The notes below the pieces were generated by a model, which was not told where the DNA came from, made no database searches, and saw nothing but the letters and a program-made list of their open reading frames with translations. The position numbers were made by a program, and so were the translations under genes. From positions 1 to 36,601 of the forward strand of contig SXKB01000313.1 of NCBI GenBank assembly GCA_005778215.1: a stretch of 36,601 bases of DNA, given 5' to 3'. Shown piece by piece: positions 1-36,601 of the stretch. Positions within the stretch are counted from its first letter, which is position 1; each line of letters begins with the position of its first letter. This DNA is from Actinomycetota bacterium (lineage in GTDB: Bacteria; Actinomycetota; Acidimicrobiia; Acidimicrobiales; Ilumatobacteraceae).

Positions 1-614
1 GCGGCCCACAGTGCCGCCTGAGTGCGGTCGGCCACACCGAGGGTCTGGAAGATCTTCGTCAGGTGGGCCTTCACGGTGCGCTCGGAGATGCCGAGCTGGC
101 GGCCGATCTGCTTGTTGGCGAGGCCGGACTGCACGAGCCGCAGCACTTCCTCCTCACGGTCGGTGAGCACCCCGCGCGCCGTGGGCGCATTGCGCTTCAC
201 GTCGAGCAGCACGCGCGCGACCTGCGGGTCGATGGGCGCCCCACCGCGGTGCACGGCGTCGATGGCGGCCAGGATCTGCTCGGGATCGGCGTGCTTCAGC
301 ACGTAGCCCTCGGCGCCGGCATCGAGGGCGGCCAACACCCGCTGATGCTCGGAGAACGACGAGAGGATGACGATCTTCGCCTCGGGGTGGGCCGCCGAGA
401 TGCGCTGCGTGGCCTCCACGCCGTCCATCTCGGGCATCGACAGATCCATCAGCACCACGTCGGGACGCAACGCCGCCACCATCTCGATGGCCTCACGACC
501 GTCGCCGGCCGCGCCGACGAGCTCGAACTCGGCCGTGGTGGCCAGCAGTTGCGCCAGGCCGTTGCGCACGATGACGTGGTCGTCGACCACGAGCACTCTG
601 ATGGGTTGGGTCAT
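1..614 (-). CDS. LuxR/NarL-family response regulator (3' end cut by window edge)
   Basis: This is a DNA-binding response regulator paired with the sensor kinase encoded just upstream. The visible 204 codons begin MTQPIRVLVVDDH, which has the acidic pocket D11-D12, and continue to the phospho-acceptor D57 in VLMDLSMPEMDG. The conserved Lys lies in GYVLKHAD. The C-terminal part carries a LuxR-type helix-turn-helix (LTDREEEVLRLV, then NKQIGRQLGISERTVKAHL). The reading frame is still open at base 1, so only the last few residues should be missing. The start ATG (614-612) overlaps the kinase stop TGA (613-611) as ATGA, so translation is probably coupled. By family rules, phosphorylation of D57 should drive dimerisation and promoter binding. 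The target genes cannot be read from the sequence. Confidence 0.93.
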   Translation of the reverse strand, partial: MTQPIRVLVVDDHVIVRNGLAQLLATTAEFELVGAAGDGREAIEMVAALRPDVVLMDLSMPEMDGVEATQRISAAHPEAKIVILSSFSEHQRVLAALDAGAEGYVLKHADPEQILAAIDAVHRGGAPIDPQVARVLLDVKRNAPTARGVLTDREEEVLRLVQSGLANKQIGRQLGISERTVKAHLTKIFQTLGVADRTQAALWA

Positions 615-2026
615 CGGCCGACGCGCACTTCCACTCGTGTGCCCACACCGGGCAGGGATCGAATCTGGATGGCACCACCGGCATCGTGCACGAGACCGGC
701 GAGGCTGCGCAGACCGACGTGACCGCGCTTGGCCCGGTTGGCCAACGTGTCGAGGTCGAATCCCACGCCGTCGTCCTGGATGACCAGGATGCCGGTGTCG
801 CCATCGACCGCCACGGTGACCGCCACCTCGGTGGCGTGGGCGTGCGCCGCCACGTTGCGAAGGGTCTCCTGCGCGCTGCGGTAGAGCAGGCTCACCACCT
901 CGCGCGACAGCCCCGCCGCTCGCGGATCGACATCGAGGCGAGTGGCAACGCCGCGGTTGTGGACGGCACCGAGCAGGTCGGCGAGCGCACTCTGCAGACC
1001 TTCCTGGTAGAGGTTCGGCGGGTAGATGTCGACGAGCATCGAGCGCAGCGACTTCACGGTCTCACGGATCTTGGTGCCGGCATCGACCATGGTCTCCCGG
1101 GTGATGGGGTCGTCGGTGCTGCGCGCGCCGGCCGTGAGCGACATCGACACTCCCGTGAGGTCCTGCACGGCACCATCGTGCAGGTCGCTCGCGATGCGCC
1201 GGCGCTCGGCGTCGGACGAGTCGATCGCATGCTGCAACAGTCGCTCACGCTGCTGCTGGCCGGCACGCAGGCGCCGCGCCAGCGAGATGGCGAACGGGAT
1301 CTGCACGAGCGCCAGGATGAGCAACGCACCGACGGCGATGGGCGCGAACTGGCGCCACAGGTCGCGACCCACGTCGCGCACGTCGTCGTAGCGGAAGTAG
1401 GTCTCGAACAGCACAGGGGTCTGACTCTCGGGCGTGCGGATACCGCGGTACACCTCGAGCAGTCGCTCCTCGGTCTCGAGGGTGTTCTCCTCCTTGGAGA
1501 GGTCGCTGATCTCGGCGTCGACGTCGACCTCGCCGTTGAGCACCTCGAGTTCTTCCTCGCCCATCGGGAAGGCCTGGCCGATGAGGAGCGGCTCGTTGGA
1601 GTAGATGATCGTGCCGTCGCCGGTGTGGATCTTCACCTTGATGAGCGAACTGCGCAGGATGTACTGCCGCACGAACGCGTCCATCGCCGCGATGGCGTCA
1701 GGGTCGCCCTCGAGCAACTCCTCCTGGAGCGCCTGCTCCTCCACCAGCAACGCGGAGGCGTAACTGACGCGCTTGGCGTCGTCGATGCCGAGCTTGGTGC
1801 CGATGCGCACGCTGGCGATGGCGGTGACGACGATGGCGGCCGCCAGCACCGGCAACCCCGCCAGTGCGAACCGCACGACGAGGCGGCGCACCGAGACCGG
1901 CGCCTGGGCGGTGGCGCTGACGCTGCTGCGGCGCTGCTGCGGCGCGCCGAGATCGAACGGCGCCGCCGATGCGAGCAGGTCGGACGATGCTGCGTCGGCC
2001 TGAGTGGTCTCAGGGAAGAGGGTCAT
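611..2026 (-). CDS. NarL/DegS-type membrane sensor histidine kinase
   Basis: A 471-residue sensor kinase that should phosphorylate the regulator encoded directly downstream. There is a cytoplasmic N-terminal tail, a first membrane helix around residues 49-73 (FALAGLPVLAAAIVV), an extracellular sensor segment of about 150 residues rich in Glu and Asp, and a second helix around 227-250. A HisKA_3 dimerisation helix follows, with the phospho-accepting His283 in IASDLHDGAVQDL. The C-terminal HATPase_c domain has an N box (ETLRNVAAHAHA), DDGVGFD, and GHVGLRSLAGL. I chose ATG 2026. The frame stays open far upstream, but that part is arginine-rich shadow sequence opposite the preceding gene. The start lies 17 nt inside that gene's 3' end, so the two are probably co-translated. 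The acidic extracellular segment could bind a cation or peptide; this is inference. Confidence 0.93.
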   Translation of the reverse strand: MTLFPETTQADAASSDLLASAAPFDLGAPQQRRSSVSATAQAPVSVRRLVVRFALAGLPVLAAAIVVTAIASVRIGTKLGIDDAKRVSYASALLVEEQALQEELLEGDPDAIAAMDAFVRQYILRSSLIKVKIHTGDGTIIYSNEPLLIGQAFPMGEEELEVLNGEVDVDAEISDLSKEENTLETEERLLEVYRGIRTPESQTPVLFETYFRYDDVRDVGRDLWRQFAPIAVGALLILALVQIPFAISLARRLRAGQQQRERLLQHAIDSSDAERRRIASDLHDGAVQDLTGVSMSLTAGARSTDDPITRETMVDAGTKIRETVKSLRSMLVDIYPPNLYQEGLQSALADLLGAVHNRGVATRLDVDPRAAGLSREVVSLLYRSAQETLRNVAAHAHATEVAVTVAVDGDTGILVIQDDGVGFDLDTLANRAKRGHVGLRSLAGLVHDAGGAIQIRSLPGVGTRVEVRVGR

Positions 2027-2744
2027 GACGGTCGCCACCACGGCCGGAACCGGTGCCCCCGCCCGAGGTGGTGACGGGGATCGTATCGCCCGTTGCGTCA
2101 CTGGTGGTCGGCGCGTCACTGGTGGTGGGTGCCGAGGTCGACGGATCGCTCGACGTGGACGGCGACGAGGACGACGGAGACGACGGGGACGACGTGCTGC
2201 TGGTACCACCGTGGTCGTCGGTGGTGCTCGGCGCCGGCATCGACGTGCGCGGCGCGGTGGCCACCGGCCCCTGGTTGGATCCGTTGCTGCGCCCACTGCC
2301 GGACGCATCGTCGGAGGCGGAGGTGGTGACCTCGTCGCTCGACGTCGGGAGGACGGACGTCGCCGTGGTGGTGACGTCGTCGGTGACCTGCGGACCGTCG
2401 ACGGAGTTGATGCTCGACGTGGCACCCAACGACGGGGACGTGTCCTCGCTGCGGCGCGGCTCCCAGAGCGCGGGCGCGGACGACTCGCCGAGTTGCGGGA
2501 ACACCACGTCGCGCACCGCGAACGCACTGCCGGCGCACACGGCGAGCGTGAGGGTCCAGGCGACGGGCATGGTGAGGCGGCGGGCGACGCGGGCGGTGCC
2601 CGACCACGCGGCCGACCAACTGGAGGTCACCGCCGCCGCACCCGTCGACTCCGGCGCCCTGGCTGCGCGGGAGAGAGCACCAGGGCCGCCGGATGCCGAC
2701 GGGAGATCGTGGCGCGCCGTGGGGGGAGTGGGCCCGCTGTTCAC
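2010..2744 (-). CDS. Single-pass membrane protein with Ser/Thr-rich tail, unknown function
   Basis: I do not recognise the family. From GTG 2744 the product has 244 residues: a polar N-terminal part of about 70 residues, one membrane helix (MPVAWTLTLAVCAGSAFAV), and an external tail of about 150 residues dominated by Ser, Thr, Asp and Gly (for example STSSPSSPSSSSPST). Such a tail is typical of an extended, possibly glycosylated stalk. Its 3' end overlaps the sensor kinase start by 17 nt, which argues for co-expression and possibly a role as accessory or signal-presenting partner of the kinase; that role is inference. The start is uncertain. GTG 2744 overlaps the stop of a 15-codon upstream ORF as GTGA, and an in-frame TTG exists at 2813. 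The compositional bias makes homology calls unreliable. Confidence 0.7.
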   Translation of the reverse strand: MNSGPTPPTARHDLPSASGGPGALSRAARAPESTGAAAVTSSWSAAWSGTARVARRLTMPVAWTLTLAVCAGSAFAVRDVVFPQLGESSAPALWEPRRSEDTSPSLGATSSINSVDGPQVTDDVTTTATSVLPTSSDEVTTSASDDASGSGRSNGSNQGPVATAPRTSMPAPSTTDDHGGTSSTSSPSSPSSSSPSTSSDPSTSAPTTSDAPTTSDATGDTIPVTTSGGGTGSGRGGDRHDPLP

Positions 2745-2788
2745 CCGACCATCGTCACCTGCGTCGCGGTCGCCTCGGAAGTGGACAT
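2741..2788 (-). CDS. Possible 15-residue leader ORF upstream of the membrane protein
   Basis: A short ATG frame (ATG at 2788-2786) encodes MSTSEATATQVTMVG. Its stop TGA (2743-2741) overlaps the GTG start of the membrane protein as GTGA, the same junction used at two other places in this window. The 12-bp perfect palindrome GGTACTAGTACC ends one base before its ATG. It could be a coupled leader peptide or simply chance; no Shine-Dalgarno sequence is seen. Confidence is low because the ORF is very short. Confidence 0.3.
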   Translation of the reverse strand: MSTSEATATQVTMVG

Positions 2789-2789
2789 T

Positions 2790-2801
2790 GGTACTAGTAC
2801 C
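2790..2801. promoter_or_regulatory. 12-bp perfect palindrome in the intergenic region
   Basis: GGTACTAGTACC is a perfect palindrome between the acyl-CoA ligase stop and the membrane-protein/kinase/regulator operon. Its position just upstream of the operon suggests an operator or promoter element, possibly bound by the operon's own LuxR-type regulator. Binding is inference; only the symmetry and location are seen. Confidence 0.4.
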
Positions 2802-2822
2802 GCGAACACGCAACGTGCCTGG

Positions 2823-4511
2823 TCACGCACCCTGCGTGGAGCCGGACAGCGTGGCGACGGCCTCGTCGCGCAACTGCCGTTTGAACACCTTGCCCGAGCC
2901 CGTGCGCGGCAGCGGTGCGGGGTGCACGAAGAGATGACGAGGCACCTCGTACTTCGCCAGGTGCGCGTCGAGGAAGGCACGCAGCTCGGCGAGGTCGAGG
3001 CGATCGGTGCCGTGCAACGTCGCCGCCACCTCCTCCCCCAGGCGCTCGTCGGGCACGGCGTACACCGCGGCCTCCAGCACCTCGGGATGCGCCAACAACG
3101 CGGCCTCCACCTGCCCACAGCCGATGTTCTCACCGCCGCGGATGATCAGATCCTTGATGCGATCGACGATGAACAGGAACCCGTCGTCGTCGAGGTAGGC
3201 CACATCGCCGGTGCGGAACCATCCGCCGTCGACGAACGAGTCGGCCGTGGCATCGGGCCGGTTCCAGTACTCCACGAACATCGACGTGCCGCGGATCTGC
3301 AGCTCACCACGCGCACCGGCCGGCAGCACGGTGCCGTCGTCGTCGACCACACGCAACTCGAGCAGTTCGAGACACCGCCCGGAACTCATCGGCCGTGCCA
3401 GGTACTCGCTGCCGTTGATGATGGTGCCCACGGCGTTCGTCTCGGTCATCCCCCACCCGGTGCCCGGGCTGGCGTTGCGGAACGACGCGTCGATCTGCCG
3501 CACCTGCTCGGGTGCTCGGGCAGCGCCACCCCCGCCCACGCTGGCGAGCGACGACAGGTCGCGGTCGGTGCGCTTCGCCTCGCGCACGAGGTCGCCGGTG
3601 ATGGCCGGTGGGCCGCTGAACGCAGTGACACGTTCGCGTTCGATGAGCTCGGCAGCCACGACCGGGTCCCACTTGCGCATGCACACCAGGCGACGCTGCG
3701 CGCGGTACGACGCCAGGTACACGGCGTGCATGCCGAGCACGTGGAACATCGGCACCGCCAACAGCGCCGTGGGCTGCGACGACGCGCCGCCGGCCGGTAC
3801 GCCCGCGCGCAGCGCCTGCTGCCGCGCCTCGAGCTCCCACATCAACAGTGCCGACACCACGTTGCGATGGGTGGACACCACACCCTTCGGACGACCCGTC
3901 GAGCCCGAGGTGTACAGGATGATCGCCGGATCGTCGGCCGCCGGCGCCTGGTCGGGCATCGCCCTTCCGTCGAGCGTGGCGATCCGCCGGTCGAGATCGT
4001 CGTCCCTGCCCGTGCGCACGGGCACCACGGTCACCGACCCGGCCGTCGACAGCTCGCCGGCCATGTCGGCGCGCTCGGCATCGGCGAACAGCACGGTGGC
4101 CCCGGAGTCGACCAGCCCGTACTCCATCTCGTCAGCCGTCCACAGCGAGTTCATCGCCACCACCACCGCACCCACGGACGTGGCGGCGCAGCACGCCAGC
4201 ATCCACTCGGGATAGTTGCGCATCGAGATCGCCACGCGGTCACCGCGTGTGACCCCGAGGTCGTGCACGAGGTGGTGGCCGATGGCCGACGCCCGCGACC
4301 ACGCCTCGCGGAACGTGAGCCGTTCGTCCTCGAACACCAGGAACGGCTGATCGGTGCACGTGGAGGTGAACAGATCGCGCAGCGTCGGCGGCGCGTGCAC
4401 GAAGACCCGCTCGCGCCCTCGCGCCGTGTTCGCAGTCGCGATCTCGTACGGCTGCCCTGCTCCTGTGAGCACGGCGATCGCCTCGTCGCGCGTCAGCGCG
4501 GTCTCGGTCAT
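2823..4511 (-). CDS. Acyl-CoA ligase (class I adenylate-forming enzyme)
   Basis: A 562-residue ATP-dependent CoA ligase of the ANL superfamily. It activates a carboxylic acid to an acyl-adenylate and transfers it to CoA. The P-loop YTSGSTGRPKG lies at residues 200-210. The A5 motif GWGMTETNAVG, the GWFRTGD motif, and the hinge/A8 region (DRIKDLIIRGGENI) follow in order. The C-terminal catalytic Lys541 is in PRTGSGKVFKR. Length and motif order are complete for the family. ATG 4511 is preferred over an in-frame GTG two codons upstream because the ribosome site AGGAAGG then sits 8 nt from ATG but only 2 nt from GTG. The substrate cannot be fixed: medium- or long-chain fatty acids and aromatic or steroid side-chain acids are all possible. 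The upstream methyltransferase, on the same strand 33 nt away, may be co-transcribed. Confidence 0.92.
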   Translation of the reverse strand: MTETALTRDEAIAVLTGAGQPYEIATANTARGRERVFVHAPPTLRDLFTSTCTDQPFLVFEDERLTFREAWSRASAIGHHLVHDLGVTRGDRVAISMRNYPEWMLACCAATSVGAVVVAMNSLWTADEMEYGLVDSGATVLFADAERADMAGELSTAGSVTVVPVRTGRDDDLDRRIATLDGRAMPDQAPAADDPAIILYTSGSTGRPKGVVSTHRNVVSALLMWELEARQQALRAGVPAGGASSQPTALLAVPMFHVLGMHAVYLASYRAQRRLVCMRKWDPVVAAELIERERVTAFSGPPAITGDLVREAKRTDRDLSSLASVGGGGAARAPEQVRQIDASFRNASPGTGWGMTETNAVGTIINGSEYLARPMSSGRCLELLELRVVDDDGTVLPAGARGELQIRGTSMFVEYWNRPDATADSFVDGGWFRTGDVAYLDDDGFLFIVDRIKDLIIRGGENIGCGQVEAALLAHPEVLEAAVYAVPDERLGEEVAATLHGTDRLDLAELRAFLDAHLAKYEVPRHLFVHPAPLPRTGSGKVFKRQLRDEAVATLSGSTQGA

Positions 4512-4544
4512 GTGCACCGCCTTCCTGTGTCCCCGCCAGGGACC

Positions 4545-5321
4545 TTACCCACGGCGACGGGTCGCGACGAGGAGCGCGAACCTGCTCGGAGCGCGCCGCC
4601 GGCGCAGGCGGTTGCGCCACGGGCGCCACGCCCACCGCCAGCCGTACCACACCCGGTGCGTGGCCCACTCGAGGCCCAGCGACTCACCGACCTCGCGGAG
4701 CCGCGCTGAGGTGAGGAAGCCGATCGACGGCACATGGTCGCTGCGGGTGCCGAACCGTCGGGCGAAGTCGTCGGCTCGTTCGGCCACCATGGCGGCACCG
4801 TCCGCCTCATGGCGATGGATCGGTGAGTCCATCACCACGATCCGACCGCCCGCAGCGAGCACGCGCAGCGCCTCGGTCATCGTGACCGCGAGGTCGGTGC
4901 TGTAGTGCAGGCTCGCGTTGAACACCACCAGGTCCACCGACGCGTCGGCCACCGGCAGCGCATCCATCTCTGCCTGACGACACGGGAAGTGACGCTCGAA
5001 GTGCCGCGCTGCGCCGAGCCCGTCATGCTCGTCGATACTGAGGTCGCGCATCCGCCACTGGTCGTGCAGCGGATGGGCAGCCGGTACGTCGGGCAGCGCT
5101 CGGTAGTGGGCCGGGTCGTCGGTGGCACGGCCCTCGGCATGACGAATGGCCGTGTCGTCGCGCAGGAGCGCCGCGAAGTGCTCCTCGCGCTCGGCCGCGA
5201 GGAACCGGCCGATGCCATCGGTCTCGGGCCACGAGGCGGGGCAGGCGGCGGCGACGTGATGGGCGCATGTTCGCGCACGGGTGGTGGCAGCAGCACCAGG
5301 CTCGCGGTGTGGTCGGCGCAC
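4545..5321 (-). CDS. SAM-dependent methyltransferase-like protein lacking motif I
   Basis: A class I (Methyltransf_11-like) protein of about 258 residues. It retains the N-terminal lead-in of its subfamily (WPETDGIGRFLAAERE, HPLHDQWRMR), the post-II region (DEHDGLGAARHF), the acidic motif AEMDALPVADASVDLVVFNASLHYS, and RVLAAGGRIVVMDSP. The glycine-rich SAM-binding strand (typically VLDLGAGxGWL), which should lie between QWRMR and DLSIDEHDG, is absent. I find it in no other frame there, so this looks like an in-frame loss of roughly 35-45 residues rather than a frameshift. The enzyme may be inactive, or the window may carry a deletion. The start is uncertain: GTG 5321 is the only usable in-frame start upstream of the conserved part, and it lies 14 nt from the divergent aminotransferase. 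The comparison with complete relatives is from memory. Confidence 0.72.
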   Translation of the reverse strand: MRRPHREPGAAATTRARTCAHHVAAACPASWPETDGIGRFLAAEREEHFAALLRDDTAIRHAEGRATDDPAHYRALPDVPAAHPLHDQWRMRDLSIDEHDGLGAARHFERHFPCRQAEMDALPVADASVDLVVFNASLHYSTDLAVTMTEALRVLAAGGRIVVMDSPIHRHEADGAAMVAERADDFARRFGTRSDHVPSIGFLTSARLREVGESLGLEWATHRVWYGWRWAWRPWRNRLRRRRAPSRFALLVATRRRG

Positions 5322-5327
5322 TACGGT
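5322..5327 (+). promoter_or_regulatory. Candidate -10 element of the aminotransferase (leaderless)
   Basis: TACGGT matches the TANNNT -10 pattern and is followed after 8 nt by the ATG at 5336. Transcription would then start at or next to the start codon. No clear -35 box is seen 17 nt upstream. Confidence 0.4.
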
Positions 5328-5335
5328 GCGCTGCG

Positions 5336-6529
5336 ATGTCGTTCCAGTTCGCCACCCGCACCAAGGGGCTCCGCTCCTCGGCCATCCGCGACCTGCTCAA
5401 GGTCACCGAGATGCCGAACATGCTCTCGCTCGCGGGCGGCCTGCCCACACCCGACAGCTTCCCCCTCCCCGATCTGCGTCGCGAGGCCGACCGCCTGCTC
5501 GGCGAGTACGGCCCGAGGGTGGTGCAGTACTCGGCCACCGACGGTGTCGTCGAGTTGCGCACCTGGATCGCCGCGCACTACTCGGTCGAACTCGGTCGCC
5601 CCGTGTCGGTCGACGGCGAGATCATCGTCACCCACGGTTCGCAGCAGGCGCTCGACCTGCTCGCCAAGGTGCTGGTCGATCCGGGCGACGTGGTGATGAG
5701 CGAGTCGCCCGCCTATCTCGGCGCCGTGCAGGCGCTGGAGCTGTTCGAACCACGGTTCGAGGTCGTGCCCGGCGACGAGCACGGCATGTGCGTGGAGTTG
5801 TTGGCCGAGCGGCTCGCCGCCGGGCTGCGGCCGAAGCTGGTGTACGTGGTGCCGAACTTCCACAACCCGTCGGGCGCCACCATGTCGCTCGAGCGCCGGC
5901 GCCTGCTCGCGCAGTTGGCCGACGAGTACGAACTGCTCATCGTGGAGGACGATCCGTACGGCGCCATTCGTTTCGCCGGCGAGCCCCTGCCGCCGGTGGC
6001 GTCGTTCACGACACGAGTGGTGCACCTCAGCACGTTCTCGAAGATCGTCGCGCCAGGGTTCCGCGTCGGCTGGATGATCGGTCCGCCCGAGGTGATGGCC
6101 ATGGTGGCCCGCGCCAAGCAGGCCGCCGACCTCCACACCGCCACCTTTCCGCAGATGCTGCTCGCCAACATCGTGTCGCAGGCCGGATGGCTCGACGCGC
6201 AGAAGGCGCGCATCGTGCCGATGTACCGCGAACGTTGCGTCGCGCTGGCCGATGCGATCGACGACCGCATCGGCGACCGCATTCGCTTCCACCGTCCCGA
6301 GGGCGGCATGTTCCTGTGGACCGAGTTCCGCGACGTGCCCGACACCAAGGTGCTCCTGCAGCACGCGGTGGAGGCCGGTGTGGCGTTCGTGCCCGGCAAC
6401 GCGTTCACCATCGACCAGGCACCCGACTCGAAGGCCCGGTTCAGCTACTCCACGCTGGCCCCCGACCAGTTGGTCGAGGCCGTCGCACGACTGACCCGAG
6501 CGCTCGACGCCTTCGACGCCGGCCGCTGA
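5336..6529 (+). CDS. PLP-dependent class I/II aminotransferase (LysN/MocR-like fold)
   Basis: A 397-residue fold-type I aminotransferase. It starts MSFQFATRTKGLRSSAIRDLL, typical of the stand-alone 2-aminoadipate/valine-pyruvate-like group without a GntR domain. SLAGGLPTPDSFP, QYSATDGVVELR and THGSQQALDLLAKVL follow. The PLP contacts are NFHNPSGATMS and EDDPYG, and the Schiff-base Lys236 is in LSTFSKIVAPGFRVGW. The C-terminal domain ends with the substrate-carboxylate Arg region (ARFSYSTL). An upstream extension of the frame to 5267 has no family resemblance, so I start at ATG 5336. Expected activity is transfer of an amino group between an alpha-amino acid and 2-oxoglutarate in amino-acid metabolism; the exact substrate is not visible. 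Its stop lies 3 nt from the convergent cyclase stop, with no hairpin between them. Confidence 0.92.
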   Translation: MSFQFATRTKGLRSSAIRDLLKVTEMPNMLSLAGGLPTPDSFPLPDLRREADRLLGEYGPRVVQYSATDGVVELRTWIAAHYSVELGRPVSVDGEIIVTHGSQQALDLLAKVLVDPGDVVMSESPAYLGAVQALELFEPRFEVVPGDEHGMCVELLAERLAAGLRPKLVYVVPNFHNPSGATMSLERRRLLAQLADEYELLIVEDDPYGAIRFAGEPLPPVASFTTRVVHLSTFSKIVAPGFRVGWMIGPPEVMAMVARAKQAADLHTATFPQMLLANIVSQAGWLDAQKARIVPMYRERCVALADAIDDRIGDRIRFHRPEGGMFLWTEFRDVPDTKVLLQHAVEAGVAFVPGNAFTIDQAPDSKARFSYSTLAPDQLVEAVARLTRALDAFDAGR

Positions 6530-6532
6530 CCG

Positions 6533-9500
6533 TCAGCCTGCCGGCGCTGTCATCGGCGGGAGCACGCGTTCGGCGTCGATGCCCAGCCGGGCGAACACGG
6601 GGACAGCCGACCGCTCGAACCGCTGCGCCTCGTCGCGATCGGTGCCCTCGAGCCGAGCCAGTTCCATCGCAGCGAGCGCCGACTCCCATTCCACGCCGCC
6701 CGCGACAGCGGCCTGACGCGCTGCCTCGAGCGCATCTCGAGCGGACTCGAGGCGTCCCAGCCGAGCGAGCGCGACACCTCGCACGCGCCCGGCCAACGCA
6801 ACCACCGCCGCCCCGCCATCGGCGGCTCGGTCGCCGAGCGCGTCGGCCTCGTCGAGCGCCGCCTGCCATCGGCCGCCGAACAGCAGCACCTCCGCCAGGC
6901 GAGCCTTCGACTCGGCGATGTAGGGCGTGTGCCCCACTGCGGCGAAACCCTCGATGGCCTCCCTGAGCAGTTCGGCCCCTTCATCGGTGCGACCTGCGCG
7001 ACCGACGGCACGCCCGAGGCCGTTCGCCACGGCTGCGACACCGAGTGCGAATCCGCTGGCGCGCCAGATGCGACGGCTCTCGCGCAGGTAGGTCTCGGCC
7101 TCCTCGAACCGTCCCTGGTCGACCAGGACATCGGCCAGGTTGTGGCCGGCCTGCGCAACGCTCACCACGTCACCGCCACGCTGGTAGGCCGCCCGCGATG
7201 CCATGAACGACTCGGTGGCCTCCTTCCAGCGACCTGCCGACAACTGGTCCACTCCACGGTTGATGAGCACCGCACCGAGGCCGATGTAGTCCCCGAGTTC
7301 CTCGAAGATGGGCAGTGCCATCGATCGGTAGCGATCGGCGTCGGCGTCACCGAGCTCACCGAGCGCCCACTCGAGCAGGTAGTAGGCGTGGGCTTCCTCC
7401 TTGCGGTCGCCCGCCGCGATCGCGTGCGGCAACGCCGCCACGCATCGCCGTGCACCGAGGCGGAACTGTTGACGCCACATGTGCACACCAGCCCAGTCGA
7501 GATACAGCTTCGCCCGCTCGCCTTCGGCTTCGATCGTCCGCTCATCGCCCATCGGCTCGAGCAGATGCAGCCCCTTCCGGAACCACGGCTGCGCAGCCGA
7601 GTGCTGGCCCAGGCGCTCGCGCAGCTTGCCCTCCTTGCGGCACAGGCGGGCCGACACCAGTGGATCGTTGCTGCGATGTCGGCGCGCGTTGCGCAGCCCG
7701 TCGCGGGCCAGGTCGTAGCGGCCGGCGAGCAACGCGACATCGGCGAGATCCTCGTATGCCGCAGCGAGTGTCGCGTCGTCGATCTCACCCTTGGTGGCTC
7801 GGGCGTTGTGCAAGGCGCGCTCGAAGAAGCCCGTGGCCTCCACGGTGGCGTACTTCTCGCGGGCTCGTGCGCCGGCGAGGCGGTTGTACTCCCACGCGGA
7901 TCGATGGTCGCCAGATCCGTCGAAGTGCAACGCGAGCAGGCCGAGCCGGGCGTCGTCGGGTTCACCTGATCGCGGCACGAGCGCGCGGGCGATGCGGAGG
8001 TGCAGCTCGCGCCGTCGGCGGAACGGGAGACCGGCATAGGCGACGCGACGCACCAGGTCGTGACTGAAGCGGAGCTCACCCTGATCGGCGACCACGAAGT
8101 CGCCCAACCGGTGCCACGTGACCGGCGCAGTGAACGAGCTGCCGAGTGTGCGGTCGAACAGACGGGTGCTGAACCGGTCACCGAGCACCGCCGCGTACCG
8201 CAGCAATTCGCGGTCCGACGGGGTGAGGCGGTCGATGCGTGCACCGATCAGGTCCTCCAGCGAGCCGGGGATCGCGTCGAGGGATCCGAGCTCACGACGG
8301 GCGTGTGCCAGCTCGAGCAGGAAGAGCGGGTTGCCGTTCGCCCTGGCGCACAGCTCCAACAGGTCGCTCTCGGGGATGCCGGCGTCGTCGGTGACCTCGG
8401 CGGCCAGGTGCACGGCGAGCGCCGCGTCGAGCGGGGCGAGTTCGACCACCTCCGACGCGAAGCCGAGCGCGGACGACAGCCCGCGACCGAGCTCGCGCGA
8501 CGTGAGCAACGTGAACCACCGGGTGTCGTCCACGCCCTCGAGGGCCTTTGCCATCACGTGCGCCGACGCTTCGTCCATCCACATTGCGTCCTCGACCACC
8601 AACAGCAATCCTTCGGGGAGTGCCTGCCGCAAAACCGCCGCGACCGCCGTGCGCAACGCCGCGATGCGATAGTCGGCGCCGAGGTCGTCGACGGTTCGGG
8701 TCGACGGCACGGCAGCGTCCATCGCCGCACCGATGAGCGGTGCGTACTCCGACCACTCGGGGGCGCGATCGGCCAGCCACCCGACCAACGCCGCGCCGGC
8801 ATCCTGCGAGGTGAGATCGGGGTCGATGCGCAACGCGCTGCGCAACAGGACGCGTGCCATGAAGAACGGACGGTCCATCGCAAAGGGTTCACAGGTGAGC
8901 CGCACCACCCGGGTCTCGCCGGCCCGGTCGAGCAACTCGTGCACCAGGCGACTCTTGCCGATGCCCGGTTCGCCGACGATCTCGACCACCATGCCCGGCC
9001 CCTGTGTCGCGGTGACCATCTGGTCGAGCAGGCGGGCGAGTTCGGCCTGCCGACCGAGAAAGGAGGCCTGCGTGGCCACTCTGCCCCGACCCTCGATCCG
9101 CCGGCCCACCGTGGACGCGTGCTGAGGGTGACGCTTGCCCTTCACCATGAACGGCTCGAGCGGCGTGACGTCGAACGGTGTGGCCGACTGCTCCAGCGTC
9201 ACCTGACTGGCCACCATCTCACCGGCGGAGGCCTTGGACATCAACCGGGCCGAGAGGTTCACCGCGTCACCCATCACGGTGTACACCCGACGCCACGAGG
9301 CGCCGACCTCGCCGGCGAACACGTGCCCGGTGTTCACCCCCACACGAACCGGCAAGCCGAGATCCGCGTCGAGGATGGCGCGGCCCACGGCGAGCATGCG
9401 ACCCTCGCCGTCCTCGACCGAGTCGGGTGCGCCGGCGGTGAGGATGAGCTTGATGCCCCCACCGGCCACGTCGGTTGCCAGCAGGCTCACCTCGTGCTCG

Positions 9501-10342
9501 TCGGCAGCATCGACCACCACGCGCACCACGCGGTCGAGTTGTGTCGCCACGGCCGCGGCACCCTCGGCGCGCAGCACGGCATCGACCCCACCGACATGAA
9601 CGAAGCACACCGTGGTGCGACGGTGCTCGGCGCCGTGCACGTCGTCGTCGAGCCGACGACGGATGGCGCGCGGCACGAACGGTGCGAGCAGGTCGCCAGG
9701 GGCGGGCGGCGCACCGAGCGCGGGCCGCTCGGGCTCACCACTCACCCGGCGCAGCAGCACGCCATCGCCCTTGGGAGCGCCCACCCATCCGGGCGGCAGC
9801 AGCGATGCGGTGGCCGCGCTGATGAGGATCTCCCCGGCGTCGGCCGTCGACTCCATGTCGGTGACGGTGGTCGCGTGCTCGCCCAGCACGAACAGTTCGC
9901 GCTGGTGCGAGCCGGCGAGCACGAACAGGAACGGGCCGCTGTGCACCCCCATGGAGATGCGCAGCACCACGCGGCCGCGGTCGGTGACGACCGGCCCGCG
10001 CGCCTTCAACGCGGCGCGCATGCCGTGCGCAGCGCGGCAGGCCCGCTCGGCGTGGCGTTCGCCTGCGAAGAACAGGAAGAGCGCGTCGCCACCGAACTTG
10101 ACGAGGTCGCCACCTTCGCGTTGGGCGACGCCGAGCAGTGATTCGAAGGTGCCATTCAGGAGCACCGTGAGTTCTTCTGCTCCGGCTTTTCCGAGTTCGG
10201 CGAGCTGTTCCGAAAGTTTCGTGAATCCGGAGATGTCAGCGAACACAAAGGACCCAACTGTCTGCCAGTGTCCAGGCCACTGTGCGTCATTTCTCGCACG
10301 GAGTAGCAGCTCAGGCACGAACGGTGTGAGATCCGTCGTCAT
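6533..10342 (-). CDS. Double adenylate/guanylate cyclase-AAA ATPase-TPR signalling protein (soluble-AC-like)
   Basis: A 1269-residue cytoplasmic protein with the layout of soluble adenylyl cyclase: two class III cyclase domains, an NTPase module, then TPRs. Cyclase 1 (about 30-200) keeps the metal Asp36 (FADISGFT) and Asp86 with the purine-selecting Lys82 (LVKFGGDALF). Cyclase 2 (about 235-400) has FVHVGG where the first metal Asp is expected, but keeps VYTVMGDAVNLSAR (Asp359). The NTPase domain opens with FLGRQAEL and has Walker A GEPGIGKS (Lys463) and a Walker B-like LLLVVEDAMWMDE (584-585). Degenerate helical repeats fill about 850-1250. No HTH or membrane helix is seen. A pseudo-heterodimer making cAMP, or a nucleotide-gated scaffold, are both possible. 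ATG 10342 lies 8 nt after an AATAAT -10 box. Confidence 0.9.
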   Translation of the reverse strand: MTTDLTPFVPELLLRARNDAQWPGHWQTVGSFVFADISGFTKLSEQLAELGKAGAEELTVLLNGTFESLLGVAQREGGDLVKFGGDALFLFFAGERHAERACRAAHGMRAALKARGPVVTDRGRVVLRISMGVHSGPFLFVLAGSHQRELFVLGEHATTVTDMESTADAGEILISAATASLLPPGWVGAPKGDGVLLRRVSGEPERPALGAPPAPGDLLAPFVPRAIRRRLDDDVHGAEHRRTTVCFVHVGGVDAVLRAEGAAAVATQLDRVVRVVVDAADEHEVSLLATDVAGGGIKLILTAGAPDSVEDGEGRMLAVGRAILDADLGLPVRVGVNTGHVFAGEVGASWRRVYTVMGDAVNLSARLMSKASAGEMVASQVTLEQSATPFDVTPLEPFMVKGKRHPQHASTVGRRIEGRGRVATQASFLGRQAELARLLDQMVTATQGPGMVVEIVGEPGIGKSRLVHELLDRAGETRVVRLTCEPFAMDRPFFMARVLLRSALRIDPDLTSQDAGAALVGWLADRAPEWSEYAPLIGAAMDAAVPSTRTVDDLGADYRIAALRTAVAAVLRQALPEGLLLVVEDAMWMDEASAHVMAKALEGVDDTRWFTLLTSRELGRGLSSALGFASEVVELAPLDAALAVHLAAEVTDDAGIPESDLLELCARANGNPLFLLELAHARRELGSLDAIPGSLEDLIGARIDRLTPSDRELLRYAAVLGDRFSTRLFDRTLGSSFTAPVTWHRLGDFVVADQGELRFSHDLVRRVAYAGLPFRRRRELHLRIARALVPRSGEPDDARLGLLALHFDGSGDHRSAWEYNRLAGARAREKYATVEATGFFERALHNARATKGEIDDATLAAAYEDLADVALLAGRYDLARDGLRNARRHRSNDPLVSARLCRKEGKLRERLGQHSAAQPWFRKGLHLLEPMGDERTIEAEGERAKLYLDWAGVHMWRQQFRLGARRCVAALPHAIAAGDRKEEAHAYYLLEWALGELGDADADRYRSMALPIFEELGDYIGLGAVLINRGVDQLSAGRWKEATESFMASRAAYQRGGDVVSVAQAGHNLADVLVDQGRFEEAETYLRESRRIWRASGFALGVAAVANGLGRAVGRAGRTDEGAELLREAIEGFAAVGHTPYIAESKARLAEVLLFGGRWQAALDEADALGDRAADGGAAVVALAGRVRGVALARLGRLESARDALEAARQAAVAGGVEWESALAAMELARLEGTDRDEAQRFERSAVPVFARLGIDAERVLPPMTAPAG

Positions 10343-10350
10343 CGTTCTGA

Positions 10351-10356
10351 ATTATT
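10351..10356 (-). promoter_or_regulatory. Candidate -10 element of the cyclase gene (leaderless)
   Basis: On the minus strand AATAAT sits 8 nt before the ATG at 10342, in a locally AT-rich patch of otherwise GC-rich DNA. This predicts an almost leaderless mRNA. The -35 region has no strong match. Confidence 0.45.
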
Positions 10357-10379
10357 GCAGAGAACTGTCAGCTCGCCGA

Positions 10380-10409
10380 TTGACGACCAGGGTTCTCTGC
10401 CACGATGCT
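10380..10409 (+). promoter_or_regulatory. Candidate promoter of the giant secreted protein
   Basis: TTGACG (10380-10385) and GATGCT (10404-10409) are separated by 18 nt and point toward the giant gene, leaving a leader of about 70 nt. A GAAGGG ribosome-site candidate lies at 10471-10476, 11 nt before ATG 10488. The match is moderate. Confidence 0.35.
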
Positions 10410-10487
10410 GGCCATCGACGGGAAATCGACATCGGGAGTGGTCTCGCTGTCCGTTCCGCGCTCACGAGTTGAAGGGCTGTGTTCCGA

Positions 10488-13400
10488 ATGAATCGACACC
10501 TCAAGGTCGGAAGTGTCCTCGCACTGGTGCTGAGCACCATCGGCGTCACCGTCGCGTCCACCACACCCACCGGTGCGGCATCCGTGACGCCCTCCATCGT
10601 GCTCAGCAACATCGAGTGCAGCTCGCTCTCACCGGCCGCCCCACATGGCTACAAGGTGACCCCCGGCGCGATCCCCGGCACCTACGCGCTGCCCAGCTCC
10701 GGCGGTGGTACCGCCAGCATCGCCCCCAACGACAACAAGACGTTCAACTGGTCGTCCACCTACCCGCTCGACGCCGTCATCGTCTTCGGCGGCGCCGCTG
10801 CGAACGTCTACCGCTACAACAACGTCACCTCCGACACGTCGCTGTCGTCACCGCTCAAGAACGGCAAGCTGCCCGACATCAGCCACGTGTGGTTCTGCCA
10901 TGACGGCGTCACCCCGGTCACCGTGAGCGCCGGAGCCACCAGCGTGGCCGCGGCCCGTGGCGTGGCGACGAGCGACATCCCCATCTCCGTGCTCGCCATC
11001 GACGATCCGGTCGCCCTCGCGCAGGCGTACGAGCAACTGGCGGGCGCCGCCGTCCTCAAGCAGATCGCCGTCCTCAAGCAGATCGCCGTCCTCAAGCAGG
11101 TGGCACTGCTGAAGCAGATCGCCGTGTTGAAGGCCGTCGCCGTGCTCAAGCAGGTGGCCGTGTTGAAGGCCGTCGCCTTGCTGAAGCAGGTGGCCGTGCT
11201 CAAGCAGATCGACGGCTCTCCGTTCCTCACCCCGCTCTCCTCGCTGAACCTGAACGTGCTCGACAGCGCCGGCAACGTGGTCACGTGGGAACGGGTGCTC
11301 GCAGGCACCACGTACGAGGGCTGGCCGTTGCAGAGCGTCACGTTCGCCGACGTCGCCGAACTGCTCGGCACCGCCACGGACACCACCGGCGACGGGATCG
11401 TCGACTACCCCGGTGGCCTCGGCCTCATCGCCAACGCCTCGCTGTTCGACCTCGACAGCAGCGGTGCACTCGTGAGCCAGATCAGCCTGTTGTCGATCCT
11501 GCTGCTCAGCACGCCGCTCGCCTCGCTGTCCACCGCGGCCGGCCGCACCATCGACTGGTGCGGCCTGTCGGCGCCGTACACCGGCGGTGACTGCCTCGTC
11601 GACGACGCCAACGGCAACCTGCGCCCGGACGCCACCCTGTTCGAGCTCGCGCTGTACGGAGTGCCCTCCAGCATCGTGCCGGTGAACGAGATCTCGATGG
11701 CCCAGCTGCGCCCTGCGCTCGCCAGTTCGCCGCTCGGCAGCCTCTTGAGCGGCGACCTCGACGGCAACGGGACCGCCGAGACGGCGGTGCGCTGTACCAC
11801 CGCCAACACCCTCGGCCAGTGCCTCGCCGAGATCATCACGCCCGCCGAGTTCCCCTGGGAGGACATGCCCATTGCGAGCATGGACCTCCAGCGGTTCGCC
11901 CTCGGTGAGCGGCTGCCCGTCACGGTGCGGTTCAGCGTGGGCGCCACGGTTCCCACCGCTCGCATCACGCTCCCCACCGGCTTCGTCTACGACGCCGGCG
12001 CCGGCACCACCCTGTGCCAGATGGGCACCTGCTCGGCCATCGCGCCCGTGTCGGTGAGCACCACCGATCCGCAGGTGCTCACCTTCGGACCGGCCGGACT
12101 GCCGGCCGGTCTGGTCGAACTCCGCCTCACCGCAGCGCCGAAGGGACTGCTGGACGGCGCTCCCGGGCAGCCGGCACGCAACGCCGGACCGGTCCGCCTG
12201 CGGCTCACCGCCGGTGCCGCCGTGCAGGACGCCGCCTCGTCGGCGGTCACGGTCACCGATCCATGGGTGGCCGACACCGAGCCCACCGTCGTGCCCGACA
12301 CCCTCTACTTCGGATCGCTCGCTGGCGGTGCCGTCGACGACTACGACGTCCTGCTCGCCCCCGCGCAGCAAGGTTCGTGGGTGTCAGTGCGACTGAAGGC
12401 GCTGTCGGGCGATCTCGACGGCGACCTCGCGCTGTACGCGGCAGCCCCTCCTGCGGCGGTCGGCAGCGCAGCGCTGCTGAAGGCCGTGCCCGTGCCCGGC
12501 GCCAGCGCAGAGCCGCTGGCCGATCCGAGCAGCGACGGCGAGACCGATCTCGCCCCGGAGACGTTGCAGGACGTACCCACCACGCCCACCGACCCCGGCT
12601 TCCCGTTGCTCCGTGGCGTGTCGGCCAACCGAGGCGACACCGACGAGGTGCAGACGCTGTCGGAGGGCTCGCCCACCGCCAGCACGCGCTATCGCATCAA
12701 GGTGAGTGCCTTCGGCACCTCTGCCGGCGACTACACCGTGCGCGTCATCGCGGCGCCGTCGGGCTACGCCTCGTGCCCCGCCACCACGTTCGCCGGCTCC
12801 GTCGGCACACCCGTGCCCGTGGGCGGCGTTGCTTCGCCCTCCGGTCTCATCGTCTACAACACCCGAACCACCAGCGGCACCCTGCTCGGCAGCAACACTG
12901 CGCTCACCGGCAACACGCTGTTCAATCTCGCACGCGCCAACGGCAGCTGGTTGTTGCCCGTCACGCCGGCCGACAGCGATCTGTGGACCACGGCCAACCC
13001 CACCACCAAGTACGACTGCGCACCGGTCGCGGCGAACGCGACGGTGCAGGCCATCAGCGACGCCATTCGTGCGCAGAAGGCCGGCCCGTTGCCCGGCATC
13101 TCGTCGATCGTGCTCGTGGGCGGCGACGACGCACTGCCGTTCTACCGCAACGCCGACACCACGACGCTGGCGAACGAGTCGTCGCATGCCGACCAGGTCG
13201 GCACCGACAACCCGATCTCGGCCTCGCAGGGCAACCGGTTCTTCATGACGGACGATCCGTACGGCACCCTCGAACCGATCCCGTGGCTCGACCGCACGTT
13301 CAGCGTGCCCGACCTCGCCGTGGGCCGACTGGTCGAGACCGACACCGAGATCCAGGGTCAGATCGGGCTGTACCTCGCCAATGACGGCGCCCTCACGGCG

Positions 13401-16400
13401 TCGACCGCGCTGGTCACCGGCTACGACTTCCTGTCCGACGGCGCTGCAACGACGGTGTCCGCGCTCGCCGACGGTGGGCTGCGCACCAGTGAGCTGATCG
13501 ATCCCGTCGGCACGGGTGCGTGGACCGCGGAGTCGGTACGTGACGCACTCGCCCTCGACCCCGACGTGGCGGCGATCAACGCCCACTTCTCCCAGTACGA
13601 GTTGCTGTCGTCGAAGGGTGACAGCACGGGCGAGTACGACGTGCTCGACGTGGCGCCCGGCGGCACCGGCATCGATCTGCCGACCGGCATTCTCGAGGGT
13701 TCCGTCCTGTTCAGCGCCGGCTGCCACGCCGGCATGAGCGTGCCGGACGCCTACGCCACGAACACCACCAAGTACCCGCTGCTGCGGGGCGCCACGGCCG
13801 GCATCCCCTACGACTGGGCGCAGGCGTTGTCGCAGCGCCGGTCGGCCGTGTGGGTGGCCAGCTTCGGCTACGGCTACGGCGCGGTCGACGACGTCGCCCT
13901 CACCGAGCGCCTGATGGGCCTGTACGCCAAGTATCTCGTGGACCCCACGGTCGCCAATGCCGGCCAGGCACTGGTGAAGGCGAAGCAGGAGTACTTCGCC
14001 ACCCAGGGCGTGTACGGCTCGTACGACGAGAAGGCGCTGCAGGAGGTCGTGTTCTACGGCATCCCGACGTTCCGTCTCGGCACCACGTCGCCGGCGAGCC
14101 CGAGCCTTCAGCTCGCAGCCACCAGCACGGGTGACGCGGCTCCTGCGCCGTTGGCGCCGGTTCCCGGCACCAACGGCATGCCGACGGCTGCCTCGCTCGG
14201 CAACCTGACGTTCGACCTCACCGCGCGTCCCAGCGCCGATGGCACCGCCTACACCGTGAACGGCGAGACCCTTGCCGTCAACGGCTACCCGGTGATGCCG
14301 AAGACATCGGTCGACGTCACCGTGCCCGGACTGAGCGCACGCGGCGCCGCGATCGAGCGGATGACCACCACGCTGCTCGACGGTGTCCTGCCGCAGATCG
14401 CCCGGGCCACGGTCGACAACTCGCTGCTCGAGCCCTCGCGCCGGCCCTCGACGGTGGTCTTCCCCACCGCGTTCCAGTCGATCGGCGGCACCAACGCCAC
14501 CCAGCGCCTCGTCGTCGTCCCCGGCCAGTTCAGCGACCTCGACGACGCCCCCGGGCAGCATCGTGGTCAGCAGTTGCTGCTGAACAGCGGTGACTTCACC
14601 GTCTACTACGCCGACGCCTCGACCGCCGGCGACCTCACCCGCCCCTACATCCAGGAGAGCACCGCATCGATCGGCGCCTCGAACGTGGTGTTGTTCCGGG
14701 TGAAGACGACCGACCTGCGCGGCCCGCAGGACACCATCGACCCGACGGGCGTTCGCCGCGTGCTCGTGCAGTACGACGCCTCCACCGCGACGGACCTCGG
14801 CCAGCCGAACCCGTGGATCCCCGTCGAGTTGCAGATGGACTCCACGGGCACCTGGGTGGGCGCACTGGTCACCGGCAACACCGCCGGCCGGTATCTCGTG
14901 CAGGCATTCGATGGCGCCGGCAACCAGGCCATCAGCCAGTTCAAGGGCGCCTACTACGTCGCCGGCGGCGTGTCGCCGCAGGCCGTGGCCGTGGTCACCG
15001 AGGGCACCTTGGCCGACACCGGCTGGTACCGCACCGATCCGGTGGGCGTGAGCCTGTTCGTCGATGGCCGCCCGGCGGTGGGCGACGACGGTTACTCGTA
15101 CGTGCTGGGCAACAGCGCACCGCAGGCGTACGCCGGCACGTTCGACCCGGGCGAGGGTCCTGTCGACGTGCGCTTCATCGCTCCCGCCGGCAAGCCCACG
15201 CCGCCGCCGCTCACCGTGCAGAAGGACACTCGGGCGCCGAGCGCGGCGCTCACCGATCCCGTGAGCCTGGCGCTCATCGGCGAGCCCATCGCCCCGAGCG
15301 ACTGCTTCGCCACCGATCCCGATCCTGGCTCCACCGTGCCGGGCTGCACCCCACTCGACCCGACCGTGGTCACCGTGGGTTCGGTCACGTACTCGCTCAC
15401 CAATGCGAACGCCACCGACCTCGCCGGGAACCGTTCGACCACCGTGTCGCAGACCGCCGTCATCGTCGACGCCGTACGCGACGAGAACGGTGCCATCGTC
15501 GGCGCCAACGGCGTCACCGTCATCGCCGGTGGCCAGCTGTACGACCAGACCACCATCACGGTCGACGGCGTCGTGCTCACGGGCGTGCTCGACGCACCCA
15601 ACCGCACCTACTCGGTGTCGTTCAACGACCTCGGCTCCCACACCGTCGTCGTCACCGTGCCGGGCAGCGACCCCTACACCTTCACGGTGTCGGTCGATGA
15701 CGCCACCGCACCGACGCTCACCCCGCCCGGGGATCTTCCCGAGTTCTTCGAGGCGACGTCGCCGGCCGGTGCGCCCGTCACCTTCACGGTGTCGGTCACC
15801 GACAACTACGACAGCGGCCTCGTCGCCACGTGCACCCCGGCGTCGGGCAGCGTGCTGCCGATCGGCACCTCCACCGTCGACTGCTCGGCCACGGACTCCA
15901 GTGGCAACACGGGGACGACGCAGTTCAACGTCCTCGTGAAGGACACCACCGCACCGACGCTCGGCGTGCCGGCCGACATCACCCAGGAACTCGCCGTCGC
16001 CGCGGGCAACGTGGTCACGTTCACCACCACCGCCACCGATGCCGTCGATGCCAGCGTGACGACCTCGTGCTCGCCGGCGTCGGGATCGGTGTTCCCGAAG
16101 GGCACCACGACGGTGCAGTGCAGCGCAACCGATGCGAGCGGCAACGCCGCCACAGGGTCGTTCACCGTCACCGTACGCGACACCACGGTGCCGGTGTTCA
16201 CGAGCATCCCGAACATCGGTCCGGTGGAGGCCCGGCGTCAGGGCGGCGACTTCGTCGGCTACTCCACGCCCGACACCACCGACGCAGGTGGTCCGGTCAG
16301 CGTGAGCTGCAGCCCTGCGTCCGACTCGTTCTTCCCGCTCGGCACCACCACGGTGGGTTGCACGGCCATCGATGCCGAAGGCCTCACCGCCACCGCATCC

Positions 16401-17171
16401 TTCACCGTCACGGTGCGCGACACGACGGCACCCACCCTGATCGGCGTGCCCACCGGCATCACCGCACCGGGCACCACCACCGCCGGCGCCAAGGTCTCCT
16501 GGACCGCCCCCACCGCCACCGATGCGGTGTGGGCAGGCGCAGGCATCACCGTGGCATGCCTGCCGGCGAGCGGTTCCACGTTCGCCTACGGCAACACCAC
16601 GGTCACGTGCACCGCCACCGACGGCTCGGGCAACCGGTCGAGCCAACAGTTCGTGGTCACGGTCGCCGTGGCATACCGGTACAACGGCTTCTTCTCACCG
16701 GTGAACATGTCGACCGCCAGCAAGCCCGGCGTCTACGACGGCAGCGGCCTCACGTACGTGGTCAACAGTGTGAACGGTGGTCGCAACGTGCCGTTCAAGT
16801 GGGAGGCGTACGACAACATCACGAGCAACCGACTCGTCAGCGTGTCGAACGTCGAGATCATCGTCGAGAGCTACGCGGCATTCGCCGCACGACCCGAGTG
16901 GACGAACCGCAAGCTGGGACCCAGCCGGGCGACGCTCCCCACCGGCAACCCGTGCGCCGACACCGCCACCCGCGTCATCATCCCGGTGTCGGGTGCCACC
17001 ACCGGCAAGACCACGTCGCTGAAGTTCGACAACAACCAGTTCAACATCGGCGTGCAGATGCCCGCCAAGCCGGCGAGAGCAGCCGACAACTGCTTCGTGG
17101 CGTGGACCCGCATCACCGGCCCGGTGAAGGACCCGCTGCCCGGCATCGTCACACTGTTCGTGCTCACCTGA
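10488..17171 (+). CDS. Giant secreted C25 (gingipain-like) peptidase with hexapeptide repeat and HYR domains
   Basis: A 2227-residue secreted multidomain protein. Residues 1-32 form a signal peptide (basic MNRHLK, then VGSVLALVLSTIGVTVAS). Residues 188-241 are nine tandem hexapeptides of the AVLKQI type. Calcium-loop-like segments follow (DTTGDGIVD near 300; GDLDGNGTAE). About 785-1200 resembles a peptidase C25/caspase-fold domain: VLVGGDDALPFYR, PDLAVGRLVET, candidate catalytic His1033 (INAHFSQYE) and Cys1079 (SAGCHAG). Four HYR-type domains with paired cysteines span about 1737-2060. A C-terminal PxKF-like domain (NVPFKWEAYD) ends the protein. No sortase motif or terminal membrane helix is seen, so it is likely released or held through its repeats. 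Likely roles are extracellular proteolysis or adhesion; substrate unknown. A GTG three codons earlier is an alternative start. It stands alone and ends at a strong hairpin. Confidence 0.88.
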   Translation: MNRHLKVGSVLALVLSTIGVTVASTTPTGAASVTPSIVLSNIECSSLSPAAPHGYKVTPGAIPGTYALPSSGGGTASIAPNDNKTFNWSSTYPLDAVIVFGGAAANVYRYNNVTSDTSLSSPLKNGKLPDISHVWFCHDGVTPVTVSAGATSVAAARGVATSDIPISVLAIDDPVALAQAYEQLAGAAVLKQIAVLKQIAVLKQVALLKQIAVLKAVAVLKQVAVLKAVALLKQVAVLKQIDGSPFLTPLSSLNLNVLDSAGNVVTWERVLAGTTYEGWPLQSVTFADVAELLGTATDTTGDGIVDYPGGLGLIANASLFDLDSSGALVSQISLLSILLLSTPLASLSTAAGRTIDWCGLSAPYTGGDCLVDDANGNLRPDATLFELALYGVPSSIVPVNEISMAQLRPALASSPLGSLLSGDLDGNGTAETAVRCTTANTLGQCLAEIITPAEFPWEDMPIASMDLQRFALGERLPVTVRFSVGATVPTARITLPTGFVYDAGAGTTLCQMGTCSAIAPVSVSTTDPQVLTFGPAGLPAGLVELRLTAAPKGLLDGAPGQPARNAGPVRLRLTAGAAVQDAASSAVTVTDPWVADTEPTVVPDTLYFGSLAGGAVDDYDVLLAPAQQGSWVSVRLKALSGDLDGDLALYAAAPPAAVGSAALLKAVPVPGASAEPLADPSSDGETDLAPETLQDVPTTPTDPGFPLLRGVSANRGDTDEVQTLSEGSPTASTRYRIKVSAFGTSAGDYTVRVIAAPSGYASCPATTFAGSVGTPVPVGGVASPSGLIVYNTRTTSGTLLGSNTALTGNTLFNLARANGSWLLPVTPADSDLWTTANPTTKYDCAPVAANATVQAISDAIRAQKAGPLPGISSIVLVGGDDALPFYRNADTTTLANESSHADQVGTDNPISASQGNRFFMTDDPYGTLEPIPWLDRTFSVPDLAVGRLVETDTEIQGQIGLYLANDGALTASTALVTGYDFLSDGAATTVSALADGGLRTSELIDPVGTGAWTAESVRDALALDPDVAAINAHFSQYELLSSKGDSTGEYDVLDVAPGGTGIDLPTGILEGSVLFSAGCHAGMSVPDAYATNTTKYPLLRGATAGIPYDWAQALSQRRSAVWVASFGYGYGAVDDVALTERLMGLYAKYLVDPTVANAGQALVKAKQEYFATQGVYGSYDEKALQEVVFYGIPTFRLGTTSPASPSLQLAATSTGDAAPAPLAPVPGTNGMPTAASLGNLTFDLTARPSADGTAYTVNGETLAVNGYPVMPKTSVDVTVPGLSARGAAIERMTTTLLDGVLPQIARATVDNSLLEPSRRPSTVVFPTAFQSIGGTNATQRLVVVPGQFSDLDDAPGQHRGQQLLLNSGDFTVYYADASTAGDLTRPYIQESTASIGASNVVLFRVKTTDLRGPQDTIDPTGVRRVLVQYDASTATDLGQPNPWIPVELQMDSTGTWVGALVTGNTAGRYLVQAFDGAGNQAISQFKGAYYVAGGVSPQAVAVVTEGTLADTGWYRTDPVGVSLFVDGRPAVGDDGYSYVLGNSAPQAYAGTFDPGEGPVDVRFIAPAGKPTPPPLTVQKDTRAPSAALTDPVSLALIGEPIAPSDCFATDPDPGSTVPGCTPLDPTVVTVGSVTYSLTNANATDLAGNRSTTVSQTAVIVDAVRDENGAIVGANGVTVIAGGQLYDQTTITVDGVVLTGVLDAPNRTYSVSFNDLGSHTVVVTVPGSDPYTFTVSVDDATAPTLTPPGDLPEFFEATSPAGAPVTFTVSVTDNYDSGLVATCTPASGSVLPIGTSTVDCSATDSSGNTGTTQFNVLVKDTTAPTLGVPADITQELAVAAGNVVTFTTTATDAVDASVTTSCSPASGSVFPKGTTTVQCSATDASGNAATGSFTVTVRDTTVPVFTSIPNIGPVEARRQGGDFVGYSTPDTTDAGGPVSVSCSPASDSFFPLGTTTVGCTAIDAEGLTATASFTVTVRDTTAPTLIGVPTGITAPGTTTAGAKVSWTAPTATDAVWAGAGITVACLPASGSTFAYGNTTVTCTATDGSGNRSSQQFVVTVAVAYRYNGFFSPVNMSTASKPGVYDGSGLTYVVNSVNGGRNVPFKWEAYDNITSNRLVSVSNVEIIVESYAAFAARPEWTNRKLGPSRATLPTGNPCADTATRVIIPVSGATTGKTTSLKFDNNQFNIGVQMPAKPARAADNCFVAWTRITGPVKDPLPGIVTLFVLT
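11049..11210 (+). repeat. Nine tandem 18-bp units encoding an (A)(V/L)LK(Q/A)(I/V) hexapeptide
   Basis: The units read AVLKQI, AVLKQI, AVLKQV, ALLKQI, AVLKAV, AVLKQV, AVLKAV, ALLKQV, AVLKQI. Units 1 and 2 are identical in DNA, as are units 5 and 7, and units 5-6 resemble 7-8 as a 36-bp duplication. Other units differ at synonymous positions while keeping the peptide, which suggests selection on the protein. It lies within the giant C25 protein. Confidence 0.95.
15697..16668 (+). repeat. Four tandem HYR-type domain repeats (about 240 bp each)
   Basis: Copies begin near 15697, 15942, 16179 and 16419. Each starts with a D-x-T-x-P motif, contains C-x-PASG or C-x-PASD, then TTV-x-C-x-A-x-D, and ends in a V-x-V-x-D linker (last copy VTVAV). 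The two cysteines per copy could form a disulfide in a secreted beta-sandwich. They are internal to the giant C25 protein. Confidence 0.85.
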
Positions 17172-17177
17172 TCGGTC

Positions 17178-17211
17178 GTCGGGTGGCGGCCCCGTACGGC
17201 CGCCACCCGAC
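17178..17211 (+). terminator. Strong hairpin downstream of the giant secreted gene
   Basis: A perfect 14-bp stem pairs 17178-17191 (GTCGGGTGGCGGCC) with 17198-17211 around a 6-nt loop, starting 6 nt after the stop codon. There is no T-run after it, which is common for hairpin terminators in high-GC actinobacteria. Confidence 0.75.
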
Positions 17212-17244
17212 ACCTTCGACCCAAGCCGCGCGAGGTCGTCGCCG

Positions 17245-17250
17245 TAGTGT
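17245..17250 (+). promoter_or_regulatory. Candidate -10 element of the nitronate monooxygenase (leaderless)
   Basis: TAGTGT is followed after 7 nt (CGGCGAC) by ATG 17258, so the mRNA would have almost no leader. No ribosome site is visible before this ATG, which fits. Confidence 0.5.
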
Positions 17251-17257
17251 CGGCGAC

Positions 17258-18406
17258 ATGAAGACTGCCATCACCGAGATGTTCGGCATCGACGTGCCCA
17301 TCCTCGCGTTCACCCACTGCCGCGACGTGGTCGCTGCGGTCACCAAGGCGGGCGGCATGGGCGTGCTCGGCGCCGTGGCGCACAGCCCCGAGCAGCTCGA
17401 GATCGACCTGAAGTGGATCGAGGACGAAGTGGGCGACCGCCCGTACGGCGTCGACCTCATCGTGCCCGCCAAGTACGCGGGCAGCGACAACGGCGGCCTC
17501 ACGATGGCCGACATCGTGGGCCTCATCCCCGACGAGCACCGCCAGTTCGTGGCCCGCCTGCTGGAGAAGTACGACGTGCCGCCGCTGCCGGAGGACGAGC
17601 GCGGCACCAGCCGCAGTGGTGGCGACCTCAGCGGCACCGCGGCGCCGTTCTCGGCCGCGCAGGCCGACCCGCTGCTCGAGATCGCGCTGGCCCACCAGCC
17701 GCGCCTGTTGGTGAACGCGCTCGGCCCGCCGCCCGCGCACATGATCGAGCGCGTCAAGGAGGAAGGGCGTCTCATCGGTGCGCTTGCCGGCAAGGCGCAG
17801 CACGCCGAGCGGCACGTCGCTGCCGGTGTCGACATGATCATTGCCCAGGGCGCCGAGGCCGGCGGCCACACGGGTGAGGTGGGCACGATGGTGCTCATCC
17901 CCGAGATCGTCGACGCCGTGGCACCGGTGCCGGTGCTGGGCGCGGGCGGCATCGGCCGCGGTCGGCAGATGGCCGCCGCGATGGCGTTGGGCGCGCAGGG
18001 CGTGTGGTGCGGCTCGGTGTGGCTCACCACCGACGAGGCCGAGACCCACCCGGTGGTGAAGCAGAAGTTCCTCGCCGCCACGTCGAGCGACACGTTGCGG
18101 TCGCGTTCGCTCACCGGAAAGCCGGCGCGTCAACTGCGGTCGGCGTGGACCGACGAGTGGGACGACCCGGCCAACCCGCGGCCGCTCGGGATGCCGTTGC
18201 AGCCCATCCTGGTCGGCGAGGCGCGGGCCCGCATCGAGCGTGCGTCGTACCGGCCCGGCAGTGGTGCCGAGCAGTTGGCGAACTACTTCGTCGGCCAGAT
18301 CGTCGGCAGCATGAACGTGAGCAAGCCGGCCGCGCAGGTGGTGTTCGACATGATCGACGAGTTCATCGAGTCGGTGCAGTCGCTGAGCGCGCTGCTCGAG
18401 TCCTGA
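17258..18406 (+). CDS. Nitronate monooxygenase family flavoprotein
   Basis: A 382-residue FMN-dependent TIM-barrel enzyme of the 2-nitropropane dioxygenase/NMO family, cytoplasmic. Such enzymes oxidise alkyl nitronates and detoxify nitro compounds such as propionate 3-nitronate; some relatives act on other substrates. The N-terminus (MKTAITEMFGIDVPILAFTHC) is followed by TKAGGMGVLGA. The catalytic His204 is in QGAEAGGHTGEVGTM, and the FMN phosphate-binding stretch is VLGAGGIGRGRQMAAAMALG. An insertion of about 50 residues after the third strand (EKYDVPPLPEDERG) is seen in some actinobacterial members. The frame is open far upstream inside the giant gene, but ATG 17258 is where family similarity begins and it has a promoter directly before it. 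It runs convergent to the desaturase, sharing a short hairpin over both stop codons. Confidence 0.9.
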   Translation: MKTAITEMFGIDVPILAFTHCRDVVAAVTKAGGMGVLGAVAHSPEQLEIDLKWIEDEVGDRPYGVDLIVPAKYAGSDNGGLTMADIVGLIPDEHRQFVARLLEKYDVPPLPEDERGTSRSGGDLSGTAAPFSAAQADPLLEIALAHQPRLLVNALGPPPAHMIERVKEEGRLIGALAGKAQHAERHVAAGVDMIIAQGAEAGGHTGEVGTMVLIPEIVDAVAPVPVLGAGGIGRGRQMAAAMALGAQGVWCGSVWLTTDEAETHPVVKQKFLAATSSDTLRSRSLTGKPARQLRSAWTDEWDDPANPRPLGMPLQPILVGEARARIERASYRPGSGAEQLANYFVGQIVGSMNVSKPAAQVVFDMIDEFIESVQSLSALLES

Positions 18407-18421
18407 GCTCGCTCGCTCAGG
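18402..18421. terminator. Bidirectional hairpin spanning two convergent stop codons
   Basis: CCTGAGC (18402-18408) and GCTCAGG (18415-18421) form a perfect 7-bp stem with a 6-nt loop. The arms contain the stop codon of the nitronate monooxygenase (18404-18406) and that of the desaturase (18417-18419). It may act as a short terminator for both genes, although the stem is modest. Confidence 0.45.
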
Positions 18422-19484
18422 CGGCCGGGGTGGTGGCCGCTGCGTAGGGCAGCCAACGGCCCTGTTCGAAGTCGTACAGCTTGCAGGACCTCGTGGTGTG
18501 CAGGTAGTCGCGCAGCGTCAGTCGACCGGAACGCACCGTGTGCGGGTAGTGCTCGGCGATCGCTGCGGCCGCGGCCGGCAACTGGTGGAACGGGATGCGG
18601 GCATCCACGTGGTGCGGCACGTGCACGAAGATGTTGTGGAACCACAGCCAGTTCACGAGCCGCGGCATGCGCAGGATGGTGGTGCTCTCCATCTGTCCCC
18701 GGAACTGCGACCACTCCTTGCGCGGCCACCAGCGGATGTCGGGCGCCACGTGGTGCACGTACACGGTCCAGCCGATGATGTGCACGAACAACAGGAACGG
18801 CACCACGAACAACTTCACCGGCACCCAGAACGCTGCGACCACACCGCCGGTGAGGGCGCCGAACGTGGCGGCGCCGCCGAGCGCCAGGACCATGGCGATG
18901 GTGAGCGTGGTCTTGTCGCGGATGATGGCGTTGCGACGCTTGCCCGGCGCGTTGTAGCGCCACATCTTGTCCCACCAGACCGAACGAAGGAAGTAGGCAC
19001 CCGAACCGATCCACGACCACTCGAGCCGGTGCTGCAGCTTGGCGAACGTGCCGAGCCCGCGGTACTGCTCGGGGGTGAGCGGGTGCCACACGAAGTCGAA
19101 CCCCTCACGGGTGGTGTAGCCGTGATGGATGCGGTTGTGGCCCAGGTCCCAGGCGGCCTCGACGTGGGCGCTCGGCGCCATGCACAACTGGGCGATCACC
19201 CGGTTCGCACTCCGGGAGCTGACGAGCGCACCATGGGACGCGTCGTGGCCGAGTACGAACAGGCCGGCCACGGCCAGGCCCGCGAACAGCCAGAGCGGCA
19301 GCACGAAGTACCACGTGTCGGTGAACAGCAGCGCCACGACGGGCAGCAGCCACAGCACGGTGGCCTGCACGAGCGCCACGGTGGCTCGGCGTGCGGACCG
19401 CTGGTAGCAGCGCACGGGAATGATGTCGCGAACCGCGTTGAGCGACTCGGTTCGGACGGGCTGGGGAGCAGCAACCTCGGTCAT
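18417..19484 (-). CDS. Membrane fatty-acid desaturase
   Basis: A 355-residue integral membrane di-iron desaturase that should insert a double bond into an acyl chain, adjusting membrane lipids. The three histidine boxes are GHDASHG, GHNRIHHG, and HVPHHVDARIPFHQ. Hydrophobic pairs flank them: about 35-75 (VALVQATVLWLLPVVALLF, LPLWLFAGLAVAGLFVLG) and about 195-245 (TLTIAMVLALGGAATFGAL, LFVVPFLLFVHIIGWTVYV). The conserved spacing supports an active enzyme; regiospecificity cannot be read. ATG 19484 is preceded by TAGGCT 8 nt away, and a 16-bp inverted repeat occupies the promoter, so expression is probably controlled by a TetR-family repressor, a common arrangement for lipid genes. No redox partner is adjacent. 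Confidence 0.93.
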   Translation of the reverse strand: MTEVAAPQPVRTESLNAVRDIIPVRCYQRSARRATVALVQATVLWLLPVVALLFTDTWYFVLPLWLFAGLAVAGLFVLGHDASHGALVSSRSANRVIAQLCMAPSAHVEAAWDLGHNRIHHGYTTREGFDFVWHPLTPEQYRGLGTFAKLQHRLEWSWIGSGAYFLRSVWWDKMWRYNAPGKRRNAIIRDKTTLTIAMVLALGGAATFGALTGGVVAAFWVPVKLFVVPFLLFVHIIGWTVYVHHVAPDIRWWPRKEWSQFRGQMESTTILRMPRLVNWLWFHNIFVHVPHHVDARIPFHQLPAAAAAIAEHYPHTVRSGRLTLRDYLHTTRSCKLYDFEQGRWLPYAAATTPAA

Positions 19485-19492
19485 CGACGGTC

Positions 19493-19498
19493 AGCCTA
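19493..19498 (-). promoter_or_regulatory. Candidate -10 element of the desaturase (leaderless)
   Basis: TAGGCT on the minus strand is 8 nt before ATG 19484, with no ribosome site between. The adjoining operator palindrome would lie in the -10/-35 spacer. Confidence 0.5.
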
Positions 19499-19503
19499 CT
19501 CTC

Positions 19504-19519
19504 CCTACCGCCCGGTAGG
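19504..19519. promoter_or_regulatory. TetR-type operator in the desaturase promoter
   Basis: CCTACCG-CC-CGGTAGG is a near-perfect inverted repeat with 7-bp arms, 20 nt upstream of the desaturase start and just upstream of its -10 box. TACCG/CGGTA half-sites are common for TetR-family repressors of lipid genes. No TetR gene is in the window, so the regulator would act in trans. Confidence 0.6.
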
Positions 19520-19573
19520 TAGGGCACCGGCAAAGAACCGTGCAGATCCTCAGGTCACGGCCATCGCCCCAGC

Positions 19574-20914
19574 TCAGCGATGCTGGAACGGGCTGTCGAC
19601 GAACGGTTGGTCGGGCAACGGCACCTTCACCGGCTCCCCTTCGAGCGTGGTCGCGAGGTGCAGCAGGAAGCTGCCGATGCCGGCGGCACCCTGGAACAGG
19701 CCCGTGGCCGTCTGCAGGAAGTCGGGTCGGTTGCGGTGCTCGACCTGGGTCCAACTGCGGCGCCGGCCATCGGGACGGTCGTCGAAGGTGCTGCGTGCCA
19801 CGACGTGATCGGCCAGTCGGCACGCGAACGCGAGCGCATCGGCATCACCCGTGCGGCGATGGAGGAACAACGCGTAGTCGCCCAGGCCGGCGTCGCCGCA
19901 GCACTGACCGTGGTTGTTCCAGAACCCCTCGATCCGCTGTTCGGGCACCCCCGTGGCGAGGGTGCCGCGCAGCAACGCGTCGGCGAAGTCGCGGTGCTCG
20001 TCGTCGCCGGTGATGTCGTGGAGCAGATGGAACAGTCGACCAGTGCCGGCCGGACCGTGGCAGACGCCGAGGTAGAAGATCGTCGGCACGTCGTCCTCGG
20101 TGTGGCGCACCAGGCAGCCGTCACCCATCGGCAACGCGTGATGGCGCACGAACCGTGCCCCTTCCATCGCTGCGTCGAGAAACCGCTGCTCCCCCGTCAC
20201 CCGCGACAGGTCGGCGAGGAAGTAGCCCACCCCGGCGCTGCCGTGGGCGAAGTTCGGTGCCCGCCACACGTACGGCATGTCGGCCATCAGGTTCCACCGC
20301 CATCCGAACGACTCGCGCTCCGCCACGTCGAGCAGACGGTCGGCGGTGGCCGTGGCCCAGTCCAGCGCCTCGGGCACCGCCCCGGTGCGCGCGGCGTGCA
20401 GGAACACCATGCCGGCGCCGCACGCCCCCACCGACTGGTCGAAGATCTCGTGCAGGTCGCGTACGCCCGTCATGTCGGCGAACGGATCGGACTCCACCCA
20501 ACCGATGCCCGAGCCGAGGGGCACGGCGGCGGCACGGAGGCGGCGCAGCAACGACTCGGCGCCGGCGCGGTACGCATCGTCGTCGGTGGCACGCCACAGC
20601 TCGACCAGCGCGAACGCCAGACCCGGCGTGCCCGGGAAGAAGCCCACCGACAGCGGCTCGTCGGTGGCAGCCGCCACGATCTCGTCACCGGCGCGACGTG
20701 CGAGCACGAGGTGTGCGACATCGGCCGTGGCGGCGTACCACTCGAGTTGGTGGAGGAGGATGCCGGCCGACCCGTGGTACAGGCTCAGCTCGGCCCGCGC
20801 CCCGGGCGCATCGGTGCGACGCCAGCGCACGCCGTCCGACGTGTCGACGCGATGATCCTGCACGAACCGGTCGGCGTCGGCCGCAGCGGTCCGGTAGGTG
20901 GCGGCGGCGGTCAC
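19574..20914 (-). CDS. LanC-like protein (lanthionine synthetase C-like fold)
   Basis: A 446-residue alpha/alpha-toroid protein of the LanC/LANCL superfamily. The repeated inner-helix glycine motifs are YHGSAGILL, FPGTPGLAFAL, AHGSAGVGYFL, VCHGPAGTGRLF, CCGDAGLGDYAL and QGAAGIGSFLL. In LanC, zinc is held by Cys (WCxG) and Cys-His (CHG). Here the matching positions appear to be Cys285 and Cys338-Cys339, so the His ligand looks replaced by Cys. LanC enzymes cyclise dehydrated peptides and eukaryotic LANCL proteins add glutathione to them. No LanB/LanM dehydratase or precursor peptide is nearby, so lanthipeptide synthesis here is not supported. GTG 20914 follows the hydroxylase stop by 2 nt, so the two genes are surely co-transcribed. 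The frame upstream is arginine-rich shadow sequence. Confidence 0.87.
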   Translation of the reverse strand: MTAAATYRTAAADADRFVQDHRVDTSDGVRWRRTDAPGARAELSLYHGSAGILLHQLEWYAATADVAHLVLARRAGDEIVAAATDEPLSVGFFPGTPGLAFALVELWRATDDDAYRAGAESLLRRLRAAAVPLGSGIGWVESDPFADMTGVRDLHEIFDQSVGACGAGMVFLHAARTGAVPEALDWATATADRLLDVAERESFGWRWNLMADMPYVWRAPNFAHGSAGVGYFLADLSRVTGEQRFLDAAMEGARFVRHHALPMGDGCLVRHTEDDVPTIFYLGVCHGPAGTGRLFHLLHDITGDDEHRDFADALLRGTLATGVPEQRIEGFWNNHGQCCGDAGLGDYALFLHRRTGDADALAFACRLADHVVARSTFDDRPDGRRRSWTQVEHRNRPDFLQTATGLFQGAAGIGSFLLHLATTLEGEPVKVPLPDQPFVDSPFQHR

Positions 20915-20916
20915 GG

Positions 20917-23316
20917 TCAGATGCCCTCGGCGGCCTTCAGCCCGACGGCGTCGACCTCCTGCCCGGCCGCGAGGCGTGCGAACACGCCGGGCGGTTCGCG
21001 CCACGGGTCGGGCAACGTGCCGTCCTCGGCGTCACGGATGGCCCGCCACACCCGCTCGCTGCTGCAGGGCATGTCGATGTGCCGCACACCGAGGTGTGCG
21101 AGCGCATCGATCACTGCGTTCTGCACGGCCGGGGTGCTGCCGATGGTGCTGGCCTCACCGATGCCCTTCGCGCCGAGCGGATTCAGCGGGGTGGGTGTCT
21201 CGGTGCTGTGCACCTCGAAGCTGGGGAACTCGGCAGCCGAGGGGATGCCGTAGTCCATGAAGTTGCCGGTGAGCGGATTGCCGAACGAGTCGTACTGCAC
21301 CACCTCGTAGAGCGCCTGGCTCACGCCTGCGGCCACGCCGCCGTGCTGCTGGCCCTCGACGAGCAACGGGTTCAACACCGTGCCGCAGTCGTCGACCGCG
21401 AGGTGGCGCAGCAGTGTCACCCGGCCGGTGTCGCGGTCGACCTCCACCACGGCGAGGTGCGCGCCGAACGGGAACGTGGCGCCGCCCTGGTCGAAGTCGA
21501 GCTGCGCGGCGAGGCCGAGGGTGCCGTCGTCGTGGTCGACCGCGTCGGGCTGCTCGGCCGCGGCCTCGGCGAGCTGCGCCCACGTGAGCGCGTTCGCCGG
21601 CACACCGGCCACGCCCACGGTGCCGGTCGCGACATCCACCACCACGTCGGCCGGGTCGGCCTCGAGCAACCTTGCGGCGAGGTCGCGAGCCTTGGTGACC
21701 AGGGCCTCGGTGGCCCGCATCACCGCGGAGCCGCCGAGCTGCAACGATCGCGACCCTCCCGTCCCTCCGCCGGTGCGCACCTGGTCGGTGTCGACCGCGG
21801 CCAGACGAATGCGGTCGACCGGGATGCCGGTCTGGTCGCTGACGATCATCGCGAACGCCGTCTGGTGGCCCTGCCCGTGCGCCGACGTGCCGGCCAACAC
21901 CGTGGCCGAACCGTCGGGGTGCACCTCCACGGCGCCGTACTCGCTGCTGCCACCGCCGGCGGTGATCTCCACGTAGGCGGCCACACCGATGCCCAGCAGC
22001 ATCCGATCGCCGCGCTCCCTGCGGGCCGCCTGCTCACGGCGGAGATCGTCGTAGCCGGCCAGATCGACCAGCGTGTCGAGCGGCGTGCGGTAGGCACCGC
22101 TGTCGTACGTGACACCGGTGAGCGTGTCGAAAGGGAACACGTCGTCGTCGAGAAGGTTGCGCCGACGGATCTCGACCGGATCGATGCCGAGGGTGAGCGC
22201 GGCCTGATCGACCGCTCGCTCCAGCAACGCCGTGGCCTCCGGCCGACCGGCACCGCGGTATGCGCCGGTGGGCGTGGTGTTGGTGGTGGCCACGGCGATG
22301 TCGAACTGGATGCCCGAGAACGCGTAGGTGCCGTTCGACATGCGGCGGGTTCCTGCAGGCAGGTAGGCACCCATTCCCGGGTACGCACCCCCGTCGCCCA
22401 CCAGGTGCACCCGAAGCCCTGTGAACGTGCCGTCGTTGCGACAGCCGAGCTCCACGTACTGCACCTGGGCGCGGCTGTGCGCAAGGGCGAGCATGTCCTC
22501 GCTGCGCGTGCTCATCCAGGTGACCGGTCGTTGCAACTGCAACGCGAGTGCCGCCACGACCAGTTGCTCCGGGTACATGCCGGCCTTGCCGCCGAAGCCG
22601 CCGCCCACGTGCGGCGTGATCACCTGCACCTGCTCGGGCGGCAGCTTCAGGGAGCGGCAGAGCAGGCCCTTCAGCATGTGCGGCATCTGGGTGGACCCGT
22701 ACATGACCAGCCGGCCCTCGCCGTCGACGCGAGCTGCCGCGGCGTGCGGTTCCATCGGCGCCACCGCGACGCGGCTGTTCACGTAGCGACCGCGCACCAC
22801 CACGTCGGCGTCGCCGAAGATGTCGGGCTGCACCACGTCGGTGGTGGCCATCGCCACGTTGTCGCCGTGCTCGGGAAACAGCACCGGCGCGCCGTCGTCC
22901 ATCGCATCCTCGGGGTCGACCACCACGTCGAGCAGCTCGATGTCGCACACCACGGTGGCGGCGGCGTCGCGGGCGCGCACCACGGTGTCGGCCACCACCA
23001 CGGCCACCGGTTCGCCGACGAACCGCACGGTGTCGACGGCCAGCGGCGGGCGGGCGAAGTGGTCGTGCACCTTGGCCATCCCGTGGAACGGGCGCAGCCC
23101 GAGGCCGGCCGCGGTGAACACGCCCACCACGCCCGGCATGCTGCGCGCCTCGTCGACGTCGATACCCAGCAGGCGGCCGTGCGCCACTTCCGACCGCACG
23201 AACACCGCGTGCAACGCGCCATCGAGCCCGAGGTCGTCGACGTACTGCGCCGCACCCAGCAGCAGTTCGGGGTCTTCCGTGCGCAGCACGCGGGTTCCGA
23301 GAATCGATCCGGCCAT
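20917..23316 (-). CDS. CoxL-like molybdenum hydroxylase large subunit (xanthine dehydrogenase family)
   Basis: A 799-residue molybdopterin-binding subunit of the xanthine oxidase family, which hydroxylates N-heterocycles, aldehydes or related compounds with water as oxygen source. The a/b hammerhead domain spans about 1-135 (LLLGAAQYVDDL through FVGEPVAVVVAD). The Mo-cofactor domains follow, with THVGGGFGGK-type sequence (PHVGGGFGGKAG), AYRGAGR at 352-358 (the form II signature, not the AYRCSFR of true CO dehydrogenase), and the catalytic Glu721 in GAKGIGEAS. The FAD-binding and [2Fe-2S] subunits normally encoded beside it are missing: upstream is a divergent sulfatase and downstream a LanC-like gene. 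It must use subunits encoded elsewhere or another electron path. ATG 23316 sits 6 nt after a TAGGTT -10 box. Confidence 0.92.
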   Translation of the reverse strand: MAGSILGTRVLRTEDPELLLGAAQYVDDLGLDGALHAVFVRSEVAHGRLLGIDVDEARSMPGVVGVFTAAGLGLRPFHGMAKVHDHFARPPLAVDTVRFVGEPVAVVVADTVVRARDAAATVVCDIELLDVVVDPEDAMDDGAPVLFPEHGDNVAMATTDVVQPDIFGDADVVVRGRYVNSRVAVAPMEPHAAAARVDGEGRLVMYGSTQMPHMLKGLLCRSLKLPPEQVQVITPHVGGGFGGKAGMYPEQLVVAALALQLQRPVTWMSTRSEDMLALAHSRAQVQYVELGCRNDGTFTGLRVHLVGDGGAYPGMGAYLPAGTRRMSNGTYAFSGIQFDIAVATTNTTPTGAYRGAGRPEATALLERAVDQAALTLGIDPVEIRRRNLLDDDVFPFDTLTGVTYDSGAYRTPLDTLVDLAGYDDLRREQAARRERGDRMLLGIGVAAYVEITAGGGSSEYGAVEVHPDGSATVLAGTSAHGQGHQTAFAMIVSDQTGIPVDRIRLAAVDTDQVRTGGGTGGSRSLQLGGSAVMRATEALVTKARDLAARLLEADPADVVVDVATGTVGVAGVPANALTWAQLAEAAAEQPDAVDHDDGTLGLAAQLDFDQGGATFPFGAHLAVVEVDRDTGRVTLLRHLAVDDCGTVLNPLLVEGQQHGGVAAGVSQALYEVVQYDSFGNPLTGNFMDYGIPSAAEFPSFEVHSTETPTPLNPLGAKGIGEASTIGSTPAVQNAVIDALAHLGVRHIDMPCSSERVWRAIRDAEDGTLPDPWREPPGVFARLAAGQEVDAVGLKAAEGI

Positions 23317-23322
23317 CCGCCG

Positions 23323-23328
23323 AACCTA
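23323..23328 (-). promoter_or_regulatory. Candidate -10 element of the CoxL-like/LanC-like operon (leaderless)
   Basis: TAGGTT on the minus strand is exactly 6 nt before ATG 23316. A GTGACA-like -35 lies 19 nt further upstream. The same TAGGTT-N6-start layout drives the divergent sulfatase and the gene at 28917. Confidence 0.55.
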
Positions 23329-23362
23329 CCGCGCTCCTGCGTGGCGATGTCACGACGGAACT

Positions 23363-23383
23363 GTTGTCAGTGTGACTGTCAAC
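23363..23383. promoter_or_regulatory. Inverted repeat (operator candidate) over the sulfatase -35 box
   Basis: GTTGTCAGT-GTG-ACTGTCAAC has 9-bp arms with one mismatched pair. It covers the -35 hexamer and much of the spacer of the sulfatase promoter and lies upstream of the divergent CoxL-like promoter. Binding by a repressor would silence the sulfatase operon and might also affect the hydroxylase operon. Confidence 0.5.
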
Positions 23384-23392
23384 TGTTAGGTT
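23364..23392 (+). promoter_or_regulatory. Promoter of the sulfatase-ankyrin-MBL operon
   Basis: TTGTCA (23364-23369), a 17-nt spacer and TAGGTT (23387-23392) form a near-consensus housekeeping promoter. ATG 23399 follows after 6 nt, so the mRNA is probably leaderless. This is the best-formed promoter in the window. Confidence 0.65.
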
Positions 23393-23398
23393 CCGTCC

Positions 23399-25657
23399 AT
23401 GCGGACAGAACGTTTCCAGGGGAAGATCGGTCGCACGCTCGCGGAGTCCGAGCCGTGGTTCGAGGAACTCCCCCACCCCGGCGAGCAAGCGCCCAACGTC
23501 GTGGTCGTGCTGCTGGACGACACCGGCTTCGCGCAGATGGGTTGCTTCGGTTCGGAGATCGACACACCGAACATCGACGCGCTCGCTGCCGGCGGACTGC
23601 AGTTCACCAACTTCCATGTCACGCCGCTGTGCTCGCCCACGCGAGCCGCGCTGCTCACCGGCCGTTCGCAGCACAAGGCGGGCATGCGTTCGGTCAGCAA
23701 CTTCCGCACCGGCTTCCCGCACATGCTCGGCCACGTCAGCACCCGCACCGCCACCATGGCCGAGGTGCTGCGCGACCAGGGCTACGCCACGTTCGCCGTC
23801 GGCAAGTGGCACCTCGCCCCGATGGAGGAGTGCTCGGCCGCCGGCCCGTTCGACCAGTGGCCGCTCGGCCGCGGGTTCGACCGGTTCTACGGGTTCCTCG
23901 ACGGCGAGACCGATCAGTTCCACCCCGAGCTGGTGTGCGACAACCACCCCATCGAACCGCCCGCCGGCCCCGACGAGGGCTACCACGTGTCCGAGGACCT
24001 GGTCGACCAAGCGTTGAAGATGATCGCCGACAGCAAGGGCGTTCGCCCCGATCGCCCGTTCTTCACCTACCTCGCGTTCGGCGCCACGCACGCACCGCAC
24101 CAGGCACCGCCCGAGTACATGGCGAAGTACAAGGGCCGATTCGACGAGGGATGGGACGTCATCCGCGAGCGCGTGTTCCAGCGGCAACTCGAGCGCGGCA
24201 TCATCCCCGAGGGCACGCAGCTCGCACCGCGCAACCCGGGCGTCGACGCGTGGGACTCGCTCCCCGACAACCAGCGCCGCCTGGCCGCTCGTCTGCAGGA
24301 GGCGTTCGCCGCGTTCCTCGACCACACCGACGTGCAGATCGGGCGGCTGGTCGACGGCCTGCGCCAGATGGGCCAGCTCGACAACACCATCCTCGTGCTC
24401 ATGGCCGACAACGGCGCCAGCCAGGGGGGCGGCCCGTTCGGCGTGATGCACGAGATGAAGTTCTTCAACGCCATCTTCGAGACGCCCGACGAGGCCATCG
24501 CGCGCATCGACGACATCGGCGGCCCGCACAGTCACACCAACTATCCGTGGGGATGGGCGCAGTGCGGCAACACGCCGTTCAAGTGGTACAAGCAGAACAC
24601 CCACGAAGGCGGCGTGCACGTGCCGATGATCTTCCACTGGCCGCAAGGCGTGACCGCCGAGCAGCGTGGCCTACGCGACCAGTTCGTGTTCGTGTCCGAC
24701 ATCGCGCCCACGCTGTACGAACTCATCGGGGTGCAGGCGCCGGAGGTGTACCGCGGTGTGCCGCAGGAGCCCGTGTCCGGCCATTCGTTCGCCCACGTGC
24801 TCGGTGATGCCGACGCCCCTGCCGCCAACACCCTGCAGTACTTCGAGAACGGCGGGAGCCGGGCGCTGGTGCACGACGGCTGGAAGGCAGTGTGCCGACA
24901 CGAGAAGGGTGCCGACTTCCTCACCGAGCCGTGGGAGCTGTACCGCATCGCCGACGACGCTTCGGAGTGCAACGACCTCGCCGCCGCCATGCCCGAGCAA
25001 CTGGAGGCACTCAAGGAGCTGTGGTGGCAGGAGGCCGAACGCCACGGCGTGCTGCCGCTCGACGACCGCGGCGTCGAACTGTTCGGCGTGCGGTTCCGCG
25101 ACCGTTCGCCGCACCCCGAGAACCGCCGCTACGTGTACCGGCCGCCGATGGCGCCCATGCCCGGACAGGCGTCGGCCGCGCTCGGCGGGCGCAGCTTCGA
25201 CATGACCGCACACGTCACCCGCACTGCAGGGCAGGACGGTGTGCTGTATGCCTCGGGCACCGAGAACTCGGGCTTCTCGTTCTTCGTGCAGCACGACCGG
25301 TTGGTGTTCGACTACAACGCGTTCGACGCGCACACCGTGGTCGAGAGCGACATCGTGGTGCCGGAGGGCGCGTCGGCGCTCACCGTGAAGGTGCGCCGCC
25401 AGGGCGGCCGCGTCGGTGAGGCGATGCTCGAGATCGATGGCGTGGCATGCGGATCCGCACACCTGCCGTTGTTCATGCTGATGATGTCGTCGGTCGGACC
25501 GAGCGTCGGCTACGACCACGGCTCCCCGGTGTCCACCCGCTACCGGGCACCGTTCCCGTTCCAGGGCACGCTGCACGAGATCGTCATCCAGGCCAGCCCC
25601 GAGCGGTTCGCCGACGCCACCGCGGCCGAGCACGCTGCGGAGATGGGCCGCCAGTGA
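23399..25657 (+). CDS. Arylsulfatase (AtsA-like, formylglycine type)
   Basis: A 752-residue sulfatase hydrolysing a sulfate ester, close in layout and length to mycobacterial AtsA-type arylsulfatases. Metal-binding Asp40-Asp41 are in VVVLLDDTGFAQMGCFG. The C-x-P-x-R signature is PLCSPTRAALLTGR, with Cys78 the residue that must be oxidised to formylglycine. FAVGKWHL, THAPH and MADNGAS supply the remaining active-site residues. After about residue 550 a beta-rich domain follows, typical of this subgroup. No signal peptide is seen, so it is probably cytoplasmic. No formylglycine-generating enzyme is in the window. It heads an operon: its stop overlaps the GTG of the ankyrin gene as GTGA. Control is probably through the inverted repeat on its -35 box. 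The likely role is sulfur or carbon scavenging from sulfate esters; the substrate is unknown. Confidence 0.94.
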   Translation: MRTERFQGKIGRTLAESEPWFEELPHPGEQAPNVVVVLLDDTGFAQMGCFGSEIDTPNIDALAAGGLQFTNFHVTPLCSPTRAALLTGRSQHKAGMRSVSNFRTGFPHMLGHVSTRTATMAEVLRDQGYATFAVGKWHLAPMEECSAAGPFDQWPLGRGFDRFYGFLDGETDQFHPELVCDNHPIEPPAGPDEGYHVSEDLVDQALKMIADSKGVRPDRPFFTYLAFGATHAPHQAPPEYMAKYKGRFDEGWDVIRERVFQRQLERGIIPEGTQLAPRNPGVDAWDSLPDNQRRLAARLQEAFAAFLDHTDVQIGRLVDGLRQMGQLDNTILVLMADNGASQGGGPFGVMHEMKFFNAIFETPDEAIARIDDIGGPHSHTNYPWGWAQCGNTPFKWYKQNTHEGGVHVPMIFHWPQGVTAEQRGLRDQFVFVSDIAPTLYELIGVQAPEVYRGVPQEPVSGHSFAHVLGDADAPAANTLQYFENGGSRALVHDGWKAVCRHEKGADFLTEPWELYRIADDASECNDLAAAMPEQLEALKELWWQEAERHGVLPLDDRGVELFGVRFRDRSPHPENRRYVYRPPMAPMPGQASAALGGRSFDMTAHVTRTAGQDGVLYASGTENSGFSFFVQHDRLVFDYNAFDAHTVVESDIVVPEGASALTVKVRRQGGRVGEAMLEIDGVACGSAHLPLFMLMMSSVGPSVGYDHGSPVSTRYRAPFPFQGTLHEIVIQASPERFADATAAEHAAEMGRQ

Positions 25658-26697
25658 GGGCCGACGAGATCCCTGTCGCGTACACCCCCACCGGCGGGTA
25701 CGGCGACCGCATGCCACCCCCGGTGCTCACCCAGTGCACCGAGCCCGTGCCACGCACGGCGCCGCGCATGCAGGGGCTGTGGCGAGTGGTGGAGGTCGAG
25801 TCGGGTGGCGCGGTGCAGCCGCAGCACCCGGCGCTCGGCCAACTGCAACGCATCGAGCAGTGCGGCGATCGCGTGGTCATCACCTCCGGCGGCATCGTGC
25901 ACGACATGCGGTGCGACGGTACCGAGGAGCACGGCGTGCGCGACGTGGCCGCCATCGACAAGACCACGCCCATCGTGGTGGTGGCCTCGTACGAGGACAA
26001 GGTGCACGTGCTGCGACCCGTGGGCGTGCCCATCGAGGTCACCCGCCGGATCGACGGCGACGAGCTGGTGTGGCACTACGCCGGGTTCGTGGCCCGACTG
26101 CGGCGCGTGCAGGCCGACGAGGAGTTGCTCACTGCGGCCGCCACCGGCGATCTGGCGCGAGCCAGAGAGGCCCTCACCGCGCTGGCCGACGTGAACGCCC
26201 GCGATCACCGCGGCCGCACCCCGCTGTTGCTGGCCGCCACGGCCGACCACGTCGAGATGGCGCAGCTGCTGGTCGACGCCGGCGCCGACCCGAACGCAAT
26301 GGACGACCGGCACGACACACCATGGCTGGTCACCGGCGTCACGGGCAGCGTGGCGATGCTGGAGGTGCTGTTGCCCGCCGGCGCCGACCTCACCATCCGC
26401 AATCGGTACGGCGGCGTGTCGATCATCCCGGCCAGCGAGCGCGGCCACATCGACTATGTGCGCCGAGTGGTGCAGACCGGCATCGACGTGAACCATCGCA
26501 ACGACATCGTCTGGACCGCACTGCTCGAGGCCGTCATCCTCGGCGACGGGTCCGAGACCTATGCCGAGATCATCCGCATCCTGCTCGCCGCTGGCGCCGA
26601 TCCGTCCATCGGCGACCGCGAGGGCGTCACGGCGCTCGAACACGCCGAACAACTCGGCCATCACCGCCTCGTCGAGGTCCTGAAAGGCAGCGCATGA
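25654..26697 (+). CDS. Ankyrin-repeat protein with N-terminal beta-rich domain of unknown function
   Basis: A 347-residue protein with two parts. Residues 1-150 are beta-rich and unrecognised (GLWRVVEVES, GDRVVITSGGIVHDM, VTRRIDGDELVWHYAGF), loosely like a lipocalin-type small barrel. Residues about 155-347 are five or six ankyrin repeats (DHRGRTPLLLAATADHVEMAQLLVDAG and degenerate copies). No signal peptide is seen. GTG 25654 overlaps the sulfatase stop (GTGA), and its own stop overlaps the next ATG (ATGA), so the three products are made in step and may work together. An ankyrin partner could bind or stabilise the sulfatase or the MBL hydrolase; this is inference. The open frame upstream of 25654 is sulfatase coding sequence in another phase. 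Confidence 0.85.
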   Translation: MRADEIPVAYTPTGGYGDRMPPPVLTQCTEPVPRTAPRMQGLWRVVEVESGGAVQPQHPALGQLQRIEQCGDRVVITSGGIVHDMRCDGTEEHGVRDVAAIDKTTPIVVVASYEDKVHVLRPVGVPIEVTRRIDGDELVWHYAGFVARLRRVQADEELLTAAATGDLARAREALTALADVNARDHRGRTPLLLAATADHVEMAQLLVDAGADPNAMDDRHDTPWLVTGVTGSVAMLEVLLPAGADLTIRNRYGGVSIIPASERGHIDYVRRVVQTGIDVNHRNDIVWTALLEAVILGDGSETYAEIIRILLAAGADPSIGDREGVTALEHAEQLGHHRLVEVLKGSA

Positions 26698-27515
26698 AGA
26701 TCACCCTGCTCGGTACCGGTAGCCCGATCCCCGATCCGCGTCGCGCCGGCCCGTCCACGCTGGTGCAGACCGATGGCGCCTGTCTGCTGGTCGATGCCGG
26801 ACGCGGCGTGCTGATGCGCCTCGCCGCCGCGGGGGTGCTGCCGCCGATGCTGCACGGCGTGCTCGTCACCCACCTGCACAGCGACCACATCACCGATCTG
26901 AACGATGTCATCACCACGCACTGGGTGATGGCGCCGCAGGGGTTCGTGCTGCGCATCGTCGGACCGCCGCGCACGAAGGAGGTGGTCGACGCCATCCTGG
27001 CCTCGCTCGCACCCGACCTGCAGTACCGGCTCGACCACCACGCCGATCTCACCTGGACCCCGAACGTGGAGGTCACCGAGGTCGCACCCGGTGACGTGTT
27101 CACCATGGGTTCGGCCACCATCACCGTCGGCGCCACCGACCATCGCCCCGTCGAGCCCACCGTGGCGTTCCGCGTCGACGACGGTGGCACGAGCGTCGTG
27201 CTCGGCGGTGACGGCGTGCCGTGCGCCGGCCTCGATGCGTTGTGCGCGAACGCGGATGCGTACGTGCAGACCGTCATCCGCGACGACCTGGTGAAGCTCA
27301 TCCCGAACGCCCGCATCCAGGACATCCTCGACTACCACTCGTCGGTCGAGCAGGCCGGCCAGACCGCAGCACGCGCCGGTGTGCGCACGCTCGTGCTCAC
27401 CCACTACGTCCCGTCGATGCAGCCCGGCCAGGAGGACGACTGGCGCAGCCGCGCCGCCGCCCACTTCACCGGCGAGATCGTCCTCGGCGACGACCTCACC
27501 GCCGTCACCCTCTGA
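26694..27515 (+). CDS. Metallo-beta-lactamase-fold hydrolase (RNase Z/AtsA-MBL-like)
   Basis: A 273-residue MBL-fold hydrolase beginning MKITLLGTGSPIPDPRRAGPS, the N-terminus usual for the RNase Z-like branch. Zinc ligands are in THLHSDHITDL (H-x-H-x-D-H), the Asp in VVLGGDGVP, and the His in LTHYVPS. Besides tRNA 3' processing enzymes, this branch includes MBL-type aryl and alkyl sulfatases and phosphodiesterases. Placement as third gene behind a formylglycine sulfatase suggests an ester or sulfate-ester substrate rather than tRNA; this is inference. The ATG overlaps the ankyrin stop as ATGA. Downstream lies the duplicated 49-bp palindromic element. A second, more distant MBL protein is encoded at 32207. 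Confidence 0.9.
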   Translation: MKITLLGTGSPIPDPRRAGPSTLVQTDGACLLVDAGRGVLMRLAAAGVLPPMLHGVLVTHLHSDHITDLNDVITTHWVMAPQGFVLRIVGPPRTKEVVDAILASLAPDLQYRLDHHADLTWTPNVEVTEVAPGDVFTMGSATITVGATDHRPVEPTVAFRVDDGGTSVVLGGDGVPCAGLDALCANADAYVQTVIRDDLVKLIPNARIQDILDYHSSVEQAGQTAARAGVRTLVLTHYVPSMQPGQEDDWRSRAAAHFTGEIVLGDDLTAVTL

Positions 27516-27521
27516 CCTCCC

Positions 27522-27570
27522 CACCGAAGTCGCGCGGATTCCACCATTCCGGTGGCCTCGCCGCGACCTC
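27522..27570. repeat. 49-bp palindromic repeat, copy 1
   Basis: First of two 49-bp elements 86% identical (42/49) to each other, 68 bp apart. It folds with an inner stem CCACC/GGTGG (27541-27545, 27551-27555) and an outer stem GAAGTCGCG/CGCGACCTC (27526-27534, 27562-27570; one G-T pair). It begins 7 nt after the MBL stop and may act as a terminator or be a dispersed REP-like element. Confidence 0.85.
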
Positions 27571-27589
27571 GAGGAGACCGCCGAGCCAT

Positions 27590-27638
27590 CACCGAAGTCG
27601 CGCGAATTCCACCGTTCCGGTGGGGGCTTCGCGACCTC
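27590..27638. repeat. 49-bp palindromic repeat, copy 2
   Basis: Second copy, same orientation. The inner stem is at 27609-27613/27619-27623 and the outer stem at 27594-27602/27630-27638. Its last two bases lie in the stop codon of the convergent gene at 27637. Differences from copy 1 fall mainly between the inner and outer right-hand arms, outside the pairing segments. Confidence 0.85.
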
Positions 27639-28917
27639 AGGCGACGGTGATGCGGGTGACGGTGGTGAACGAACAGACGTAGAGATCGCGGGCGGGGCCG
27701 GCGGCGGCGAACAGCACCGACTGCACCGGGCTGCCGGTGTCGACGCGGGCGCGCTCCGCCCCGGTCTCGATGTCGAGCACCACGAGCTGCTCGGCGTTGC
27801 GCGCAGCGTCGTGGTCGAACACCACCAGCTCGCCCGTGTCGGGGAAGCGCAGCGGGTGCGCCGCCTGGTTCAGGTCGCGACGCCAGAGCGGTGTGGTGGC
27901 ACCCTGCTCGTCGAACCGGAACGCAGCGACCACACCGTTGCCGCTGTCGTACCCCACGGCGATGTGCCGCACGGGGTCGATGGCGGGCGGGTTGGCGATC
28001 AGTCCGCCAGGCAGACCGCAGATCTCGGTGAGCGACACCTCGCCGTCGGCGAGACCGACGCGAACCAGGTGCAGGGGTGCGGTGTTGGTGCCGATGCCAC
28101 GGAACGAACCGGCGTACCGCTCGCTGCCGGCGCCGTTGTCGAGGAACCAGGCAGCACCCGCATCGATGACGGCGTCCCAGCCGTACGACTGCCCGTCCAT
28201 CGTGCGGTACTGCGGTCGGAAGTCGTGGTCGAGCACCAGCTCGGAGCCGGTCCAGCGCACCCGCACCAGCGAGGTGTCGCCCACCGCGTACACGTCGTTC
28301 CCGTCGGCGCTGAGACGGGCGATCGACGGCTCGGGCAATGTGCACCGCGCCACGATGTCGAGCGTGCCGGGCGACAGCACCAGCAGTTCGGAGTCGCCGA
28401 GATCGTCACCGTCGGGATGCCCGGGCCGAGCACCGGCGAAGTCCTTGGTCGCGAGGTGACCGTCGGGCAACACCACGAAGCTGTTGTACGGGCGACGCCG
28501 CGGCAGCACGGCGTGCGCGAGCACCTCGAGTTCGGCCGACAACCGGTGCGCGTGCATGCCGAACACCACGTACAACGAACCGTCGGCGTGGGCGGCCACA
28601 CCACCGGGCCACGTCGGGCCACCCGGAAGGTCGGGCGAACGCCGCACGACGTCGAGCGTGACGGGGTCGATCTGCTCCACCCACGACACGGCGTCGTCGC
28701 CACCGGTGTGACACAGCAGGAACACCTCGCCCGGGTCGCGCAGCACCACCATCGTCGACGCGATGGACATCCGCGACACGGCCGTGAGCGTCTCGCCAGG
28801 GGCGAGTGCCAGTCCAGGGACACCGTGCGGGGCCTGTCGCCGCGCCGGCCCTCCGTCCTCCGCCGGCCAGGGGCTGTTCCAGAGGGCGGGGTGCGGCGCG
28901 GCAGTCGGGTCGGTCAC
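27637..28917 (-). CDS. Beta-propeller-like protein of unknown function
   Basis: A 426-residue protein made of repeated short beta-strands typical of a propeller (VTLDVVRRSPDLPGG, GGVAAHADGSLYVVFG, NSFVVLPDGHLATKDF, SELLVLSPGTLDIVAR, RFPDTGELVVFDHD, QLVVLDIETGAE). I see no catalytic motif, signal peptide or membrane helix. Quinoprotein-like, SMP-30-like and NHL-like propellers are all possible, and I cannot choose. GTG 28917 is selected because TAGGTT stands exactly 6 nt before it, as for two other genes here. The gene is monocistronic, divergent from the helicase and convergent with the MBL gene across the duplicated palindrome. Confidence 0.8.
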   Translation of the reverse strand: MTDPTAAPHPALWNSPWPAEDGGPARRQAPHGVPGLALAPGETLTAVSRMSIASTMVVLRDPGEVFLLCHTGGDDAVSWVEQIDPVTLDVVRRSPDLPGGPTWPGGVAAHADGSLYVVFGMHAHRLSAELEVLAHAVLPRRRPYNSFVVLPDGHLATKDFAGARPGHPDGDDLGDSELLVLSPGTLDIVARCTLPEPSIARLSADGNDVYAVGDTSLVRVRWTGSELVLDHDFRPQYRTMDGQSYGWDAVIDAGAAWFLDNGAGSERYAGSFRGIGTNTAPLHLVRVGLADGEVSLTEICGLPGGLIANPPAIDPVRHIAVGYDSGNGVVAAFRFDEQGATTPLWRRDLNQAAHPLRFPDTGELVVFDHDAARNAEQLVVLDIETGAERARVDTGSPVQSVLFAAAGPARDLYVCSFTTVTRITVA

Positions 28918-28923
28918 CGGTGC

Positions 28924-28929
28924 AACCTA
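28924..28929 (-). promoter_or_regulatory. Candidate -10 element of the propeller gene (leaderless)
   Basis: TAGGTT on the minus strand is 6 nt before GTG 28917, giving a leaderless GTG-start mRNA. No good -35 is seen. Confidence 0.5.
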
Positions 28930-28947
28930 CATCGCGCCTGCTCCAGG

Positions 28948-29095
28948 TAGGGTGGTCGACGCAGTGCACGGAATCCCCCACGCGCTGCGGTCGAGTGCAG
29001 CGCTTCCAGCGCACGGTTCTCCCCCTTTGCGGGAGTGTTCGCCTCCGAGGCGAGTGGCCATGCATCACACGGCCACCCTCACGAAGGAACACAAC
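28948..29095 (+). promoter_or_regulatory. Promoter candidate and structured 5' leader of the DEAD-box helicase
   Basis: TAGGGT (28948-28953) could be the -10 box, leaving a leader of about 135 nt, unusually long for this window. The leader holds two small hairpins, CTCCC/GGGAG (29019-29035) and CGCCTCCGAGGCG (29040-29052), and ends with ribosome site AAGGA (29084-29088) 7 nt before ATG 29096. Long structured leaders are common for cold-induced RNA helicases; regulation here is inference. Confidence 0.4.
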
Positions 29096-30622
29096 ATGAA
29101 CATGCCCTCCCCCTCCTCGTCCGGTCGCGCGCGTCCGAGTCGCCAGCGCCGTCGCCCGCAGCACGGCAACGCGCCGCGCCCTGCCGGCAACGGCGCTCCG
29201 CAGGGCGGCCACCGCGCCACCAAGCCCCACGGTCAGCCGCACCGTCACCCGACCAAGCCGACCGGTCAGGCGAACGATCGCGACCAGCGCAACGACGCCG
29301 GCCCGTCGCTCGACAGCCTCACCGCCGCACCGTCGGTGATCCCTGCCGACACCACGTTCGAGGCGCTCGGCGTGCCCACGCCCATCATCCGCTCGCTGGC
29401 CGACCGCGGCGTCACCGCCCCGTTCCCCATCCAGGCCGCCACGCTGCCCGACTCGCTCGCGGGTCGCGACGTGCTCGGCCGCGGTCGCACCGGCAGCGGC
29501 AAGACCATCGCGTTCGCCATCCCCACGGTGGCAGCGCTGGCCGCCTCGACCACGAAGCGCCGCCCCGGCGCACCGCGTGCGCTCATCCTCGTCCCCACCC
29601 GCGAGCTCGCCAACCAGGTGAGCGAGTCGCTGCTGCCCCTCGCCACCGCCATGGGCCTGCGCGTCACCACCGTGTTCGGTGGCGTGGGCCAGCACCCGCA
29701 GGTGAAGGCCATCAAGGCCGGCGTCGACATCGTGGTGGCCTGCCCCGGCCGCCTCGAGGACCTCATCCAGCAGCGGCACTGCTCGCTCGCATCGGTGGAG
29801 GTCACCGTGCTCGACGAGGCCGACCACATGGCCGACCTCGGCTTCTTGCCGGTGGTGCGCCGCCTGCTCGATGCCACGCCGGCCGGCGGTCAGCGTCTGC
29901 TGTTCTCCGCAACGCTCGACAACGGCATCGACGTGCTGGTGAAGCGATACCTGGTGGATCCGATCGTCCACTCCGTCGACCCGGCCGTCGCACCGGTGAG
30001 CACGATGACCCACCACGTGTTCGCGGTGAACCAGGCCGACAAGGCCATCGTGGTGAAGGAACTGGCCAGCGGCCGCGACCGTTCGCTGCTGTTCACCCGT
30101 ACGAAGCACGGCGCCAAGAAGCTGGCCAAGCAGCTCACCATGGCGGGCATCCCTGCGGTGGAACTGCACGGCAACCTGTCGCAGAACGCCCGTGAGCGCA
30201 ACCTCGAGTCGTTCGCCGAGGGCAGCACGAAGGTGCTCGTCGCCACCGACATCGCCGCCCGAGGCATCCACGTCGACGAGATCGCCCTCGTGGTGCACGT
30301 CGACCCGCCGGCCGAGCACAAGGCATACCTGCACCGCAGCGGCCGCACGGCCCGCGCCGGGTCGGAAGGCGTGGTGGTCACCATCATGACGCCCGATCAG
30401 GTCGGCGACGTGAAGTCGCTCGCCCGGGCAGCGAAGATCGAGCCCACCATCACGCGCATCGCCCCTGGCCATCGCATGATCGGTGAGCTCGTGGGCGAGC
30501 CCGCCCCGTTGCGCAAGGTGACGCCGCAGCCGGCATCGCAGCCGCAGCAGCGGCAGCGGGTCAGCCGAGCTGCAGCTCAGCCAGCAGGGCGCTCTTCGCG
30601 TCCTCGAAGTCGTCGAAGCTGA
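29096..30622 (+). CDS. DEAD-box ATP-dependent RNA helicase (RhlE/DeaD-like)
   Basis: A 508-residue RNA helicase that remodels RNA, for example in ribosome assembly or cold adaptation. A basic, low-complexity N-terminal tail of about 85 residues (RARPSRQRRRPQ) precedes the core. The Q motif region is TTFEALGVPTPIIRSL, motif I GRTGSGKT (Lys136), Ia PTRELANQ, II DEAD at 240-243, III SAT, then the second RecA domain with RSLLFTRTKHGAKKLAKQL, motif V ATDIAARGIHV and motif VI HRSGRTARAG. All core motifs are intact. ATG 29096 has a good ribosome site (AAGGA, 7 nt); the open frame upstream is promoter and shadow sequence. The basic C-terminal tail (RSSRPRSRRS) overlaps the 3' end of the convergent small gene by 62 bp. 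Confidence 0.94.
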   Translation: MNMPSPSSSGRARPSRQRRRPQHGNAPRPAGNGAPQGGHRATKPHGQPHRHPTKPTGQANDRDQRNDAGPSLDSLTAAPSVIPADTTFEALGVPTPIIRSLADRGVTAPFPIQAATLPDSLAGRDVLGRGRTGSGKTIAFAIPTVAALAASTTKRRPGAPRALILVPTRELANQVSESLLPLATAMGLRVTTVFGGVGQHPQVKAIKAGVDIVVACPGRLEDLIQQRHCSLASVEVTVLDEADHMADLGFLPVVRRLLDATPAGGQRLLFSATLDNGIDVLVKRYLVDPIVHSVDPAVAPVSTMTHHVFAVNQADKAIVVKELASGRDRSLLFTRTKHGAKKLAKQLTMAGIPAVELHGNLSQNARERNLESFAEGSTKVLVATDIAARGIHVDEIALVVHVDPPAEHKAYLHRSGRTARAGSEGVVVTIMTPDQVGDVKSLARAAKIEPTITRIAPGHRMIGELVGEPAPLRKVTPQPASQPQQRQRVSRAAAQPAGRSSRPRSRRS

Positions 30623-30818
30623 TCTGCTCGTCGTCGAACCGCTGATGCAGCGCAGCGAGGTCGGCGAGCACCACGTCCTGCGGACGGCCCGGTGCCGCCG
30701 GCGTCTCGTCGGCGGCGTCGGTGTCGGGCCCGGCCAACTTCTTCTCCCGCTTCAGCGCCTGCTTCTCCTGGCGGGCCTTCTCACGATCACGCTTCGCACG
30801 TCCGGCGCTGCTGGCCAT
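30561..30818 (-). CDS. Small SHOCT-like protein
   Basis: An 85-residue protein with a basic, probably helical N-terminal half (SSAGRAKRDREKARQEKQ) and a C-terminal helix pair resembling the SHOCT domain (LAALHQRFDDEQISFDDFEDAKSAL). SHOCT modules are short oligomerisation or tether domains; the function here is unknown. ATG 30818 has a strong ribosome site AAGGAG 6-9 nt upstream, which supports it as a real gene although it overlaps the helicase 3' end by 62 bp on the opposite strand. A TAGGGT -10 candidate lies at 30869-30874 on the minus strand. The charged N-terminal half suggests nucleic-acid binding, by composition only. Confidence 0.8.
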   Translation of the reverse strand: MASSAGRAKRDREKARQEKQALKREKKLAGPDTDAADETPAAPGRPQDVVLADLAALHQRFDDEQISFDDFEDAKSALLAELQLG

Positions 30819-30947
30819 GGCGGTCTCCTTCGACGAGGATCCGCCGTCGAGGAGAACCCAGGCGGTTCACCCTAGTCACCCGATGCGAGAGCGCCACCCT
30901 GGCCGTGCTTATCGTTGGCATCAACAGCGGAACAAGGAGCGGACTCC

Positions 30948-32210
30948 ATGGCGATCGACGTCGATCCGAACAGCCTCACCATCGAGCAGTGTGGGCAGGC
31001 ATTCCTGAGTGGTGAGACCTTCACCGACGAGGACTTCTTCCACGGGGTCACCACCCGACTCCGCAACGAGGCACCGGTGCAGTGGGTGGAGCACCCCGAC
31101 TTCAACCCGTTCTACGTGCTCACCAAGCACGCCGACGTGCTCGACGTGGAACTGCACCACAACGAGTTCCTGAACGCGCCGCGCGCCATCCTGGGCGACA
31201 AGCGCGCCGATGCCGAGCGCGAGATGCAGGGCCACCTGGTGAAGTCCCTCGTGCAGATGGACGACCCGGAGCACCGCGACCACCGCAACCTCACGAGCGA
31301 ATGGTTCCTGCCGAAGAACCTCGCGAAGCTCGACGCGCGTCTGGCCGAACTGGCCGACCGTTCGGTGCAACAGATGATCGATGGCAACGGCGAGATCGAC
31401 TTCGCGTCGCAGGTCGCGATGCAGTACCCGCTGTACGTCATCCTGGCCATCCTCGGCCTGCCCGAGAGCGACTACCCGCGCATGCTGAAGCTCACTCAGG
31501 AGTTGTTCGGTGCCGACGATCCCGACTTCCAGCGCGACGAGGACGCCTACGCCGGCCTTCTCCAGACGGTGGCCGACTTCGTGAACTACTTCGACGGCAT
31601 CACCGCCGATCGCAAGGCGAACCCCACCGCCGACCTCTCCTCGGTCATCGCCAACGGCATCATCAATGGCGAGCCGATCGGCCACAAGGAGCAGCTCGGC
31701 TACTACATCATCGCCGCCACGGCCGGTCACGACACCACGTCGAACTCGATGTCGGGCGGCCTGCTGGCGCTCATCCAGCACCCCGAGCAGTTGGCCCGCC
31801 TGCAGGCCGATCCGTCGCTGATGGCCACCGCGGTCGACGAGATGATCCGCTGGACCTCCCCGGTGAAGCACTTCATGCGTACCGCGACGGTCGACTACGA
31901 CATCCGCGGCACCACGGTGAAGGCCGGCCAGGACGTGCTGCTGTCGTACTGGGCAGCGAACCGCGACGAGGAGGTGTTCGCCGACCCGTTCACCTTCGAC
32001 GTGGGCCGTACGCCGAACAAGCACCTCGCGTTCGGGTTCGGTGTGCACTACTGCCTCGGGGCGATGCTGGCCCGCATGGAGATGAAGGCGCTCTTCGGAG
32101 CACTGCTCCCCCGCCTCGAGCACGTGGAACTGGCCGGCGAGCCCACGCTGGTGCGCTCCACCTTCGTGAGTGGCCTGAAGACGCTGCCCATCCGTTACGA
32201 ACTCGCGTGA
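30948..32210 (+). CDS. Cytochrome P450
   Basis: A 420-residue soluble bacterial P450 that hydroxylates an unknown, probably hydrophobic, substrate using electrons from a ferredoxin system not present here. The I-helix oxygen motif is AGHDTTSN, the K-helix E-x-x-R is in DEMIRW, and the heme loop is FGFGVHYCLGAMLARME with axial Cys369. The C-terminal stretch FVSGLKTLPIRYEL resembles actinobacterial CYP124/125/142-like enzymes acting on steroid or branched lipid side chains; this placement is tentative. ATG 30948 has ribosome site AAGGAG (30934-30939) 8 nt upstream; an upstream in-frame start at 30915 would place that site inside the gene. The stop overlaps the following MBL gene as GTGA, so the two are co-translated. 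Confidence 0.94.
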   Translation: MAIDVDPNSLTIEQCGQAFLSGETFTDEDFFHGVTTRLRNEAPVQWVEHPDFNPFYVLTKHADVLDVELHHNEFLNAPRAILGDKRADAEREMQGHLVKSLVQMDDPEHRDHRNLTSEWFLPKNLAKLDARLAELADRSVQQMIDGNGEIDFASQVAMQYPLYVILAILGLPESDYPRMLKLTQELFGADDPDFQRDEDAYAGLLQTVADFVNYFDGITADRKANPTADLSSVIANGIINGEPIGHKEQLGYYIIAATAGHDTTSNSMSGGLLALIQHPEQLARLQADPSLMATAVDEMIRWTSPVKHFMRTATVDYDIRGTTVKAGQDVLLSYWAANRDEEVFADPFTFDVGRTPNKHLAFGFGVHYCLGAMLARMEMKALFGALLPRLEHVELAGEPTLVRSTFVSGLKTLPIRYELA

Positions 32211-33076
32211 CACACCCCACCCTCGTCACCCTCACCGGCACGGGGGTGCCCCACGCTGCCCCCGGACGCGCAGGCGCCGGCACCCTGGTGCGATACAGCG
32301 ACCTGCAGCTGCAGTTCGATGCCGGCCGCGGCACCACGATGCGGCTCGCCGAGGCGGGCGCGGGCGCCGTCAGTCTGTCGGCGTTGTTCCTCACCCACAT
32401 CCACAGCGATCATCTGGTCGACGTGGTCGACGTGGCCATGACGCGCTGGGTGGAGCAGCAGGTCCACCCCACCGGGCCACTCACCATCGTGTGCGCCGAA
32501 GGGAGATGCGAGCGCTTCGTGCAGCGCATGTTCGACGTGTGGGACGACGACATCCGCGTGCGCATGGAGCACGTCGGCGCCGACCGTCCTGGCGTCGATC
32601 TGCACACGTTCCCGGTGCCCGACGGGCCGACGGTGGTGTGGACCTCTCCCGACGGTGACGTGACGGTGGAGGCCATCGCCGTGCACCACGAGCCGGTGGA
32701 GGAAGCCGTCGCCTACCGCGTCACCACTCCCACCGGTGTGGTGGTCGTCTCCGGCGACACCCGGGTGTGCGACGAGGTCGGGGAGTTCGCCCGGAGTGCC
32801 GACGTGCTGGTGCACGAGGCGTGCCGCGCCGCGGCATTGGGGCCACGGCTGAAGGGCACCGTGTTCGAGACCATCTTCAGCTACCACGCCGACTCGGTGG
32901 ACCTGGGTGCGATGGCCGAGCGCGTGGGCGTGCCGCACCTGGTGCTCACCCATCTCATCCCACAGCCCGCCGACGAGGCCCAGGAGGCCTCCTTCGAGCG
33001 CGACGTGCGTCGCGGTGGCTACACCGGCACGGTGACGGTGGGCCGCGACCTCGTGACGGTCACCTGTCGCCCGTAG
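32207..33076 (+). CDS. Metallo-beta-lactamase-fold hydrolase, coupled to the P450
   Basis: A 289-residue MBL-fold hydrolase of the RNase Z-like branch. It opens with TLTGTGVPHAAPGRAGAGT, followed by LQFDAGRGTTMRLAEAG. The zinc-binding motif is THIHSDHLVDV; further ligands are an Asp in VVVSGDTRV, a His in LVHEACR, and a His in LTHLIPQP. GTG 32207 overlaps the P450 stop (GTGA), and the open frame further upstream is P450 sequence in another phase. It resembles the MBL protein at 26694 in domain plan but differs widely in sequence. A P450 and hydrolase made together suggests consecutive steps on one substrate, possibly lactone or ester opening; this is inference. Its last 17 bp overlap the convergent SDR gene. 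Confidence 0.88.
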   Translation: MTHPTLVTLTGTGVPHAAPGRAGAGTLVRYSDLQLQFDAGRGTTMRLAEAGAGAVSLSALFLTHIHSDHLVDVVDVAMTRWVEQQVHPTGPLTIVCAEGRCERFVQRMFDVWDDDIRVRMEHVGADRPGVDLHTFPVPDGPTVVWTSPDGDVTVEAIAVHHEPVEEAVAYRVTTPTGVVVVSGDTRVCDEVGEFARSADVLVHEACRAAALGPRLKGTVFETIFSYHADSVDLGAMAERVGVPHLVLTHLIPQPADEAQEASFERDVRRGGYTGTVTVGRDLVTVTCRP

Positions 33077-34031
33077 CGGCGCCCTCCACCCAGTCCCACA
33101 GCGCCGTGCGGCGCGCCGCGGTGTCGGAACGCGAGGTGGTGGGGAGCTTGTGGATCGACCGCGGCCGGCGGTCGTGCCAGAACGTGCCGGTGGTCGACAC
33201 CGGGGCGCCCGGGTCGGCGGCCAACCACACCAAGGTGTCGGCACCCTGGATCGGTGAACGCAGCAACGGGCCCACCACCTTCCGGAAGGTGGGCAGCGAG
33301 TCGCGCACGCCGGGGGTGTCGGCCCATCCCGGATGCATCGCGTGGAACACCACCTCGTCGGCCGGCACCCGTTGTGCCCACATCTCGTTCAGTGTCACCT
33401 GCGCACGCTTGGCACGGGCGTACTGCTCGGTGCCGTTGTAGTCGTCACCCATCTGCAGGTCGTCGACGCGCAGCGGTGAGGCGTACATGCCACCGGACGA
33501 CGTGGTGATCACGCGACCCGGGCCGGTGAGTGCGAGCCGCGGCAGGAGCAGCGTCGTCATCAGGAACGGACCCACCACCTGGCTGGCCACCGTCATCTCG
33601 AGGCCCTGCGGCGACACGCGCCGATCGGCGGTGAGCGCCCCGGCGTTGTGCACCAGCACGTCGAGCCGTTCGTGGTCGCGCAGGATCTGCGCCGACGCGG
33701 CCCGCACGGCGTCGAGGTCACCCATGTCGGCCACCACCACGTCGATGGTGTCGCTGCCGGTGCGCGCCGCGAGGTCGTCGCGCACGCCCTGTGTCTTCGC
33801 GGCGTCGCGACCCACCAGCACCACCGTGGCGCCGCAGCGCGCGAACTGTTCCGACGCGACCAGCCCGAGGCCCGAGGTGGCGCCGGTGACCACCACCACC
33901 TTTCCGTCGAGCCGGTAGCGGTCGAGCGGTGTCCAGTGATCGACCCTGCGGCGCACGTCGTAGCCGAGGCGCGTGAAGCTGGGGAACACGGGCAACTCGA
34001 GTGTGGCATCGACCAGCGACGCACCGTCCAT
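33060..34031 (-). CDS. Short-chain dehydrogenase/reductase (retinol/protochlorophyllide-reductase-like)
   Basis: A 323-residue NAD(P)-dependent oxidoreductase of the SDR superfamily. An N-terminal extension of about 40 residues precedes the Rossmann motif VVVVTGATSGLGLVA. VADMGDLD, LVHNAGAL and TTSSGGMYASP follow. The catalytic pair is Tyr204 and Lys208 in YARAKRA. HPGWADTPGV is the usual post-catalytic loop of the WWOX/retinol dehydrogenase-like branch. ATG 34031 is supported by GGAGG 7 nt upstream. The gene lies 61 nt downstream of the GntR regulator on the same strand and may be transcribed with it. The substrate is unknown, but the setting beside ring-cleavage-type genes suggests a dehydrogenation step in the same pathway. 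Confidence 0.9.
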   Translation of the reverse strand: MDGASLVDATLELPVFPSFTRLGYDVRRRVDHWTPLDRYRLDGKVVVVTGATSGLGLVASEQFARCGATVVLVGRDAAKTQGVRDDLAARTGSDTIDVVVADMGDLDAVRAASAQILRDHERLDVLVHNAGALTADRRVSPQGLEMTVASQVVGPFLMTTLLLPRLALTGPGRVITTSSGGMYASPLRVDDLQMGDDYNGTEQYARAKRAQVTLNEMWAQRVPADEVVFHAMHPGWADTPGVRDSLPTFRKVVGPLLRSPIQGADTLVWLAADPGAPVSTTGTFWHDRRPRSIHKLPTTSRSDTAARRTALWDWVEGAATGDR

Positions 34032-34092
34032 CACTGCACCTCCGATCGCGTCGCCAACGGGTGTCGGCGAGCCGGTACGTGCATTGAACGCA

Positions 34093-34779
34093 TCACATCG
34101 AAGAGCGCGCCAGTCGGACCGCCTCGAGGGTGGCGGCGAGGTGCGCCTGCAGCGCGTCGGCCGCATCGGTGGCGTGGCCGGCAATGGCCGCCTCGGCCAT
34201 CACCCGGTGTTCGGCCGCTGCGTCACCGGCACGTGCGGCGCTGTCGACGCGGATGATCTGGAACCGTTGCGAGTGCTCGAGCAGTTGGGCGATCTGGCCG
34301 AGCATCCGCTGGTTCGGGCAACGCGACACCAGCGCGAGATGGAATCGGGTGTGTGCGTCGTGGAACGCGGTGACCGAGCGGTGGCGACGGTCGAGTGCCT
34401 CGAGCGCGTCGCGCACGTCGGCGGCGTACTCGGCGTCGTCGACCCCGGCGCGCACGGACTGCTCGAGCGCGACCGGGTCGAGCAGCAGGCGCATCTCGTA
34501 GATCTCGGCGGCCTGTTCGACACTGATGGGCGCCACTCGGGCCCCGCGCTGGGGTTCGATGACCACCAGCCCCTCACCGGCGAGGCGCTGGAACGTCTCG
34601 CGCAGCGGCGTGGCCGACACACCCCACTGCTCGGCCAGGCGCTCGGCGTAGAGCTTCTCGCCCGGGGCGAGCTCGCCGTGCACGATGGCTCGACGCAACA
34701 GCCCGTCGACCCATTCGGCGCGGGTGGGCGGAGCTTCGACGACCTTGGCCACGCCTCGAGAATACTCCCCTTGCGTCAT
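34093..34779 (-). CDS. GntR-family transcriptional regulator (FCD/FadR subfamily)
   Basis: A 228-residue repressor-type regulator. Residues about 20-90 form the winged helix (LLRRAIVHGELAPGEKLYAERLAEQWGVSATPLRETFQRL split across helices, wing GLVVIEPQRGARVAP). Residues about 95-220 form the helical FCD ligand domain, with the acidic/His metal-binding positions in AFHDAHTRFHLALV and AEHRVM. FCD regulators usually bind organic acids and repress nearby catabolic genes. The gene is divergent from the FAH/dioxygenase operon, with only 26 bp between start codons, so autoregulation together with control of that operon is likely. ATG 34779 is 6 nt after the -10 candidate TAGATT, giving a leaderless mRNA. 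Confidence 0.92.
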   Translation of the reverse strand: MTQGEYSRGVAKVVEAPPTRAEWVDGLLRRAIVHGELAPGEKLYAERLAEQWGVSATPLRETFQRLAGEGLVVIEPQRGARVAPISVEQAAEIYEMRLLLDPVALEQSVRAGVDDAEYAADVRDALEALDRRHRSVTAFHDAHTRFHLALVSRCPNQRMLGQIAQLLEHSQRFQIIRVDSAARAGDAAAEHRVMAEAAIAGHATDAADALQAHLAATLEAVRLARSSM

Positions 34780-34814
34780 CTCAACAATCTATAGATAATG
34801 GGCAGATGTTCCGA
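34771..34814. promoter_or_regulatory. Interlocked divergent leaderless promoters with central palindrome
   Basis: Rightward: TTGCGT (34771-34776), 17-nt spacer, GATAAT (34794-34799), 6 nt, ATG 34806. Leftward (minus strand): TAGATT (34791-34786), 6 nt, ATG 34779, with only a weak -35 near 34809-34814. Each -35 region falls within the other gene's first codons. The perfect palindrome ATCTATAGAT (34787-34796) overlaps both -10 boxes and is a natural operator candidate for the GntR protein. Confidence 0.6.
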
Positions 34815-35651
34815 CTCCTCCACCTCGACGGCCGCACTGCACTCCAGTCCGGCGACCACTGGCACGATCTCGCGGCGGTCGCGGGTGACGAGACGCTCGC
34901 CTCGCCGATGGCCGCGATCGCTCGGTTCGACGAACTGCACGCCTGGCAGGCAGCCACCGCCGGACGGGTCGCCGACGGCCTCGTCGCCGACGCCACCCTC
35001 CTCCCCGTGGTGCCCACACCGTCGAAGGTGTTCGCCATCGGCCTCAACTACCGGTCGCACGCAGCCGAGTCGGCGATGGAGCTGCCGCCCGCGCCGCTCA
35101 CGTTCACCAAGTTCCCCAGCTGTCTGGTGGGCCCGCACGACGACATCGAGCTCAGCGGCCCGATGGTGGACTGGGAGGTCGAGCTGGTGGTGGTGATCGG
35201 GCGCGGCGGCCGCCACATCGCCGAGGCCGACGCCTGGTCGCACGTGGCCGGGTTGACGCTGGGGCAGGACATCAGCGACCGGGCGGTGCAGCTCACCGGC
35301 AAGCCGCCGCAGTTCTCGCTGGGCAAGAGCTTCGACACCTACGGCCCCATCGGTCCGGCCCTGGTGTCGGTGGACCAGTTCCCCGATCCTGACGACATCG
35401 AGCTGTGGTGCGACATCGACAGCGAGCGGGTGCAGCACGCCACCACCGCCGACCTCATCTTCCCGGTCGCGCACCTGGTGAGCTACCTCTCCTCGATCTG
35501 CACGCTCGAGCCGGGCGACATCATCTTCACAGGCACCCCCGACGGCGTGGGCATGGCCAGCGGCCGCTTCCTGCAGGAGGGCGAGGTGGTGCGGTCCGGC
35601 GCCGCGGTCATCGGCGAACTGGCGAACCGCTGCGTGAAGGTCGGCGGCTGA
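34806..35651 (+). CDS. Fumarylacetoacetate hydrolase (FAH) family protein
   Basis: A 281-residue metal-dependent FAH-family enzyme, a group that hydrolyses C-C bonds in acylpyruvates or handles 2-hydroxy-dienoate products of aromatic-ring meta-cleavage. An N-terminal part of about 70 residues precedes the core. Motifs are FAIGLNYRSHAAE, the metal-binding VDWEVELVVVIG, LGQDISDRAVQ, GKSFDTYGPIGP, and GDIIFTGTPDGVG. Translation starts at ATG 34806, 6 nt after a GATAAT -10 box. The stop shares one base with the next ATG (TGATG), coupling it to the dioxygenase, which supports a role in processing the ring-opened product. Control is probably by the divergent GntR regulator. Confidence 0.93.
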   Translation: MFRLLHLDGRTALQSGDHWHDLAAVAGDETLASPMAAIARFDELHAWQAATAGRVADGLVADATLLPVVPTPSKVFAIGLNYRSHAAESAMELPPAPLTFTKFPSCLVGPHDDIELSGPMVDWEVELVVVIGRGGRHIAEADAWSHVAGLTLGQDISDRAVQLTGKPPQFSLGKSFDTYGPIGPALVSVDQFPDPDDIELWCDIDSERVQHATTADLIFPVAHLVSYLSSICTLEPGDIIFTGTPDGVGMASGRFLQEGEVVRSGAAVIGELANRCVKVGG

Positions 35652-36580
35652 TGGGCCTGCACCGCCTGTTGGGCATGCGCATCGGGGTGCCCGATGCGGC
35701 AGGCCTCGGGGCGTTCTACGACGAAGTCGGCCTCACCAACGACCAGCACGGCGGGTTCTCGGGCACCGAGGGCGGCGCGCAGGTGCAGGTCGAGGAGTAC
35801 CCCTTCCGCCGCCTGCTGGAGATCACCGCCGGTGCCGCGTCGGAGGCCGACCTCGACGCGACGGCCGAGCGGCTCACCGCCCGCGGGCTCACGCCGCGCC
35901 TCGCCGAAGGCACGCTGTCGGTGGTCGATCCGGTCTCGCAGATCACGCTGCGGGTGCAGGTGGCCGAGCCGTTCACACAGGCAGCCATCGACACGCCGGT
36001 CGACAACCGACCCGGCGTCGCCGTGCGCCGCAACCGCCGCGCACCTGGCGTGTTCCCCGCACCTCGACCGCCGCGCCGCTTCGGTCACCTGGTGCTCGGC
36101 ACGCCCGACCTCGCGGCGACCCGCGACCTGCTGGTGGAGGGGTTGGGCTTCAAGGTCAGCGACGACATGGCACCGATCATCTCGTTCCTGCGGTGCAGCA
36201 CCGACCACCACAACATCGGCATCGTGGAGTCGCCCGTGCCGCTGCTGCAGCACTACTCGTGGGAGTGCGACGACGTCGACCACGTCGGCCACTCCGCCAC
36301 CGCGCTGGTACGTGCGAACCCCGAGCGCCACTCGTGGGGCTTCGGACGCCACTTCGTCGGCTCGAACTTCTACTGGTACCTCCGCGACCCTGCCGGCTCG
36401 TTCCTCGAGCTGTACAGCGACATGGACGTCATCGACGACGACGAGGCGTGGGAGCAGGAGGGCCGCACCGTGGTGGGCTTCGAACACGTCGCCAACTCGT
36501 GGGGGCCCGACATCCCGCTCGAGTTCATCGTGCCGCCCGATCTCGAGACGTTGCAGGCCGCATGGGCGGCAAAGGACTGA
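35651..36580 (+). CDS. Extradiol-type dioxygenase (VOC fold, BphC-like)
   Basis: A 309-residue two-domain VOC protein of the type I extradiol dioxygenase kind, which opens catechol-type rings with Fe(II) and O2. The first domain (about 1-125) is degenerate. The second carries the candidate metal ligands His146 (RFGHLVLGT), His201 (LLQHYSWECDDVDHVG) and Glu253 (SFLELYSD). A further His234 in GRHFVGSNFYWYLRDPAG matches the second-sphere His of BphC, and this stretch fits the extradiol signature. The ligands are matched by pattern, so activity is likely but not shown. ATG 35651 overlaps the FAH stop, and the next gene begins one base after its TGA, so it sits inside a tightly packed catabolic operon. 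Confidence 0.88.
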   Translation: MGLHRLLGMRIGVPDAAGLGAFYDEVGLTNDQHGGFSGTEGGAQVQVEEYPFRRLLEITAGAASEADLDATAERLTARGLTPRLAEGTLSVVDPVSQITLRVQVAEPFTQAAIDTPVDNRPGVAVRRNRRAPGVFPAPRPPRRFGHLVLGTPDLAATRDLLVEGLGFKVSDDMAPIISFLRCSTDHHNIGIVESPVPLLQHYSWECDDVDHVGHSATALVRANPERHSWGFGRHFVGSNFYWYLRDPAGSFLELYSDMDVIDDDEAWEQEGRTVVGFEHVANSWGPDIPLEFIVPPDLETLQAAWAAKD

Positions 36581-36581
36581 G

Positions 36582-36601
36582 ATGACCGAGTCAGTCTCCC
36601 C
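36582..36601 (+). CDS. Start of a further gene of the catabolic operon (cut by window edge)
   Basis: ATG 36582 begins MTESVS and runs off the window. An AAGGA ribosome site lies 5 nt upstream within the end of the dioxygenase gene, and the gap to its stop is one base, so this is very likely the next cistron. The product cannot be identified from six codons. Confidence 0.55.

Follow-up and report, generated by a model that had tools for sequence, protein, structure and literature searches.

The stretch of DNA analysed here (36,601 nucleotides, hereafter the window) raises the question of what a strictly regular six-residue repeat is doing in a giant, apparently exported protein. We found nine contiguous 18-bp units at 11049-11210, in frame in an ORF at 10488-17171 (+) that encodes 2227 aa, and TRF recovered the array independently (period 18 bp, 9.1 copies, score 156), in agreement with an earlier note on the same DNA. 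The peptide (aa 188-241) reads AVLKQI AVLKQI AVLKQV ALLKQI AVLKAV AVLKQV AVLKAV ALLKQV AVLKQI, with Leu-Lys at positions 3-4 in 9/9 units, as the note had reported. Units 1 and 2 are identical in DNA, as are units 5 and 7, which leaves 7 distinct DNA versions among the nine and bears out the duplication already noticed for these two pairs. The argument refers to the following features.

6533..10342, minus strand: divergent partner gene, 1269 aa, with nucleotidyl cyclase, AAA_16 ATPase and TPR (Pfam)
10488..17171, plus strand: CDS of the C25-like repeat protein, 2227 aa (ORF, Pfam and reading by eye)
11049..11210, plus strand: slot 1, nine AVLKQI-type hexads (sequence reading and TRF)
11823..14081, plus strand: conserved scaffold and C25-like domain, query A3, aa 446-1198 (profile alignment A3)
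12471..12488, plus strand: slot 2, a tenth hexad, ALLKAV (aa 662-667), which precedes the protease domain (unit-pattern match)
13584..13586, plus strand: His1033, candidate catalytic His (identical in 35/35 aligned members)
13722..13724, plus strand: Cys1079, within G-C-H, candidate catalytic Cys (identical in 35/35 aligned members)

Read from its start, the window protein has an N-terminal hydrophobic segment of signal-peptide type, an N-terminal part, slot 1, a scaffold, a PPC-like region with slot 2, the C25-like domain and four HYR domains (PF02494, 4 stretches, E 3.4e-34 in Pfam). The signal peptide and the PPC-like region were assigned by eye, and PPC itself matched just 2 of the 4 A3 members, with E values no better than 0.16. 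As in the earlier note, the hexads of this exported C25-like protein come after its N-terminal part; the protease region follows them. We found Peptidase_C25 (PF01364) in 1 of the 4 A3 members (E 2.6e-9); L073 matches it below the cut-off (E 0.0019), and it was absent from the window protein in a search up to E 1 and from L057, L016 and L077 up to E 0.01. The alignment in which the His and Cys are invariant has 35 members, truncated L023 being excluded, and by analogy with C25 we take His1033 and Cys1079 as candidate catalytic residues. The repeat-slot family consists of giant exported C25-like proteins, probably cysteine proteases.

The A3 family was found in 28 of 397 genomes of the order (E <= 1e-30) and in 7 of 396 genomes of the phylum (E <= 1e-20). 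Two peptide patterns run across the genome collection added 10 loci, assigned to Actinomycetes, Actinomycetota, Acidimicrobiia, Acidimicrobiaceae and Ilumatobacteraceae, with two weak ones in Thermoanaerobaculaceae and Desulfobacterales. Against the PDB, the A3 profile gave two weak matches (E 0.033 and 0.78) that are not meaningful. Our searches found no literature on Peptidase C25 in Acidimicrobi, and we recognised the repeat-slot family in none of the literature found; absence is claimed for these searches only. Three other proteins with signal-like starts (L007, L011, L093) share the window protein's N-terminal domain and have neither repeat slot nor protease part within the stretch viewed.

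We defined slot 1 as the region from the N-terminal part to the conserved A3 part and slot 2 as the PPC-like region preceding the protease. With same-contig duplicates counted once and L024 dropped (no profile match), the family has 44 distinct loci, and 37 of them have a short tandem repeat in at least one of the two slots. Five of the other seven are contig-cut or unreadable there (L018, L065, L066, L076, L119), and two are readable yet have no array (L025, L120). Phylum loci added once the slot idea existed had a repeat in 4 of 6 cases. Read by eye, there are 28 different words of 5-12 residues:

6 residues: AVLKQI, SPVLRS, APNLRR
7 residues: GTGLRFS
8 residues: GSGSLSFR
10 residues: APIPLLPILS
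11 residues: NLPLGSLGTIG
12 residues: GDSIRLEGIGLG
5 residues (n = 20), for example: QLRQV, PLGAI, PLRSV, PLRSI, SPIRF, PLSSI, PISSL, PLAAV
5 residues, further examples: PIANL, PLNAF, PIRST, PMRST, SPSAF, GLRTF, PTSRV

Members with 5-residue words often have several repeat blocks in slot 1. These results show that the slot is common to the family, with one word per protein and words that differ among proteins. A second subfamily (L077-L083) has SPSAF/SPSVF arrays immediately before the protease domain and no upstream array in the six members whose N-terminal side is visible (some partly; L078 is cut). Two paralogs of genome G348, L064 and L068, bear different words (PLNAF and PLSAI) with a partner gene near each, which counts against one shared processing factor.

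The word itself is far more restricted than the slot. A strong AVLKQI match was found in the window's own genome only (1/397 genomes of the order), and the hexad query gave ten weak matches in six other genomes of the order. Eight of these ten places were read (L102 and L103 were left out). The GVVRQV-like hexads of L095 were rejected since their frame is antisense to, and runs past the end of, an apparent aldo-keto reductase gene, as were the LAILTQ-like hexads of L099, whose open frame has just 42 aa; five further places had other sequence in the frame read, and the stretch read at L101 did not reach the match. A sequence match of the hexad block in the PDB to the designed chain D-310HD (7qdi, E 0.0019) was judged to be low-complexity likeness.

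In a tree built on the C25-like domain of 36 proteins, the window protein groups with L016 (SPVLRS; bootstrap/SH-aLRT 99/96), next to L017 (GSGSLSFR; 100/99) and then L023 (GTGLRFS; 96/95), the L023 row being long and incomplete. Because of this tree, words of 6, 6, 8 and 7 residues are seen to share one clade; the APNLRR protein falls elsewhere, outside it. The earlier note had named two findings as counting against a functional module, that the hexads occur in one sequence alone and that relatives have unrelated sequence in their place. Taken literally, both were found, the second in a congeneric relative with 7% identity, yet the slot is common to the family, and the relative's unlike sequence also forms an ordered repeat there, as in most members read. 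The functional module therefore stands and the AVLKQI module does not. The recurrence with variable copy number that the note had looked for is present as a slot recurring in C25-like proteins, but the word varies more than the copy number.

Seven protein pairs were compared codon by codon, the array against both flanks, and array peptide identity was above both flanks in five. The arrays of G521/G030 are 0.79 identical over 106 ungapped residues, between genera (flanks 0.45 and 0.73), with the same base at 0.37 of fourfold sites; those of L073/L074 are 0.77 identical (flanks 0.44 and 0.51; fourfold 0.48), of L070/L071 0.83 (0.50 and 0.55; 0.45), of L059/L060 0.96 (0.72 and 0.58; 0.26) and of L081/L082 0.96 (0.88 and 0.89; 0.64). 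Fourfold base sharing was about equal in the arrays (0.26-0.64) and the flanks (0.29-0.69) of these five pairs, except in L070/L071, where it is higher in the array (0.45 vs 0.30 and 0.29). Hence, since arrays stay above their flanks while fourfold sites drift, selection on the peptide is clear where two proteins have the same or almost the same word. L059 and L060 are paralogs in one genome (G249), both with SPIRF, and their 0.96 array identity goes with fourfold sharing of just 0.26.

The earlier note had called the window's peptide selected; that is supported in the family (5/7 pairs), while in the window's own two pairs the array is below its flanks. Array identity is 0.30 to L016 (flanks 0.70 and 0.61) and 0.07 to L017 (flanks 0.57 and 0.57), so that here the array is less conserved than its surroundings and the word switches wholesale. 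The synonymous variation pointed out in the note is real, but its size calls for caution, the ten window hexads (the tenth included) having a same-codon rate of 0.66 vs 0.62 predicted by the codon usage of the gene itself. Among 28 proteins, 7 (the window protein is one) have a rate below expectation or within 0.05 of it, and the other 21 exceed it by 0.06-0.41. Hence, DNA-level duplication shapes the arrays too.

We found the clearest case of a changed word in L073 (PIRST) and L074 (PMRST), where the second position is ATC in 9/9 units of the former and ATG in 10/10 units of the latter, other codons varying. The Ile/Met difference is present in the tandem block, in a lone unit some 70 residues later, and in slot 2, some 430 residues beyond that. 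Hence, the same difference is found at three or more separate positions in the gene. The order of unit changes is unreadable, as re-pairing the units yields about equal codon sharing, and one-by-one change is not distinguishable on this measure from re-expansion inside the L073/L074 block. A shared AGC codon was rejected as proof of unit-by-unit orthology, re-pairing reaching the observed sharing in 2012/5000 and 3463/5000 trials.

Some relatives repeat their own word at the slot 2 position. With words permuted 10,000 times among 25 proteins, we found own-word 4-mers in slot 2 of 8 proteins (55 4-mers in total); permutation reaches 8 proteins in 3/10,000 trials and 55 4-mers in 0/10,000. The cases are clear in L016, L023, L057, L073 and L074, and the call is based on one or two 4-mers in L022, L060 and L068. 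Slot 2 held no own 4-mer in 17 of the 25, the window protein included: its ALLKAV, a tenth hexad that the earlier note does not have, matches through the unit pattern alone and is uncounted in this test, and that pattern matched anywhere in 6/5000 shuffles of the rest of the protein. These results show that words switch array-wide and that separate copies follow in several proteins.

As to fold, the 5-residue members are the most informative. Interruptions of 6-40 residues separate units in 17 proteins with such words; 120 of 130 have a length divisible by five, and the pentads inserted there are mostly of the form D-L-[AGQ]-[GSA]-[TSA] (also written D-L-x-[GSA]-[TSA]), near the pentapeptide consensus as quoted in the part of PMC8145042 seen. 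The array of L019 passes Pfam Pentapeptide_4 (77.3 bits vs a cut-off of 38) and PF00805 (52.4 bits vs 20.2), although most of the pure 5-residue words tested fall outside the pentapeptide consensus. The AlphaFold model of the PIANL array of L021 places strands at 23-27, 43-47, 63-67, 83-88 and 102-108, about one per 20 residues; this is a weak, single-sequence model (mean pLDDT 55.6; block, in the first 120 residues, 50-76). It had no Foldseek match at E <= 0.001, and VIA-align ranked leucine-rich repeats (Z 11.0) above the pentapeptide protein QnrB1 (Z 9.4), scores within the range of common arrangements for repeats. Periodicity of the interruptions at twenty residues is weak (lag 4 in 15/1000 shuffles, lag 3 in 37/1000; eight lags tried). 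For the hexads, AlphaFold on aa 31-482 with three relatives gave a mean pLDDT of 49, with 24-29 in the repeat block. The 5-residue members thus look like pentapeptide-type solenoids, and by position and kinship we infer that the hexad may be a six-residue relative.

A relative of the divergent partner gene (tblastn 1e-10) accompanies the C25/repeat gene within the stretch retrieved at 32 of 43 distinct loci, mostly adjoining and a few kb away at most, upstream or downstream and on either strand; seven of the 11 loci missing it have under 500 bases of upstream sequence. The best genomic partner relative was the one near the C25-type gene in 10/10 picked genomes having that gene, which hold one to six partner relatives each (1e-10). 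Among 397 genomes, the C25-type gene was found in 28, the partner (E <= 1e-50) in 42 and both in 25 (Fisher p 2.6e-25, uncorrected for kinship). The two lie within 12 kb on one contig in 22 of the 25, and in the remaining three the C25-type gene is near a contig end. At the threshold used, 17 genomes have the partner without the C25-type gene; the flanks of 15 of these lone genes, several cut by contig ends, had no ORF with a 5- to 8-mer occurring five times or more. Hence, the cyclase-ATPase-TPR gene is a conserved partner of the C25/repeat gene.

Taken together, the repeat block has the look of a module selected for structure or recognition, not of junk. At a probability of about 0.5, we favor reading the hexad block as the form taken in the window species by a fixed-region repeat module that would work through a self-matching stack or through recognition. 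The module occupies a fixed region of the giant exported C25-like proteins, some members having a further copy before the protease domain, and its units would form a regular solenoid in which like turns stack. The common 5-residue words would give a pentapeptide-type solenoid with 20 residues a coil; in the window's clade, with words of 6, 7 and 8 residues, the turns of the variant would be longer. Likeness of units would matter if like side chains stack on like, or if a protein's arrays recognise one another, and a change would persist only once every unit of the protein, slot 2 too, had taken it up. Outside the cell, the module may keep the protease domain positioned or latent, or may link copies of the protein to one another.

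Other readings share part of this evidence. C25 gingipains cleave after Arg or Lys, and the units could be repeated cleavage or pseudo-substrate sites of the protein's own C25-like protease, the word tracking its specificity in cis. Such self-processing would suit the basic residue after Leu, Ile or Met in AVLK, SPVLR, GTGLR, PLRSV, PIRST, PMRST, QLRQV, SPIRF and GLRTF, the invariant candidate His and Cys (35/35), the place of slot 2 directly before the protease domain with the same word in some proteins, and paralogs of one genome that may differ in word, as a cis rule allows. However, the word has no Lys or Arg in 19 of 31 proteins tested (omitting L023 and four others whose word is unreadable), and the strict register of five kept through interruptions points to a fold. 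No acidic protease column followed the basic words convincingly, the best p being 0.0013 before any correction for kinship and for the several hundred columns. We regard self-processing as unlikely. A lysine-rich membrane-active or polyanion-binding segment, along the lines of the earlier note's suggestion, is far less credible still. The 54 residues hold nine Lys flanked by hydrophobic residues, and in an ideal strand every one of them falls on a single face (resultant 1.00), but on an ideal helix they spread evenly round the axis (resultant 0.00), many words in the same slot have no basic residue (PLGAI, PISSL, PLNAF, PIANL, SPSAF), and sister L016 (SPVLRS) has Pro in nearly every unit.

A low-complexity spacer, that is, a neutral or weakly constrained linker grown by slippage whose word is an accident of the amplified unit, is already strained by the 5/7 pairs in which arrays exceed both flanks with fourfold drift. 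It must also contend with the register kept in 120/130 interruptions and with own words in slot 2 beyond the permutation level, and we consider it doubtful, even though the window's clade changes word and length freely (arrays 30% and 7% identical), 21/28 proteins have a same-codon excess and window units 1=2 and 5=7 are identical. Finally, the array might be a protein-specific self-recognition word that pairs solely with copies of the same word (slot 2 in cis, or molecules of one strain), an adhesive or assembly barcode drifting whole under a dedicated cytosolic cyclase-ATPase-TPR partner. We think this quite improbable; if it were true, its evolutionary mark would be concerted change of the peptide at dispersed sites without recent DNA copying.

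The feature is real, a protein-specific, wholesale-switching repeat module, probably a solenoid, in exported C25-like proteins whose genes travel with a cyclase-ATPase-TPR gene. Units alike in peptide, with drifting codons and words that switch wholesale, offer a way to ask how repeat proteins change their units together, and the conserved pairing with the cyclase-ATPase-TPR gene gives a first handle on the purpose of these giant actinobacterial proteins.

Pentapeptide repeat proteins (PF00805, PF13599) form a right-handed quadrilateral β-helix with 20 residues a coil. The repeat-slot family is like them in its Leu-centred units and in the register of five, with D-L-x-G-[TS]-like interruptions, that its 5-residue members keep. 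It is unlike them in words that are near-uniform within a protein, often with Pro before Leu, and the window's unit has a period of 6 and Val before Leu. As far as the part of PMC8145042 seen goes, a pentapeptide repeat protein has at least eight contiguous five-residue consensus units, and 0/9 window units fit the consensus given there. We found no PF00805 or PF13599 match in the window protein (up to E 0.1), and a literature search on pentapeptide repeats with concerted evolution surfaced a Plasmodium study. The sole weak Pfam match of the hexads is the LED repeat PF20854 (LED_rpt; aa 188-242, E 0.0046), at 17.2 bits vs a curated cut-off of 59, which is probably low-complexity similarity; no curated cut-off is reached, in line with the earlier note, which had matched the hexad to no repeat family. 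Searches for literature on the LED repeat in a Pfam context found none.

The hexapeptide rule of left-handed β-helices is [LIV]-[GAED]-X2-[STAV]-X. The window array is like these repeats in its period of six with aliphatic residues, and the earlier note was right that the rule does not apply: in all six registers, no window unit fits (0/9, or 0/8 in shifted registers). With Peptidase family C25 of the gingipain type, the repeat-slot family shares an invariant His and Cys; the window protein differs from that type in its lack of a PF01364 match up to E 1, in coming from Actinomycetota and in its HYR domains and repeat slots.
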